In this document: positions 1 through 64,000 of the stretch, piece after piece
Layout: the number at the start of each line of letters is the position of its first letter
Position numbering within the stretch: the first letter of the stretch is position 1
Assembly (NCBI RefSeq): GCF_008275125.1
Contig: NZ_CP043473.1
Location: forward strand, 3,906,001 to 3,970,000
Length of the DNA stretch: 64,000 nucleotides
Direction of reading: 5' to 3'
From: Chromobacterium paludis
GTDB lineage: Bacteria; Pseudomonadota; Gammaproteobacteria; Burkholderiales; Chromobacteriaceae
Made by a program: the position numbers and the translations under genes
Notes under the pieces: model-generated
Databases searched by the model: none
What the model was told of the DNA's origin: nothing
The model's input: the letters and a program-made list of their open reading frames with translations, nothing else

Positions 1-1481
1 ACGATCTGCTGCACCAGGTGCGGTTTGAAGGCCTCGCCGTTATTGGCCATGATGGCGGTGGCGTTGGCCATCTGCAGCGGGGTGTAGGCGTTGAAGCCCT
101 GGCCGATGCCCACGCTGACCACGTCGGCCGGATACCAGCGCCGCACTTCCGGTTTGTAGCGGGCGAAGCGCCTGGCTTTCCACTCCTTGGACGGCAGCAC
201 GCCGCTGGCCTCGCCGTCCAGGTCGATGCCGGTCTTGCTGCCCAGGCCGAAGGAGCCGACCACCGGGTAGATCTTGTCTATGCCCATGTCCCAGGCCAGC
301 TTGTAGAAGAAAGTGTCGCTGGACACGGTGATGGCGCGTTGCAGATTGACCATGCCGTTGCCCTGCTTCTTGCTGTCGCGGAACTGGTGGCTGGAGCCGG
401 GCAGGGTGAAATAGCCGGGCGCCGGGCGGATGTCGTGCATGCCTATGCTGTGCGTGACCAGCGCCGCCATCGCCATGAAGGGCTTGAAAGTGGAGCCGGG
501 CGGGTAGGTGCCGCGCAGGGCGCGGTTGACCAGCGGTTTCTGCCAGTCCTCGTTGAGGTCTTTCCAGGTCTGGCTGTCGATGCCGTCTATGAACAGGCTG
601 GGATCGAAGCCGGGCTTGGACAAAAAGGCCAGCACGCCGCCGGTGGCCGGGTCTATCGCCACCAGCGCGCCGCGGCGCTGGCCGAACAGTTTGTCCGCCA
701 TTTCCTGCAGCCGGATGTCCAGCGCCAGCTTCAGCGTGTTGCCGTTGACCGGCGGCGTGCGGCGCAGCGTGCGCACCGCGCGTCCGCCGGAGTCGGTCTC
801 CACCTCCTCGAAACCGACCTGGCCGTGCAGATCGTCTTCGTACACGGCTTCCAGGCCGGTCTTGCCGATGTAGTTGCTGCCCTTGTAATTGGTGGTCTTG
901 TCTTCTTCATCCAGCCGCTCTTTGTCTTTCTGGTTGATGCGGCCGATATAGCCCAGCACATGGCTGGTCATTTCCTTGAAGGGATAATCGCGGAACAGCC
1001 GCGCCTTGACCTCGACGCCGGGCAGCTCATAGGCGTGGGCGGCCACGCGGGCGGCTTCCTCGTCGCTGAGCTTCACTTTCAGCGGCACCGCCTCGAAGTT
1101 CTTGCTTTCCGCCAGCAGTTTTTTGAACAGCTTTTCGTCGCGCGGGGTGACATCGGCCAGGGTCTTGAGCTTGGCGATGGTGGCGTCCAGGTCCGGTGTC
1201 TTGCTCGGGGTCAGCTCCAGCGTGTAGGCCGAATAGTTTTGCGCCAGCACCACGCCGTTGCGGTCCACGATCAGGCCGCGATTGGGCAGAATGGGCACCA
1301 GCGAGATGCGGTTGTTCTGCGCCAGGGTGGAGAAGTGGTCATGCTGCAGCACCTGCAGCCAGACGAAGCGGGCCAGCAGGGTGAGAAACATCACGATGAT
1401 CAGCGCGTAGGCGATGATCAGCCGCAGCTCGAACTGTTCCTCGTCGTTCTGCGGGTTCTTGAAGCGGGTCGGGCGGCGCAT
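1..1481 (-). CDS. mrdA: Penicillin-binding protein 2 (peptidoglycan transpeptidase), 3' end outside window
   Basis: Elongation-specific D,D-transpeptidase that cross-links lateral-wall peptidoglycan with the Mre/RodA complex in the inner membrane. The reading frame is open from the ATG at 1481 to the window edge (493 codons), so the C-terminus is missing. One N-terminal membrane segment lies at about residues 22-42. It is followed by the PBP dimerisation domain and the transpeptidase domain with the catalytic S-x-x-K motif STFK, where Ser330 is the nucleophile, the same number as in E. coli PBP2. The later SSD-type motif is visible, while the KTG motif must lie beyond the edge. It is the last visible gene of mreB-mreC-mreD-mrdA and starts 14 bases after the mreD stop, so it is presumably cotranscribed. 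Confidence 0.95.
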   Translation of the reverse strand, partial: MRRPTRFKNPQNDEEQFELRLIIAYALIIVMFLTLLARFVWLQVLQHDHFSTLAQNNRISLVPILPNRGLIVDRNGVVLAQNYSAYTLELTPSKTPDLDATIAKLKTLADVTPRDEKLFKKLLAESKNFEAVPLKVKLSDEEAARVAAHAYELPGVEVKARLFRDYPFKEMTSHVLGYIGRINQKDKERLDEEDKTTNYKGSNYIGKTGLEAVYEDDLHGQVGFEEVETDSGGRAVRTLRRTPPVNGNTLKLALDIRLQEMADKLFGQRRGALVAIDPATGGVLAFLSKPGFDPSLFIDGIDSQTWKDLNEDWQKPLVNRALRGTYPPGSTFKPFMAMAALVTHSIGMHDIRPAPGYFTLPGSSHQFRDSKKQGNGMVNLQRAITVSSDTFFYKLAWDMGIDKIYPVVGSFGLGSKTGIDLDGEASGVLPSKEWKARRFARYKPEVRRWYPADVVSVGIGQGFNAYTPLQMANATAIMANNGEAFKPHLVQQI

Positions 1482-1495
1482 GGATCAGTCGGGTC

Positions 1496-1999
1496 TCATG
1501 CCGAATGGTGGCGGTAGGGAATCAGCATCAGCTTGGTCAACAGCGGCCACAGCAGCGCGCCGACCAGCGGCGGCAGGAAGTAGCTCCAGCCGACGAAGGC
1601 GGACCCGGTCAGCATGCGCACCACCACCATGATGAACTGGTTCAGCGTCATCAGGCCCAGCACCACCAGCGCCTGCTGCCCCAGATTGAACATCACCAGC
1701 TGGCGCTGGCGGGACAGGGCGAGAAAGGCGGTGACCGAATAGGCCAGCGCGTGCTGGCCGAACAGTCCGGCGGTGGAGACGTCGGCGATGATGCCCATCA
1801 GGAAGGCCACGCCTATGCTGACGCGGCGCGGCTGGTTGATCACCCAATACAGGATCAACAGGCCGATGAAGTCCGGCAGCCAGCGCGTGCTGCCGTGCGG
1901 CAGCGGCACCAGCTCAACCAGTACGGCGATGACGAAAGTCAGGAAGATGAAGCGGCGCTTGACCGGCTTGAGCAGTTCCTTGGGTCGGTCCAACGACAT
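1496..1999 (-). CDS. mreD: Rod shape-determining protein MreD
   Basis: Small integral membrane protein of the elongasome that works with MreC, MreB, RodA and PBP2. The product is 167 residues, normal for MreD, and is mostly hydrophobic with about five predicted membrane segments. The motif LPDFIGLLILYWV near residue 40 and the pattern of charged loops are typical of the family. A GAGGAG ribosome binding site lies just before the ATG at 1999 and overlaps the end of mreC, so the two genes are probably translationally linked. Identity is by family resemblance and by its fixed place between mreC and mrdA. Confidence 0.93.
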   Translation of the reverse strand: MSLDRPKELLKPVKRRFIFLTFVIAVLVELVPLPHGSTRWLPDFIGLLILYWVINQPRRVSIGVAFLMGIIADVSTAGLFGQHALAYSVTAFLALSRQRQLVMFNLGQQALVVLGLMTLNQFIMVVVRMLTGSAFVGWSYFLPPLVGALLWPLLTKLMLIPYRHHSA

Positions 2000-2005
2000 G
2001 ACGGC

Positions 2006-2914
2006 TTACTCCTCGTTGGCGGACTGTCTGCCGCCCTTGGTCTTTTTCTCCGGCGGCGGCGTAGGGTCGGCCGGACGCGCCGGCATCGGCTTGGCCTGCA
2101 GCGCCAGCACGTAGCGGGTTTGCTGCACGCCGGCCAGCGGCACGGTGTTGATGCGGGTGAAGGCGGCGCCGGCGTTGTGCTCCACGCGGGTCACCATGGC
2201 CACCGGGATGCCTTCCGGGTAGACGCCGTCCAGGCCGGACGTCACCACCTTGTCGTTTTCCTTCACGTCGGAACTCTGCGGCAGATAGCGCAGCTCCACG
2301 CCGCCGCCATAGCCGTACAGGATGGCGCGCTCGCCGGTGCGCTCCAGCATCACCGGCACCATCTGGTTCTTGTCTATGATCAGCGTGACTTCCGCGGTCA
2401 GGGGCTGCACGCGGGTGATCTGGCCCAGCAGGCCGCGCGCGTCCACCACCGGCTGGCCCGGCTGCAGCTTGGCGTCGGCGCCCTTGTCGATGATGATCTT
2501 GTACGAGAAGGGGTCGCGCCCGGTGTACAGCGTCTCGGCGATCTGCGCCGCGTCGTCGCGCTGGGCGCGGATGGCGTTCAGCTGGCGCAGTTCGTTCAGC
2601 TCGCGCTCCAGCGACTGCAGCCGGCCCAGTTGGGCCGTCATCTGCAGCTGGCGTTCGCGCAGCGCCGTGTTTTCCTGTTTCAGCTCGGTTTGCGAGGTCA
2701 GGTAGTCGCCGACGTGGCGCATGGCCTGGGCCGGCAGGTTGACGGCGCGCTGCACCGGGTACAGCGCCAGAGACAGCGCTTCGCGCGCTTGCTCCATCAA
2801 ACCGTAGCGGCTGTCGCCAATCAGCAGCGCGAGGGACGCGGCCACGCTGATGGCCAGGCGCGCAGCCGGCGGCGGCCCGGAGCGGAAAAAGCTGGGGGTG
2901 TTGGCGAAATCCAT
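2006..2914 (-). CDS. mreC: Rod shape-determining protein MreC
   Basis: Periplasmic scaffold of the elongasome, anchored by one N-terminal membrane segment (about residues 17-35). It has a coiled coil (about 65-110, rich in Leu, Glu, Gln and Arg) and then the beta-barrel MreC domain. The C-terminal tail is Pro/Lys-rich and probably disordered. The ATG at 2914 is chosen, giving 302 residues; a GTG two codons upstream at 2920 is also possible. It lies downstream of mreB across a short gap that contains a strong hairpin, and it is followed by mreD with only 6 bases between. Confidence 0.94.
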   Translation of the reverse strand: MDFANTPSFFRSGPPPAARLAISVAASLALLIGDSRYGLMEQAREALSLALYPVQRAVNLPAQAMRHVGDYLTSQTELKQENTALRERQLQMTAQLGRLQSLERELNELRQLNAIRAQRDDAAQIAETLYTGRDPFSYKIIIDKGADAKLQPGQPVVDARGLLGQITRVQPLTAEVTLIIDKNQMVPVMLERTGERAILYGYGGGVELRYLPQSSDVKENDKVVTSGLDGVYPEGIPVAMVTRVEHNAGAAFTRINTVPLAGVQQTRYVLALQAKPMPARPADPTPPPEKKTKGGRQSANEE

Positions 2915-2924
2915 GGGCACAGGT

Positions 2925-2947
2925 CGCCGCGCCTTGACGGCGCGGCG
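2925..2947. other. Intercistronic hairpin between mreB and mreC
   Basis: A perfect 9-bp inverted repeat (CGCCGCGCC / GGCGCGGCG) with a 5-base loop sits in the gap between the mreB stop and the mreC start. No T-run follows on the minus strand, so it is not a classical terminator. It more likely pauses transcription or protects the upstream mreB message, giving more MreB than MreC and MreD. That role is inference. Confidence 0.5.
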
Positions 2948-2980
2948 TTCGCTCGCTTAATCGGTGTATTTGCTGGAAGT

Positions 2981-4373
<1,393 letters not shown>

Positions 4374-4661
4374 ATGTCGCTGACGCACCAGGATGTCGCA
4401 CGGATCGCCAAGCTCGCCCGCATCGAGGTGAGCGAGGCGGAAATCGCCGCCACGGCGGACAAGCTCAACAGTATTTTCGGCCTGATCGAGAAGATGCAGG
4501 AGGTGGATACCGACGGCATCGAGCCCATGGCCCACCCGCAGGATGTGTCCTTGCGCCTGCGCGACGACGTGGTCACCGAAAGCAATCAGCGCGAGCGCTT
4601 CCAGGCGGTCGCCCCGCAAGTGGAAAAGGGCCTGTTCCTCGTTCCCAAAGTGATCGAGTAA
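4374..4661 (+). CDS. gatC: Asp/Glu-tRNA amidotransferase subunit C
   Basis: Small subunit of GatCAB, which converts Glu-tRNA(Gln) and/or Asp-tRNA(Asn) to the amidated forms; GatC wraps around and stabilises GatA. The product is 95 residues, standard for the family. It has the conserved N-terminal helix ([15 protein letters not shown], about 6-20), the [18 protein letters not shown] segment (about 31-48) and the C-terminal end [18 protein letters not shown] ribosome binding site precedes the ATG. It is the first gene of gatC-gatA-gatB. Its presence implies that this organism makes at least one of Gln-tRNA or Asn-tRNA indirectly. Confidence 0.97.
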
Positions 4662-4744
4662 GCCTGTGAGCCGTCCCGGCGCCAATGGTTCCCGCCATGT
4701 CGCCGATCGGGCCCGACTATCCCAATAGCAAGATTTTGATCGAA

Positions 4745-6196
<1,452 letters not shown>

Positions 6197-6227
6197 GCCA
6201 GCGGCTGCGCGACGCGGATACGGCGTT

Positions 6228-6268
6228 GGGCGCGCTTGCCGTACTCAATGTACTGTCTGCGCGCGCCC
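6228..6268. repeat. Palindromic element between gatA and gatB
   Basis: An imperfect hairpin with outer arms GGGCGCGC (6228-6235) and GCGCGCCC (6261-6268) and an inner self-complementary pair GTAC-tcaat-GTAC (6241-6253). It lies in the otherwise empty gap between gatA and gatB, which is unusually long (167 bases) for this operon. The architecture resembles a dispersed intergenic palindromic repeat, but no second copy was noticed in the window, so repeat status is unproven. Confidence 0.35.
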
Positions 6269-6363
6269 GCCTTGTCTCCGCGCCGCTCGCGCGCAGGCTA
6301 AGATTTACGTTTCCAAGAATGCGGCTGAGCTTGCGTTCTGGCATGAATAAGGATTTTCCGACC

Positions 6364-7791
6364 ATGAAATGGGAAGTCGTAATCGGTATCGAGGTGCACG
6401 TGCAGCTCAATACCGCCTCCAAGATTTTCTCCGGCTCCAGCACCGCCTTCGGCGCGGAGCCGAACACCCAGGCTTCCGCGGTGGAGCTGGCGCTGCCCGG
6501 CGTGCTGCCGGTGCTGAACCGCGCCGTGGTGGACAAGGCGATCCGCCTGGGCCTGGCGCTGGACGCCAAGATCAACCAGAAGAATGTGTTCGCGCGCAAG
6601 AACTACTTCTATCCCGATCTCCCCAAGGGTTATCAGATCAGCCAGATGGACCTGCCCATCGTCGAGCACGGCAAGCTGAAAATCCTGGTCGGCGATCAGG
6701 AAAAAGTCATCGGCGTGACCCGCGCCCACATGGAAGAAGACGCCGGCAAGAGCCTGCATGAAGACTTCCAGGGCCTGTCCGGCATCGACCTGAACCGCGC
6801 CGGCACGCCGCTCTTGGAAGTGGTGTCCGAGCCGGACATGCGCTCGGTCGACGAGGCGCTGGCCTACGTCAAGGCGCTGTACACCTTGGTGACCTGGCTG
6901 GGCATCTGCGATGGCAATATGCAGGAAGGCAGCTTCCGCATGGACGTCAATGTGTCGGTGCGCCCGGAAGGCCAGCAGGCATTCGGCACCCGCCGCGAGA
7001 TCAAGAACCTCAACTCCTTCCGCTTCCTGGAGCAGGCCGCCAAGTACGAAATCCAGTGGCAGATCGACACGCTGGAAGACGGCGGCAAGGTGCAGCAAGC
7101 CACCGTGCTGTTCGATCCGGACACCGGCGAAACCCGCATGATGCGCAGCAAGGAAGACGCGCACGACTACCGTTACTTCCCGGACCCGGACCTGCTGCCG
7201 GTGCGCATCTCCGACGAGCAGATCGCCCGCATCCGGGGCGAAATGCCGGAGCTGCCGGGCGCGATGCAGGCCCGCTTCGTGGAAGCTTACGGCGTGTCGG
7301 CCTACGACGCGGCGCTGCTGACCTCCAGCCTCAAACAGGCGGAGTATTTCGAAGCCGTCGCCAAGGCCTCCGGCCAGGGCAAGCTGGCCGCCAACTGGAT
7401 CAACGGCGAGATCGCCGCGCGCCTGAACCGCGACGGCAAGGACATCGCCGACTGCCCGATCTCGGTGGAGCGCTTGTCCGGCCTGATCGCGCGCATCGCC
7501 GACAATACCCTGTCCAGCAAGCTGGCCAAGCAAGTGTTCGACGCGCTGTGGGACAGCGACTTGTCCGCCGACGCCATCATCGAGCGCGACGGCCTGAAGC
7601 AGGTGTCCGACGTCGGCGCCATCGAGAAGATGGTGGAAGAAGCCATCGCCGCCAACCCCAAGGCGGTGGAGGAATTCCGCGCCGGCAAGGAAAAAGCGCT
7701 GAATGCCTTGGCCGGCCAGGTGATGAAGGCGTCCAAGGGCAAGGCCAATCCGGCTCAGGTGCAGGATATTCTGCGTCAGAAGCTGGCTTGA
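6364..7791 (+). CDS. gatB: Asp/Glu-tRNA amidotransferase subunit B
   Basis: Kinase-like and tRNA-binding subunit of GatCAB; it phosphorylates the misacylated Glu or Asp on tRNA and exchanges the phosphate for ammonia. The ATG at 6364 gives 475 residues starting [15 protein letters not shown], the canonical GatB N-terminus. Characteristic motifs include [24 protein letters not shown] text near residues 72-90, [17 protein letters not shown] near 143-159 and the C-terminal YqeY-like helical tail. An AAGGA sits about 9 bases before the start. A longer in-frame opening from 6226 reads through the palindromic gap and is rejected. The gene ends directly before a strong terminator. Confidence 0.97.
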
Positions 7792-7804
7792 GTTTGGCGG
7801 GAAG

Positions 7805-7841
7805 CAACACGGCGGCGCTTATAGCCGCCGTGTTGTTTTTT
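7805..7841 (+). terminator. Rho-independent terminator of gatCAB
   Basis: A perfect 12-bp stem (CAACACGGCGGC / GCCGCCGTGTTG) with a 7-base loop is followed by six T residues, 13 bases after the gatB stop. It isolates the gat operon from the division cluster. Confidence 0.93.
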
Positions 7842-8069
7842 AAATACAGTCAATAAAATTGGCGCAGCAAGATTGTTTCTTTTCTTGAAGAGACTGCTGC
7901 GTCAATTACTTCAGTGCGTGATTGTTTCCGCTTTGTTGCATCTCTTTCCATTTCCAATCTTCACGTCCCACTTTTACAGGTGATTTTAAGTCACTGATTT
8001 GTTTCAGATTCCATTTTCAACGCTTCCCGTAAGTCATTGTCGCAAAAGGCGAATTAGGGATTCCCGATG
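7842..8069. other. AT-rich region upstream of the division-cluster promoter
   Basis: This 228-base stretch is clearly more AT-rich than its surroundings and has no supportable coding frame. It contains a long-range inverted repeat CGCAGCA (7863-7869) / TGCTGCG (7895-7901) around a pyrimidine-rich segment. Its position just upstream of the promoter at 8070 suggests UP-element-like or regulator-binding sequence, which is inference. Confidence 0.4.
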
Positions 8070-8098
8070 TTGACCGTGGGGCGGTTCTTTCTTATAGT
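8070..8098 (+). promoter_or_regulatory. Pmra, sigma-70 promoter of the dcw cluster
   Basis: TTGACC (8070-8075) and TATAGT (8093-8098) are separated by exactly 17 bases, a near-consensus sigma-70 promoter. It lies 92 bases upstream of the mraZ ATG and overlaps the first of the MraZ boxes. It is the most obvious promoter for the whole cluster. Confidence 0.8.
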
Positions 8099-8132
8099 GG
8101 CGAAAAGTGGGGTAAAGTGGGTGAAAGTGGGG
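8098..8132 (+). promoter_or_regulatory. MraZ operator: four boxes at 10-bp spacing
   Basis: Boxes TGGCG (8098), TGGGG (8108), TGGGT (8118) and TGGGG (8128) recur with a strict 10-base period; the last three lie in near-identical AAAGTGGGGT units. MraZ of E. coli is known to bind TGGGN repeats separated by 5 bases in its own promoter region and to repress the cluster. The spacing and core here match, so autoregulation by the adjacent mraZ product is a strong inference. Confidence 0.82.
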
Positions 8133-8189
8133 TGAGTGCCCCTCCGGAGCGACGGCTCCGTTTTCTTTGGTCAGCGGATTCTTCAAATC

Positions 8190-8636
8190 ATGATTGGTGG
8201 CGTCAGCATCTTGTCTCTCGATAGCAAGGGGCGTTTGGCTATTCCGGCCAGACACCGCGAGACGCTGCTGTCCGCTTTCGGCCATAAGCTCATCGTTACC
8301 CTCGAATCCCAGGACCATCTGCTGATCTACCCAGAACCCAACTGGCGCCCGGTCGAGGCTCGTCTGCTGGCCCTTCCCACCGGCAATCCCACCCTGAAAC
8401 GCTATCAAAGACTGGTGCTCGGCCACGCCGAGACCCTGGAGATGGACGCCGCCGGCCGCATCCTGTTGCCGGCCCGCCTGCGCGAACTGACCGCGCTGGA
8501 CAAGGACGTTGCCCTGGTAGGCATGGGCAACCGCTTCGAACTGTGGAATGCCGAGGAATGGGACAGCCAGACCGCTGACGCGCTGGCCATAGACCAAGCC
8601 GATTTGGCCCAACACCTTGGAGATTTCACGCTGTGA
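8190..8636 (+). CDS. mraZ: Transcriptional regulator MraZ
   Basis: DNA-binding protein of the AbrB-like double-SpoVT fold; it forms rings and represses the dcw operon. The ATG at 8190 gives 148 residues starting [24 protein letters not shown], with the first D-x-K-G-R motif near residues 10-14 and the second half ([15 protein letters not shown]) near 87-101. An in-frame upstream ATG at 8136 lies inside the operator region and adds nothing conserved, so it is rejected. The stop overlaps the GTG start of rsmH. It is the first gene of the cluster, directly behind its own operator. Confidence 0.96.
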
Positions 8637-9595
8637 GCACCCCCGACTTCGTGCACCGCACGGTACTGCTGACCGAAGCGGTCGATGCGCTCGCCATCCG
8701 TGAGGATGGCGTCTACGTCGACTGCACCTTCGGTCGCGGAGGCCACAGCCGCCTGATCCTGTCGAAGCTGGGCCCCAGCGGCCGGCTGATCGCCTTCGAC
8801 AAGGACCCGCAAGCCATCGCCGTCGCCGAGCAATTGGCGGCCGACGATGCCCGTTTCAACATCGTCCACAACGGTTTCGAGACGCTGTCGGCCGAGCTGG
8901 CCCGCCTCGGCGTGAGCCGGGTCGACGGCGTGCTGATGGATCTGGGCGTGTCCTCGCCGCAGATCGACGACGCCAGCCGCGGCTTCAGCTTCCGTTTCGA
9001 CGCGCCGCTGGACATGCGCATGGACACCACGCGCGGCATGACTGCCGCCGAGTGGTTGGCAACGGCCGACGAGGCCGATATCAGAGAGGTCATCAAGACT
9101 TATGGTGAAGAGCGGTTTGCTCGCAAGATCGCAGCAGCCATTGTTGCGCAACGGGGGGAAAACCCCATCACGACCACCCGCGAGCTCGCTGTGCTCGTTG
9201 GGCAAAACGTCCGTACTCGCGAACCGGGTCAAGACCCGGCTACGCGCACCTTCCAAGCGATCCGGATCTTTGTGAACCGCGAGCTGGACGAGCTGAAGTC
9301 CGTGCTGCCGCAGGCCGCGCGCCTGCTGAATGAGGGCGGGCGCCTGGCCGTGATCAGCTTCCATTCGCTGGAGGACCGCATCGTCAAGCAATACCTGCGC
9401 GATGTCAGCAGCGAGGAAAAGCTGCCGCAATGGGCCATGGTGCGCGCCCAGGACATGGCCAAGCCGCCTATCTCCCTGACGGGCAAGGCCATCCGCGCCG
9501 GCGATGAGGAAGTGCGCGACAACCCGCGCGCGCGCAGCGCCATCATGCGCGTGGCCGAACGCACGGCCGCGCCGTGGCGGGAGATAGACGCATGA
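8633..9595 (+). CDS. rsmH: 16S rRNA m4C1402 methyltransferase RsmH
   Basis: S-adenosylmethionine-dependent enzyme that N4-methylates C1402 in the ribosomal P site. It has 320 residues and starts with GTG at 8633, overlapping the mraZ stop (GTGA). Motifs include [13 protein letters not shown] at the N-terminus, the SAM-binding [14 protein letters not shown] (about 32-45), the [15 protein letters not shown] segment (about 98-112) and the C-terminal [14 protein letters not shown] (about 245-258). It is also known as mraW. Translational coupling to mraZ is likely from the overlap. Confidence 0.97.
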
Positions 9596-9864
9596 ACAAG
9601 CTCAACGCCGTGCTGCTGGCGATGGCCGTGTTCTCTGCCTGGTCGGTGGTCACGTCCACCCACGTTTCCCGCCAGCTGTACAGCGACTTGCAGAAGGAAA
9701 CCAAGTCCGCGCAGCAGCTGGAGGTGGAGTTCGGCCAGTTGCAGCTTGAGCAGAGCACCTGGGGCGCGCATGCGGTGATCGAGAAGGCCGCGTCCACGCG
9801 GCTGGGCATGCATACGCCCGATCCGCGCCAGATCCAGGTGCTGACTTCGGCGGGGGGCATCTGA
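9592..9864 (+). CDS. ftsL: Cell division protein FtsL
   Basis: Small bitopic septum protein that pairs with FtsB through a coiled coil and links FtsQ to FtsW/FtsI. The product is 90 residues with one membrane segment (about 5-22), then a periplasmic Leu/Gln/Glu-rich helix. The family is poorly conserved, so the call rests on length, topology and the fixed position between rsmH and ftsI. The ATG at 9592 overlaps the rsmH stop (ATGA) and the stop overlaps the ftsI ATG by one base. Confidence 0.9.
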
Positions 9865-11618
9865 TGCGCGCCGGCTCCAGCTACAGCAGCGTCCGCCAGC
9901 GTCCGGCGTCGGCCAGCCCGGCCCTGCGCATGACCAGCACGCGAGTGCGCTGCGTGCTGTTGGTGCTGGCTGCGCTGTTCTTGGCCTTGGTTGGCCGCGC
10001 GATGTATCTGCAGCTGGTGCAGCAGGATTTCCTGCAAAACCAGGGCGACGCCCGTTTCCGTCGCACGCTGACGCTGGAAGCCAACCGCGGCGTGATCACC
10101 GACCGCAACGGCGAGCCCTTGGCCATCAGCACCCCGGTGCAGACCATCTGGGCCAGTCCGGCCGACATGGAGCCGGTGCCGCCGGCCAAGCTGCGCGAGC
10201 TGGCCGACCTGCTGGAGCTATCGCCGGAAGAACTGTCGGCCAAACTGTCCGACCGCAAGAAGGAATTCGTCTACATCAAGCGCCAGATCAGCCCGGAGCT
10301 GGCGGACAAGGTGATGGCGCTGGGCATTCCCGGCATCGCCAAGCAGCAGGAATATCGCCGTTTCTATCCCACTGGCGAAGTCACCGCCCACATCATCGGC
10401 TTCACTGGCGTGGACGGCAAAGGCCAGGAAGGCGTGGAGCTGGCGCGCGAGAAAATGCTGGCCGGCCATGACGGCCGCCGCGTGGTGTTGAAGGATAGGC
10501 GCGGCCACATCATCGAGGACGTGGCCGCCATCGAGCCGCCTCGCGACGGCCAGAAGCTGGCGTTGGCGGTGGATCAGCGCATCCAGTACCTGGCCTTCCG
10601 CGAGATCAAGAACGCGGTGGAAATCAACAAGGCCAAGGGCGGCAGCGTGGTGGTGCTGGACGCGCACACCGGCGAATTGCTGGCCCTGGCCAACTATCCC
10701 TCGTACAACCCGAACAACCGCGTGGGCGTGACGCCGGAGATGATGCGCAACCGCGGCGTGATCGACCTGTTCGAACCGGGTTCCACCATGAAGCCGCTGT
10801 CCATCTCGCTGGCGCTGGAGCACGGCAAGGCCAATCTGAAGACGGTGCTGGACACGCACAGCTACATGATAGGACCGGCCGTGGTGCGCGACGTGTCGCC
10901 GCAACCCAGCCTGGACATCCTGGGCATCATCCAGAAGTCGTCCAACGTCGGCACCAGCAAGCTGGCGCTGATGAGCACGCCGGAGGAGTTCTGGAAGCAT
11001 TACGACGCGCTGGGTTTTGGCCGCGCGCCGGACACCGGTTTCCCCGGCGAGGCCAGCGGCCGCCTGCGCGACTGGCATAAGTGGCGGCCCATCGAGCAAG
11101 CGACGATGTCCTTCGGCTATGGCGTGTCGGTCAGCCTGATCCAGATGGCGCGCGCCTACACCATTTTCGCCAACGACGGCGTGATGCTGCCCATCTCGCT
11201 GTACAAGACCAATAACCCGATGCCGGGCAAGCGCGTGATCGACGTCAAGACCGCGCATGAGATGCGCGATCTGTTGATCGCCAACAGCCAGCCCGGCGGC
11301 GGCGGCGTCAACGGCCGCATCATCGGCTACAGCATAGGCGCCAAGAGCGGCACCGCGCGCAAGCTGGAAGGCCGCACTTACGTGGCCAACAAGCACCGCG
11401 CGCTGTTCATGGGCTTTGCGCCCGGCCATGCGCCCAAGGTGATCGTGGCGGTGATGCTGGACGAACCCTCGGCGGGCAAATACTACGGCGGCGCGGTATC
11501 CGCGCCGGTGTTCGCCAATGTGGCCGGCGGGGCGCTGCGCATCTTGAACGTGCCGCCCGACGAGCCATCCAACAACACTTTATTGCCGGAATCGACTCCG
11601 GTTCCGGCGGATTTCTAA
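9864..11618 (+). CDS. ftsI: Penicillin-binding protein 3 (septal transpeptidase)
   Basis: D,D-transpeptidase that cross-links septal peptidoglycan within the divisome. It has 584 residues with one N-terminal membrane helix (about 30-51), the PBP dimerisation domain, and then the transpeptidase domain. All three active-site motifs are present: S-T-M-K with nucleophile Ser307, S-S-N at 359-361 and K-S-G at 494-496. The ATG overlaps the ftsL stop. The C-terminal tail after about residue 565 is Pro/Asn-rich and probably flexible. Confidence 0.97.
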   Translation: MRAGSSYSSVRQRPASASPALRMTSTRVRCVLLVLAALFLALVGRAMYLQLVQQDFLQNQGDARFRRTLTLEANRGVITDRNGEPLAISTPVQTIWASPADMEPVPPAKLRELADLLELSPEELSAKLSDRKKEFVYIKRQISPELADKVMALGIPGIAKQQEYRRFYPTGEVTAHIIGFTGVDGKGQEGVELAREKMLAGHDGRRVVLKDRRGHIIEDVAAIEPPRDGQKLALAVDQRIQYLAFREIKNAVEINKAKGGSVVVLDAHTGELLALANYPSYNPNNRVGVTPEMMRNRGVIDLFEPGSTMKPLSISLALEHGKANLKTVLDTHSYMIGPAVVRDVSPQPSLDILGIIQKSSNVGTSKLALMSTPEEFWKHYDALGFGRAPDTGFPGEASGRLRDWHKWRPIEQATMSFGYGVSVSLIQMARAYTIFANDGVMLPISLYKTNNPMPGKRVIDVKTAHEMRDLLIANSQPGGGGVNGRIIGYSIGAKSGTARKLEGRTYVANKHRALFMGFAPGHAPKVIVAVMLDEPSAGKYYGGAVSAPVFANVAGGALRILNVPPDEPSNNTLLPESTPVPADF

Positions 11619-11622
11619 GATC

Positions 11623-13104
11623 ATGAAGAGCCGTTTGACTGCGTTGCCGGACTGGGATCCGGCCTTGTTGCAACAGCTGGGCCTCCCCATCAAGCGGGTG
11701 GAGGCCGACAGCCGCCGCGTGCTGCCGGGCGATGTGTTTCTCGCCTGCCGCGGCGAATACACCGACGGCCGCGATTTCATTGCCGCCGCGCTGGAGAAGG
11801 GCGCGGCCGCCGTGCTGTGGGACGACGCCGACGGCTTCGCCTGGAAAGCCGAGTGGCAGGCGCCCAATCTGGCGGTGCCCAATCTGCGCGAGCGCGCCGG
11901 CATCGTCGCCGCGCACGTATTGGGCCAGCCCTCGCGCGACCTGACCGTGGTCGGCATCACCGGCACCAACGGCAAGACCTCCATTTCCCATTGGCTGGCG
12001 CAGGCGTTTTCCTTGCTGGGCCAGAAGGCGGCGCTGATCGGCACCGTGGGCAACGGCTTTTACGGCCAGCTGACCGAAACCACCCACACTACGCCGGACC
12101 CGGTGACGGTGCAGCAGAAGCTGGCCGAGTACCGCCGCCAGGGCGCGCATGTGGTGACGATGGAAGTGTCCAGCCACGGCCTGGACCAGTTCCGCGTCAA
12201 CGGCGTGGAGTTCGCCACCGCGGTGTTCACCAATCTGACGCGCGACCATCTGGACTACCACGGTTCGATGGAAGCCTACGGTGCCTCCAAGAAGAAGCTG
12301 TTCTTCTGGGAGGGCCTGAAGCAGGCGGTCATCAACGCTGACGACGCCTTCGGCCGCCAGTTGGCCGCCGAGATCGACCCGCAAACCACCCAGGTGGTGA
12401 CCTACGGCCTGGAGCAGGGCGATGTGCGCCCGCTGGCGCTGGCCGCCACCCTGGAAGGCCTGCAACTGACCGTGACCACGCCGTGGGGCGTGGTGGACGT
12501 GCGCACCGGCCTGGTGGGGCGCTTCAACGCCGCCAATCTGCTGGCCTGCCTCGCCACGCTGTGCGTCAACGGCGTCAGCCTGCAGGACGCCGCCGCGGTG
12601 ATGGCGCGCATCCAGCCGGCGCGCGGCCGCATGCAGAGCGTGGGCGGCACCCATGAGCCGCTGGTGGTGATCGACTACGCGCACACCCCGGACGCCTTGG
12701 AAAAGGCGCTGGCCACCTTGTCTGAAATCCGCCCCACCGGCGGCAGGCTGTTTTGCGTATTCGGCTGCGGCGGCGACCGCGACCCTGGCAAGCGCCCGAT
12801 GATGGGCGCCATCGCGCAGAAATATTCCGACGTGGCGGTGCTGACCAGCGACAACCCGCGCAGCGAGGACCCGCAGGCCATCATCCGCGACGTATTGGCC
12901 GGCATGGACGCCGCCAAGGCCCATGTGGAAGCCGACCGTGAGGCCGCCATCCACTGGGCGGTGAGCCAGGCCCGCGTGGGCGACGTGGTGCTGGTGGCCG
13001 GCAAGGGCCATGAGGAGTACCAGGACATCGCCGGCGTCAAACGTCCGTTCTCCGACTTCCGCGTGGCGGAAGAGGCGCTCACCGCCTGGGGGGCGCAGCC
13101 ATGA
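11623..13104 (+). CDS. murE: UDP-MurNAc-tripeptide synthetase (MurE)
   Basis: Cytoplasmic ATP-dependent ligase that adds the third amino acid to UDP-MurNAc-L-Ala-D-Glu. The Mur-ligase P-loop GTNGKT is at residues 114-119. The DNPR motif at 410-413 marks enzymes that select meso-diaminopimelate, so a DAP-type wall is expected. It has 493 residues and starts 4 bases after ftsI. Its end overlaps murF by 4 bases (ATGATG/TGA), which implies coupled translation. Confidence 0.97.
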   Translation: MKSRLTALPDWDPALLQQLGLPIKRVEADSRRVLPGDVFLACRGEYTDGRDFIAAALEKGAAAVLWDDADGFAWKAEWQAPNLAVPNLRERAGIVAAHVLGQPSRDLTVVGITGTNGKTSISHWLAQAFSLLGQKAALIGTVGNGFYGQLTETTHTTPDPVTVQQKLAEYRRQGAHVVTMEVSSHGLDQFRVNGVEFATAVFTNLTRDHLDYHGSMEAYGASKKKLFFWEGLKQAVINADDAFGRQLAAEIDPQTTQVVTYGLEQGDVRPLALAATLEGLQLTVTTPWGVVDVRTGLVGRFNAANLLACLATLCVNGVSLQDAAAVMARIQPARGRMQSVGGTHEPLVVIDYAHTPDALEKALATLSEIRPTGGRLFCVFGCGGDRDPGKRPMMGAIAQKYSDVAVLTSDNPRSEDPQAIIRDVLAGMDAAKAHVEADREAAIHWAVSQARVGDVVLVAGKGHEEYQDIAGVKRPFSDFRVAEEALTAWGAQP

Positions 13105-14465
13105 TGACGCTGAGCCAAGCCGCCGCCTTCGCCCAGGGCCGCCTGATCGGCGCCGACGGCGAAGTGCTGCGCGTGATCACCGACAGCCGCCTGGCGCAGC
13201 CGGGCGACCTGTTCGTCGCGCTGACCGGCGAGCGTTTCGACGCCCACGCTTTCGTGGCCGACGTGGTGGCCAAAGGCGCGGCCGCGCTGGTGCGGGACGG
13301 CTTCGAGCTGGCCGGCGCCAGCCTGATCCCGGCCGGCGACGACACCCGGCTGGCCCTGGGCCGCTTGGCCACCGGCTGGCGCGAGACGCAGCCGGCCGTT
13401 TGCATCGGCGTCACCGGCTCCAACGGCAAGACCACGGTCAAGGAGATGCTGGCGGCGATCTTGCGCGCCCATGCCGGCAGCGAGGCCGTATTGGCTACCG
13501 CCGGCAACTTCAACAACGACATCGGCCTGCCGCTGACCCTGCTGCAGCTGAAGCCGCAGCACCGTTACGCCGTGATCGAGATGGGCATGAACCATCACGG
13601 CGAGCTGCGTTATCTGACTGGCCTGGTCCGGCCGCAGGTGGCGCTGGTCAACAACGCCATGCGCGCCCATTTCGGCCATTTCGGCTCCACCGCCGACGTG
13701 GCGCGGGCCAAGGCGGAAATTTTCGAAGGGCTGGCCGAGGACGGCGTCGCGGTGGTCAACGCCGATGACGCCAATCTGGATGTGTTTATCGCCGCGGCCG
13801 GCCATCATCGCCTGTCGCGTTTCGGCCTGGCCGGTCCGGCGGACGTCGGCGCGCGCGAAGTGCAAGCCTCCGCGCTGGCCAGCCGCTTCATGTTGACCTC
13901 GCCGGCCGGCGAGATCGCCATCGAGCTGCCGGCGCCCGGCGAGCACAACGTGCGCAACGCGCTGGCCGCGGCGGCCATGGCGTTGGCGCTGGGCGTGCCG
14001 CTGGCGGCCATCGCCGAGGGCCTCGCCGCATTCGGCGGTGCCAAGGGCCGGCTGCAGCTCAAGCACAGCCCGCGCGGCTTGACCGTGATAGACGACAGCT
14101 ACAACGCCAACCCGGATTCGATGAAGGCCGGCCTGGATGTGCTGGCCGGCCTGCCTGGCCCGCGTTGCTTTGTGATGGGCGATATCGGCGAGCTAGGCGA
14201 AGCCGCGCCGGAACTGCACGCCGAGGTGGGCGAGCATGCCCGCGCGCGCGGCATCGAGCAGCTGTTTGCGCTGGGCGAGCTGTCGCGGCGCGCCGTGCAG
14301 GCGTTTGGCGAGGCCGGACAAGGTTTTGATTCGATTGACGAGCTGTTGGAGTGCCTGGATAGCCGGCTGGCGTCGGGTACCGCCGTTCTGGTCAAGGGGT
14401 CGCGCTTCATGCGCATGGAACGGGTGGTGGAACACCTGATGCAAGCAAAGAAAGAAGGAGTATAA
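13101..14465 (+). CDS. murF: UDP-MurNAc-tripeptide:D-Ala-D-Ala ligase (MurF)
   Basis: Adds D-Ala-D-Ala to the UDP-MurNAc-tripeptide, the last cytoplasmic step before MraY. It has 454 residues, the P-loop GSNGKT at 106-111, the [15 protein letters not shown] central motif near 156-166 and the Mur-ligase C-terminal domain with DDSYNANP near 331-338. It overlaps murE at the start and ends two bases before the mraY GTG. Confidence 0.97.
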
Positions 14466-14466
14466 G

Positions 14467-15552
14467 GTGCTGCTTTGGCTGGCTGATCTGTTGGGCTCGC
14501 ATATCCGGGCCTTCAATGTCTTCAACTACATCACGCTGCGCGCGGTGATGGCGGCGCTGACGTCCCTGTCGATTTCCTTGCTGATGGGGCCGTGGGTGAT
14601 CCGCAAGCTGACCGAGCTGAAAGTGGGCCAGGCCGTGCGCAACGACGGCCCGCAAACCCATCTGGTCAAGGCCGGCACCCCCACCATGGGCGGTTCGCTG
14701 ATCCTGCTGGCCATCACCCTGACCACGCTGTTGTGGGCCGACCTGTCTAACAAATACGTGTGGCTGCTGCTGGCGGTGATGCTGGGCACCGGCGCGCTGG
14801 GCTTTTACGACGACTGGCGCAAGGTGGTGTACAAGGACCCGAAAGGCGTGTCCGCCAAGTTCAAGATGGCTTGGCAATCCGCCATCGCCATCGGCGCCGG
14901 CGTATTCCTGATCGCCACCGCCAAGCTGCCGGCTTCCACCGAGTTCATCGTGCCCTTCGTCAAGACCATCGCCTATCCGCTGGGCGCGGTGGGTTTTTGC
15001 GTGCTGACCTATCTGGTGATCGTCGGCACCTCCAACGCTGTCAACCTGACCGACGGCCTGGACGGCCTGGCGGCGCTGCCCACCGTGCTGGTGGCGGCCG
15101 GCTTGTCGATTTTCGCCTATGTCGCGGGCCACGCGGTGTTTTCCAAGTACCTGGGCGTGCCCTTTATTCCCGGCGCGCATGAGGTGGTGGTGTTCTGCGC
15201 CGCGATGTGCGGGGCCTGCCTGGGCTTCCTGTGGTTCAACGCCTATCCGGCCCAGGTGTTCATGGGCGACGTCGGCGCGCTGGCGCTGGGCGCGGCCTTG
15301 GGCACGGTGGCGGTGATCGTGCGCCAGGAGATCGTGCTGTTCTTCATGGGCGGCCTGTTCGTGATGGAGGCGCTGTCGGTGATGATACAGGTGGCCTCGT
15401 TCAAGCTGACCGGCAAGCGCGTGTTCCGCATGGCGCCGCTGCATCACCACTATGAGCTGAAGGGTTGGAAGGAAACCCAGGTGGTGGTGCGTTTCTGGAT
15501 CATCACCATGATGCTGGTGCTGGTCGGCCTGTCCACGCTGAAGCTGCGCTGA
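14467..15552 (+). CDS. mraY: Phospho-MurNAc-pentapeptide transferase MraY
   Basis: Integral membrane enzyme that transfers phospho-MurNAc-pentapeptide to undecaprenyl phosphate, forming lipid I. It has 361 residues and about ten membrane segments. Motifs include the [23 protein letters not shown] loop near 60-78, the FYDDWRK aspartate motif near 115-121 and [10 protein letters not shown] near 195-204. It starts with GTG at 14467 after a strong AAGGAG at 14455-14460 and ends two bases before murD begins. Confidence 0.97.
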
Positions 15553-15554
15553 GG

Positions 15555-16928
15555 ATGAACGCCATGGATTACGCCAAGCGACAGGTGACGGTGGTGGGGC
15601 TGGGAGGCTCGGGCCTGGCGGCCGCGCGCTATCTGGCCGCCCACGGCGCGCGCGTGCGCGTGGCCGACGCCAAGCCGTCCGCCGAGCGGCTGGCCGAGCT
15701 GGAGCGCCATCTGCCGGGCACCGAAGTCATCGCCGGCGCGTTTGAGGACGCCACCTTCGCCGGTTCCGACTTGTTGGTGGTCAGCCCCGGCGTGCCGCTG
15801 GCCAATCCGGCCATCGCCGCCTTCCGCCGCGCCGGCGGCGAGGTCGTCGGCGATATCGAGATCCTGGCGCGCGCCATCCATGGCGATGGCAGCCAGGTGA
15901 TCGCCATCACCGGCTCCAACGGCAAGAGCACGGTCACCAGCCTGGTGGGCCATCTGTGCGAGGCCGCCGGACTGGACACCGTCGTCGCCGGCAATATCGG
16001 CCTGGCGGTGCTGGAGGCGCAGCTGGAACGCGAGCACAGCGGCAAGCGCCCCGATGTGTGGGTGCTGGAATTGTCCAGCTTCCAGCTGGAGTCCACCTTC
16101 ACGCTGCAGGCCGATGCCGCCACGGTGCTGAATATTTCCGAGGACCACTTGGACCGCTACGCGGACCTGCTGGACTACGCCCACGCCAAGACCCGGGTGT
16201 TCCACGGCCAGGGCGCGCAGGTGCTGAACAAGGACGACGCGCTGGTGCGCGCCATGGCCCGCCCCGGCCATGCGCTGAAGTGGTTTTCGCTGCAAGGCGA
16301 GGCCGATTACGCGCTGGCGGTGGAAGCGGGCCGCTATTGGCTCAGCGTGCAGGGCGAGAAGGTGTTCGATTGCGCCGAGATGCAGCTGCAAGGCCTGCAC
16401 AACGCCGCCAACGCGCTGGCCGCGCTGGGCCTGTGCCAGGCGATAGGCCTGCCGTTGGATAAATTGCTGGGCGGGTTGAAGACTTTCCGTGGACTTGAGC
16501 ATCGCGTCGAGCTGGTGGACGAATTCGACGGCGTCGCCTTCATCGACGACTCCAAGGGCACCAATGTGGGCGCCACCGAGGCGGCCTTGAACGGCATGAC
16601 GCGCCCCGTGGTGCTGATTGCCGGCGGCGACGGCAAGGGCCAGGACTTCGCGCCCTTGAGGCCGGCCTGCGCCCGCATCGCGCGCGCCGTGCTGCTGATC
16701 GGCCGCGACGCGGCCAAGATCGAGCAGGCGCTGGCGGGCAGCGGCGTGGCGTTGGAGCGCTTCGACACGCTGGAAGACGCCACGCGCCGCGCGGCGGCAT
16801 TGGCCCAACCCGGCGACGCGGTCTTGCTGTCGCCGGCCTGCGCCAGCCTGGACATGTTCAAGAACTACGCGCATCGCGCCCAGGTGTTCATCGACACCGT
16901 GGCGGCGGTGAAGGCGGAGCGCGCATGA
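15555..16928 (+). CDS. murD: UDP-MurNAc-L-Ala:D-Glu ligase (MurD)
   Basis: Cytoplasmic ligase adding D-glutamate to UDP-MurNAc-L-alanine. The chosen ATG at 15555 gives 457 residues; an in-frame ATG three codons later is equally possible. The N-terminal nucleotide-sugar-binding motif [14 protein letters not shown] (about 15-28), the P-loop GSNGKS (120-125) and the C-terminal IDDSKGTN motif (about 331-338) are present. The stop overlaps the ftsW ATG. Confidence 0.96.
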
Positions 16929-18082
16929 TCCGCAATCCGGCCAGCCGCTACACGGCGATCACCCCCCTGGACGAGGCGCTGGCCTGGGCCCTGGCCTTGC
17001 TGCTGTCCATCAGCCTGGTGATGGTGTATTCGGCGTCCATCGCCTATGCGGAGGCCGACGCGGCGACGCATAACCGCTACTTCTACTTGATGCGCCACAT
17101 CGTGTTCATGGTGATCGGCTTGAGCGTCGGTTACATCGCCTTCCTGGTGCCGACGTCGTTCTGGCAGAAGTACTCCGGCAAGCTGTTCTTGATCGGCCTG
17201 GTCTTGCTGGTGCTGGTGTTGATTCCCGGCATCGGCCGGGTGGTGAACGGCTCGCGGCGCTGGATCAATTTGTTGGTGTTGAACCTGCAGCCGTCCGAGG
17301 TGATGAAGTTCGCCACCGTGCTGTACGCGGCCGATTACACGGTGCGCAAGAGCCATTTGCTGCACAGCATCAAGGAGGGCTTCGCGCCGATGTTCGCCGC
17401 CATGGTGGTGGTGGCCTTCCTGCTGCTGCGCGAACCGGACTTCGGCGCGCTGATGGTGGTGATGAGCATCGCCATGGGCCTGTTGTTCCTGGGCGGCATC
17501 AATCTGCGTATTTTCAGTGGCCTGGCGGTGATGGCGGTGGTGGCCATCGTGCTGCTGATCATCTCCTCGCCGTACCGCTTGAAGCGGGTGCTGGGTTTCA
17601 TGGACCCGTGGGACGACCCGTACGGCAAGGGTTACCAGCTGTCCCACTCGCTGATCGCCATCGGCCGCGGCGAATGGCTGGGCGTGGGCCTGGGCGGCAG
17701 CATAGAGAAGCTGTTCTATCTGCCGGAAGCGCATACCGACTTCATCCTGGCGGTGATCGCCGAGGAGTTCGGCTTTGTCGGCATCTGCGTATTGATCGGA
17801 CTGTACGCCTGGATCGTGCGCCGCGCTTTCCACATCGGCGTGGAGTCGAGAAAGCTGGAGCGCTACTACCAGGCGCTGGTGGCGCAAGGCATGGGCATCT
17901 GGCTGGGCATCCAAGTGTTTTTCAATGTGGGCGTGAATATGGGTTTGCTGCCCACCAAGGGCCTGACCCTGCCGCTGATGTCCTTCGGCGGCTCGGCCAT
18001 GTTGATGAATTTGATCGCGATGGCGGTGCTGTTGCGAGTGGATTATGAGAACCGACGCATCATGCGCGGCTACAAGGTTTGA
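16925..18082 (+). CDS. ftsW: Septal peptidoglycan polymerase FtsW
   Basis: SEDS-family glycosyltransferase that polymerises lipid II at the septum in complex with FtsI. It has 385 residues with about ten membrane segments. The long conserved stretch from about 340 to the end carries [17 protein letters not shown] and FGGSAMLMN, typical of FtsW. The start overlaps murD, and the TGA stop lies just before murG. Confidence 0.97.
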
Positions 18083-18087
18083 CGAAG

Positions 18088-19197
18088 ATGGCGAATCGTA
18101 CGGTCATGGTGATGGCGGCAGGCACGGGTGGACACATCGTCCCCGGCCTCGCCGTGGCCAAGGAATTGCAAAGCCGGGGCTGGAAGGTGGTGTGGCTGGG
18201 CACCCGCCGCGGCATGGAAAACAAGCTGGTGCCGCCGACCGGCATTGAACTTGAACGGCTGAATTTCCACGGCGTGCGCGGCAAGGGCCTGTTTGGCTCG
18301 ATCCAGGGCGCGCTGCAGCTGGCGGGCGCGTTCTTCAAGTGCGCGGGGCTGATTTTCCAGCACCGGCCGGACGTGGTGCTGGGCATGGGCGGCTATGTCT
18401 GCCTGCCCGGCGGCGTGATGGCCGGCCTGCTGTGGAAACCGCTGGCCCTGGTCAACGCCGACGCCAGCCTGTTGCTGAGCAACCAGGCCTTGCTGCCTTT
18501 CGCCAAGAAGCTGGTGTGCGGTTTCGACGGCAGCGCGGCCAAGCAGGCCAAGGCGCTGGTTACCGGCAATCCGGTGCGGAGAGAGATCGAAGACATCGCC
18601 GCGCCGGCCGTGCGCTTCGCCGGCCGCCGCGGGCCGCTGAAGGTGCTGGTGGTGGGCGGCAGCCTGGGCGCCAAGGTGTTGAACGAAACCTTGCCGCAGG
18701 CGATGGCCAAGCTGCCGGCCGACAAGCGGCCGCAATTGACGCACCAGACCGGCGAGGCCAATTTCGCTTCGGTCGAAGCGGCCTATCAGGCGGCGGGCCT
18801 GCGGGATCAGGTAGAGCTGTTGCCCTTTGTCGACGACATGCCTAAGCGCCTGGCCGAGTGCGACCTGATCCTCTGCCGCGCCGGCGCGATCACGGTCAGC
18901 GAGCTGTGCGCGGCCGGCGTGCCCAGCGTGCTGGTGCCGCTGGTGGTGTCCACCACCAGCCATCAGCGCGACAACGCGGAGTGGATGGAAAAAGAAGGCG
19001 CGGCTTGGCATTTGCCGCAAAAAGAATTGACTGCCGATGGGCTGGCTGGCCTGTTGGCGACGCTGGACAGAGACCAGTTGCTGCAAAAGGCGGAGCGCGC
19101 GCGCGCGCTGGCCCGCCTGGGCGCGGCCGGCCGGGTGGCCGACCTGTGCCAGCAGCTGGCCGGGGATAGACCGGACGCCGCAGAAGCGTCCCAGTAG
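18088..19197 (+). CDS. murG: Lipid II synthase MurG
   Basis: Peripheral inner-membrane GT28 transferase that adds GlcNAc to lipid I. The ATG at 18088 gives 369 residues starting MANRTVMVMAAGTGGHIVPG; a TTG at 18079 overlapping the ftsW stop would add three residues. The first glycine-rich loop reads AAGTGGH, a slight variant of the usual GGTGGH. The second, VVGGSLGAKVLNE near 191-203, and the UDP-GlcNAc-binding CRAGAITVSELCAAG near 265-279 are normal. Confidence 0.96.
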   Translation: MANRTVMVMAAGTGGHIVPGLAVAKELQSRGWKVVWLGTRRGMENKLVPPTGIELERLNFHGVRGKGLFGSIQGALQLAGAFFKCAGLIFQHRPDVVLGMGGYVCLPGGVMAGLLWKPLALVNADASLLLSNQALLPFAKKLVCGFDGSAAKQAKALVTGNPVRREIEDIAAPAVRFAGRRGPLKVLVVGGSLGAKVLNETLPQAMAKLPADKRPQLTHQTGEANFASVEAAYQAAGLRDQVELLPFVDDMPKRLAECDLILCRAGAITVSELCAAGVPSVLVPLVVSTTSHQRDNAEWMEKEGAAWHLPQKELTADGLAGLLATLDRDQLLQKAERARALARLGAAGRVADLCQQLAGDRPDAAEASQ

Positions 19198-19209
19198 AGA
19201 CACACAGAC

Positions 19210-20607
19210 ATGAAACACAGGGTCAAACACATACATTTCGTGGGCATAGGCGGCGTCGGCATGTGCGGCATCGCCGAGGTGCTGCACGGCCTGGGCTATA
19301 CCGTGTCCGGTTCGGACATGGCCGACAACGCCACCACCAAGCGGCTGGCGGCCGAAGGCGTGCGCGTGTTCTTCGGCCACGACGCCACGTATATCGAAGG
19401 CGCCGACGTGGTGGTGACGTCCACCGCGGTGAAGGCGGACAACCCGGAAGTGCTGGCGGCGCGCGACAAGCGCATCCCGGTGATTCCGCGCGCGATGATG
19501 CTGGCCGAGCTGATGCGCTTCAAGCAGGGCATCGCCATCGCCGGCACTCATGGCAAGACCACCACCACCAGCCTGACCGCCTCGGTGCTGGGCGCGGCCG
19601 GGCTGGACCCGACCTTCGTCATCGGCGGCAAGCTGACCGCAGCCGGCGCCAACGCCAAGCTCGGCTCCGGCGAGTTCCTGGTGGCCGAGGCCGACGAATC
19701 CGACGCGTCCTTCCTGCATCTGACCCCGGTGATGGCGGTGGTGACCAATATCGACGCCGACCACATGGACACCTACGACCACAGCTTCGACAAGCTGAAA
19801 CAGGCTTTCGTCGACTTCCTGCAGCGCATGCCGTTCTACGGCCGCGCCGTGCTGTGCGTAGACGATCCCAACGTCCGCGAGATCAAGTCCCGCATCACCC
19901 GGCCGGTCACCACCTACGGTCTGGACGACAGCGCCGACATCTATGCCGAAAACGTGCGTGCCGTAGCCGGCCAGATGCATTTCGACGTGGTGGTGAAAAA
20001 CGGCGTCACCACGCGTTTCCCGCTGGTGTTGAACCTGCCGGGGCGCCACAACGTGCTCAACGCGCTGTCCGCCATCGCCATCGGCCTGGAGTGCGGCGCC
20101 AGCATAGAAGCCATCCAGTTGGGCCTGGCGGAGTTCGCCGGCGTCGGCCGCCGCTTCCAGCGCTACGGCGAGGTGAAAGCCAAGGATGGCGGCAGTTTCA
20201 CCCTGATCGACGACTACGGCCACCATCCGGTGGAAATGGCGGCCACGCTGGCCGCCGTGCGCGGCGCTTTCCCGGGCCGGCGCCTGGTGCTGGCCTTTCA
20301 GCCGCACCGTTACACCCGCACCCGCGACTTGTTCGAAGACTTCGTCAAGGTGCTGTCCGGCGTGGACGCGCTGCTGCTGTGCGAAGTGTACGCGGCCGGC
20401 GAAGCGCCGATCGTGGCGGCAGACGGCCGGGCGCTGGCGCGCGCGGTGCGCGTGGGCGGCAAGGTGGAGCCGTTGTTCGTCGAGGCCATCGCCGACCTGC
20501 CGCAGACCATTCTGGACGCGGCGCACGACGGCGACGTGGTGGTGACCATGGGCGCGGGCTCGGTCGGCGCGGTGCCGGCCAAGGTTGTGGCCGCGCAGGC
20601 GGTTTGA
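19210..20607 (+). CDS. murC: UDP-MurNAc:L-Ala ligase (MurC)
   Basis: Adds L-alanine to UDP-MurNAc, the first peptide-forming step of precursor synthesis. It has 465 residues, the N-terminal [17 protein letters not shown] motif (about 9-25), the P-loop GTHGKT (112-117) and the C-terminal DDYGHHPVE motif (about 334-342). It follows murG by 12 bases. No murB lies between murC and ddlB, so murB must be elsewhere in the genome. Confidence 0.97.
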
Positions 20608-20617
20608 CAGGATTTTC

Positions 20618-20638
20618 GCCCGCGCCGCCGGCGCGGGC
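20618..20638 (+). other. Hairpin between murC and ddlB
   Basis: A 9-bp GC stem (GCCCGCGCC / GGCGCGGGC) with a 3-base loop lies 10 bases after the murC stop. Only a short, interrupted T-run follows (TTGTTG), so it is at best a weak or partial terminator inside the cluster. Confidence 0.4.
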
Positions 20639-20655
20639 TTGTTGAGGATAGATAG

Positions 20656-21567
20656 ATGAAGCAGTACGGCAAGGTGGCGGTGTTGATGGGCGGCAGCTCG
20701 TCCGAGCGCGAAGTGTCGCTGATGAGCGGCGCGGGCGTGCTGGCGGCGCTGCAATCGAAGGGCGTGGACGCCCATCGTTTCGACCCGTCGGAAAAACCGT
20801 TGGCGGCGCTGAAGGAAGAGGGGTTCGATTGCGTGTTCAACATCCTGCACGGCCCCTTCGGCGAGGACGGCACGCTGCAGGGCGCATTGGAAGCGTTGGG
20901 GATGCCGTATACCGGCTGCGGCGTGATGGCCTCGGCCATCGCCATGGACAAGTGGCGCACCAAGCTGCTGTGGAAGGGCGCGGGGCTGCCGATTCCGGCC
21001 TTTGAACTGTTGGACGAGGGCAGCGATTTCGACGCCATCGAAAAGCAATTGGGCCTGCCCCTCTTCGTCAAGCCGTCGACCGAGGGTTCGAGCATAGGCG
21101 TGACCAAGGTGAAGCAGCCGGGCGAGTTGCGCGCGGCGTTTGAAGAAGCGCGCAAGTACGACGACGTGGTGATCGCCGAGCAGTTCATCGGCGGCGGCGA
21201 ATACACCTGCGCGGTGATAGGCGAGACGGCTTACCCGACGATCAAGATCGAGCCGGCCACCGAGTATTACGACTACCAGGCCAAGTATTTCCGTGACGAC
21301 ACGGTCTACCGCTGTCCGTCCGGCCTTTCGCCGGAAGTGGAAGCCCGGGCGCGCGAGCTGGCTTTGAAGGCGTTCCAGGTATTGGGCTGCCGCGGCTGGA
21401 GCCGGGTGGATTTCCTGATGGACGAGGCGGGCGAGATCTACCTGCTGGAAGCGAATACCAGCCCGGGTATGACCAGCCACAGCCTGGTGCCGATGGCGGC
21501 GCGGGCCGAAGGGATCGCCTACGAGGATCTGTGTCTGAAGGTATTGGATACGGTGCATGTGGGATAA
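20656..21567 (+). CDS. ddlB: D-alanine--D-alanine ligase
   Basis: ATP-grasp ligase making the D-Ala-D-Ala dipeptide used by MurF. It has 303 residues, typical of DdlB. It shows [14 protein letters not shown] (about 9-22), the [12 protein letters not shown] loop (about 66-77), the [16 protein letters not shown]-binding motif (about 139-151) and the C-terminal [10 protein letters not shown] metal-binding motif (about 270-279). The last 11 bases overlap the ftsQ start. Confidence 0.97.
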
Positions 21568-22282
21568 CCATCGGCTGCTAAGGAGCCTGGCCAATCTGCT
21601 GCTGGGCGCCTCGGCGCTGATGCTGCTGTACGCGGGGGGATTCTGGCTGACGCACGCGCCGGTGTTCCCGGTGAAGAAGATACGGATACAGGGCGACATG
21701 AACCGGGTGACGGCGGAACAGCTGAAATTCATCGCGGAGCATGAACTGTCCGGCACCTTCTTCACGCTGGATATCGACAAGACGCGCGCCGCCTTCGGCA
21801 AGCTGCCGTGGGTGCGCGACGCGCAGGTGAGACGGCGCTGGCCGGACGCGCTGGATATCACCGTGGAGGAGCATGCGGCGCTGGCGCGCTGGGGAGAAAA
21901 CGGTCTGGTCAACACCCGCGGCGAGCGCTTCGACGCCGCCAGCGACGCCAACTTGCCGGTGTTTTACGGTCCGGCGGGCGCGGAGAAGGACATGACGGCG
22001 ATGCTGACGCAGCTGCGTCAGGCCTTGCAGCCGTCGGGCCTGGCGCCGCGCGAGCTGTGGCTGTCGTCGCGGCGGGCGTGGAAAGTGGTGTTGGACAACC
22101 AGCTGGAGCTGGAGCTGGGCAGAAATGACGCGGTGGCGAGGGCGGAACGCTTCGCCACCTACTGGAAGAGCGAGTTGGCGCGGTTGCCGTATCACATCGA
22201 ATACGTCGACCTGCGCTACCCGAATGGATTCGCCGTGCGGATGCCCGATTACAAGGCGCCGCCGGCCAAAGGACACAAGTGA
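21557..22282 (+). CDS. ftsQ: Cell division protein FtsQ
   Basis: Bitopic divisome protein that recruits FtsB/FtsL. It has 241 residues with a short cytoplasmic tail, a membrane helix (about 12-31), a POTRA domain ([20 protein letters not shown] region, about 39-107) and a beta domain. The ATG lies within the end of ddlB. A ribosome binding site is not obvious, which fits coupling to ddlB translation. Confidence 0.95.
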
Positions 22283-22301
22283 TTAGGCTTTGGAGCGACA
22301 G

Positions 22302-23543
22302 GTGAGCAAACCCAAGGAAAGCAAAAACATGCTGGTCGGCCTGGACATCGGCACCTCCAAGATCGTGGCGATCGTGGCCGAGGTGCTGGAAGACGGCCAG
22401 CTTAACATCGTCGGCATGGGCCACACCCCGTCGCGCGGCCTGAAGCGCGGCATGGTGGTGAACATCGAGTCCACCGTGCAGGCGATCCAGCGCGCGCTGG
22501 AAGAGGCCGAGCTGATGGCCGACTGCAAGATTCACGAGGTGTTCGTCGGCATCGCCGGCAGCCACATCAAGAGCGTGAACTCGCACGGCATGGTGGCGAT
22601 CAAGGATCGCGAAGTCACCAAGATGGACATCGACCGCGTGATCGAGACCGCGCGCGCGGTGACCATTCCGCCGGACCATCAGGTGCTGCACATCCTGACC
22701 CAGGAATACAGCATCGACGGCCAGGAAGGCGTGCGCGAGCCGCTGGGCATGAGCGGCGTGCGGCTGGAGGCCAAGGTGCACATCGTCACCGGCGCGGTGT
22801 CCGCCGCGCAGAACGTGACCAAGTGCGTGCGCCGCTGCGGCCTGGAAGTGTCCGACCTGGTGCTGCAGCCCATGGCCTCGGCCATCGCCGTGCTGTCGGA
22901 AGATGAAAAAGACCTGGGCGTGTGCCTGATCGACATCGGCGGCGGCACCACCGACATCGCCGTCTATGTCGGCGGCGCCATCCGCCACACCGCGGTGATC
23001 CCGATCGCCGGCGACCAGATCACCAACGACATCGCCATGGCGCTGCGTACCCCGACCAAGGAAGCCGAGGACATCAAGATTCAGCACGGCGTGGCCCTGG
23101 TGGGCATGGCCGACCCGGCGCAGATGATAGAAGTGCCGGGCGTGGGCGAGCGCGGTCCGCGCCAGATGTCGCGCGCCACCCTGGCCGAGGTGGTCGAGCC
23201 GCGCGTGGAAGAGCTGTTCCAGCTGGTGCAGCAGGAGCTGCGCCGCAGCGGCTTTGAAGAACTGCTGTCCTCCGGCATGGTGTTGACCGGCGGCGCCAGC
23301 CTGATGCCGGGCATGGTGGAGCTGGCCGAAGAAGTGTTCCACCTGCCGGTGCGCGTGGGCGTGCCCAAGTATGTGGGCGGCCTGGCCGAAGTGGTGAAGA
23401 CGCCGCGCTTCTCCACCGGCGTGGGCCTGCTGTTGTACGGCAAGGACCAGATCCAGGGCTATGCCGGCCCGGTGAAGGCGGAGAGCGGCGGCATGGGCCA
23501 GATGTTCTCGCGCATGAAGGCGTGGTTTGGCAGCAATTTCTGA
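22302..23543 (+). CDS. ftsA: Cell division protein FtsA
   Basis: Actin-like ATPase that tethers FtsZ to the membrane through a C-terminal amphipathic helix. The GTG at 22302, 6 bases after GGAG, is preferred and gives 413 residues starting with V/M-SKPKESKN; a TTG at 22290 is an alternative. The phosphate-1 motif LVGLDIGTSKIVAI (about 11-24), phosphate-2 VCLIDIGGGTTDIAVY (about 207-222) and the MVLTGGASLMPGM motif (about 326-338) are visible. The final residues MKAWFGSNF form the expected membrane-targeting tail. Confidence 0.97.
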   Translation: MSKPKESKNMLVGLDIGTSKIVAIVAEVLEDGQLNIVGMGHTPSRGLKRGMVVNIESTVQAIQRALEEAELMADCKIHEVFVGIAGSHIKSVNSHGMVAIKDREVTKMDIDRVIETARAVTIPPDHQVLHILTQEYSIDGQEGVREPLGMSGVRLEAKVHIVTGAVSAAQNVTKCVRRCGLEVSDLVLQPMASAIAVLSEDEKDLGVCLIDIGGGTTDIAVYVGGAIRHTAVIPIAGDQITNDIAMALRTPTKEAEDIKIQHGVALVGMADPAQMIEVPGVGERGPRQMSRATLAEVVEPRVEELFQLVQQELRRSGFEELLSSGMVLTGGASLMPGMVELAEEVFHLPVRVGVPKYVGGLAEVVKTPRFSTGVGLLLYGKDQIQGYAGPVKAESGGMGQMFSRMKAWFGSNF

Positions 23544-23554
23544 TGCGATTGAGC

Positions 23555-23576
23555 GCCGCCGGCATGGGCCGGCGGC
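23555..23576 (+). other. Hairpin in the ftsA-ftsZ gap
   Basis: A perfect 9-bp stem (GCCGCCGGC / GCCGGCGGC) with an ATGG loop begins 11 bases after the ftsA stop. There is no T-run. It may serve as an RNA processing or stability element setting FtsZ above FtsA, which is inference. The 102-base gap is long for this cluster and could also hold a local ftsZ promoter, but none is convincing. Confidence 0.45.
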
Positions 23577-23645
23577 ACATCCAAATGTAGTTCGGGCGCA
23601 GTACCTAAGTTGGGCAATGGCTCATCTTTATGTGAGGAGAGGGAA

Positions 23646-24833
23646 ATGAGCGGAATGGTTTTCGAAGTGATGCAAGAGACGGCCAGCGCGGCCGTGATCA
23701 AGGTGATCGGCGTGGGCGGCGGCGGCTGCAACGCCATCGACAACATGATTTCCGGCAATGTGCACGGCGTGGAATTCATCTGCGCCAACACCGACGCGCA
23801 GTCGCTGCAGCGCAACCGCGCGCCGCAGAAGCTGCAGCTGGGCTCCAACCTGACGCGCGGCCTGGGCGCCGGCGCCAACCCTGAAGTGGGCCGCAGCGCC
23901 GCCCTGGAAGACCGCGAGCGCATCGCGGAAACGCTGCGCGGCGCGAACATGGTGTTCGTCACCGCCGGCATGGGCGGCGGCACCGGCACCGGCGCGGCGC
24001 CCGTTGTGGCCGAAGTGGCCAAGGAAATGGGCATCCTGACCGTGGGCGTGGTCACCCGTCCGTTCGAGCACGAAGGCAAACGCCTGAAAGTGGCGCAGAA
24101 CGGCATCGAGGACCTGAAGAAGCATGTGGATTCGCTGATCGTGATCCCCAACGAGAAGCTGATGGAAGTGCTGGGCGAGGACGTGACCATGCGCGAAGCC
24201 TTCCGCGCCGCCGACGACGTGCTGAAGGGCGCCGTGGCAGGCATCGCCGAAGTGATCACCTGCCCGGGCCTGATCAACGTCGACTTCGCCGACGTGCGCA
24301 CCGTGATGGGGGAGATGGGCCTGGCGATGATGGGTTCCGCCTACGCTGCCGGCATCGACCGCGCCCGCGTGGCCGCCGAGCAGGCCGTGGCCAGCCCGCT
24401 GCTGGACAACATCACCCTGGAAGGCGCGCGCGGCGTGCTGGTGAACATCTCCACCGCCCCGGGCTGCCTGAAGATGAGCGAATACCGCGAAATCATGGGC
24501 ATCATCCGCCAGTACGCGGACGAGGACGCGCAGATCAAGTTCGGCACCGCCGAAGTGGAGGACATGCCGGAAGACACCATCCGCGTGACCTTGATCGCCA
24601 CCGGCCTGGGCCAGAAGAAGAGCCCGCGCAACGAAGAGCGTCCGGAGTACATCAAGATCGTCAAGACCGGCACCGACGACCGCGCCGTGGAAATGGTGAA
24701 CTACGAAGACCTGGACGCGCCGGCCATCATGCGCACCGGCCGTCGCCGCGCCTCGCCGTCGCTGGACTTCTCCAACCCGGAAGTGAGCGAAAGCTACGAC
24801 ATCCCGGCCTTCCTGCGCAAGCAGGCGGACTGA
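23646..24833 (+). CDS. ftsZ: Cell division GTPase FtsZ
   Basis: Tubulin homologue that assembles the Z-ring. The ATG at 23646 follows a strong GGAGAGGG ribosome binding site and gives 395 residues; an in-frame ATG at 23610 upstream of that site is rejected. The tubulin signature GGGTGTG is at about 110-116, and the T7 loop NVDFADVRTVM is at about 210-220. The conserved C-terminal peptide DIPAFLRKQ, which binds FtsA, is intact. Confidence 0.98.
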   Translation: MSGMVFEVMQETASAAVIKVIGVGGGGCNAIDNMISGNVHGVEFICANTDAQSLQRNRAPQKLQLGSNLTRGLGAGANPEVGRSAALEDRERIAETLRGANMVFVTAGMGGGTGTGAAPVVAEVAKEMGILTVGVVTRPFEHEGKRLKVAQNGIEDLKKHVDSLIVIPNEKLMEVLGEDVTMREAFRAADDVLKGAVAGIAEVITCPGLINVDFADVRTVMGEMGLAMMGSAYAAGIDRARVAAEQAVASPLLDNITLEGARGVLVNISTAPGCLKMSEYREIMGIIRQYADEDAQIKFGTAEVEDMPEDTIRVTLIATGLGQKKSPRNEERPEYIKIVKTGTDDRAVEMVNYEDLDAPAIMRTGRRRASPSLDFSNPEVSESYDIPAFLRKQAD

Positions 24834-24885
24834 GCGGAGGACGCGGATAGATAAACGCTATTCATGCCAGCGAATCAATCAATAA

Positions 24886-24926
24886 AGCATAGCGAATCGC
24901 TATGCTAGAATCGGGCATTCCCGATT
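24886..24926 (+). other. Tandem hairpins upstream of lpxC
   Basis: Two adjacent perfect inverted repeats: AGCATAGCG / CGCTATGCT (24886-24906, 3-base loop) and AATCGGG / CCCGATT (24909-24926, 4-base loop). They fill most of the ftsZ-lpxC gap. No T-run follows either stem. They may form a leader structure or operator for lpxC; the function is unknown. Confidence 0.5.
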
Positions 24927-24942
24927 GATTGAGTAGCCTGAA

Positions 24943-25857
24943 ATGATTTTGCAGCGCACGCTGAAGCAAGCGATCAGCGCCACGGGCGTCGGTCTGCATT
25001 CCGGCGAGCGGGTGAAGCTCACCCTGCTGCCGGCGCCGCCCGATACCGGCATCGTCTTCCGTCGCACCGACTTGCCCGAGCCGGTCGATGTGAAGGCTGA
25101 ACCCTCGCTCGTGAACGACACGCGCCTCTCCTCCACGCTGGTGACGGACACCGGCGTGCGTGTCGGCACGATCGAGCACCTGATGTCGGCCTTTGCCGGC
25201 TTCGGCATCGACAACCTGATCGTAGAAGTGACGGCGGCGGAAATGCCCATCATGGATGGCTCCGCCGCGCCGTTTCTTTACCTGTTGCAGACGGCCGGGG
25301 TGGTCGATCAGCCCAAGAAAAAGCGTTTCATCCGCGTCAAGCAGAGCGTGGCGGTGGAAGAGGGCGACGTATGGGTCAGGCTGGACCCGCACGAAGGCTT
25401 CAAGGTCAAGCTCGGCATCGTGTTCAACCATCCGGCGTTCAACCGCGCGCCGCAGACGGTGGAAGTGGACTTCGCCCGCCACTCCTATATGGACGAGATC
25501 AGCCGGGCCCGCACCTTCGGTTTCATGCACGAGCTGGAATACATGCGCAGCCACGGCCTGGGCCGCGGCGGCAGCCTGGATAACGCCATCGTCATCGACG
25601 ACGAATACGTGCTCAATCCAGAAGGCTTGCGCTTCCCGGACGAGTTTGTCCGCCACAAGCTGCTGGACGCCATCGGCGACCTCTACATCATCGGCCATCC
25701 GCTAATCGCCGCCTTCTCCGGCCACAAATCCGGCCATGCCATGAACAACAAGCTGCTGCGCAAGCTATTGGCCACGCCTGAGGCGTGGGAGTTCGTCAGT
25801 TTCGACGATGTGCTGGACGCGCCATCCAGCTTCCATCAGCTGCCGCAGCCGGATTGA
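24943..25857 (+). CDS. lpxC: UDP-3-O-acyl-N-acetylglucosamine deacetylase
   Basis: Zinc-dependent enzyme of the committed step of lipid A synthesis. It has 304 residues, the usual length. Zinc ligands are visible as the His in GTIEHLMSA (about residue 79), and the His and Asp in VRHKLLDAIGDL (about 237 and 241). The catalytic His is in FSGHKSGHAMNNK (about 264). It closes the dcw cluster, as in many Proteobacteria. The short gap from ftsZ holds two hairpins. Confidence 0.98.
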   Translation: MILQRTLKQAISATGVGLHSGERVKLTLLPAPPDTGIVFRRTDLPEPVDVKAEPSLVNDTRLSSTLVTDTGVRVGTIEHLMSAFAGFGIDNLIVEVTAAEMPIMDGSAAPFLYLLQTAGVVDQPKKKRFIRVKQSVAVEEGDVWVRLDPHEGFKVKLGIVFNHPAFNRAPQTVEVDFARHSYMDEISRARTFGFMHELEYMRSHGLGRGGSLDNAIVIDDEYVLNPEGLRFPDEFVRHKLLDAIGDLYIIGHPLIAAFSGHKSGHAMNNKLLRKLLATPEAWEFVSFDDVLDAPSSFHQLPQPD

Positions 25858-26211
25858 GCCGTATTCGGTTTCTGGCGGCGATGGCGGCTGCTGACGATCT
25901 TGACCATAGGCTGGGCGCTGCCAGGCTTCGCCTTCACCCATGAGCCGCGCCGTCTGCTCCGGCGATTGCACGCTGGCGCGCTGGCCAGCAGCTTGTCATT
26001 TGCTGTTTTGGCTGATATTCCGCAGGTTGCGCGGAGGGTTCAATCTGAGCGTGATAGCCATGGGGACACATGGAAGAGCACGGAATGCATGGCGCTTGAG
26101 CGGGCACGCGCGGACTAGCGGACTCGTGTTGAGAAAGCCGCATCGGCGGATGCTGTCCGTGCCTTTCCGTGTGCGCCCGCGGCTAATCATGTTTGACTCG
26201 AAAGGTTTGCC
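25858..26211. other. Intergenic region between lpxC and moaC
   Basis: These 354 bases separate the end of the dcw cluster from moaC. Short open frames exist on both strands (for example 25900-26118 plus and 25934-26143 minus), but none has a ribosome binding site, recognisable motif or natural composition. No clear terminator for lpxC was found. An AAAGG about 6 bases before the moaC ATG is the only evident signal. Confidence 0.4.
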
Positions 26212-26691
26212 ATGACCCGACTCACCCATTTCGATGCCGCCGGCCAAGCCCATATGGTCGATGTCGGCGCCAAACCGGCCACGGCGCGGCGCGCGGTGGC
26301 CGAGGGCGTGATCCGCATGCTGCCGGCCACCTTCGCGCTGGTGCGGGATGGCGGCCACAAGAAGGGCGACGTGCTGGGCATCGCGCGCGTCGCCGCCATC
26401 ATGGCGGCCAAGAAAACCTGGGACCTGATCCCGCTGTGCCATCCCATTGCCTTGACGCGGCTGGCGGTGGATTTCGAACTGCGGGAGGGCGAATCCGCCG
26501 TGCGCATCGAGGTCACGGCCGAGTGCAACGGCCAGACCGGGGTGGAAATGGAAGCGCTGACGGCGGTCAATGTCGGCCTTTTGACCATCTACGATATGTG
26601 CAAGGCGGTGGACCGCGGCATGGAAATCGGCGGCATCCGCCTGCTGGAGAAAGACGGCGGCAAGAGCGGCGGCTGGCGGGCGGACGGTTAA
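26212..26691 (+). CDS. moaC: Cyclic pyranopterin monophosphate synthase MoaC
   Basis: Converts the 3',8-cyclo-GTP made by MoaA into cyclic pyranopterin monophosphate in molybdenum cofactor synthesis. It has 159 residues with [15 protein letters not shown] near the N-terminus, [19 protein letters not shown] (about 46-64), the LCHPIALT motif (about 71-78) and the C-terminal [12 protein letters not shown] segment. No other moa gene is adjacent, so it stands alone here and faces a convergent hypothetical gene. Confidence 0.97.
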
Positions 26692-26733
26692 CGGCTATCC
26701 ACGTTTGCGGCGCGCTCCCCGCGCCCACCGCGC

Positions 26734-27330
26734 TTAGACGCCGGCTTGCCGCTGCGGCAATAGACCGGCGCAGTCTTCGCGAATGGGGGTGTGGATTTCA
26801 TGCCAGCGGTCCAGCCGGTTCCATTCATACAGTCCGCGCCCCCGCTGCAGATGCAGATAGACATGTTGATAGCGCGAGCGCGCCAGCATGGCATGGGTGA
26901 GCTGGTTTAGCTCCTGGATGGAGATATACAGCAACATGGCGGCGGGCACCGCGCCATGTTCGAAGGTGCCGGCGGCCAACAGCAGATGCAGCTGATGGCC
27001 GTGCGGCACCTGGTAGTCTTTGCCTATCTTGGCCTCGATGCGAGAGGCCACGTCCAGCGCGCTGGCCGGGCGGGTGAAAATGGCGCCGATGCCGCCGGCG
27101 GCCTGTTGGGCCTGTTGAATCTCTTTCTTGCGGGCATTGCGGCGGGCATGCTCGCCGGCCAGCACCTCGGTCACCTCTATGGCCAGGAAGCGGCCGTCCG
27201 ACAGGGCGACGCCCACGTCCGGGGCCGGGCATTTCAAGGACCTGACGTCAAGCGGCGCGATGCCTTTCTGCTCGAACAGCCGCCTGACCCACTCCCTTTC
27301 CCGGCTCTGTTGCTGAGTTTGCTGATCCAT
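26734..27330 (-). CDS. Hypothetical protein with a PD-(D/E)xK-like nuclease core
   Basis: 198 residues of unknown function. Residues about 36-56 read APDVGVALSDGRFLAIEVTEV, an acidic residue after Pro, a beta-hairpin, then a Glu in a hydrophobic strand (IEVTE). This is the layout of PD-(D/E)xK endonuclease-like folds, although the usual Lys is replaced by Thr. A basic, Ala/Arg/Lys-rich helix follows. The C-terminal half has FEHGAVPAAMLLYISIQELN and an aromatic tail. No signal peptide or membrane segment is seen. It converges with moaC and lies behind the CNP1-like gene. The nuclease reading is a structural guess. Confidence 0.6.
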   Translation of the reverse strand: MDQQTQQQSREREWVRRLFEQKGIAPLDVRSLKCPAPDVGVALSDGRFLAIEVTEVLAGEHARRNARKKEIQQAQQAAGGIGAIFTRPASALDVASRIEAKIGKDYQVPHGHQLHLLLAAGTFEHGAVPAAMLLYISIQELNQLTHAMLARSRYQHVYLHLQRGRGLYEWNRLDRWHEIHTPIREDCAGLLPQRQAGV

Positions 27331-27399
27331 CGGCGCCTACGCGGTTGCAAGTCAGATGCTTCATCTTAGAACATCCGCGCAGCGCATTCGCGCCTGGGC

Positions 27400-27906
27400 T
27401 CAATCGCCCTTGCGCAAGGCCGCCACCGCCTCGGCCGCATCGCGCGGCGCGCTGCCGTATGGGCACAGCAGCGTGCGTAACTCGCGCCGCAGCTTGTCGC
27501 CATAGGCAATGCCTTGCCACTGCGGGGCCATGGCCGCGATCCAGTCATGATGGATGCTGTCGCCAAAGCCATAGGCTTTGTATTGATTGTTCTTGCACTG
27601 GATGCCTTCCACGCTGAGGTTTTCCACCTTGCCGCTAAGCACTTTGCTGATATAACGCACCACGCCGTCCTGGCCCACGCTGAGCGTCTTGGCGTCGATG
27701 AAGAAGCGGTTGCTTTGCAGCCAGTCCGGCTTGACCTCGATCCAGTCGGCCGCCTGCGGGTAGGCGGGCAAGGCGTAGGCCTGCTCTTCCCACGGCTTGT
27801 CGGTGTCCACGGCGTAATTGTCGTTCTTGATCAGCTTGCCTTCGGCATGGGCGGTCAGGCTCAGGCACAGCGCCAGCAGCGCGGGCAGGGTCAGGCGGTG
27901 TTTCAA
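27400..27906 (-). CDS. CNP1-like family secreted protein
   Basis: 168 residues starting at a TTG (27906) preceded by GGAG. The N-terminal signal peptide KHRLTLPALLALCLSLTAHA is followed by the mature sequence EGKLIKNDN. The body (PAYPQAADWIEVKPDW, about 48-63, and RYISKVLSGKVENLSVEGI, about 85-103) resembles the CNP1-like family, named after a neisserial protein of unknown role. It is probably periplasmic. It lies 14 bases behind the NRDE gene, so the two are likely cotranscribed. A longer open frame through the NRDE gene in another register is not the real gene. Confidence 0.8.
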   Translation of the reverse strand: MKHRLTLPALLALCLSLTAHAEGKLIKNDNYAVDTDKPWEEQAYALPAYPQAADWIEVKPDWLQSNRFFIDAKTLSVGQDGVVRYISKVLSGKVENLSVEGIQCKNNQYKAYGFGDSIHHDWIAAMAPQWQGIAYGDKLRRELRTLLCPYGSAPRDAAEAVAALRKGD

Positions 27907-27920
27907 GGGAGTGCTCCGGA

Positions 27921-28685
27921 TCAGCGCGCCGTGCCGGCGCGCAAGTTGAAATGACGGCGGCCGGTTTCGCGGCCGGCCAGGCCCCAGCTCAGCTCGGAAA
28001 AGCCGATGTCGCCGCGGCTGCTCACCGTCAGCAGCATGGAGCTGCGGGTGCCGTAGTCGCGGCCCTGGATGAAGATGGGCGACAAGACCTTTTCCAAGGC
28101 CAGGCCGATGCGGGTATTGGGCAGCTCGCCCGGGCCGGCCGGCGTCGGGTCGGCCAGCGCGGCGTAGGCCTGGTCCTCGGTCGGCACGCGGCCAAACTCG
28201 GTCAGATGGGCCGCCAGCCGGCGGCTCTTGAACCACGGCGTGTCCAGCGTGGCGTTGGACAGGGTATGGAGGCCCGGCGTGACGCGGGCGATCTGGCGGC
28301 CGGGGCTGTGGAAGAAGAACAGGTCCGAGGTGCTGCCGAACAAGAGATTGAACGGCGCGTAGCGATGGCTTTCGGCGCGCAGCCAGTCGGCGAAGGCGAA
28401 TGGGTCCTCGTCGCCGCCGACGAAGCGCTGCACCAGCTCGCCGCGCGAGCGCTCGGCCTTGGCCGGAAAGCCGTCGCGGAAATTGGTGATCGCGGCGATG
28501 CGGTTGCGGCCGTCCACCATCAGCCAGCTGCCGCCGGATTGCAGGTCGCGGCCGCCCAGGGCATGGGGGTATTCCGGCCACCAGTCCAGCGGCGCGGCGG
28601 GGCGGGCGTAGTATTCGTCGCGGTTGGCCAGCAGGACCAGCTGGCCCATGCCCGGCATTTTGTAAGCGAAGGCGATGATGCACAT
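27921..28685 (-). CDS. NRDE (TANGO2-like) family protein
   Basis: 254 residues starting MCIIAFAYK at 28685. The Asn-Arg-Asp-Glu signature that names the family is at about residues 22-25 (LLANRDEYY). The N-terminal Cys2 after Met and the GGRDLQSGGSWLMVD and AAITNFRD motifs fit an Ntn-hydrolase-like fold, with Cys as the presumed nucleophile. The biochemical role of bacterial members is not settled; animal TANGO2 is linked to haem and lipid handling. It is divergent from the TusA-like gene. Confidence 0.88.
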   Translation of the reverse strand: MCIIAFAYKMPGMGQLVLLANRDEYYARPAAPLDWWPEYPHALGGRDLQSGGSWLMVDGRNRIAAITNFRDGFPAKAERSRGELVQRFVGGDEDPFAFADWLRAESHRYAPFNLLFGSTSDLFFFHSPGRQIARVTPGLHTLSNATLDTPWFKSRRLAAHLTEFGRVPTEDQAYAALADPTPAGPGELPNTRIGLALEKVLSPIFIQGRDYGTRSSMLLTVSSRGDIGFSELSWGLAGRETGRRHFNLRAGTAR

Positions 28686-28808
28686 GATACGGACCGATTT
28701 GGGCAAGGCTTGACGTCTGGCGTAAACTATACGGCTACGGCTTGCCGCGCATCGCGGCCGCGCCAGGTTTTCCCCATTGTAACCCGATATGGCTGAGGAC
28801 ACCGGTCC

Positions 28809-29039
28809 ATGACACCCGACAAACACATCGACCTTTCCGGCCTGAATTGCCCGTTGCCGATACTGCGCGCCAAGAAGGCGCTGGCGGACATGGAAAGCGG
28901 CGCCGTGCTGGAAGTGATCGCCACCGATCCGGGCGCGCCCAAGGACTTCGAGGCGTTTTGCCGCCAGACCGGCAATGGGCTGGTCGAGTCCACGACTACC
29001 GATGAAGGCAAGTTCCGCATGGTGCTGCGCCGCAAATGA
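28809..29039 (+). CDS. TusA-like sulfur carrier protein
   Basis: 76-residue protein of the TusA/SirA family, which carries persulfide sulfur for tRNA thiolation, molybdenum cofactor or other sulfur transfers. The signature [17 protein letters not shown] contains the CPxP motif with the sulfur-carrying Cys at about 14. The rest shows the usual beta-alpha-beta-alpha-beta-beta pattern. It starts at ATG 28809 and ends 65 bases before pyrC. Which TusA subgroup it belongs to cannot be told from sequence alone. Confidence 0.92.
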
Positions 29040-29104
29040 CCGCCCAGGCGACGGAGACCCCGTCGCCATTGTTTTATCCCACTTTTAGATCGAAGCCATC
29101 CGCC

Positions 29105-30139
29105 ATGCAGACACTCACCCTGATCCGCCCCGACGATTGGCACCTGCACCTGCGCGACGACGCCGCGCTGGCCGCCGTGCTGCCCGATACCTGCCGCCAG
29201 ATGGGCCGCGCCATCGTGATGCCCAATCTGAAGCCGCCGGTCACCACCGTCGAAGCCGCCGCCGCCTACCGCGAGCGCATCCTGGCCGCGCGTCCGGCCG
29301 GCAGCGCCTTCGAGCCGCTGATGACGCTGTATCTGACCGACAAGACCAGCGCGGAAGAAATCCGCAAGGCCAAGGCCTGCGGCTTCGTGCATGGCGTCAA
29401 GCTGTATCCGGCCGGGGCCACCACCAATTCCGACCACGGCGTCACCGACATCGCCCACGCCATGCCCGCGCTGCAGGCGATGGCGGAAGCGGGCATGCCG
29501 CTGTTGGTGCACGGCGAAGTGACCGACGCCGACATCGACGTGTTCGACCGCGAGGCGGCGTTCATCGAACGGGTGATGAAGCCGCTGCTGGCCCAGCTGC
29601 CGAATCTGAAAGTGGTGTTCGAGCACATCACCACCCGCGAGGCGGCCGAGTTCGTCGCCGCCGCGCCGGCCAATGTCGCCGCCACCATCACCGCCCACCA
29701 TCTGCTGATGAACCGCAACGCGCTGTTCGTCGGCGGCATCCGTCCGCATCATTACTGTCTGCCGGTGCTCAAGCGCGAGCTGCACCGCCAGGCCCTGGTC
29801 AAGGCGGCCACCTCCGGCTCGGCCAAATTCTTCCTCGGCACCGACAGCGCGCCGCACGCCAAGGGCGCCAAGGAGGCCGCCTGCGGTTGCGCCGGCATGT
29901 ATACCGCCAACGCCGCGATCGAGCTGTATGCCGAGGCCTTCGAGGCCGCCTGCGCGCTGGACAAGCTGGAAGCCTTCGCCAGCCTGAATGGCCCGGCCTT
30001 CTACGGCTTGCCGGCCAATGGCGACCGCATCACCCTGCGCAAGGAAAGCTGGACCGTGCCGGCCGAGCTGCCTTACCCGGGCGACAGCCTGGTGCCGCTG
30101 CGCGCGGGCGAGAGCGTGGCATGGCGCCTGCAAGGATAA
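29105..30139 (+). CDS. pyrC: Dihydroorotase (class II)
   Basis: Zinc enzyme of pyrimidine synthesis that cyclises carbamoyl aspartate to dihydroorotate. The ATG at 29105 gives 344 residues; the in-frame extension upstream to 29036 is not conserved. The metal-binding [10 protein letters not shown] motif (about 10-19), the carboxylated Lys in [14 protein letters not shown] (about 100), [11 protein letters not shown] (about 198-208) and [13 protein letters not shown] (about 246-258) are all present. A strong terminator follows. Confidence 0.97.
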
Positions 30140-30171
30140 AAAACCACGCTGCATTGAGAAAATTTAATGCC

Positions 30172-30196
30172 AAAGCCGCTTTTTAGCGGCTTTTTT
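30172..30196 (+). terminator. Rho-independent terminator after pyrC
   Basis: A 9-bp stem AAAGCCGCT / AGCGGCTTT with a TTTT loop runs into a continuous T tract, 32 bases after the pyrC stop. Confidence 0.92.
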
Positions 30197-30575
30197 CATT
30201 TCACTCGAAGTTGCTGAGGAAATGCTTTCCATTGAGCTTTCAACTGAATTAGCATATGGCGATTCAGTGGGGGCGTTCAGTGGCTGCCATCCGCTGCCAT
30301 CATGAGTCCTGGTGATCGCCGTCAGTAGTATTTTGCATGCAGAAATGCAATGAGTATAAATTGCGCCGCCGCGTCAAGCCATTGATTTGCACGGACAGTC
30401 CATTGTCGGAGAAACTTTGCATGTTGAGGAAAATGAATGGAATATTGCGTGATCGGGGGCTTGAAGTATTCAAAAACCTCGGCGCATAATCAGCCACCCA
30501 CTCTGGATACAATCGAGTGAAAAAAATTTGCCGGCCCGTCAAGCGCGAGTCGAGACAGAACAAGGAGAGTAGAAG
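30197..30575 (+). promoter_or_regulatory. oppA upstream region with two candidate promoters
   Basis: About 380 AT-richer bases without a gene. Two sigma-70-like promoters can be drawn: TTGCAT (30333-30338) with TATAAA (30355-30360), 16-base spacer, and TTGAAG (30461-30466) with CATAAT (30485-30490), 18-base spacer. The first -35 is the left arm of an inverted repeat TTGCAT-gcagaa-ATGCAA, which could be an operator. A strong AAGGAG lies just before the oppA ATG. A long leader leaves room for small-RNA control, as is common for oppA genes. Confidence 0.45.
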
Positions 30576-32189
30576 ATGACGAACCCCAAATCGCTGAAGG
30601 TGATTGCCGGCGCCGTGGCGCTGGCGCTGGCTTCCGGTGCCGCCCTGGCCGCCCACGTTCCCGCCGGCGTCAAACTGGCCGCCAAGCAGGAGCTGACCCG
30701 CAACACCGGCTCTGAACCGGAAACCCTGGACCCGGTCGTGGCTGAATCCGTGCCGGCCAACACCATCACCGCCGACCTGTTCGAAGGCCTGACCCGTCAG
30801 GACGCCTACGGCAAGATCGAGCCGGGCGTGGCCGAGAGCTGGAAGCAGACCGATCCGACCACCTGGGTCTTCCACCTGCGCAAGAACGCCAAGTGGTCCG
30901 ATGGCAGCCCGGTCACCGCCGGCGATTTCGTCTACGGCTGGCAGCGCTTCGTTGACCCGAAGACCGCCTCCCCGTATGCCACCACCTATGGCATCTTCAT
31001 CGTCAACGGCAAGGAAATCGCCGAAGGCAAGAAGCCGGTCAGCGCTCTGGGCGTGAAGGCTCTCGACAAATACACCCTGGAAGTGAAGACGCCGTATCCG
31101 GTGCTGTTCATGCCCTCGCTGGTGACCAATACCCAGCTGGCGCCGCTGCCCAAGGCCACCATCGACAAGTATGGCAAGGACTGGGTGAAGCCGGGCAAGA
31201 TGGTCAGCAACGGCGCCTTCGAACTGAAGGACTGGCAAGTCAACAGCAAGGTCGTTGCGGTGAAGAACCCCGACTACTGGGACGCCAAGAACGTTCAGCT
31301 GACCAAGATCACCTATCTGCCGATCGAAGACACCAACGCCGACATCAAACTGTATGAGTCCGGCCAGAACGACTTCGTGCAGCAGCTGCCCCCGGGCACC
31401 TACGAGATGTACAAGGCCAAGTATCCGAAGGAAATCCGCAACGCCGAATTCCTGGGCCTGCGTTACTACTCCTTCAATAACAAGGACCCGCTGCTGAAGG
31501 ACGTGCGCGTGCGCAAGGCGCTGTCCATGGTGATCGACCGCGACATCCTGGCCAAGAAGGTCACCGCCGATGGTCAGAACCCGGCCTATAGCGTGATGGT
31601 GCACGGCATCTCCGGCGCCGACGCCTCCACTTACGACTGGGTGAAATGGCCGATGGCCAAGCGCGTCGCCGAGGCCAAGAAGCTGCTGGCCGAAGCGGGC
31701 GTGAAGCCGGGCACCAAGATCAAGTTCACCTACAACACCAACGACTACCACAAGAAGATGGCCATCTTCGCCGCGTCCGAGTGGAAGTCCAAGCTGGGCC
31801 TGAACACCGAGCTGGAAAGCCTGGAGTTCAAGGTGCTGCTGAAGAAGCGTCATGACGGCGACTACCAGATCGCCCGCAACGGCTGGAACGCCGACTACAA
31901 CGACGCCACCACCTTCCTGGCGCTGGTGCAGTGCAATAACGATCAAAACGACAACGGCAACTGCAATCCGAAGGCCGAAGAGCTGATCAAGCAAGGCAAC
32001 CAGACCACGGATGCCGGCAAGCGCAAGCAGCTGTTCACCCAGGCCGTGAAGATGATCATGGACGACTACCCGATGCTGCCGCTGCTGCAATACACCGCGC
32101 CGCGTCTGGTGAAGTCCTACGTCGGCGGCTACGGCAAGAGCCCGATGGACCGCTATCAAGGCAAGGATCTGTACATCATCGCCCACTAA
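30576..32189 (+). CDS. oppA: Oligopeptide ABC transporter substrate-binding protein
   Basis: Periplasmic peptide-binding protein of the SBP family 5. It has 537 residues with a signal peptide (cleavage probably after ALASGAALA, about residue 26). The mature part carries RNTGSEPETLDPVVAESVPA, LFEGLTRQDAYGKIEPGVAESW and the NGAFELKDWQVNSKVV segment typical of OppA. It heads oppABCDF and is separated from oppB by 142 bases holding two hairpins, which probably lets OppA be made in excess of the membrane parts. Confidence 0.95.
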   Translation: MTNPKSLKVIAGAVALALASGAALAAHVPAGVKLAAKQELTRNTGSEPETLDPVVAESVPANTITADLFEGLTRQDAYGKIEPGVAESWKQTDPTTWVFHLRKNAKWSDGSPVTAGDFVYGWQRFVDPKTASPYATTYGIFIVNGKEIAEGKKPVSALGVKALDKYTLEVKTPYPVLFMPSLVTNTQLAPLPKATIDKYGKDWVKPGKMVSNGAFELKDWQVNSKVVAVKNPDYWDAKNVQLTKITYLPIEDTNADIKLYESGQNDFVQQLPPGTYEMYKAKYPKEIRNAEFLGLRYYSFNNKDPLLKDVRVRKALSMVIDRDILAKKVTADGQNPAYSVMVHGISGADASTYDWVKWPMAKRVAEAKKLLAEAGVKPGTKIKFTYNTNDYHKKMAIFAASEWKSKLGLNTELESLEFKVLLKKRHDGDYQIARNGWNADYNDATTFLALVQCNNDQNDNGNCNPKAEELIKQGNQTTDAGKRKQLFTQAVKMIMDDYPMLPLLQYTAPRLVKSYVGGYGKSPMDRYQGKDLYIIAH

Positions 32190-32203
32190 GCCTGATGCGC
32201 AGG

Positions 32204-32261
32204 GCCGGCGTTCGCGCCGGCATGAACGAGAGCCGGATGTCCGCTTGGCGGCCATCCGGCT
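32204..32261 (+). other. Tandem hairpins between oppA and oppB
   Basis: The first is a 7-bp stem GCCGGCG / CGCCGGC with a TTCG tetraloop (32204-32221). The second is a 9-bp stem AGCCGGATG / CATCCGGCT with an inner CCGC / GCGG stem (32231-32261). Neither has a T-run. They fit the known pattern in which structures behind a binding-protein gene stabilise its message relative to the downstream genes. Confidence 0.6.
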
Positions 32262-32331
32262 TGCGATGTAGATCGGCGGCCAAGGCGCGTGCCCGCGCGG
32301 CCGCGTCTTGTGCCGACCATCGGAGTTTGCT

Positions 32332-33252
32332 ATGTGGTCTTATACTTTCCGTCGCATCCTGGCGACGATTCCCACCCTGCTGGCGGTGATCACCGTCTGC
32401 TACCTGTTGCTGCACATGACGCCGGGCGGCCCGTTCGATACCGAACGCAAGGTGTCCGAGGCGGTGTTGGCCAATCTGCAGGCCAAGTATCACCTCGACA
32501 TGCCCCTGTGGAAGCAGTACCTCTATTACCTGAACAGCCTGCTGCACGGCGACCTGGGCGCGTCGTTCCGTTACGCGGACTGGAGCGTCAATGACCTGGT
32601 GAGCAAGGCTCTGCCGGTTTCCGCCACCATAGGCGGCGGCGCCATCCTGATTTCGCTGGTCATCGGCGTCGCGCTCGGCACTATCGCCGCGCTGCGCCAG
32701 AACAGCATGGTCGACTACCTGGTGATGCTGTTCGGCAACGTCGGCGGCGCCTTCCCCTCCTTCGTGCTGGGGCCGGTGCTGGTGATGATCTTCGCCATCT
32801 GGCTGCCGTGGATGCCGGCCGGCGGTTGGGACAGCTTCAAGCTGAAATTCATGATTCTGCCGATTTCGCTGCTGGTGTTCATCAACGTGTCCACCATAGG
32901 CCGCGTGATGCGCGGCAGCCTGATCGAAGTGCTGAACAGCAACTTCATCCGCACCGCGCGCGCCAAGGGCCTGCCGCTGCGCGTGATCGTGCTGCGCCAC
33001 GCGCTGAAGCCGGCGTTGATGCCGGTGGTGTCGGTGATCGGTCCGCTGGCCATTTCGTCCATCACCTCCGCCGTGGTCACCGAGACCGTGTTCAACCTGC
33101 CGGGCCTCGGCAAGCTGATCGTCAACGGCGCGTCCAACCGCGACTACACGCTGGTGTTGGGCCTGGTGGTGCTGGTGACGGTGATCACCGTGGTGTTCAA
33201 CCTCCTCGTCGACCTGGCCTACGCCTTGCTCGATCCGAAGATCCGCTACTGA
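32332..33252 (+). CDS. oppB: Oligopeptide ABC transporter permease OppB
   Basis: Inner-membrane permease of 306 residues with about six membrane segments. It starts MWSYTFRRILATIPTLLAV at ATG 32332, 6 bases after GGAG; an upstream in-frame ATG at 32308 is rejected. The EAA loop for contact with the ATPases is visible near 205-225 (RTARAKGLPLRVIVLRHALK). It ends 14 bases before oppC. Confidence 0.96.
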   Translation: MWSYTFRRILATIPTLLAVITVCYLLLHMTPGGPFDTERKVSEAVLANLQAKYHLDMPLWKQYLYYLNSLLHGDLGASFRYADWSVNDLVSKALPVSATIGGGAILISLVIGVALGTIAALRQNSMVDYLVMLFGNVGGAFPSFVLGPVLVMIFAIWLPWMPAGGWDSFKLKFMILPISLLVFINVSTIGRVMRGSLIEVLNSNFIRTARAKGLPLRVIVLRHALKPALMPVVSVIGPLAISSITSAVVTETVFNLPGLGKLIVNGASNRDYTLVLGLVVLVTVITVVFNLLVDLAYALLDPKIRY

Positions 33253-33266
33253 GGGGGCGCGGGAAA

Positions 33267-34181
33267 ATGATAAAGAGCAAACAAGCCGCCGCCGTGGCGG
33301 CAGTGGAGACGGGCCTGAACGAAGCCACGATGGAAGGCCGCAGCCTGTGGCGCGACGCCCGCGTCCGCTTCTTCCGCAACAAGGCCGCCGTGGTCAGCCT
33401 GGTGCTGCTGACCCTGATCACCTTGGCCTGTATTTTCGGGCCCATGCTGCTGTCCAACGGCTATGCCGACACCGATTGGGACGCCATGAGCGAAGCGCCG
33501 ACGCTGCATAATATGCACTTGTTCGGCACCGACGCGCTGGGCCGCGACCTGCTGGTGCGCTGCCTGATGGGCGGCCGCATCTCGCTGATGGTCGGCGCGC
33601 TGGCCACCATCGCCTCGGTGATCCTCGGCATCGTCTGGGGCGCCACCGCCGGCTTCCTGGGCGGCAAGGTCGATTCGCTGATGATGCGCATCGTGGACAT
33701 GATGTACGCCGTGCCCTACCTGCTGATCGCCATCCTGATGGTGACGCTGCTGGGCCGCGACTTCTACCTGGTGGTGCTGACCATCACCGTGTTCTCGTGG
33801 ATGGACATGGCGCGCGTGGTGCGCGGCCAGACCCTGGCGATCAAGTCCAAGGAATATGTGGAGGCGGCGCATGCGATTGGCGTGTCCACCCCCACCATCA
33901 TCTTCCGCCACATCGTGCCCAATCTGCTGGGCATCGTGGTGATCTACACCACGGTGACGGTGCCGGGCGTGATCCTGACCGAATCCGTGCTGTCCTTCCT
34001 GGGCCTGGGCGTGCAAGAGCCGATGACCAGCTGGGGCGTGCTGATCCAGGACGGCGCCGGCGTGATGGACACCACGCCGTGGATTCTGCTGTTCCCGGCC
34101 GGCATGCTGTCCCTGACGCTTTATTGCGCCAACTACATCGGCGACGGCCTGCGCGACGCGCTGGACCCGAAAGACCGCTGA
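33267..34181 (+). CDS. oppC: Oligopeptide ABC transporter permease OppC
   Basis: Second permease of the importer, 304 residues with about six membrane segments and a cytoplasmic N-terminal region. The N-terminal OppC-type segment SLWRDARVRFFRNKAAVVSL (about 26-45), the FGTDALGRDLLVR motif (about 86-98) and the EAA loop EAAHAIGVSTPTIIFRHIVP (about 200-219) are present. The ATG at 33267 is preceded by a GGGA-type ribosome binding site. A much longer in-frame opening inside oppB is rejected. Confidence 0.96.
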   Translation: MIKSKQAAAVAAVETGLNEATMEGRSLWRDARVRFFRNKAAVVSLVLLTLITLACIFGPMLLSNGYADTDWDAMSEAPTLHNMHLFGTDALGRDLLVRCLMGGRISLMVGALATIASVILGIVWGATAGFLGGKVDSLMMRIVDMMYAVPYLLIAILMVTLLGRDFYLVVLTITVFSWMDMARVVRGQTLAIKSKEYVEAAHAIGVSTPTIIFRHIVPNLLGIVVIYTTVTVPGVILTESVLSFLGLGVQEPMTSWGVLIQDGAGVMDTTPWILLFPAGMLSLTLYCANYIGDGLRDALDPKDR

Positions 34182-34204
34182 CCCCAGGATAGACGAGGCA
34201 AGAC

Positions 34205-35206
34205 ATGAGCATTTTGAAAGTCAATAATCTCGGGGTTCAATTCCAGACCAACGACGGCGTGGTCAACGCCGTCAACGGCGTGAGCTTCGAACTGAACCCG
34301 GGCCAGACCCTGGGCATCGTCGGCGAGTCCGGCTCCGGCAAGAGCCAGACCATGCTGGCGCTGATGGGCCTTCTGGCCAAGAACGGCAAGGCCACGGGCG
34401 AAGCGCTGTTCCACGGCCAAAACCTGCTGGCGCTGCCGACGGCCGAGCTGAACAAGATCCGCGGCGACCGCGTGTCCATGATTTTCCAGGACCCGATGAC
34501 CTCGCTGAACCCGTATCTGACGGTGGAGCGGCAGATGACCGAAGTGCTGGAGCAGCACAAGGGCATGAGCCGCCGCGACGCGAAAAAGCGCGCGATCGAG
34601 CTGCTGGACGCGGTGCGCATCCCCGAGGCGGCGCGCCGCATCAATATGTATCCGCACGAGTTTTCCGGCGGCATGCGCCAGCGGGTGATGATCGCCATGG
34701 CCCTGTTGTGCGAGCCGGAGCTGCTGATCGCCGACGAACCCACCACCGCGCTGGACGTGACGGTGCAGGCGCAGATCCTGACCCTGCTGAAGGAGCTGCA
34801 GCGCGATTTCGGCACCGCCATCATCATGATCACCCACGACCTGGGCGTGGTGGCCGGCCTGTGCGAAAACGTGCTGGTGATGTACGGCGGCCGGGCGATG
34901 GAATACGGCCAGGCGGACAACATCTTCTATCATCCGAGCCATCCCTACACCATCGGCCTGCTGGGCGCCCTGCCGCGCCTGGACCACGACGGTTCCGAGC
35001 TGGTCAGCATCCCGGGCAATCCGCCGAACATGGCGCACATGCCCAAGGGCTGTCCGTTCAGCGAGCGCTGCGCCCATGCCAGCGCCCGCTGCGCCGCCGA
35101 GCTGCCGCATCTGGCGAGCAGCACGCTCAATCCGCAGATTCTGCGCGCCTGCCACAAACCGGCGGAAGAACTGGTACAAGCCGCCGCGGAGGTGACTCAT
35201 GGCTGA
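34205..35206 (+). CDS. oppD: Oligopeptide ABC transporter ATPase OppD
   Basis: 333-residue ABC ATPase driving peptide import. The Walker A motif GESGSGKS (about 39-46), the Q-loop, the signature FSGGMRQRVMIAMAL (about 156-170), Walker B LLIADEPTTALDV (about 176-188) and the H-loop ITHDLG (about 212-217) are all intact. The C-terminal OppD/F extension with Cys motifs (CPFSERCAHASARC, about 283-296) suggests the Fe-S-like Cys cluster of the family. It overlaps oppF by 8 bases. Confidence 0.97.
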   Translation: MSILKVNNLGVQFQTNDGVVNAVNGVSFELNPGQTLGIVGESGSGKSQTMLALMGLLAKNGKATGEALFHGQNLLALPTAELNKIRGDRVSMIFQDPMTSLNPYLTVERQMTEVLEQHKGMSRRDAKKRAIELLDAVRIPEAARRINMYPHEFSGGMRQRVMIAMALLCEPELLIADEPTTALDVTVQAQILTLLKELQRDFGTAIIMITHDLGVVAGLCENVLVMYGGRAMEYGQADNIFYHPSHPYTIGLLGALPRLDHDGSELVSIPGNPPNMAHMPKGCPFSERCAHASARCAAELPHLASSTLNPQILRACHKPAEELVQAAAEVTHG

Positions 35207-36188
35207 GAACAAGCAAGCGCTGCTGTCGGTGCGCAACGTCAAGGTGCACTTCCAGGTCAAGGGCGGCGACGCCTGGCCGTGGAGCCCCAAGAAAACGCTG
35301 AAGGCGGTGGACGGCGTCAGCTTCGACCTCTACCCCGGCGAAACGCTGGGCGTGGTGGGCGAATCCGGCTGCGGCAAGTCCACCTTGTCCCGCGCCATCC
35401 TGAACCTGATCCCGGCCACCGCCGGCGAGATCGTGTGGATGGGCAAGGACCTGCGCAAAGGCAGCGCCAAGGATTGGCTGAACGTGCGCAAGGACATCCA
35501 GATGATCTTCCAGGATCCGCTGGCGTCCTTGAACCCGCGCATGACCATCGCCCAGATCATCGGCGAGCCGCTGCGCGTGCACAAGCCGGAGCTGTCCTCG
35601 GAAGAGGTGATGAAGCGCGTCAAGGCGATCATGAAGCGCGTCGGCCTGCGCGAGCAGATGATCAACCGCTATCCGCACGAATTCTCCGGCGGCCAGTGCC
35701 AGCGCATCGGCATCGCCCGCGCGCTGATCCTGGAACCCAAGCTGATCATCTGCGATGAGCCGGTGTCGGCGCTGGACGTGTCCATCCAGGCGCAGATCAT
35801 CAACCTCTTGAAGGAGCTGCAGCGCGAGATGGGCCTGGCGCTGATCTTCATCGCGCACGACCTGGCCGTGGTGAAGCACATCTCCGACCGCATCCTGGTG
35901 ATGTATCTGGGCCGCGAGATGGAGTTGGCGCAGAAGCACGCGCTGTACGACGTGCCTTCGCACCCGTATACGCGCGCTCTGCTGTCGGCTATCCCCATCC
36001 CGGATCCGAAGCTGGAAAAGAACAAGGTGATCCAGATCCTGCAAGGCGATCTGCCCAGCCCGATCAACCCGCCGTCCGGCTGCGTGTTCCGCACGCGCTG
36101 TCCGCTGGCGGAGGCCCGCTGCGCCGAGGAGGCGCCCAAGCTGCGCCGCCTCAGCCAGGAGACGCAGTCCTCCTGCTTGCTTGCCTGA
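35199..36188 (+). CDS. oppF: Oligopeptide ABC transporter ATPase OppF
   Basis: 329-residue partner ATPase of OppD. It has Walker A GESGCGKST (about 53-61), the signature FSGGQCQRIGIARAL (about 163-177), Walker B LIICDEPVSALDV (about 183-195) and the H-loop IAHDLA (about 219-224). The C-terminal Cys motif CVFRTRCPLAEARC is at about 296-309. It starts inside the end of oppD, and a terminator follows the stop. Confidence 0.97.
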   Translation: MAENKQALLSVRNVKVHFQVKGGDAWPWSPKKTLKAVDGVSFDLYPGETLGVVGESGCGKSTLSRAILNLIPATAGEIVWMGKDLRKGSAKDWLNVRKDIQMIFQDPLASLNPRMTIAQIIGEPLRVHKPELSSEEVMKRVKAIMKRVGLREQMINRYPHEFSGGQCQRIGIARALILEPKLIICDEPVSALDVSIQAQIINLLKELQREMGLALIFIAHDLAVVKHISDRILVMYLGREMELAQKHALYDVPSHPYTRALLSAIPIPDPKLEKNKVIQILQGDLPSPINPPSGCVFRTRCPLAEARCAEEAPKLRRLSQETQSSCLLA

Positions 36189-36204
36189 TTTGTCTTCAGT
36201 CAAC

Positions 36205-36227
36205 CGCCGCCGTCAGGCGGCGTTTTT
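36205..36227 (+). terminator. Rho-independent terminator after oppF
   Basis: A 7-bp stem CGCCGCC / GGCGGCG with a GTCA loop is followed by TTTTT, 17 bases after the oppF stop. Confidence 0.9.
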
Positions 36228-36274
36228 CATAGCAGGCTGTTATATGCTGAAGTATCCCCCAAGGAGAGCTAACA

Positions 36275-36697
36275 ATGAGCAACCACACGGCAGTCGCGCT
36301 GGCCAGCACCTTCCGCACCACGCAATGGCAGGAGCAGGTCATGCAACAGACGGAGGGCGGCAGTGAACTGAAGCGCGCCAGCATCGTCAATGAACTGAGC
36401 GGGCCGCTGCAAGGCGAAGGCCGGCTGGAGTACCAGCTGATGTATCCGGTCAAGGAAGGCGGCGACGTGGTCTTCACCGGCTTCGAGCAAGTGGTGGCGA
36501 GCTGGGGCGATCTGCAGGGCAGCTTCGTGCTGCGCCATGATGGCGTGTACTCCCAGGTATCCGGCGCCAATGGCAGCCTGACGGTGGTGCCGGGCAGCGG
36601 CAGCGGGGATTTCATCTCGCTGCGCGGCGAGGGACAGCTCGTGGCCAATGCCGGCGAACATGGCGGAGAATATAGGCTGACGCTGAAACTGTTGTGA
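36275..36697 (+). CDS. DUF3224 family protein
   Basis: 140 residues preceded by AAGGAG at 36261-36266. The pattern TEGGSELKRASIVNELSGPLQGEG (about 26-49), FTGFEQVVASWGDLQGSFVLRHDG (about 66-89) and LTVVPGSGSGDFISLRGEGQL (about 99-119) matches DUF3224, predicted to form an allene-oxide-cyclase-like beta barrel. Function is unknown. It lies between two terminators and looks monocistronic. Confidence 0.85.
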   Translation: MSNHTAVALASTFRTTQWQEQVMQQTEGGSELKRASIVNELSGPLQGEGRLEYQLMYPVKEGGDVVFTGFEQVVASWGDLQGSFVLRHDGVYSQVSGANGSLTVVPGSGSGDFISLRGEGQLVANAGEHGGEYRLTLKLL

Positions 36698-36866
36698 TTT
36701 CCCCGCGCTTGAGCGGCGAATGCGGGGCGATTTGTCGCCAAGCTTCGCGAACCGCTTTGCGTTAGGCCGTCAAATGGTTATTCTCAAGACCTTTCCGATT
36801 GTGACGGTCGCGTCGGACGGGAAAGCGCGGCGCGTCTTTCTGCTTCGCCGCATCCGTTCCGAAACG

Positions 36867-36897
36867 CCGCCAGCCCGTGCTGGCGGTTTCTGTTTTT
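36867..36897 (+). terminator. Probable terminator between the DUF3224 and ComB-like genes
   Basis: An 8-bp stem CCGCCAGC / GCTGGCGG with a CCGT loop is followed by the T-rich sequence TTTCTGTTTTT. It lies only 13 bases before the next ATG, so it could also act as an attenuator of that gene. Confidence 0.65.
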
Positions 36898-36909
36898 CAG
36901 GGATAAAGA

Positions 36910-37620
36910 ATGCCACACGAACAACAAGAATTCACAGTGCGGCTGCAGTGGGGACAAGAGGCGGCGCGAGCGTTGAGCCCGCAGGCGGACAGCTGCGTCG
37001 TCATTGATGTGCTGTCTTTCAGCACCTGCGTCGATGTGGCCTGCGGCAACGGCGCGGTGGTGCTGCCTTACCGGCTCAAGGACGACGGCGCGCAGGACTA
37101 CGCGGATAGCCATCAGGCGCTGCTGGCAGGTAAGCGCAGCCGCATCCGGCCCTCCTTGTCGCCCACTTCGCTGCAGCGGCTGGCCTTTGGCAGCCGGCTG
37201 GTGTTGCCTTCGCCCAATGGCGCGGCGGTCAGCCTGGCCAGCGCGTCGGCCCAGACCATCGCCGGCTGCCTGCGCAATGCCGCCGCCGTCGCCAGCCATC
37301 TGAAAGCCCTGGGCGGATCGGTGCTGCTGATCGCGGCCGGCGAGCTGGACGCAGACGGCCAACTGCGCTTTGCCTATGAAGACTTCCTGGGCGCCGGCGC
37401 CATCATTCATGGGCTGACCGGGAGCAAATCGCCGGAGGCGCTGGCCGCGGAAGCGGCTTTTGTGTTGGCCTGCAACGATATCGAGCAGCAATTGGGCCAT
37501 AGCTTGTCGGCCTGCGAGCTGACCGAGCGCGGTTTTCCGGAAGACATCACGCTGGCGGCCCAGCTGAACGTCAGCCGCTGCGTGCCTGTGCTGCGCAACG
37601 GCGAATATCGCCCGGCCTGA
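36910..37620 (+). CDS. ComB-like 2-phosphosulfolactate phosphatase family protein
   Basis: 236 residues of the ComB family, magnesium-dependent acid phosphatases known from coenzyme M synthesis in methanogens. Visible motifs are [17 protein letters not shown] (about 28-44), [15 protein letters not shown] (about 98-112), LLIAAGEL (about 140-147) and [14 protein letters not shown] (about 157-170). Coenzyme M is not expected here, so the substrate is probably different. No sulfolactate genes are adjacent. Family membership is secure; function is not. Confidence 0.82.
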
Positions 37621-37682
37621 CGCCGGCGTATCCGGTTATCATGAGGCAGGCCGCCTATTCAGGGCGGCACTTGGAGAGCCCT

Positions 37683-38015
37683 ATGCTGCCCGCCAAAATG
37701 ATCACCACCGCCTTTGACTTGCCCGGCTACCGCATCACCGCCAACCTGGGCGTGGTGCGCGGCATCACCGTGCGCTCGCGCTCCATCGTCGGCAATTTCT
37801 TCGGCGGCCTGCAGTCGCTGTTCGGCGGCAATATCACCATCTATACCAGCCTGTGCGAGCAGGCGCGTTCGGAAACCTATGCCCTGATGTGCGATCACGC
37901 GGCGGCGCTGGGCGCCAACGCCGTGGTCGGCATGCGCTACGACGCCACCGACGTGATGGCCGGCTTGACCGAGGTGCTGTGTTACGGCACGGCGGTGCGG
38001 GTGGAGCCGCTGTAG
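37683..38015 (+). CDS. YbjQ/UPF0145 family protein
   Basis: 110 residues starting at ATG 37683, about 8 bases after GGAG. The pattern [22 protein letters not shown] (split at about 35-56), [27 protein letters not shown] (about 66-92) and the closing CYGTAV is typical of the YbjQ family, pentameric proteins sometimes called heavy-metal-binding. An in-frame ATG at 37641 lacks support. The true role is unknown. Confidence 0.88.
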
Positions 38016-38080
38016 TTCGCATTGCCAATGCTTTTGGCATGATGGAGAATGGCCGTTTTCTTCGGCTTTTCCACATCGTC

Positions 38081-38968
38081 ATGTCCGCCATTCGCGTTGT
38101 CTCACAGGCGCTGGTGTGCGCGCTCCTGGTTTGGAGCGCCGAGGCCGCCGCCCTGGATTGGAACCCGCTTTGGGATTTCAATCGCCCCGCACTCAGCGAG
38201 CAGCGCTTCCGCGCCGCCCAGGCGACGGCCGGGCCCGACGACTTCCTGATCTTGCAAACCCAGATCGCGCGCAGCTATGGCTTGCGCCAAGACTTCAAGC
38301 AAACGCGCGCGCTGCTCTCCGCCATTCAACCGCGCCTGGCCGGCGCCAGCCTGGAGGCGCAGGCGCGTTATTGGCTGGAATGGGGCCGCAGCTGGGTATC
38401 CGCCACCCATCCTCAGGACCAGCTGACAGACGACGCGCGGCGGCAGGCGCGCGCCGCCTATCTGCAGGCGGACGGGCTGGCGCGGCGTGGCGGGCTGGAC
38501 GCGCTGTCGATAGACTCCTTGCACATGCTGGCGCTGGTGGAGACCGATACGCCGGCGCAATTGCGCTGGAACCGCGAGGCCTTGCGGCTGGCCGAAACCT
38601 CCAGCCAGCCGGCCGCTCAAAAATGGCGGGCCAGCCTGCGCAACAACATCGGCTATGTGCTGTATCAGCAGGGCGATTACCCCCAGGCCTTGGACGAGTT
38701 CCAGCAGGCGCTCGCCCTGCGCCGGCAGGGCCGCGATGCCGCCGCCACCCGCGTGGCATGGTGGATGGTGGCCTGGACCTTGCATGCCATGAAACGGCAG
38801 GACGAGGCCCTGGCCATACAGCTGCGCCTGGAAAAGGAAAACGCCGCGGCGGGCGATCCGGATCCCGACGTCTTCGACGAGCTGGCCAAGCTGTATCGCG
38901 AGCGCGGCGACGGCACGCTGGCCGACCATTATGCAACGCTGCGCCGGCAGGCGGGGGCGTCGCAATGA
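38081..38968 (+). CDS. Secreted tetratricopeptide-repeat protein
   Basis: 295 residues from ATG 38081 with a signal peptide (RVVSQALVCALLVWSAEAAA); ATGs at 38042 and 38039 would lengthen the leader by about 13 residues. The mature part is all helical. A clear TPR pair at about 190-260 includes NNIGYVLYQQGDYPQALDEFQQALALRRQ. Such proteins are usually scaffolds in the periplasm. The stop overlaps an ATG of the following gene's leader, and it heads a tight row of five genes. Confidence 0.72.
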   Translation: MSAIRVVSQALVCALLVWSAEAAALDWNPLWDFNRPALSEQRFRAAQATAGPDDFLILQTQIARSYGLRQDFKQTRALLSAIQPRLAGASLEAQARYWLEWGRSWVSATHPQDQLTDDARRQARAAYLQADGLARRGGLDALSIDSLHMLALVETDTPAQLRWNREALRLAETSSQPAAQKWRASLRNNIGYVLYQQGDYPQALDEFQQALALRRQGRDAAATRVAWWMVAWTLHAMKRQDEALAIQLRLEKENAAAGDPDPDVFDELAKLYRERGDGTLADHYATLRRQAGASQ

Positions 38969-39006
38969 GCATGGGCGCCGCGCTCATGATGGATGAAGGA
39001 GAGGCT

Positions 39007-39735
39007 ATGGACTTGCAATTGCGGGGCAAGCGCATCGTGGTGACCGGCGGCTCGGCCGGCATAGGCGCGGCCATCGTCAAAACGCTGGCGGAGGAAGGCG
39101 CGGAAGTGTTCTGTTGCGCGCGTGATGGCGCGCGGTTGGACGCCTTCCTCAGCGCGCTGCCTTGCGAGTGGCGGGTGCGCGGCCGCGCGCTGGACGCGCG
39201 GGATAGGCCGGCCCTGCAGGCCTGGTTGCGGGACATCGGCGCTTTTGACGGCCTGGTGGCCAATGTCAGCGCGCTCAGCGGCGGCTGGCGGGAGTCCATC
39301 GCCACCGATATGGAGGCCACCCTGGCGCTGATGGAGGAGGCGGAGCCGTATCTGCTGCGCGCCTCCAGCGCTGCCATTTGTTATATCGGCTCGGTGTCGG
39401 CGTCCTTGCCCATGCCGCAGGCCGAGGGCTATGGCGCGGCCAAGGCGGCGATGGCGCATTACATGAAAAGCCTGTCCTGCCGGCTGTTGCCCGCGGTGCG
39501 AGTGAACACCGTCTCGCCTGGCGCCACCGAGTTTCCCGGCGGCCTGTGGGACAAGTTGAAACACGATGCGCCCGATGAGTATCAGAGGCGGCTGGCCGAA
39601 TATCCGCTGGGCCGCTTCGCCGCGCCGGAGGAAGTGGCGCGTGTGGCGGCCTTCCTGCTCAGTCCGGCCGCCAGCTTCGTTTCCGGCGCCAACTGGTATG
39701 TGGACGGCGGCTCCAGCCCGCTGGTGCAATTTTGA
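39007..39735 (+). CDS. SDR family oxidoreductase
   Basis: Classical short-chain dehydrogenase of 242 residues. The NAD(P)-binding TGGSAGIG is at about 13-20, NVSALSG at about 88-94, the catalytic Ser in YIGSVSAS (about 124) and Tyr-x3-Lys in EGYGAAKAAM (Tyr about 139, Lys about 143). The ATG at 39007 follows an excellent AAGGAG; an ATG at 38965 overlapping the previous stop is also in frame. The substrate is unknown. The stop overlaps the next ATG. Confidence 0.88.
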   Translation: MDLQLRGKRIVVTGGSAGIGAAIVKTLAEEGAEVFCCARDGARLDAFLSALPCEWRVRGRALDARDRPALQAWLRDIGAFDGLVANVSALSGGWRESIATDMEATLALMEEAEPYLLRASSAAICYIGSVSASLPMPQAEGYGAAKAAMAHYMKSLSCRLLPAVRVNTVSPGATEFPGGLWDKLKHDAPDEYQRRLAEYPLGRFAAPEEVARVAAFLLSPAASFVSGANWYVDGGSSPLVQF

Positions 39736-40511
39736 TGGTTCGACAGCCCAAGATGAAGAAACGACTCCTGCAGGCCCTCTGCCTGTCCGCGCTGCTGTTG
39801 CCCGGCCTGGCCTATTACGCGGCCGACAGCGACGCGCTGTGGCGCATCGTCGGCGAGCAATGCGTGCCGGACCAGCAGGCCAAGGGGCAGCCGGCGCCTT
39901 GCGCCGAAGTGAAGCTGCCGCAAGGCGTGGCGGTGCTGAAGGACATCCACGGCGCGCTGCAATACCTGCTGATCCCCACCAGCCGCGTCAGCGGCATCGA
40001 AAGCCCCTTGCTGCTGCGCGCCGACGCGCCGGCCTATTGGCGCGAGGCCTGGCTGGCGCGCAGCTTCATGGACGCCAAGCGCGGCGCGCCCTTGCCGCGG
40101 CGCGCGGTGTCGTTGGCCATCAATTCGCCATACGGGCGCACGCAGAACCAGCTGCACATTCATATTTCCTGCGTGGACCGCACGGTGCGGCAGCAAGTGG
40201 ACGATGTGGACGACAGCCTGGGAACGGCCTGGCGGCAGCTGCCGGTGGAGCTGAAGGGCCACGCCTACTGGGCGCGCCGCGTCGATGCCGACGCCGACGG
40301 CAATCCGGCCGCCGATCCGTTCCGCCTGCTGGCCGACGGCTTGCCCGGCGCGCGCGAGGAAATGGACCGCTACGGCCTGGCATTGCTGCCGGCGAGCTTC
40401 ACGGATGGAGACGGCTTCGTCCTGCTGGCCACCCGCGCCGACATCCTGACGGCCAACCGGGCCTCGGCCGAGGAGCTGCAGGACCACGATTGCAGGATTC
40501 TGCAGCCATGA
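39735..40511 (+). CDS. cdh: CDP-diacylglycerol pyrophosphatase
   Basis: Hydrolyses CDP-diacylglycerol to phosphatidate and CMP. It has 258 residues with an N-terminal signal-anchor (RLLQALCLSALLLPGLAYYA). The HIT-like motif LHIHISC, with the catalytic His pair, is at about 139-145 after NSPYGRTQNQ. Conserved text includes WRIVGEQCVP and LLIPTSRVSGIESP. Starts at ATG 39735 (overlapping the previous stop as TGATG) or 39753 are both possible. The stop overlaps the Nudix gene start. Confidence 0.88.
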   Translation: MVRQPKMKKRLLQALCLSALLLPGLAYYAADSDALWRIVGEQCVPDQQAKGQPAPCAEVKLPQGVAVLKDIHGALQYLLIPTSRVSGIESPLLLRADAPAYWREAWLARSFMDAKRGAPLPRRAVSLAINSPYGRTQNQLHIHISCVDRTVRQQVDDVDDSLGTAWRQLPVELKGHAYWARRVDADADGNPAADPFRLLADGLPGAREEMDRYGLALLPASFTDGDGFVLLATRADILTANRASAEELQDHDCRILQP

Positions 40512-40948
40512 GCGCCAACAAGGCTTGCCCGCTGCTGCTGCAAGACGGCAAACTGCTTTGGTTCCGCCATCCCTTGGCCGGCTGCCAGCTGGTCAAAGGC
40601 ACGATAGAGCCGGGGGAGGGCGCGGCGGAGGCAGCCTTGCGCGAATTATCGGAAGAGGCCGGCATCCGCCATGCCCGCGCGACGCGCGATCTGGGCGAAT
40701 GGGCGTCCGGCTACCAGGGTCAGCGTTGGTCCTTCACTTTGTGCGAGGTCGACGCGCTTTTGCCCCAGGCCTGGACGCATTTTTGCGCCGACGACGGCGG
40801 GCTGCAGCTGAATTTCTTCTGGCATCCTCTGACGGCGGCCGCGCCGGCGGACAGCCATCCGCTGTATCATCGCGCCCTGGCCGAGGCGCGGCGCAGGCTG
40901 GCGGATGTTCCGCCGCCGCTAGCGCCGGGCGAGAAGGAGCGGATATGA
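40508..40948 (+). CDS. Nudix hydrolase
   Basis: 146 residues. The Nudix box G-x5-E-x7-R-E-x2-E-E-x-G is complete in KGTIEPGEGAAEAALRELSE (about 31-50) and EAG. The enzyme cleaves a nucleoside diphosphate linked to an unknown group. The ATG overlaps the cdh stop (ATGA), and the stop overlaps the glyoxalase start, so translation is coupled throughout. Confidence 0.93.
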   Translation: MSANKACPLLLQDGKLLWFRHPLAGCQLVKGTIEPGEGAAEAALRELSEEAGIRHARATRDLGEWASGYQGQRWSFTLCEVDALLPQAWTHFCADDGGLQLNFFWHPLTAAAPADSHPLYHRALAEARRRLADVPPPLAPGEKERI

Positions 40949-41337
40949 AGCAGAGTCTGGCGCTGGTGTCGCTGGTGGTGGCCGATTACGACGAGGCCAT
41001 CGCGTTTTTCGTCGGCAAGCTGGGGTTCGAATTGACCGAGGACAGCTACCAGGCCGAGCAGGACAAGCGCTGGGTGGTGGTGACGCCGCCGGGCTCGGCC
41101 GCCAGCCTGCTGCTGGCCCGGGCCAGCAGCGAGGTCCAGCGCGCGGCCATAGGCAATCAGGCCGGCGGCCGGGTGTGGCTGTTTTTGAATACCGATGATT
41201 TCTGGCGCGACTACGAGCGCTACCGCGCGGCCGGCGTGGAGTTCACCCGCCCGCCGCTGGAGCAGGACTACGGCACGGTGGCGGTGTTCCGCGACCTGTG
41301 CGGCAATCAGTGGGATTTGATTCAGCGTAAGGGCTGA
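40945..41337 (+). CDS. VOC (glyoxalase/bleomycin resistance) family protein
   Basis: 130 residues of the vicinal oxygen chelate superfamily with two beta-alpha-beta-beta-beta units: LVSLVVADYDEAIAFFVGKLGF (split at about 7-28) and FLNTDDFWRDYERYRAAGVEF (about 74-94). Metal ligands of the usual His/Glu type are not obvious in the first unit, so it may be a lyase-like or binding member. It is the last gene of the coupled row and is preceded by AAGGAG. Confidence 0.88.
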   Translation: MKQSLALVSLVVADYDEAIAFFVGKLGFELTEDSYQAEQDKRWVVVTPPGSAASLLLARASSEVQRAAIGNQAGGRVWLFLNTDDFWRDYERYRAAGVEFTRPPLEQDYGTVAVFRDLCGNQWDLIQRKG

Positions 41338-41419
41338 GCGCTTGCTTGAGAGTTTGCGAGTGTTGAATCCGCTGCGCGGATAGGGTCCCCAAAGATTGCG
41401 GATAGGCGTTGCAGCCGAC

Positions 41420-42196
41420 TTATTTCTTGCCCTTCGCCAAATCCGTCAGCACCCGCGACGCGGCGAACAGGCCGAAGCTGGCCGTCACCACCATGCCGGC
41501 GCCGAAGCCGGCGCAGGACAAGCCCTGCGGCCCGCGCGCCTCGCCGGCGTCGCAGGCCTGGGCCTGCGGGTAGACCAGTTGCTCCGTCGAATAGACGCAG
41601 GGCACGCCCATTTTCTTGCCGTCGCGGGCAAAGCCGTGATGGCGGCGCAGGTTGTAGCGCAGCTTGGACAACAGCGGGTCCTGGGTCACTTCGGACAGGT
41701 CCGCCAGCTTGATTTGGCTCGGGTCCATCTGGCCGCCGGCGCCGCCGGACACGATGAAGCGCTGGCGCTTGCGGGCGCACCAGGCCGCCATCGCCGTCTT
41801 CACCTTCAGGCTGTCTATGCAGTCCACGATGTAGTCGTAGCTCTGGCCCAGCATGGCGTCCATATTCTCTTCGGTGACGAAGTCTTCTATCTCCACCACC
41901 TCGCAGGCCGGGTTGATCGCTTTCACGCGCGCCGCCAGCGCCGTCACCTTGGCCATGCCGTACAGCGGGTCCAGCGCCGGCAGCTGGCGGTTGGTGTTGG
42001 ACTCGGCCACATTGTCCAGGTCTATCAGCGTGAGCTTGCCGATGGCGCTGCGCGCCAGCGCCTCCACCACCCAAGAGCCGACGCCGCCCACGCCCACCAC
42101 GCAGACATGGGCGCGGCGGAAGCGCGAGAGCGCGTCGTCGCCGTAGAGGCGGGCAATGCCGCCGAAGCGGCGGTCTAGATCGGCAGTGTGGTCCAT
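41420..42196 (-). CDS. tcdA: tRNA threonylcarbamoyladenosine dehydratase TcdA
   Basis: E1-like ATP-dependent enzyme that cyclises t6A37 of tRNAs to ct6A. It has 258 residues with RRFGGIARLYGDDAL at the start, the nucleotide-binding VGVGGVGSWVVEALAR (about 34-49), LTLIDLDNVAESNTNRQ (about 56-72) and the DYIVDCIDS motif (about 120-128). It is monocistronic on the minus strand and convergent with the glyoxalase gene. Confidence 0.95.
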   Translation of the reverse strand: MDHTADLDRRFGGIARLYGDDALSRFRRAHVCVVGVGGVGSWVVEALARSAIGKLTLIDLDNVAESNTNRQLPALDPLYGMAKVTALAARVKAINPACEVVEIEDFVTEENMDAMLGQSYDYIVDCIDSLKVKTAMAAWCARKRQRFIVSGGAGGQMDPSQIKLADLSEVTQDPLLSKLRYNLRRHHGFARDGKKMGVPCVYSTEQLVYPQAQACDAGEARGPQGLSCAGFGAGMVVTASFGLFAASRVLTDLAKGKK

Positions 42197-42338
42197 CGGG
42201 TCTTACCTGGGCGCGGAAAAAAACGGCCAAGGATAACCAAGCTGCCGCCGCCATGCCAGCCCCCTTGTCGTTTCCGGGCGGCGCTGTGGCGTTTCTGGCC
42301 GGCGTGAAGATTTTTTTACAATCCAAGGTCTTGATTGA

Positions 42339-42367
42339 TTGGAACCTTTTTCGATTGGCCGTATCTT
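42339..42367 (+). promoter_or_regulatory. Candidate promoter of the small Cys-rich gene
   Basis: TTGGAA (42339-42344) and TATCTT (42362-42367) with a 17-base spacer lie in an AT-rich patch about 100 bases before the next coding start. Confidence 0.45.
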
Positions 42368-42470
42368 GATGATTACGCGTCAGGATTTTCCGGCGCGTGT
42401 TGCGGGACCGGCAAGAATGGCGTTAGGCGATTCCTCTGCCGGCCAACTCTCAGTTCTAGGGAGATGTCCG

Positions 42471-42695
42471 ATGAAGCAGCAAAGATTCGATATTGATTTG
42501 GACAAGCACTACAACGCCACCGTGGTGATCGCCTGCGAGGAGTGCGGGCGCGAGACCCGGATGCATCTGAAGACCCTGCTACCCGATCATGCCTTGCGCT
42601 GCGCTTGCGGCGCGGACATCTCGATGGGCGGGCCCGACATCCAGAAAGCTGAACGCCAGGCCGACGCCATCCGCCAATCCTATCGCATCCATTAA
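42471..42695 (+). CDS. Small Cys-rich protein, possibly zinc-binding
   Basis: 74 residues starting MKQQRFDIDLDKHYN, with GGGAG 7 bases before the ATG. A CEEC pair (about 22-25) and a CAC pair (about 44-46) could form a zinc ribbon. The C-terminus is a charged helix ending in SYRIH. No family was recognised. The in-frame stretch upstream to 42339 lacks a ribosome binding site and conserved character and covers the candidate promoter. It ends before a bidirectional terminator. Confidence 0.7.
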   Translation: MKQQRFDIDLDKHYNATVVIACEECGRETRMHLKTLLPDHALRCACGADISMGGPDIQKAERQADAIRQSYRIH

Positions 42696-42783
42696 GCGCT
42701 TTTTGCTGACAATCCGTTGATTCTCCCGCCGGTTCGGCCGGCTCATCCAGGTTCCCCACCTGCGCGCGCGAGCGCAAGCGAAA

Positions 42784-42814
42784 ACGGCGGCCCCAGCGGC
42801 CGCCGTCGGTTTTT
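42784..42814. terminator. Bidirectional terminator
   Basis: A 9-bp stem ACGGCGGCC / GGCCGCCGT with a 5-base loop has A residues on its left and CGGTTTTT on its right. It can serve the plus-strand Cys-rich gene and the convergent minus-strand darcynin-like gene. Confidence 0.85.
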
Positions 42815-43149
42815 CAGCGCGCCAGCTGCGCGTCGTAATCGCGGAAGCCTTCCTCCACCGCCGGGATGATGTCGACGAACTCGAAATAGGGTTCGGTCAC
42901 CACCTTGCTGTCGCGCAGCGCGTCTATCAGATAGTAGAAAGCCGGCACCGACTCGGTCTCGAACATCGCCACATCGCTGCAGCGCGTGGTGAAGGCCTCG
43001 GCGTCGAACCAGCGCATGCGCACCTCGGGATAGCGCGCATAGATGGGCTTCAGCGTATCTTCCTCAAAGCGGCTGCGTTCCGGCCGACTCAGCCGCAGCC
43101 AGTTGGGGTGGACGCGCAGCAGCGCGAAGAAAGTCATGGTCTTGGACAT
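42814..43149 (-). CDS. Darcynin-like family protein
   Basis: 111 residues starting MSKTMTFFALLRVHPNWLRLS at ATG 43149. The ferredoxin-like alpha/beta pattern and the motifs WLRLSRPERSRFEEDTLKPI (about 19-38), RWFDAEAF and YFEFVDIIPAVEEG resemble darcynin, a small bacterial family of unknown function. An upstream in-frame extension into the intergenic region is not conserved. It is divergent from the tetR gene with 100 bases between, so it may be a target of that regulator. Confidence 0.7.
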   Translation of the reverse strand: MSKTMTFFALLRVHPNWLRLSRPERSRFEEDTLKPIYARYPEVRMRWFDAEAFTTRCSDVAMFETESVPAFYYLIDALRDSKVVTEPYFEFVDIIPAVEEGFRDYDAQLAR

Positions 43150-43249
43150 GATGGGTTCCAGTAGGGAAAAGGACTGGGCGGGCCGGCTCCGCTCAGCGCT
43201 TAATGTAAGGCGGCTTGCGGCGCGCGGAAACTCGTGTTTAGCTTGAGCG

Positions 43250-43855
43250 ATGTCCACGATTCCGCAGCCGCGCAAAGCGCCGCGCCAAGCCCGCTCCCGC
43301 CATGCCGTGGCCGCCATCCTGGAGGCGGCGGCTCGCATTCTGGCGCGAGACGGCTATGCCGCGTTCAATACCAACCGCGTCGCCGAGGAGGCCGGCGTCG
43401 GCATCGGCTCGCTTTACCAGTACTTTCCCAATAAGCAGGCGCTGGTCGCCGCCCTGCATCGCCGCCATGGCGAAGGGACGCTGGCGACGCTGGATCATGC
43501 GCTGGCGGCAAGCGCCGGCCAGCCGCCGCGCGGCAGGCTGGCGGCCATGGTGGACGCCGTGTTGGCGCTGCATAGGCGCGAGCTGGGCCTGCACCGGGTG
43601 CTGGAGCGCGAATGGCCGGCCTTCGACGAGCCGCCGGCCAGCAATCCCTTGGACGCCGCGCTGCGCGCGCGGATAGCGGGCTGGCTGGCCGAATCCGGCC
43701 TGGACCCGGCCAAAGCCGGCACGCTGCTGCGCATGGCGGACAGCCTGACGCATGGCCTGCTGCTGGACGGCGAGCCGGAGGCCGAGCCGCTGGAACACAC
43801 GATTACCGACGCGCTGGCAGGCTTCCTGGGCCTGCCGGCGCGGCAAGCCACTTAA
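43250..43855 (+). CDS. TetR family transcriptional regulator
   Basis: 201 residues. The N-terminal helix-turn-helix domain (about 14-62) reads AILEAAARILARDGYAAF, then TNRVAEEAGVGIGSLYQYFP, the TetR signature. The C-terminal ligand domain is variable. It precedes ltaE by 13 bases and diverges from the darcynin-like gene, so it probably controls one or both. No clear palindromic operator was found in the 100-base gap. Confidence 0.93.
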   Translation: MSTIPQPRKAPRQARSRHAVAAILEAAARILARDGYAAFNTNRVAEEAGVGIGSLYQYFPNKQALVAALHRRHGEGTLATLDHALAASAGQPPRGRLAAMVDAVLALHRRELGLHRVLEREWPAFDEPPASNPLDAALRARIAGWLAESGLDPAKAGTLLRMADSLTHGLLLDGEPEAEPLEHTITDALAGFLGLPARQAT

Positions 43856-43868
43856 GGAGAAGCCAGAC

Positions 43869-44897
43869 ATGCAGCGGATAGACCTGCGCAGCGACACCGT
43901 GACCCAACCGACCCCGGCCATGCGCCAGGCCATGTTCGACGCCCCGCTGGGCGACGATTGCTACGGCGACGACCCCACCGTGCTGAAGCTGGAAGCGCTG
44001 GCCGCCGACACGCTGGGCAAGGAGGCCGCGCTGTTCGTGCCCAGCGGCACCTTCGGCAACCAGCTGGCCCTGTTCACCCACTGCCGCCGCGGCGACGAGG
44101 TGATCGTCGAGGACAACAGCCACATCGTCTGGCACGAGGCCGGCGCGGCGGCGGTGATCGCCGGCGCCCATCTGCGCACCATCGAAGGCGTCAACGGCCT
44201 GATGGCGGTGGAACAGATCGAGCGCCGCATTCGCGTCGGCGACGACATCCACGAACCGCGCACCGGCCTGATCTGCCTGGAAAACGCCCACAGCAACGGC
44301 CGCGTCTTGCCGCTGGCCGCCATGGCCGACACCGCCGCGCTGGCGCGCGAATACGGCGTGCCGGTGCATCTGGACGGCGCGCGCGTGTTCAACGCCGCCG
44401 CCAGCCTGGGCTGCGACGTGCGAGAAGTGGTCCACCACGTGGACAGCGTGATGTTCTGCCTGTCCAAGGGACTGGCCGCGCCGGTGGGCTCCATGCTGGC
44501 CGGGCGCAAGGATTTCATCGAACAGGCGCGCCGCAAGCGCAAGCTGATGGGCGGCGGCCTGCGCCAGGCCGGCGTGCTGGCCGCGCCGGGCATTCTGGCG
44601 CTGACCGAGATGGCGCCGCGCCTGCATGAAGACCACGCCAACGCCCGCTATCTGGCCGAAGGCCTGGCCAAGCTGCCCTGCGTGGACATCAACCCGGCCG
44701 ACACCCACATCAACCTGGTATGGTTCCGCTTCAACGCCGAGATAGACTCTGCCGAACTGATGGCCGCGCTGGAAGAGGCCGGCTTCCTGGCCAATCCGCC
44801 GCACATGGGCATGATGCGCCTGGTCACCCATTGGCAGGTCAGCCGCGCCGACATCGACCGCCTGCTGGAGGTGATGCAGCGCGTGCTTTGCGATTGA
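43869..44897 (+). CDS. ltaE: Low-specificity L-threonine aldolase
   Basis: PLP enzyme cleaving L-threonine or L-allo-threonine to glycine and acetaldehyde. It has 342 residues starting MQRIDLRSDTVTQPTPAMR. The PLP Lys lies in FCLSKGLAAPVGS (about 201), and HLDGARVFNAA (about 167-177) carries the Asp/Arg pair that binds the cofactor. An AAGGAG overlapping the tetR stop serves the ATG at 43869. It is cotranscribed with tetR. Confidence 0.94.
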   Translation: MQRIDLRSDTVTQPTPAMRQAMFDAPLGDDCYGDDPTVLKLEALAADTLGKEAALFVPSGTFGNQLALFTHCRRGDEVIVEDNSHIVWHEAGAAAVIAGAHLRTIEGVNGLMAVEQIERRIRVGDDIHEPRTGLICLENAHSNGRVLPLAAMADTAALAREYGVPVHLDGARVFNAAASLGCDVREVVHHVDSVMFCLSKGLAAPVGSMLAGRKDFIEQARRKRKLMGGGLRQAGVLAAPGILALTEMAPRLHEDHANARYLAEGLAKLPCVDINPADTHINLVWFRFNAEIDSAELMAALEEAGFLANPPHMGMMRLVTHWQVSRADIDRLLEVMQRVLCD

Positions 44898-45242
44898 TCG
44901 CGCCGCAGCGGCGATAACCGTTAGGCAGGGCAACGGGAGCGGGCCGCATGCGTTTGAAGGGGCTCGCGTTGCAGGCGGCCGCTGCGACCTGCCGCTCGTT
45001 ACCAAGGCCGGCATGCTCAACACATTGAAGGCGGCGGAGCGGGAACGCCTCGATGGCGCGCGGCATCAAGCTAGGCCAGTTGGACCAGCTGGACAGCGCG
45101 CTGTACGCGGCCTTCAATAAGGACACGCCGCCGGAGGTCATCGCCCGCTTCAAAGCTGCGGCGGCGGGGGTGCGGTGATTTGGCAGCGGCGCGCGCCGGT
45201 GCTACTCTCGCCGCCATTCTTTGATTTCTTATCCACAGCGCC
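44898..45242. other. Intergenic region with a possible gene remnant and a DnaA-box-like site
   Basis: 345 bases between ltaE and the S9 peptidase gene. The first 150 bases are GC-rich with no supportable gene. A 42-codon frame at 45053-45178 may be a decayed gene end and is listed separately. A perfect DnaA-box sequence TTATCCACA (45229-45237) lies 5 bases before the peptidase ATG. No ribosome binding site of normal strength is seen in front of that ATG. Confidence 0.5.
45053..45178 (+). pseudogene. Possible remnant of a solute-binding protein gene
   Basis: An in-frame stretch of 41 residues ends KDTPPEVIARFKAAAAGVR. The pattern 'ALYAAFNKDTPPEVIARF' recalls the C-terminal part of amino-acid-type periplasmic binding proteins (FSKDTP-x-ELVARF). 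No ribosome binding site or upstream domain was found, so if real it is a truncated relic. Weak evidence. Confidence 0.28.
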
Positions 45243-47276
45243 ATGACCCCGTCCCAAGACCCCCACGCCTGGCTGGAAAGCCTGGATTCCAAACGCGCCG
45301 CCGCCTGGGTGGCGGAGCAGAACGCCCGCACCGAGGGCGTGCTGGACGCCGATCCGCGTTTTGACGGCCTGAAGGCCGACATCCTGGCCCATCTGCGCGA
45401 CACGCGGCAGATTCCATACTTCGCCGAGCACGCCGGCTGGCTGTACAACTTCCATCAGGACGAGGCGCATCCGCGCGGCATTTACCGCCGCTCCACCCTG
45501 GACGACTACCGCGCCGGCAGCCAGGACTGGCAGACGGTGCTGGACATAGACGCCTTGGCCGACGCCGACGGCAAGGACTGGTATTTGGACGGCGTGTCCC
45601 ACTGCACCGTGATGCCGGAGCGGGCGCTGGTGCATTTGACCAACGGCGGCGGCGACGCCACCGTGGCGCGCGAATACGATGTCGAAGCGCGGCGCTGGGT
45701 GGAGGGCGGCTTCAGCTTCCCGGAAGGCAAGAACCACATCGCCTGGCGCGATCCGGACAGCGCCTTCGTCTGCCCCGGTTGGAAGGGCGCGCCGCTGACC
45801 CGCGCCGGCTACCCGCGCGAGGTGTGGCTGGTGGAGCGGGGCGAAGACGGCCAGCACGGCTGGACCCAGCTGTTCGCCGCGCCGGAAGACGCGATGATGA
45901 CCGCGGCCTGGCGCTTCCTGGACAGCGACGGCAGCGCGCTGGACTTGGCCGAGGTGTCCGACGGTTTTTACCGCAAAACCTATTACCTGATAGACGGCGG
46001 CTTGGCGCTGCACGCGCTGCCGCTGCCGCCCAAGGCGGAGATCGAGGCCTATATCGCCGGCGATTTCATCGTCAAGCTGGCGGAAGACTGGGCCTGGCAA
46101 GGCGCGAACTATCCCAGCGGCAGCCTGCTGGCGGTGAGCCTGGCCGGCCTGCTGGGCGAGGGCCCTGCGCCGCAGACCTTGCAAGCGCCCGAGCCGCGGC
46201 TGGCGGTGGCGATGGTGGAAACCACACGCAGCCGGCTGCTGGTCAACCTGCTGGACAACGTCAAAAGCCGCATGCTGTGCTTCGCCAAGCAGGACGGCGA
46301 GTGGGTGCGCCAGCCGCTGAGCCTGCCGGAGGACGGCGTGATCGAAATCGCCGACCAGCCGTGGCAGAGCGACGTGCTGTACTACAGCTACAGCGACTTC
46401 CTGACGCCCTGCGGCCTGTACCGTCTGGATCTGGAAAACGGCGCGAGCGAATGCCTGCGCCGCCAGCCGGAGGCCTTCGACCCTGCGCCCTATGTGGCCG
46501 AGCAGTGGCAGGCCACGGCGCCGGACGGCGAGCAAATCCCCTATTTCGTAGTGCGTCGGCGCGACGCGCCCTTCGATGGCTCCACGCCGACCTTGCTGTA
46601 CGGCTACGGCGGCTTCGAGGTGCCGATGCTGCCGTATTACATCGAAAACTTCGGCCCGCACTGGCTGGCCCAGGGCGGCGCCTTCGTGCTGGCCTGCATC
46701 CGCGGCGGCGGCGAGTTCGGCCCGCATTGGCACCAGGCGGCGCAGGGGCCCAAGCGGCAGGTCAGCTTCGACGACTTCATCGCGGTGGCGGAAGACCTGA
46801 TGGACCGCCAGCTGACCTCGCCGGCCAAGCTGGCGATAGAGGGCGGCAGCAACGGCGGCCTCTTGGTGGGCGCGGCGATGGCGCAGCGGCCGGAATTGTT
46901 CCAGGCCGTGGTGTGCGAGGTGCCGCTGCTGGACATGCTGCGCTACACCGAGCTATTGGCCGGCGCCAGCTGGATAGACGAGTACGGCGACCCGGAAGAC
47001 GAAGCCGAGCGCGAAGCGCTGGCGGCCTACTCGCCGTATCACCATCTGCGCGCCGACGCGCGCTACCCGCTGGCCCTGTTCACCACCAGCGCCAGCGATG
47101 ACCGCGTGCATCCCGGCCACGCGCGCAAGATGGTGGCGCGCCTGCGCGAGCTGGGCCACGACGCGCTGTTCTACGAAACCGATGGCGGCGGGCACGCCGG
47201 CAACGCCGGCCAGGAAGACACGGCGAAGGAGCTGGCGCGGGTGCTGGTGTATCTGTACCAGCGGCTGATGGACTGA
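45243..47276 (+). CDS. Prolyl oligopeptidase family protein (S9A)
   Basis: 677-residue serine peptidase with an N-terminal beta-propeller and a C-terminal alpha/beta hydrolase domain. The catalytic Ser is in EGGSNGGLLVG (Ser536), Asp is in SASDDRVHPGH (Asp619 or 620) and His is in GGGHAG (His651). TLLYGYGGFEVP (about 445-456) and ACIRGGGEFGPHWH (about 482-495) are typical of the S9A group. There is no signal peptide, so it probably acts in the cytoplasm on short peptides, downstream of an importer such as Opp. Confidence 0.93.
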   Translation: MTPSQDPHAWLESLDSKRAAAWVAEQNARTEGVLDADPRFDGLKADILAHLRDTRQIPYFAEHAGWLYNFHQDEAHPRGIYRRSTLDDYRAGSQDWQTVLDIDALADADGKDWYLDGVSHCTVMPERALVHLTNGGGDATVAREYDVEARRWVEGGFSFPEGKNHIAWRDPDSAFVCPGWKGAPLTRAGYPREVWLVERGEDGQHGWTQLFAAPEDAMMTAAWRFLDSDGSALDLAEVSDGFYRKTYYLIDGGLALHALPLPPKAEIEAYIAGDFIVKLAEDWAWQGANYPSGSLLAVSLAGLLGEGPAPQTLQAPEPRLAVAMVETTRSRLLVNLLDNVKSRMLCFAKQDGEWVRQPLSLPEDGVIEIADQPWQSDVLYYSYSDFLTPCGLYRLDLENGASECLRRQPEAFDPAPYVAEQWQATAPDGEQIPYFVVRRRDAPFDGSTPTLLYGYGGFEVPMLPYYIENFGPHWLAQGGAFVLACIRGGGEFGPHWHQAAQGPKRQVSFDDFIAVAEDLMDRQLTSPAKLAIEGGSNGGLLVGAAMAQRPELFQAVVCEVPLLDMLRYTELLAGASWIDEYGDPEDEAEREALAAYSPYHHLRADARYPLALFTTSASDDRVHPGHARKMVARLRELGHDALFYETDGGGHAGNAGQEDTAKELARVLVYLYQRLMD

Positions 47277-47323
47277 CGACGCTGGGATCGCGCCCGCCCC
47301 GGCAGGCCCAGGGGGAGGAACCG

Positions 47324-47706
47324 TCATCGGTAGGATGAGCAGGCCACCGGCTTCTTGAAACCGTATTGCAGGAATTGTTCGCTGGCGTCTGAGACGGCGC
47401 GACTGGCTAGGCGCGCGATATCGGTCATGCCTACCCCACTCATGGCGCAGCGGTCGCTATCTGGATAGCGGCTAGGTCCCATCTGGGCGGCATAGCCGAC
47501 GTCGCTGTCGTCCGCGGGCATTGCGCATGGTGATGGCCAGGGGCTGGCCGTCGGGAGACTGCAGAGCGCTGCTGATGGAGACGGCTGGGCAAATCGGTCT
47601 TGGCGAGACGAGCGTCGGCATCCGCGTCTGTCGCAGGGGCCGCGCGGGCAAGACTGCACGCGCGCAGCAAGAGGCCGAACGCGTATCCGGATAACTTAAG
47701 CTGCAT
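47324..47706 (-). pseudogene. Frameshifted small secreted-protein gene
   Basis: Three short frames on the minus strand join into one plausible protein. The first is a signal-peptide-like start MQLKLSGYAFGLLLRACSLA (from 47706). The second contains SISSALQSPDGQPLAITMRN in the next frame. The third, in the remaining frame, runs DDSDVGYAAQMGPSRYPDSD to the end KKPVACSSYR with a stop at 47324. Both shifts go in the same direction. Neither piece alone looks like a gene. The original function is unknown. Confidence 0.45.
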
Positions 47707-47772
47707 GGCATGATTCTGTGCGTGGAGGAATAGGCTGCGCCGCGGCCTGCCAGGTCGCGGCGCAGCCGGGAC

Positions 47773-49821
47773 TTAGCCGCCGCTCAACTCCTGGAGCAGC
47801 GCTCCGGCATGGTAGGCCTTGTCCAGCAGGTGCAGCATGCCGCGACTGTCCACGGCGATGGCGCGGGCGCGGGCGTCGCTGTAGACATGGCCGCCGGCCA
47901 GCATCTGCTGGTTGCCGTCGAAGATCAGGCCCACCAGCTCGCCCTGGGCGTTGACCACCGGCGAGCCGCTGTTGCCGCCCACGATGTCCACGGTGCTGAC
48001 GAAGTCTAGGGGCAGGTCCGGATTGATGGCGCCGCGGTGTGTTTCCAGCGCGGTGGCCAGCTGAAACGGCGAACGGTGGTCGAAGGCGGCGGCGCGCGCG
48101 TACAGGCCGCCTATCACGGTTTTCCACGGCATGGCGACGCCGTCGGCGCGGTAGCCGGCTACCTTGCCGTAGCTCAGCCGCAGCGTGCCGGTGGCATCCG
48201 GCGGCAAGGCGTCGCCGTATAGCTTGAAGCGGGCCTGTCCCAGTTGGCTGGCGGCCTGGCGCAGGGGCGCGCGGACGTGGGCGTCGTAGTTCCGCTCCAG
48301 CTGGCGGCGCAGCGGGTAGAGCTGGCGCGCCGCGGCGATCAGAGGATCGTCGCTGGCGGCGATGGCGGCGGCGGCGCCCGCCAGCAGTTTACGACGCTCG
48401 GCGGCCTGCCCCAGGCGGCTGCCCGCGATCAACCGGCGCGCGGCCTGCGCCGGCTCGTCATGGCCCAGCAGGATGCGCACGGCCGGGTGGTCGGCGCCCA
48501 GCTTGTCGCGCATCTGCTGCAATTGCCCGGTCAGGCGGGCGATGTCCAGCTGTGGGTAAACCGGCGTATCGGCCTGCAATTTGCGTTCCAGCCCGGGCAG
48601 GTCGCCGTCGCTGTAGCCGTACAGCCGCTCGGACTCCGGCAGCTTGCGTTCCGCGGCTTGTTCCACCAGTTGCCCGGCGAGGACGAGCAAGGTGTCGCCG
48701 TAATCGACCAGATAGTATTCCGCGTAATGCTGGCGCTGGTAGTTCGCGGCCTGGTCCACTTCCCGCCATGGATCGCCGGCCAGGCCGGCCTGGGCGTAGG
48801 CGGTTTTCAGCTCGGCCTCCTCTTTGCGCTTGGCGGCCTCCAGTTCCGGCTGTTGCAGCGCCAGGGCTTCCCCGCTCATGTTCTTGAGCCAGTTCTCGAT
48901 GCCGAACAGCACGGCGTTGGCCTGGCGCGCCGCTTCCGGCGAGCGCTCGGCGTAACGCTGCAGCAGCGCCTGCTGCATGCGGGCATCCTGCAATTGCAGC
49001 GGCAGGGTCAGATCGCGGCGGAGTTGCAGCTGCGCCAGCGTTTCCAGCCGGCTGGTGCGGCCGGGGTGGCCGGCGACGAAGACCGGCTCGCCCTCGCGCA
49101 CGCCCTGGCGCGACAGAGTGAGGTAATGCGCCGGGCGATACGGCTTGCCGTTCTGGTAGACGCGCAGCAGGGCCATGTCCAGGGCGTAGCGCGGGTAGAC
49201 GAAGTTGTCGGCGTCGCCGCCGAAATACGAGGCCTGCTCTTCCGGCGCGAACACCAGACGCACGTCTTTCCATTCCCGATAGCGGTAGAGCTGATAGACG
49301 GCGCCGTTGTACAGGCTGACCATCTCGCACTTCAGGCCGGTGTCCCGGCTGCAGCGCTGTTCCAGCTCCGCCACCACGGCCTTGTGCCGACTGGCCTGCT
49401 GTTCCGGCGGCAGGCTGGCCGGGGCGGCGTCCTGCACTTGCCGGGTGACGTCCTGCCAGGACTCCAGCACCTTGGCGGTGGCGTTGGGGCACTTCAGCTC
49501 CTGGCTGCGCTGGCGGGCCAAGAAGCCGCTGCGGTTCAGGTCCCGCCCGGCGCTGGAGAGCTGGCTCAGGCAGTGGTGGGCCACGTGGTTATTGGTCAGC
49601 ATCAGGCCGTTAGGCGAGACGAAGGATGCGGTGGCGCCGAAGTCGACGGTGGACAGCCGCAGCCGGTCCAGCCAGGCCGGCGTCAGCGCCAGTCCGTAGC
49701 GTTGTTTGACCTGTTGCAGCGGCGGATGGTCGAAGGTCCACATGCCTTCGTCGGCCAAGGCGTGGGCGGCCTGCAATGACGCTGCGATGGCGAGGGCGTG
49801 AAATAGCGGGGAGCGTGGCAT
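47773..49821 (-). CDS. S46 family dipeptidyl-peptidase (DPP7-like)
   Basis: 682 residues with a signal peptide (LFHALAIAASLQAAHALA). It belongs to the S46 family, periplasmic or outer-membrane-facing peptidases that remove dipeptides from N-termini. The catalytic His is in LTNNHVAHHC (His79), and the nucleophile Ser in VGGNSGSPVV (Ser618). Position +18 from the Ser is Gly; in characterised enzymes Gly there goes with hydrophobic P1 preference (DPP7) and Arg with Asp/Glu preference (DPP11). It is divergent from the M13 peptidase gene, 162 bases away. Confidence 0.93.
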   Translation of the reverse strand: MPRSPLFHALAIAASLQAAHALADEGMWTFDHPPLQQVKQRYGLALTPAWLDRLRLSTVDFGATASFVSPNGLMLTNNHVAHHCLSQLSSAGRDLNRSGFLARQRSQELKCPNATAKVLESWQDVTRQVQDAAPASLPPEQQASRHKAVVAELEQRCSRDTGLKCEMVSLYNGAVYQLYRYREWKDVRLVFAPEEQASYFGGDADNFVYPRYALDMALLRVYQNGKPYRPAHYLTLSRQGVREGEPVFVAGHPGRTSRLETLAQLQLRRDLTLPLQLQDARMQQALLQRYAERSPEAARQANAVLFGIENWLKNMSGEALALQQPELEAAKRKEEAELKTAYAQAGLAGDPWREVDQAANYQRQHYAEYYLVDYGDTLLVLAGQLVEQAAERKLPESERLYGYSDGDLPGLERKLQADTPVYPQLDIARLTGQLQQMRDKLGADHPAVRILLGHDEPAQAARRLIAGSRLGQAAERRKLLAGAAAAIAASDDPLIAAARQLYPLRRQLERNYDAHVRAPLRQAASQLGQARFKLYGDALPPDATGTLRLSYGKVAGYRADGVAMPWKTVIGGLYARAAAFDHRSPFQLATALETHRGAINPDLPLDFVSTVDIVGGNSGSPVVNAQGELVGLIFDGNQQMLAGGHVYSDARARAIAVDSRGMLHLLDKAYHAGALLQELSGG

Positions 49822-49983
49822 AACATTGGCATCAATCGAAAACGGGCAATCATCCTACGCGATTTAAATGTCATTTGAATAGATGGGATTGTTGCCATCG
49901 AAACGGAGGGGTACCATCGCGTAAGCAAAATGTCATGTTTGACGCAGGCGGCCCGGTGCCGCCAAGGAAAATAGAGGAAACCC

Positions 49984-52011
49984 ATGAAATTGAAGACCCT
50001 GCTGCCGCTGGTCCTGTCGCTGAGCCTGCAAGCCGCCTGGGCCGCGCCGGCCAATGAACTGGACTACGGCCCATACGGCATAGACCTGAAGGGCATAGAC
50101 CACTCGGTGCGCATCCAGGACAACGTTTCGCTGTACGCCAATGGCGCCTGGATGAAGCAGGCCCAGATCCCGGCCGAGCGCTCGTCCACCGGCGTGGGCG
50201 AATACCTGTACGACCTGAATCAGCAGCGCGTGCGCGAAATCATCGAGCAGGCGGCGGCCAAGCCGGACACCGCGGAGGCGCGCAAGATCGCCGATCTGTA
50301 TCACAGCTTCATGGACGAGGCCGCCATCGAGAAGCTGGGTCTGAAACCGCTGCACGGCCAGTTGCATGAAATCGCCGGCCTGTCGTCCAACAAGCAGGCG
50401 GTGGCCTATATGGCCAAGCTGCAGGGGCAGCCGGTGGACGCGCCTTTCCATTTCTACGTGTCGCAGGACCCTAAGAACTCCTCAGCCTATCTGGCCGGGG
50501 TCAGTCAGTCCGGCCTCAGCATGGACCGCGATTATTACTTGGGCAAGTCGGCGGATTTCGCCAAGGCGCGCAAGGCTTACCAGGCTTATCTGGGCCAGCT
50601 GCTGACGCTGGCCGGCGAGAAGCGCGCCGCCGCGCGCGCCAAGGCGGTGCTCGCGTTCGAGACCCGACTGGCGAGCATCCAGTGGAGCAATGTCGAAAAC
50701 CGCGACATCCAGAAGACCTACAACAAGGTGGCGGTGGGCGATCTGTCCAAGCGCTTGCCGGGCTATGACTGGACCGTTCTGTTGGCCAATGCCCAACTGG
50801 CCAAGGTGGACGCGATCAATCTGGACCAGCCGACATATTTCGCCAAGCTGTCGCGCCTGCTGGCCGCCACGCCGCTGCCGGTGCTGCGCGACTACCTGAG
50901 CCTGCGCACGCTGGACGCCTACGCGCCGGACCTGGCGCCGGCCTGGGTGGCCGCCCACTTCGACTTCTACGGCAAGGCGCTGGACGGCCGCGGCGCGGAC
51001 CGTCCGCGCTGGAAGAAGGCGGTGTCGCTGGTCAACGGCGGACTGGGCGAGGCGGTGGGCAAGCTGTATGTGGCCAAGTATTTCACCCCGGAAGCCAAGC
51101 GCCAGGCCGACGAGCTGGTGCACAACTTGCTCAAGGCCTACGACCAGAGCATAGACACGCTGAGCTGGATGGAGCCGGCCACCAAGAAGGAAGCCCATGC
51201 CAAGCTGGCCAAGTACACGCCCAAGATAGGCTACCCGGACAAGTGGCGCGATTATTCCGCGCTGGCGATCCAGCCGGATGACCTGGCGGGCAATGTGGCG
51301 CGCATCAGCCAGTTCAACTACCAGCGCGACGTGAAGCGGCTGGGCCAGCCGGTGGACCGCGCCGAATGGGGCATGACGCCGCAGACGGTCAATGCCTATT
51401 ACAATCCCGCCAATAACGAGATCGTGTTCCCGGCCGCCATTCTGCAGTCGCCGTATTTCGATCCCAAGTTCGACCTGGCGGTCAACTACGGCAGCATCGG
51501 CGCCACCATAGGCCACGAGATCAGCCATGGCTTCGACGACCAGGGCCACCAGTTCGACGGCGACGGCAATATGCGCAACTGGTGGACGCCGGCCGACGAA
51601 AAGCACTTCAAGGAAGTCACGGCCAAGCTGGTCAAGCAGTACAGCCGCTTCGAGCCGGTGAAGGGCCATTACGTCAACGGCGAGCTGACGCTGGGCGAGA
51701 ACATCGCCGACAACGCCGGCTTGGAAATCGCCTACAAGGCCTATCACATCGCGCTGGGCGGCAAGGAAGCGCCGGTGATAGACGGCATGACCGGCGATCA
51801 ACGCTTCTTCATCGCCTTCGCCCAATCCTGGCGCAGCAAGACGCGCGACGGCGCCACGCTGCAGCAGATGGTGTCGGACCCGCACACGCCGGATATGTAC
51901 CGCCCCATCGGCACCGTCAGCAATCTGGATCCGTTCTACCAGGCCTTCGGCGTCAAGCCGGGCGACAAGATGTATTTGCCGCCGGCACAGCGCTTCCACC
52001 TGTGGTGGTAA
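49984..52011 (+). CDS. pepO: M13 family metallopeptidase (neprilysin-like, PepO)
   Basis: 675 residues with signal peptide KLKTLLPLVLSLSLQAAWAA, so it is secreted to the periplasm or beyond. The zinc motif HEISH is at 511-515, and the third ligand is Glu572 in GENIADNAG. The NAYYNPANNEIVFPAAILQ segment (split at about 470-488) and C-terminal FHLWW are typical of M13 enzymes, which cut oligopeptides before hydrophobic residues. A 6-bp hairpin lies in the leader at 49947-49963 just before the ribosome binding site. Confidence 0.96.
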   Translation: MKLKTLLPLVLSLSLQAAWAAPANELDYGPYGIDLKGIDHSVRIQDNVSLYANGAWMKQAQIPAERSSTGVGEYLYDLNQQRVREIIEQAAAKPDTAEARKIADLYHSFMDEAAIEKLGLKPLHGQLHEIAGLSSNKQAVAYMAKLQGQPVDAPFHFYVSQDPKNSSAYLAGVSQSGLSMDRDYYLGKSADFAKARKAYQAYLGQLLTLAGEKRAAARAKAVLAFETRLASIQWSNVENRDIQKTYNKVAVGDLSKRLPGYDWTVLLANAQLAKVDAINLDQPTYFAKLSRLLAATPLPVLRDYLSLRTLDAYAPDLAPAWVAAHFDFYGKALDGRGADRPRWKKAVSLVNGGLGEAVGKLYVAKYFTPEAKRQADELVHNLLKAYDQSIDTLSWMEPATKKEAHAKLAKYTPKIGYPDKWRDYSALAIQPDDLAGNVARISQFNYQRDVKRLGQPVDRAEWGMTPQTVNAYYNPANNEIVFPAAILQSPYFDPKFDLAVNYGSIGATIGHEISHGFDDQGHQFDGDGNMRNWWTPADEKHFKEVTAKLVKQYSRFEPVKGHYVNGELTLGENIADNAGLEIAYKAYHIALGGKEAPVIDGMTGDQRFFIAFAQSWRSKTRDGATLQQMVSDPHTPDMYRPIGTVSNLDPFYQAFGVKPGDKMYLPPAQRFHLWW

Positions 52012-52018
52012 GCGCGAT

Positions 52019-52056
52019 GCATGAAAAACGGCAGCCTAGGCTGCCGTTTTTCATGC
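52019..52056. terminator. 38-bp perfect palindrome, bidirectional terminator
   Basis: All 19 base pairs around the centre at 52037/52038 match, from GCATGAAAAACGGCAGCCT on the left to its exact complement on the right. Inner GC pairs flanked by A5/T5 runs make it a terminator in both directions, for pepO (plus) and the convergent YfaZ-like gene (minus). Confidence 0.93.
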
Positions 52057-52069
52057 CTGCCCGCCGGAC

Positions 52070-52600
52070 TCAAAAGCTCAGGCCGGCGCCCAGGTAGGCG
52101 CCGTCGGCCAGGGTGCGGCTGCGGTGGCTGTCGTCGCGGCGGATGTCGAAATAGCGGTAGCCCGCCTCCAGGCTGAGCGGGCCAAACGCGTTCCAACGCA
52201 CGCCGGCGGCGTAGTCGGACACGCGGTTGACGCTGCCGCTGGCGAAGCTGGAGGGCGCGTAATAGGCCTGGCCGAACAGCTTGACCTTGGGCGCGACGTC
52301 GAAGCTGGCGCGGCCGCCGATCAGCGCGGCGCTGGCGGAGCCGCTGTCCGGCGACAGCGCCATCAGCTTGCCGCCGCCGGCCACGGTCAGCGGACCCAGC
52401 GGCAGGGCGAACTCCAGGCCGGCGCCGCCGGCGCTGCCCTTGTGGTCGTCGCGCAGGTAGTCCAGGTTGAGGCCTATGCCGAAGCCGTCCGGCGTGCGCT
52501 GGAACTGCTGGGTGCCGTTGCCGAAGCCGGCGATGTAGTCGGCCGCGTGCGCGCCGCCGGCCAGGGTGGCCAGGGCCAGCGCGAGGGTAAGGTGTTTCAT
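52070..52600 (-). CDS. YfaZ-like outer membrane protein
   Basis: 176 residues with signal peptide KHLTLALALATLAGGAHA and a mature start ADYIAGFGNG. The rest alternates hydrophobic and polar residues with many Gly and aromatic residues, as in a small beta barrel, and ends in the aromatic AGLSF expected of outer membrane proteins. Features such as LEFALPLGPLTVAGGGKL and GYRYFDIRRDD recall the YfaZ family of unknown function. The ATG at 52600 is chosen; an in-frame extension to 52693 is not signal-like. Confidence 0.8.
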   Translation of the reverse strand: MKHLTLALALATLAGGAHAADYIAGFGNGTQQFQRTPDGFGIGLNLDYLRDDHKGSAGGAGLEFALPLGPLTVAGGGKLMALSPDSGSASAALIGGRASFDVAPKVKLFGQAYYAPSSFASGSVNRVSDYAAGVRWNAFGPLSLEAGYRYFDIRRDDSHRSRTLADGAYLGAGLSF

Positions 52601-52690
52601 GCGTTTATTCCTGATTTGAGTCCGAATCACAACGGGTAGTGACTGATTTCTAAAAAACAAGTTCACGGCGCGGGGCCGGGCCATGAATGA

Positions 52691-52712
52691 CAAAACCCGG
52701 CGAAGCCGGGTT
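52691..52712 (-). terminator. Terminator after yceH
   Basis: An 8-bp stem AACCCGGC / GCCGGGTT with a 3-base loop is followed on the minus strand by TTTTG, 25 bases beyond the yceH stop. Confidence 0.8.
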
Positions 52713-52736
52713 GGGGAGGGGCGTCGGCGCGAGCGC

Positions 52737-53372
52737 TCAGCCGTTCAGGCGCTGCTCCATCGCCAGCAGCATGGCCTTCAGCGCCGCCACCTCGGCCTCC
52801 AGCGCCGCCACGCGGCCGGTCAGGCCCACGTCTATGATTTCGCACGCCTGGACCGGCGCGGCCGCTAGCTGCGGCTCGCCGCAAAGCAAGTGGCACCAGC
52901 GCGCCTCGCGCTCGCCGGGCTGGCGCTCCAGCTTCATCGCCAGCGGCGGGTATTTGTCGGCCAGCGCGTGCAGCGCGGTTTCCACCTCGTCCACGCCGGA
53001 GAATCCGTACAGGCGGCCGGAGCGGGCGCGGATCTCGGCGCTGGTCTGCGCGCCGCGCAGCATCAGCAGCGCCAGCGCGGCCAGCCGCGCGCCGTCGATA
53101 TTCCACTCGTAATTGAGCCTATGCTCGTACTTGGCCACGCGGCTGCCGGCCGGCATGCGCTCGGCCACCAGCTTCTTGGCGATCAGCGCGTCCAGGGCGG
53201 CGGCGATCTCGGATTCGGACAGCTGCATCACCGGCTCGCGGCTGGTCAGCTGGTTGCAGGCGCTGGCCAGGCCGTTCAAGGTCATCGGGTAGGCATCCGG
53301 CGTCAGCGCCTGCTTTTCCGCCAGCGCGCCCAGCACGCGCACTTCCGCCGGGTCGAGTTGATGGGTGTCCAT
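52737..53372 (-). CDS. yceH: YceH family protein (DUF480)
   Basis: 211 residues with two winged-helix-like repeats. LDPAEVRVLGALAEKQALTPDAYPM (split at about 6-30), NGLASACNQLTSREPVM (about 33-49) and LMLRGAQTSAEIRARSGRL (about 103-121) are the family hallmarks. A C-terminal coiled coil (VAALEAEVAALKAMLLAMEQ) closes the protein. The exact function is unknown. It lies 66 bases behind the BCCT transporter on the same strand. Confidence 0.93.
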   Translation of the reverse strand: MDTHQLDPAEVRVLGALAEKQALTPDAYPMTLNGLASACNQLTSREPVMQLSESEIAAALDALIAKKLVAERMPAGSRVAKYEHRLNYEWNIDGARLAALALLMLRGAQTSAEIRARSGRLYGFSGVDEVETALHALADKYPPLAMKLERQPGEREARWCHLLCGEPQLAAAPVQACEIIDVGLTGRVAALEAEVAALKAMLLAMEQRLNG

Positions 53373-53438
53373 ATTTCCTCCTAGGCAAGACGATACCGTG
53401 ATGATGGCAGCAAATCGGCCTTTCGTCCCGCCGCGGGC

Positions 53439-54971
53439 TCAACTTTGTTCGCTTTGCTCCAGCGCTTCCAGCCGGCGCAGGCGGCGGATCTCGCGGCGGC
53501 GGCCGTCGCGCTCCTCCTCGTCCAGCGCGCGGTACAAGGATACCGCCATGCCTATCATGATCAGCATGAAGGGCAGGGCGCTGACGATCAGCACCGACTG
53601 CAGCGCCTTCAGGCCGCCGCTCTGCAGCAGCACCAGCGAGATGGCCGCCAGCAGCACGCCCCAGATCAGTTTGACGCGGTGGCTGGGATTGAGGCTGCCG
53701 CCGCTGCTGAACATGCCCAGCACGAAGGTGGCGGAGTCGGCCGAGGTGACGAAGAAGATGATGACCAGCAGCATGGCCAGCAGGGACAGGAAGTGTCCGC
53801 CCGGCAGCTGTTCGAACATCACGTAGAGCGCGGTGGAAACGTCGGCCTTGACCGCGGATACCAGGTCCACGCCGCCGAACAATTGCAGGTCCAGCGCGGT
53901 GCCGCCGAAGGCGGAGAACCAGACAAAGCTGGCCAGGGCCGGCACCAGCAGCACGCCCACCAGGAACTCGCGTATGGTGCGGCCGCGCGAGACGCGGGCG
54001 ATGAACATGCCGACGAACGGCGCCCAGGTGACCCACCAGGCCCAGTAGAACAGGGTCCAGTTGGCCATCCAGTCGCCCTGGCTGAACGGGCTCATGCGCA
54101 GGCTGGCGCTGGTCAGATTGCCCAGGTAGTCGCCCAGGGTGGTGGTGAAGGTGTCGAAGATGAAGCCGGTGGGGCCCAGCAGCACCACGGCCAGGAACAG
54201 CAGGATGGCCAGCGCGATGTTGAAGTTGGACAGCCACTTGATGCCGCGCGACAGGCCGGTCAAGGACGACAGCAGGAACAGCGCGGTGGCGACCACCACG
54301 ATGGCCACGGTCAGCCAGGTGGATGGCTGGATGCCGAACAGCATCTGCAGGCCGCTCTCGATCTGCAGCGCGCCGAAGCCCAGGGTGGTGGCCACGCCGA
54401 ACACGGTGGCCAGCACGGCCAGCACGTCGATGGCCACGCCTATCGGACCGTCCACCTTATCGCCCAGCAGCGGGCGGAAGGCGGCGCTGATCAGGCCTTT
54501 CTGGCCGCGGTTGAACTTGAAATAGGCCAGGGCCAGCGCGGTCAGGCTGTACACCGCCCACGGGTGCAGGCCCCAGTGGAAGAACACGTGGCGCATGGCC
54601 AGCCGCGCGGCCTCCGCCGATTCCGGCGTGGTGGACGCGCTGGCGGGCTTGGCGAAGTGGGAGATCGGCTCGGCCACCCCCCAAAACACCAGGCCTATGC
54701 CCATGCCGGCGGAAAACAGCATGGCGAACCAGCTCAGGCGCGAGAACTCCGGCTCCTCGTCCTCCTTGCCCAGCCGGATGTGGCCAAAGCGGCCGAAGGC
54801 CAGGTAAAGCGCGAACATCAGGAAGCCGAACACCGACAATAAATAGAACCAGCCGAAGCGGGAAATGGTGAAGCTCAGCCACTGGCCGGCGGCGTGGGTC
54901 ATGTGCTCGGGGGCGATGACCCCCCATAGCGCGAACAATACGGTGAGCAAGAGAGAGAGACGTAAAACCAT
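53439..54971 (-). CDS. BCCT family transporter (betaine/carnitine/choline type)
   Basis: 510 residues with about 12 membrane segments, a secondary transporter for quaternary ammonium osmolytes. The conserved GMGIGLVFWGVAEPISHF (about 88-105) and the segment-8 Trp-rich motif FYWAWWVTWAPFVGMFIARV (about 309-328) are intact; the latter forms the substrate aromatic box. The C-terminal tail is basic and could act in osmosensing. AGGAG lies 6 bases before the ATG at 54971. The substrate is inferred from family only. Confidence 0.92.
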   Translation of the reverse strand: MVLRLSLLLTVLFALWGVIAPEHMTHAAGQWLSFTISRFGWFYLLSVFGFLMFALYLAFGRFGHIRLGKEDEEPEFSRLSWFAMLFSAGMGIGLVFWGVAEPISHFAKPASASTTPESAEAARLAMRHVFFHWGLHPWAVYSLTALALAYFKFNRGQKGLISAAFRPLLGDKVDGPIGVAIDVLAVLATVFGVATTLGFGALQIESGLQMLFGIQPSTWLTVAIVVVATALFLLSSLTGLSRGIKWLSNFNIALAILLFLAVVLLGPTGFIFDTFTTTLGDYLGNLTSASLRMSPFSQGDWMANWTLFYWAWWVTWAPFVGMFIARVSRGRTIREFLVGVLLVPALASFVWFSAFGGTALDLQLFGGVDLVSAVKADVSTALYVMFEQLPGGHFLSLLAMLLVIIFFVTSADSATFVLGMFSSGGSLNPSHRVKLIWGVLLAAISLVLLQSGGLKALQSVLIVSALPFMLIMIGMAVSLYRALDEEERDGRRREIRRLRRLEALEQSEQS

Positions 54972-55379
54972 CGGGACTCCTGTGCATGGCGACGACAAGC
55001 CCCGCGCGGGGCGCATGGTCGCGATGTAAGGGTGAGCGGAACGGCGCGGCGAAACCGCGGGCGAAACCGGCGCGGGCCGGCGAGAGCACTCCGTATGGGC
55101 AAGGCCGGCGCGTCTGGCCGGATGCGGCGGAGCGGGCAGCTGAAATGAATAAATCCGCGCTGTGCGGGCGGATTTTCCCCGTTTAATGCATGCGGGAGCT
55201 GCCTGGATAATTGAACAAAATCAATCAATTGCTTTTTAGACTATCACCATTAGCGTTTTCTTGTAAACATCAGGGGCGTACTTTTCTGGAAAATGGGCGC
55301 GCCGGCGGCCAGTCTTGACAGCGCGAGCGGGCTTGGCCAACCTGTCGCGCTGATGATAGGCCGAAAGCGGGAGACGCAG
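54972..55379. other. Divergent BCCT / TlyA intergenic region
   Basis: 408 bases. Next to the BCCT gene it is GC-rich, then it turns AT-rich from about 55190 to 55270. A hairpin AAATCCGC / GCGGATTT with a 9-base loop (55151-55175) lies about 180 bases upstream of the BCCT start and could be a leader structure or the terminator of an unseen short transcript. Promoters probably lie in the AT-rich part, but no clear -35/-10 pair was settled on. No supportable gene. Confidence 0.45.
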
Positions 55380-56126
55380 ATGATTCGAGTGGATGTTTTG
55401 CTGGTGGAACAAGGGCTTGCGGCTTCGCGCACCGCGGCGCAGAACCTGATCGCCGCCGGCCGCGTCAGCTGCGAGGGCGCGCCGGTGAGCAAGGCCAGCC
55501 AGAAGTTTCCGCCGCATGCCGAATTTGCCATCGTCGCCGACGAGGCCGACCGCTACGTCTCGCGCGGCGGCCTGAAGATGCAGGGCGCGCTGGCCGCAGC
55601 CGGGCTGGATCCAGCCGGCTGGACCGCGCTGGACGTGGGCCAGTCCACCGGCGGCTTTACCGACTGCCTGCTGCAGGCCGGCGCGCGCCGGGTGGTGGGC
55701 GTGGACGTGGGCCACGACCAGTTGCATGCCCGGCTGCGCGAGGACGCGCGGGTGCGCTATTTCGAGGGCGTCAACGCGCGCGCGCTGGACCGCGCCGCGC
55801 TGCTGGCGGCCAATGACGGTGACGGCTTCGACTTGATGGTGTGCGACGTGTCGTTTATTTCGCTAAGCCTGGTGCTGCCGTCGGCCCTGCCCCTGCTGAA
55901 GCCGGGCGGCCGCCTGCTCAGCCTGGTCAAGCCGCAGTTCGAAGTGGGGCGCGAGGGCTTGTCCAAGGGCGGCATTGTGCGCGACGAAAGCCTGTATCCC
56001 GTGGTGAAGGACAAGATCAACCGCGTGTTGGACGAGCAGGCCATGCGGGTGCTGGCCTGGTTCGATAGCCCGATCAAGGGCGGCGACGGCAATCACGAGT
56101 TCTTCGTGCACGCTGTGCGGCGCTGA
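55380..56126 (+). CDS. tlyA: TlyA family RNA methyltransferase
   Basis: Predicted rRNA 2'-O-methyltransferase (haemolysin-A-like family). The ATG at 55380, 6 bases after GGAG, gives 248 residues starting MIRVDVLLVEQGLAASRTAA. An S4 RNA-binding domain covers about 1-60. The SAM motif ALDVGQSTGGFTDCLLQAGA is at about 81-100, MVCDVSFISL at about 152-161 and LVKPQFEVGREGLSKGGIVR at about 181-200. The in-frame extension from 55293 is not conserved. Confidence 0.93.
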   Translation: MIRVDVLLVEQGLAASRTAAQNLIAAGRVSCEGAPVSKASQKFPPHAEFAIVADEADRYVSRGGLKMQGALAAAGLDPAGWTALDVGQSTGGFTDCLLQAGARRVVGVDVGHDQLHARLREDARVRYFEGVNARALDRAALLAANDGDGFDLMVCDVSFISLSLVLPSALPLLKPGGRLLSLVKPQFEVGREGLSKGGIVRDESLYPVVKDKINRVLDEQAMRVLAWFDSPIKGGDGNHEFFVHAVRR

Positions 56127-56179
56127 AGCGCAAACCGGCTCGCGCGAGGCGGGCCGGAGGGATGGCCTGCGGGATGGGC

Positions 56180-56656
56180 TTATTCCACGCTGATGTCGTC
56201 GTCGTCCTGGCTGCGCACCACCAAGAGCGGCAGATGGCTGCGGCGCAGCACGTCCTCGGCGAAACTGCCAAGGAAGAGGTGGGCCAGGCCGCCGCGGCCA
56301 TGGGTGCCCAGCACGATCAGATTGGCTTGTTGCGAGCGGGCGTAGCCCAGCAGCAGATCGGCCAGGTCATGGCCGCCTTCCCAGCTTTTTTCCAGATGGC
56401 TGAGCACATTGCTGAGGCCGGCATTGCGGGCGATCTGCTGCGCGCGCGCCAGCGCCTCCTCGCCCTGCTTCAGCACCAGGTCGTAACCGGGGTCGCCGGC
56501 GTAGACGCCCAGGCTGTCTACGGCCAAGTCGCGCACGCTGGCGATGTGCACCAGGGTCAGGCGGGAATCGGCGAACTTGGCCAGGCGGATGGCCTCGTGC
56601 AAGGCTTTGTCGGAATTGTTGCTGCCGTCTATCGCGGCGATGATGTGGCTGTACAT
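56180..56656 (-). CDS. Universal stress protein (UspA family)
   Basis: 158 residues. The N-terminal strand HIIAAIDGSNNSDKAL (about 4-19) and the ATP-binding motif G-2x-G-9x-G-S in GTHGRGGLAHLFLGS (about 116-130) place it with ATP-binding Usp proteins. The C-terminal DDDDISVE tail is unusually acidic. It is monocistronic, convergent with tlyA. Confidence 0.94.
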   Translation of the reverse strand: MYSHIIAAIDGSNNSDKALHEAIRLAKFADSRLTLVHIASVRDLAVDSLGVYAGDPGYDLVLKQGEEALARAQQIARNAGLSNVLSHLEKSWEGGHDLADLLLGYARSQQANLIVLGTHGRGGLAHLFLGSFAEDVLRRSHLPLLVVRSQDDDDISVE

Positions 56657-56974
56657 CGGCTGCTCCTTGGCATACTTCTGCTTGGTGGGATGACTTCAGC
56701 ATACCGCGCCCTGGGCGGCCTTGTCTTGCCGGGCTCGCGCGGGTATTGATCCAGGGCAAATTTGCTCGGCGCTATCTCCGGCGCGATTCAAACCATGGGC
56801 CTGAGTCTACCGCGTCGGCTGCGTGGACGAATGTTTGAACGGCGGGGCGGCCCGCTGGGCAGGCCGGGGAGCTGTCTTGCAGCTCCCCGACACCCCTTGG
56901 CGACCCCTGCGGCCGAAGAAGCCGGGGCCGAAGGGGATGGGGGGCGGCCGGCCTGCAGCCAAGGTTGGGGAGCG
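56657..56974. other. Region between the stress protein and the GS-like gene
   Basis: 318 bases. On the left are the upstream signals of the stress protein gene. On the right, near the GS-like stop, a 10-bp stem CGGGGAGCTG / CAGCTCCCCG with a 4-base loop (56865-56889) stands among GC-rich sequence. It has no T-run on either strand. No gene is supported. Confidence 0.4.
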
Positions 56975-58324
56975 CTAGACCAAGAACCCCAGGTACTGCC
57001 GCTCCCAGGTGGAAACCTGGCGGTGGTAATCGTTCAATTCCACCTCCTTGACCGCCAGGTAGGCGCGGCTGAACTCGGCGCCGAACAGCGCTTCCGCCGC
57101 GCCGCCGGCGGCCATCGCGGCGCAGGCCGCGTCCAGGGTGGACGGCAGGCTGGCGGCCTGCTGCTTGAACACATTGCCGTGCACCGCCTCGTCCGGCGTC
57201 AAGCCTTGCTCGATGCCGGCGAGGCCGGCGCCCAGGCTGGCGGCCAGCGCCAGATAGGGGTTGGCGTCGCAGCCGGGCAGGCGGTTTTCCACGCGGCGCG
57301 CTTCCGGGCCGGACACCGGCACCCGGAGACCCACCGAGCGGTTGTCCAGGCCCCAGCTCAGATTGACCGGCGCGGCCATGCCCTTGACGAAGCGGCGGTA
57401 GGAGTTGGGATTGGGACAGAACAGCGGCATCAGCTCCGGCAGGTAGCGCTGCAGGCCGGCGATGAAGCCAAAGAATTCCGGGCTTTCCGCGCCGTCGGCG
57501 CGGCTGAACACATTGGCGCCGCCGCGGTCCACGATGCTTTGATGGATGTGCATGGAGCTGCCGGGCTGGCCGGGCAAGGGCTTGGCCATGCACACGGCGC
57601 TGAGGCCGTGGCGCAGGGCGATTTCCTTGAGCGCGGTCTTGAACATAAAGGTGTCGTCGGCCAGCTTCAGCGCGTCGCCGTGCTTGAGATTGATCTCGAA
57701 CTGGCTGGGACCCATCTCGTGCACGCAGGTGTCGGTGGCGATGCCCAGCGTCTCGCAGGCCTGGTACAGCTCGTCGAAGAAGGCTTCCAGCTCGCCCAGC
57801 GCGGAGAAGCCGAAGGCGTCGAAGCCGGTCTCGCGGCGGCCGCTGGGCAGCTTGGGGGCTTGGAAGGGTTGCGCCGGGTCGCCATGAGCGGCGAACAGAT
57901 AGAACTCCAGCTCCGGCGCGACGATGGGCGTCCAGCCGCGGGCGGCGTAGCGCGCCAGCAGCTGCTTCAATACCGAGCGCGGCGCCAGCGGCGACAGGCT
58001 ACCGTCATGGTCCACGTTGTCGCAAATCACCATGGCGCGCGGGGTCTTGGCCCACGGCACCGCTTTCAGGGTGGCGTAATCGGGGACCAGCGCGACGTCG
58101 GGGTCGTGCTCGCCGTAGTAGCTGTAGTCGGGAAACTCGCCGACGCAGCTTTGCAGCGGCACCGCGCGCGCGATGCGCAGCTGCTGCCCCTGGATGAAGG
58201 CGGGGGCGGGCAGCGTTTTGCCACGGGGAAAGCCGTGGACGTCGGCGAAGGCGAGTTCCACATCCCTCGCCTTGCTTTGTTGCAGCCATTCGATGAGGCC
58301 TGCCGGCATGCGGGCATCAGACAT
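56975..58324 (-). CDS. Glutamine-synthetase-like enzyme (PuuA type)
   Basis: 449 residues, starting at ATG 58324 (product MSDARMPAGLIEWLQ). It resembles the gamma-glutamylpolyamine synthetase branch of the GS family. FADVHGFPRGKTLP (about 25-38), EMGPSQFEINLKHGD (about 202-216), SSMHIHQSI (about 255-263) and the VENRLPGCDANPYLALAA segment (about 345-362) carry the metal and ATP ligands. No puuB/C/D partner genes are adjacent, so the substrate (putrescine, ethanolamine or another amine) is open. The longer upstream frame is not conserved. Confidence 0.87.
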   Translation of the reverse strand: MSDARMPAGLIEWLQQSKARDVELAFADVHGFPRGKTLPAPAFIQGQQLRIARAVPLQSCVGEFPDYSYYGEHDPDVALVPDYATLKAVPWAKTPRAMVICDNVDHDGSLSPLAPRSVLKQLLARYAARGWTPIVAPELEFYLFAAHGDPAQPFQAPKLPSGRRETGFDAFGFSALGELEAFFDELYQACETLGIATDTCVHEMGPSQFEINLKHGDALKLADDTFMFKTALKEIALRHGLSAVCMAKPLPGQPGSSMHIHQSIVDRGGANVFSRADGAESPEFFGFIAGLQRYLPELMPLFCPNPNSYRRFVKGMAAPVNLSWGLDNRSVGLRVPVSGPEARRVENRLPGCDANPYLALAASLGAGLAGIEQGLTPDEAVHGNVFKQQAASLPSTLDAACAAMAAGGAAEALFGAEFSRAYLAVKEVELNDYHRQVSTWERQYLGFLV

Positions 58325-58448
58325 ACAATTCTCCACTGAAGCGTGCTGGGGTTCCTGTCTGTCCTCAGTTTTTTTTCTTGCTTTCATGGAGCGTGCGCCC
58401 GCGACCATTATGCCAGCCGCAGCGGCGGCGGCAAGCCTGTCGATTGTT

Positions 58449-60056
58449 TTACAGTCTGAAGCGTCCCACCGTCTGATGCAGGCCGGCGGCCTGCTGGTCG
58501 ATGGCGCGTACCGCCTGCACCGCGTTGCTGACCGAGTTCTGCGTCTCTTCCACCACGCCGGCCACCTGCTCGACATTGCCGGCGATATTGGTGCCGGCCT
58601 GGCTCTGCTCGCCCATGGCCACCGCCACATTGTGCACATGCTCCAAGGCCACGCTGGCCTGTTGGCTGATGGCCTCCAGCGTGTTGGCCGCCTGCCGCAC
58701 CTGATCGACGCCGGCCTGCACCGCCGGGCGGATTTCGTCCATGCGGCCGGCCACGTTGCCGGTTTCGTCTATCACGGCCTGCACGATATTGCTGATTTCG
58801 TCGGTGGCGCTGGCGGTGCGTTCGGCCAGCTTGCGCACCTCGTCGGCCACCACGGCGAAGCCGCGGCCCATCTCGCCGGCGCGGGCCGCTTCGATCGCCG
58901 CGTTCAGCGCCAATAGATTGGTCTGGTTGGCGATGTCGCGTATGGTCTCGGCGATGCTGCTGATGCTGCGGCTGCGCTCGGCCAGCTGCGCCACCATGTC
59001 GCTGGCGCCGTGCACCTGGTCGGCGATGCGGCGGATGCCTTCGGCGGCGTCGTCGGTCAAGGTCTTGCCGTGGCGCGCCAAGTCGGCGGCGTCGCGCGCG
59101 CCGGTTTCGGTGTCGCGGGTGGTGGCGCTGACGTGGTCTATGCTGACCGACAGCTGCTCGATGGCGGCGGCGGCGGCGGTGGTGGAGGCGCTGGCCACGC
59201 CGGACACCTCATGCACCTTGTCCATGTCCTGGGTCAGCTCGCGGCAGGAGTGGTTGATGCTGGCGGTGGCGCGGCCGATCTCGTCTATCATGCCGCGCAG
59301 CTTGCCGCGCATGTCGCGCATGGCGCCCAGCAGGCTGTCGCCGCCGCCGTTGACGCGGATGTCCACGCTGAGGTCGCCGTCGGCGATGGCTTTCACCACC
59401 TGGGCGGCGTAGGCGGGCTCGCCGCCCAATGAGTTCAGTATCGAACGCGACATCCAGCCCACCAGCGCGCCCAGCACCAGCACGCAGCCCACCGCCACCG
59501 CCAGCAGCGTGCGGGCCTGCTGCCAGAACAGCTGGTCGATGTCGTCGATGAAGATGCCGGTGCCCACGGTCCATCCCCAGGGCTCGAAGCGGAACACGCC
59601 GTTCAGCTTGGGAAATTCCTCCTTGCTGCCGCCGCGGCTGGTCTGGATCACCAGCACGCCGTAGTGGTCCTGCTGCATCGCGTCTTCGTAGGCCTGCACC
59701 GTGGTGCGGCCGTCCGGCAGCTTGCTGCCCATGTCCACCTTGCCGACGCGCGCCTTGCTGGGGTGGAACAGCACCAGATTGTCGCGGTTGCGGCCGAAGA
59801 AATAGATGTCGTCCACGCGCAGCGCGGACAGGGCGGCGATGGCTTGCTTCTGCGCCTCGGCGCGCGGCATGCCCTGGGTTTCCAGATCATGGAAATGGCT
59901 GAGGGAGTTTTCCGCCATTTTCAGCAGATGCACGATCTGGCCGCGTTTCTCCTGATGCAGGGTGGCGCGGGTGGACAACAGCGCGACGGTGGAAAGGCCA
60001 AGCAAGGCCAGCAGGCTGGCCACGATGATGATGATGAGGCGGGTATTCAGCTGCAT
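58449..60056 (-). CDS. Methyl-accepting chemotaxis protein with Cache sensor
   Basis: 535 residues. Membrane segments are at about 7-29 and 185-205 and enclose a periplasmic single-Cache-like domain with [17 protein letters not shown] and the [15 protein letters not shown] end motif. A HAMP region follows (about 205-258), then the signalling domain whose tip [19 protein letters not shown] is nearly invariant among receptors. There is no obvious C-terminal CheR-binding pentapeptide. The ligand is unknown. It is upstream of, and on the same strand as, the GS-like gene, but 124 bases away. Confidence 0.95.
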
Positions 60057-60205
60057 GTTTGACGCTCTGATGGGTGGAAACCGGCCGCCGACGGGCGGCG
60101 GCGCGCGCCGCGGGAGGGGGCGGCGGACGCCGACTGATTATGCTTTCCTGTTGTTACAGTCTAGTTCAGAGTGCAAACATCAACATTGGAACTTTCCCGC
60201 GCGTC

Positions 60206-61606
60206 CTAACGCGGCGCGGGCGCGCAGGGCAGACGGCCGCTGCGGATGGCGGCGTCGAATTGCGCGTAGTCGCGCTCCACCTGGTCGGCGTAAGCCATGG
60301 CGTAGTCTGCCAGCGCTTGGTCGAGGCGGTCGGACTGGCCCAGATAGCCGGCGATCTCGGCCGCGCAGCCCCCGGACTTGGCGTGGGCGCGCGCCAGCGT
60401 CCAGGCGCAGGCCTGGCCGTAGCTGGCCAGCTCCTCGGCATTGGAGAAGGTTTCCAGCGCCGGCGCGGCCTTCATGTCGCGCAGCTGGCGTACGTAGAAG
60501 TGGCGGCCGTCCGCGCTATGGGTCCAGCCCAGGAACAGGTCGCTGGCGGCCTGCATCAGCCGCTGGCCGAACACCACGCGCTTGCCCTGGTTGCCGTGGA
60601 CGCAGCGCTGGGTGTACGGCTCCAGCACGGAAGGGCGCGCCTCCTTCAGCTGCAGGAACAGCGGCTGGTCGTAGTCGTCCTGCAGCAGCAAGACCAGGCA
60701 ACGGGTGCCGACGCTGCCGACGCCCACCACCTTGAACGCCGCGTCCACCAGGCGGAAGCGTTGCAGCAGTTCGCGGCGGTCTTCCTTCAGCGTGGCGATG
60801 TAGTGGTCCAGCATGTCCTGCGCCTTGGCCAGGCTGTCGTCGCCCAGCCAGTCGTCGCAGGCCGCCAGCGGGCTGTCGCGGCTGTCCAGGTGGAAGATCA
60901 CCGGCGGATTGTCGCGCAGGCGCAGCGCGCCGTCTTCGCTCTCCGTCATCTTGGGCAGCAGCCGCTCCTGGGTTTGGCCGCGCGCCTTGTCCGCTACTTT
61001 TTGCAACTGCTGGCGCATGGCCTCGCCCGCAGCCTGGGACAGCAGCTGATCGAAATCGACACGGCAATACCACAGCGCCAACTGGCTCATCTGCGAGAAA
61101 TCACGCAGGCGGCGACGATAAGTGCCTGCCAGGCGCAAGACGGTGTCGCGCGCCGCGGCCTCGCCGAAGCCGCGGCCGCGGCAGGCCAGCGCCAGGCTGA
61201 CCGCCAGCCGCTTGAGATCCCACTCCCAGGGGCCGGGATGGGTTTCGTCGAAATCGTTGATGTCGAAGACCAGCTGCCGCTCGGGCGAGGCGAAGAAGCC
61301 GTAGTTCATCAAGTGGGCGTCGCCGCAGATCTGCAGGCGGATGCCGCTGTTTGGGGCGGCGGCCAGGTCGGCGGCCTGCAGCATGGCGGTGCCGCGAAAA
61401 AACGTGAAAGGGGAGACGCGCATGCGGGCGTAGCGCAAGGGCGCCAGCGCCGGCACGCGGCCCTCTGAGGTGGACTCGACCATGGCGATCACGTCGCGTT
61501 GCGGCGCCAGGGCGCACTCGGCTTGGCGGGCGCGGGGACATGACTGGCGGCGCGCCTTGCCTGCGGCGTAGTGCTGCTCGTACTTGAGGTGATGAACGGT
61601 GGCCAT
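60206..61606 (-). CDS. DUF2252 family protein
   Basis: 466 residues starting MATVHHLKYEQHYAAGKARR at ATG 61606. PFTFFRGTAMLQAADLA (about 65-81), ICGDAHLMNYGFFASPERQ (about 92-110) and FDINDFDETHPGPWEWDLKR (about 113-132) are the DUF2252 core, which resembles aminoglycoside-phosphotransferase-like kinases (H-x5-N and D-x-D patterns). Function is unknown. The 225 bases upstream contain the DnaA-box cluster. An in-frame extension to 61702 would overlap that cluster and is rejected. Confidence 0.88.
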   Translation of the reverse strand: MATVHHLKYEQHYAAGKARRQSCPRARQAECALAPQRDVIAMVESTSEGRVPALAPLRYARMRVSPFTFFRGTAMLQAADLAAAPNSGIRLQICGDAHLMNYGFFASPERQLVFDINDFDETHPGPWEWDLKRLAVSLALACRGRGFGEAAARDTVLRLAGTYRRRLRDFSQMSQLALWYCRVDFDQLLSQAAGEAMRQQLQKVADKARGQTQERLLPKMTESEDGALRLRDNPPVIFHLDSRDSPLAACDDWLGDDSLAKAQDMLDHYIATLKEDRRELLQRFRLVDAAFKVVGVGSVGTRCLVLLLQDDYDQPLFLQLKEARPSVLEPYTQRCVHGNQGKRVVFGQRLMQAASDLFLGWTHSADGRHFYVRQLRDMKAAPALETFSNAEELASYGQACAWTLARAHAKSGGCAAEIAGYLGQSDRLDQALADYAMAYADQVERDYAQFDAAIRSGRLPCAPAPR

Positions 61607-61683
61607 GGGTGGACTCGGGGCGGGGCGAAGACGGTTAGTGTAACCGCAGACGCGGCGGGCTGACGCGCCGACATCCATTAGCC

Positions 61684-61836
61684 TTACCCACAGCTTGTTC
61701 AAAGTTTATCCACATTATGCACAGGACGCTGTGGATGGCATGGCTTGCGCACAGCGTGACGCGGCTTTATGCACAGGTTTATCCCAACTTGTTCAGTTTG
61801 CGCACAGACTGTGGCGAATTGGGAAAGTTATTCACA
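61684..61836 (+). other. Cluster of DnaA-box-like sequences
   Basis: Perfect TTATNCACA sites occur at 61706 (TTATCCACA), 61715 (TTATGCACA, directly abutting the first), 61767 (TTATGCACA) and 61828 (TTATTCACA), all on the plus strand. Degenerate copies are TTACCCACA (61684), TTGCGCACA (61745 and 61798), TTATCCCAA (61779) and, inverted, TGTGGATGG (61730). CTTGTTCA is duplicated at 61694 and 61788, giving an iteron-like look. No long AT-rich unwinding stretch is adjacent. The last box overlaps the stop of the next minus-strand gene. Role: DnaA titration, DnaA-controlled promoter or origin-like site (inference). Confidence 0.75.
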
Positions 61837-62188
61837 GCGGTTTGGCGCCGCACTGGCGCAGCAGGCGTTTCCAGGCCGGGCTCAAGGGCAGGCCGTTCAG
61901 TTCCAGCTGCAGCTTGCTGCCCTCGCCTTGCGGCAAGATATCCACCGCCGTGCCGGAGGCGTCGCTGACCGGATTGCGCATGCGCAGGCTGCGGCTGCCG
62001 TCGCTGGCGTCGTGGCGTTCGATGAAGTCGGCGGGAATGTGCAGCTTGGCCAAGCCTTGCTGCAGGCAGTCGGCGACGGCATCTGGCGCATGCTTGGCGG
62101 TGAAGCCGGGATCGGCGGCTGCCAGCCGCGGCAGCAAGGCGGCCAGGATCAATAGGCCGGACAGGGAGAGGGGGCGGAGCTTGGACAT
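61832..62188 (-). CDS. Secreted hypothetical protein
   Basis: 118 residues from ATG 62188 with a good signal peptide (LRPLSLSGLLILAALLPRLAAA) and mature start DPGFTAKHAP. The mature domain of about 90 residues contains DAVADCLQQGLAKLHIPADF and a C-terminal Cys (LRQCGAKPL), so the two Cys may form a disulfide. No family was recognised. An in-frame ATG at 62218 is a less likely start. Its stop codon lies within the last DnaA-box-like site. Confidence 0.72.
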   Translation of the reverse strand: MSKLRPLSLSGLLILAALLPRLAAADPGFTAKHAPDAVADCLQQGLAKLHIPADFIERHDASDGSRSLRMRNPVSDASGTAVDILPQGEGSKLQLELNGLPLSPAWKRLLRQCGAKPL

Positions 62189-62282
62189 CGGGCGCGGCAG
62201 GGTTTCGTAGTGGACCATGCCGTTTGGTGCGCTGGCCGCCGCCCGCGGTTCCGGCCGCGGCGGCGGCAAGTGTTAAGCGATG

Positions 62283-62759
62283 TTACGCGAAGCGCTCGCC
62301 GGCCTGGCAGCGGCGCAGGAAGGCCAGCATGTCGGCGACGCGGGTGTCGCCCTCGGCCGGGGCCCAGGCGGCCAGGTCGGCCTGCGGGATGGGCTGGTAA
62401 GGGCCGCGCTTGACTTCGAACACCACGGTGCCCGGCTGCAGCGACACTACCGAATGCCAGGTATGGGCCGGCATTTCGAACACGCGGGCGCCGCCTTCGC
62501 CCAGGCGATGGCGCGCGGCGACGGTGAGGCCGTCGTCTTCGAACGCTATCCAGTCCAGCGCGCCGCTCAGCACGATCAGCAGTTCCGGGCTGCCCGGATG
62601 GCGGTGCGGACGGACATAGGTGTCCGGCTCCATGGCGATGGCCAGGCGCTGGATATCGTCTTCCAGCTGTTCGTGCAGATTGTGGTGGGCGCGCAGGCGC
62701 GGCGCGGCGGCGGCTTTGGCGGACAGGTCGGCGAGATCCGATTGGGTCAGGAGCTTCAT
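62283..62759 (-). CDS. WbuC-like cupin-fold metalloprotein
   Basis: 158 residues starting MKLLTQSDLADLSAKAAAAPR at ATG 62759. The single cupin domain has YVRPHRHPGSPELLIVLSG (about 55-73), with the metal ligands, and FEMPAHTWHSVVSLQPGTVVF (about 102-122). WbuC-like proteins are often found in O-antigen clusters, but their reaction is unknown. It is divergent from the reductase-like gene. Confidence 0.85.
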   Translation of the reverse strand: MKLLTQSDLADLSAKAAAAPRLRAHHNLHEQLEDDIQRLAIAMEPDTYVRPHRHPGSPELLIVLSGALDWIAFEDDGLTVAARHRLGEGGARVFEMPAHTWHSVVSLQPGTVVFEVKRGPYQPIPQADLAAWAPAEGDTRVADMLAFLRRCQAGERFA

Positions 62760-62955
62760 GGGACGATGTTTTAGTAAGTACAAACCATGATTATGACCCG
62801 AAAAACGATGAGTGTGGAGTTGTGCGGAATTGTATCAATCGATGTGGGCTATTTTTGCAAAATTGGCAAAACTGTTTCGGATTTGGACTGGCTTCTAAAT
62901 GTAAATACCAGTTAATACAATCCAGTCTCCAACACATATGGATGACGGGGTAGTC
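62760..62955. other. AT-rich divergent intergenic region
   Basis: 196 bases whose composition drops sharply toward AT compared with everything to the left. It carries an imperfect inverted repeat TGGACTGG (62884-62891) / CCAGTCTCCA (62932-62941) with an inner CTGG / CCAG pair, placed just upstream of the reductase ATG. TACAAT (62916-62921) could be a -10, but no good -35 matches it. No clear acyl-homoserine-lactone regulator box was seen. Confidence 0.4.
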
Positions 62956-64000
62956 ATGAGCGAAGAAAAGAACGTATTGCTGACTGGGGCGACCGGATTC
63001 ATTGGCGCTCATTTGCTGAATGAACTGGTTAGCTCTAGCAATGTCGGAACTATCTACGTGGTTTGCCGGAAAATAGATCGGTCCATGCCCAGGCAGCGCA
63101 TACTGGATGCCTTTAAGAAATTCTCCATCTATGCCAATGCAGACTTGGCGGAGATTGACAAAATCAAAATGATCGACGGGGACATCACCCAGAAAAATCT
63201 GGGATTGTGCGTCGAAGACTATCAGGAATTATGCGAAAACGTGGATGTAATCCATCATATCGCCGCTCGTGTCAATCACATTCGTCCATATGATGTTTTG
63301 AAGGGCGCCAACGTGGATAGCGTTGCCGATCTTCTGGAAATGGCCCGGACGGGTCGAAGCAAAGTCGTGAATTTTGTTTCGACGCTGGGCTCGGCTGTTC
63401 GCGTGGATGCGGATGGAAAGTATGTCGAAGACTTTCCGGAGGATGAGCGCCTCAACTCGGATATGGGCTATCTGTTATCCAAGTGGGAAGCTGAGAAGCT
63501 CGTGGGTGATTTTCACCGATCCGGAGGAAAGGGGAATATATTCCGCCTAGGTTATATTTCCGGCCATAGCCAGACTGGAGCGGCGTTGTTCAGCGATAAC
63601 CAGTTCATGCTGTTCATTAAGAGTTGCGTTCAGTTGGGTTATGCGCCGGAATTGAATCGTCTGATCAATTTCACGCCAGTTGACTTTACCGCCCAGATTA
63701 TGAATTTGCCCCGTTATATGACCGAGGGTGGCCATGTTGTCAACCTGTTCAATTACACGGAATTGATTTCTTGGGAGGAGATCGTTGCGTGGTTGAATAA
63801 TCGTGGTTACCAGATCAAGACGCTTGAATTCTACGAATGGCAGAAGAAGCTGCTGGCAGATGGGGGAAATAATGCGCTGTATCGTTTCTTCCCCTTGTAT
63901 GGCACTGAGGGCGCACATGAAAAGATCCTGCGCTTTGGCCGGGAAATCCAGAAATTCCGCACGGAGAAGATCGAGGAGGCGGCCCAGTCCCATGATGTTT
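62956..64000 (+). CDS. Thioester-reductase-like NAD(P)-dependent protein, 3' end outside window
   Basis: 348 codons, open to the window edge. It starts MSEEKNVLLTGATGFIGAHL: the Rossmann motif TGATGFIG at about 10-17 is followed by VYVVCRK-type text and an SDR active site with Ser in FVSTLGS (about 141) and Tyr-x3-Lys in GYLLSKWEAEKLV (Tyr about 173). It resembles the extended SDR reductase domains that release aldehydes or alcohols from carrier-protein thioesters in non-ribosomal peptide and polyketide pathways. Here it seems free-standing. Codon and base use are AT-richer than in its neighbours, which suggests transfer. Confidence 0.82.
   Translation, partial: MSEEKNVLLTGATGFIGAHLLNELVSSSNVGTIYVVCRKIDRSMPRQRILDAFKKFSIYANADLAEIDKIKMIDGDITQKNLGLCVEDYQELCENVDVIHHIAARVNHIRPYDVLKGANVDSVADLLEMARTGRSKVVNFVSTLGSAVRVDADGKYVEDFPEDERLNSDMGYLLSKWEAEKLVGDFHRSGGKGNIFRLGYISGHSQTGAALFSDNQFMLFIKSCVQLGYAPELNRLINFTPVDFTAQIMNLPRYMTEGGHVVNLFNYTELISWEEIVAWLNNRGYQIKTLEFYEWQKKLLADGGNNALYRFFPLYGTEGAHEKILRFGREIQKFRTEKIEEAAQSHDV

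Follow-up and report, generated by a model that had tools for sequence, protein, structure and literature searches.

What does a dense cluster of DnaA boxes do at a chromosomal site away from any dnaA gene? Such a cluster lies at 61684 to 61836 of a 64,000-nucleotide stretch of the Chromobacterium paludis chromosome (here called the window), and a sequence-only reading had offered three explanations for it: a datA-like titration site, a DnaA-controlled promoter of the DUF2252 gene, or an origin-like region. The comparison presented here favors the first and disfavors the other two, because the boxes are conserved head to tail, the array keeps a constant place near oriC, and as an intergenic element it has outlasted changes of its neighbor genes. 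We regard the array as probably, though by no means certainly, a datA-like site of DnaA titration or inactivation, a noncoding DnaA-binding control element. The control of DnaA is known in detail for Escherichia coli (datA, DARS, RIDA); in other bacteria, the use and architecture of noncoding DnaA sinks are much less clear.

All four perfect TTATNCACA boxes noticed earlier were found at the reported positions (Table 1), on the plus strand within 131 bp, with the second directly abutting the first. Together with degenerate copies, ten DnaA boxes fill the array: four perfect ones, one with a single mismatch (TTACCCACA, at 61684), four with two mismatches (61695, 61745, 61779, and 61798), and one with three. 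The earlier count of at least four near-matches thus holds at two mismatches (four sites) but not at one mismatch, where only the box at 61684 remains. A duplicated short sequence had also been pointed out; it is CTTGTTCA, present at 61694 and 61788. What had been missed is the duplication within the array: a five-box module occurs twice, as direct copies in a single orientation, with boxes starting at 0, 11/12, 22/23, 31/32, and 61 to 63 bp and with boxes 4 and 5 lying 30 to 31 bp apart. Other repeat elements were rejected as an explanation, the repeating unit being the DnaA box itself and the spacers being variable. The small-protein gene to the right matched no Pfam family at an E value of 0.001.

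Table 1. Features of the DnaA-box array and its surroundings (positions in the window)
Feature	Coordinates	Strand	Remarks
DUF2252 gene	60206..61606	-	Pfam PF10009, 513 bits; left neighbor in Chromobacterium, judged to be outside the element
Module A	61684..61753	+	Boxes at 61684, 61695, 61706, 61715, 61745; template fit, 5/40 mismatches
Perfect DnaA box TTATCCACA	61706..61714	+	Module A, box 3
Perfect DnaA box TTATGCACA	61715..61723	+	Module A, box 4, directly adjoining box 3
Module B	61767..61836	+	Boxes at 61767, 61779, 61789, 61798, 61828; template fit, 7/40 mismatches
Perfect DnaA box TTATGCACA	61767..61775	+	Module B, box 1
Perfect DnaA box TTATTCACA	61828..61836	+	Box 5 of module B; overlaps the small-protein stop codon
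Small-protein gene	61832..62188	-	Right neighbor, judged to be outside the element; N terminus signal-peptide-like by eye

The genome-wide count of TTATNCACA, suggested by the sequence-only reading as a check, was 65 in the C. paludis genome (G000; a single contig of 4.28 Mb), or about one per 66 kb, and the reversed pattern was found 29 times. When 65 sites were placed uniformly 20,000 times, four or more never fell within 131 bp, and three or more did so 4 times. The window contained 5 perfect boxes, compared to 0.38 expected from shuffles; with one mismatch allowed, the whole window was not enriched (12 versus 12.8 expected). Counted by replichore fifths from the origin, the 65 boxes numbered 32, 17, 12, 3, and 1. 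This origin-ward enrichment is taken cautiously, since the reversed control pattern leans likewise (10, 8, 7, 2, and 2). The region from 1.12 to 2.37 Mb, which spans the terminus, had no TTATNCACA and four copies of the reversed control pattern.

We analyzed the conservation of the module with a template of 40 informative bases at loci beside the small-protein gene, which was matched in 39 genomes, 30 of them contributing a locus. At least one module was detected in 29 of the 30 loci, the exception (G033) being without an array, and the 57 fitted modules had 3 to 12 mismatches. The best fit was 15 mismatches both in 580 arrays with bases shuffled in 60-bp blocks and in 40 background strand-stretches of G000 (14 to 20 kb), controls that ignore kinship among the loci. 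Since the template was derived from the same loci that were scored, these fits are circular, and the fair test is provided by three genomes used neither for the template nor for the sequence-only model of the module (R1): for the two modules, G038 scored 7 and 10 mismatches, G040 scored 6 and 8, and G044 scored 4 and 9. R1 was trained on 52 of the 57 fitted modules (L075A, L075B, L076A, L078A, and L079A were omitted). Its E values, which are rough due to a shortened calibration, were 4.8e-12 to 2.0e-6 in the three held-out genomes and, for the training members of the C. paludis array, 6.8e-15 for module A (G000, 3967682 to 3967756) and 1.1e-13 for module B.

The orientation of the boxes was strictly conserved: in the 29 arrays, 77 perfect boxes pointed in one direction and none in the opposite one. 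The start-to-start distance between the two modules varied from 83 to 129 bp, showing that the conserved unit is the module. Box likeness exceeded spacer likeness in four sets of modules (0.83 versus 0.58, 0.81 versus 0.43, 0.85 versus 0.40, and 0.97 versus 0.75), partly by construction, since the boxes were positioned by the fit. The sets were violaceum-type A (11/12) and B (12/12), Aquitalea B (10/10), and haemolyticum-type B (4/6), so that for Aquitalea and the haemolyticum type the comparison covers B modules only. Helical phasing of the boxes was moderate (coherence, 0.75 to 0.89) and was given no weight. In G004, one module was fitted in the 330-bp cut, and both were recovered by R1.

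To follow the element across genomes, R1 was run on 61 genomes of the family and then, with looser filters, on the 29 of them that had yielded no pair. Two modules at one locus were present in 32 of the 61. The comparison within Chromobacterium that had been proposed earlier gave a pair in 18/19 genomes, and pairs were also found in Aquitalea (genus g2; 10/10), g7 (3/6), and g8 (1/1); the second match in G015 was shortened to positions 3 to 60 of 78 (58 positions). In the one Chromobacterium genome without the array (G013), DUF2252 and the small protein are missing as well. In 29/61 genomes, both runs of R1 returned partial matches or none, suggesting that the family can do without the array. 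In an order-wide sample, a pair was detected in 6/399 genomes, all of them within the family. R1 scored part of the first-look candidates per genome (77 in the family run, 150 in the looser rerun, and 11 in the order-wide run), so absences are weak, most of all order-wide, where 11 candidates per genome mean that families outside were hardly tested. The sole full-length match outside the family (G355) was discounted as probably the origin of that genome, since the stretch is AT rich, contains tandem repeats, and has boxes on either strand, and partial matches in G394 and G198 were left out of the count. At this discounted locus (L245), TGTGGATAA is repeated eight times, in two tandem series with a period of approximately 11 bp.

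Since the array is located directly upstream of DUF2252 in 18/18 Chromobacterium loci and DnaA is a known transcription factor, we considered whether the array is a DnaA-controlled promoter that regulates the adjacent leftward gene, DUF2252 in Chromobacterium. The linkage to this gene holds within the genus but fails across the family. In 6/10 Aquitalea genomes, a hydrolase-like gene separates DUF2252 from the array; the 600 bp upstream of DUF2252 are without an array, which lies beside the small-protein gene instead. Outside the genus, at least three perfect or one-mismatch array boxes were present upstream of DUF2252 in 5/20 places (L033, L034, L037, L038, and L042). In the held-out genomes G038, G040, and G044 (assembly of the latter 80% complete, with 7% contamination), neither DUF2252 nor the small protein was matched. 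In G038 and G040, the array has a proA-like gene on one side and a tlyA-like gene on the other, both with their 3' ends toward it, so it is no promoter there, and in G044 it lies between aldo/keto-reductase-like and glutamine-synthetase-like genes. (These names, like hydrolase, waaC, and yceH, were assigned by eye from translations.) In G000, homologues of the glutamine-synthetase-like gene, tlyA, and yceH flank the array on one side, within approximately 9 kb, and proA is on the other side at approximately 6 kb. Because these homologues are found near the array in G000, the arrays in the three held-out genomes seem to be the same element by position, with changed bordering genes. The array is thus independent of particular neighbor genes, and its persistence while they change led us to reject the DUF2252 promoter as a general role; that regulation of the leftward gene is its function is unlikely, although a transcriptional role within Chromobacterium is conceivable.

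The other explanation offered earlier, an origin-like region, was addressed by mapping the array relative to the GC-skew switch and to dnaA, and the array is neither at the origin nor beside dnaA. In sampled stretches of G000, negative skew extends to approximately 3.63 Mb, and values are positive from 3.655 Mb onward, placing the sign change at approximately 3.635 to 3.655 Mb; the reverse switch falls in the interval from 1.34 to 1.54 Mb. At approximately 3.6444 to 3.6451 Mb, upstream of a waaC-like gene, is an AT-rich region in which either strand carries perfect boxes and which represents the oriC region; the same arrangement was found upstream of this gene in 30/30 family loci (61 genomes have the gene). 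The distance from oriC to the array (3.9677 Mb) is 323 kb. The gene dnaA (3,814,548, confirming its absence from the window) lies approximately 170 kb from oriC (approximately 3644800). A second or relic replication origin would account for the density of the boxes, some of them abutting, and the oriC of G000 fits the module template at 13 mismatches, slightly better than the background (15 or more), so the module geometry is not wholly unlike that of an origin. However, the skew switch and the AT-rich box cluster are elsewhere, at the waaC-like gene, and the array lacks an AT-rich unwinding region, no part of it being as AT rich as oriC: the lowest 100-bp GC content was 40 to 52% near arrays versus 28 to 40% at oriC loci. 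Skew and base composition led us to reject this reading, which we consider highly improbable.

The distance to oriC was also compared between genomes. Eleven genomes have the array and waaC together on a contig that spans all or nearly all of the chromosome, and in 11/11 the array was detected on the same side of the waaC start, at a distance of 197 to 527 kb (5.4 to 9.9% of the chromosome; for G044, the percentage was taken over its contig). For 9 of the 11 (all except G038 and G044), the presence of oriC upstream of waaC was confirmed. In G015, whose partial contig was excluded from the percentages, the array is 380 kb from waaC on the same side. This constant place may reflect general synteny instead of dosage selection. 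It would also suit boxes that anchor DnaA for chromosome organization or segregation instead of initiation timing, a role that is less parsimonious than titration and that we consider quite improbable.

Returning to the favored reading, a site of DnaA titration or inactivation, we compared the array with known systems. According to the consulted sections of PMC5742627, the map position of datA of E. coli is 94.7 min and that of oriC is 84.6 min, the datA core is downstream of both its neighbors, and its essential boxes have the same direction, which suggests head-to-tail ATP-DnaA contacts. The array resembles datA as described there, since it is an intergenic DnaA-box cluster outside but near oriC with unidirectional boxes, at gene 3' ends. 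Furthermore, excerpts of other reports state that the relative distances of datA, DARS1, and DARS2 from oriC are conserved within E. coli (PMC4585315) and that the DnaA titration idea is supported for this species (PMC12371093). In B. subtilis and S. coelicolor, DnaA-box clusters that reportedly repress untimely initiation are called datA analogues (PMC5742627, in part), and the array can be likened to these Bacillus subtilis and Streptomyces coelicolor clusters by description. There are also differences. The array consists of two five-box modules, whereas the E. coli datA region scores 17/40 mismatches on the template, which is background. Moreover, E. coli datA requires IHF, while in the arrays the IHF consensus was not conserved: 23/29 had no site at one mismatch or less and 6 had one, at differing places, with weaker sites being possible.

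The DnaA-oligomerization region of E. coli oriC, in which boxes are spaced by 11 to 12 bp, shares with the array the closely spaced, weak head-to-tail boxes. In oriC such boxes bind ATP-DnaA cooperatively, according to the part of PMC5742627 at hand.

A DARS-like role, in which the array would reactivate DnaA by promoting the release of ADP, was weighed against the orientation of the boxes. Two E. coli stretches which we take to be DARS1 and DARS2 each have one box facing two others at +14 and +26, and they score 16 to 19 mismatches on the module template. In line with this, box I of the DARS core has the reverse orientation of boxes II and III, as given in an excerpt of PMC5742627. DARS and the array are both noncoding box clusters with fixed spacings (PMC5742627, in part), but the opposed-box core is found in DARS only, and every perfect box of the array faces one way. 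On the basis of box orientation, a DARS core was rejected, and a reactivating function appears rather improbable. Its geometry, the lack of a conserved IHF consensus, and the lack of a head-to-head core set the array apart from both datA and DARS of E. coli.

How might a datA-like array work? Judging from the sequence, we infer that it binds DnaA, with a preference for ATP-DnaA, and titrates or inactivates it. The two five-box modules would offer ten head-to-tail DnaA sites in which strong boxes are interleaved with degenerate ones. Located at 5 to 10% of the chromosome from oriC, the array is copied soon after initiation. DnaA would then line up in a row on the doubled array, probably as ATP-DnaA at the weak inner boxes; this would titrate free DnaA and perhaps speed ATP hydrolysis by DnaA, so that a second early initiation would be hindered. 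Since Hda is encoded, the array would act in addition to RIDA, as a supporting device.

Among the matches listed, titles and abstract beginnings of the Chromobacterium, Aquitalea, Neisseria, Burkholderia, Ralstonia, betaproteobacterial, and DnaA-box-cluster literature describe no such element. For Laribacter, the available part of one report gives a predicted oriC with eight boxes and mentions no further cluster (PMC3135505). As a duplicated array with fixed spacing in several genera, the element represents a defined DNA for probing how box geometry relates to DnaA assembly and initiation timing. Tentatively, we also consider it possible that the array is a Chromobacteriaceae element of its own kind, in which an IHF-free, length-fixed, duplicated five-box scaffold would carry two ordered DnaA filaments and do the job of datA by another architecture, with lone box pairs spaced by approximately 30 bp as satellites.

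Such lone pairs of direct perfect boxes, 29 to 30 bp apart, were observed at six places in G000: 120408/120437, 3619294/3619323, 3619427/3619456, 3636201/3636231, 3772980/3773010, and 4132915/4132944 (L007, L003, L002, L005, and L006). A seventh pair (3189223/3189253) is inside a polA-like gene (named by eye) and may be a coding coincidence. The lone-pair spacing comes near the 30 to 31 bp that separate boxes 4 and 5 within a module, and similar partial R1 matches were found in many genomes of the family. Finally, an inverted pair of perfect boxes with starts 27 bp apart was detected at 2403820/2403847 (L009, 5821 to 5856), near the start of a gene that resembles exbB/tolQ by eye, and the 27-bp inverted pair is also present in at least three relatives (G012, G020, and G023).
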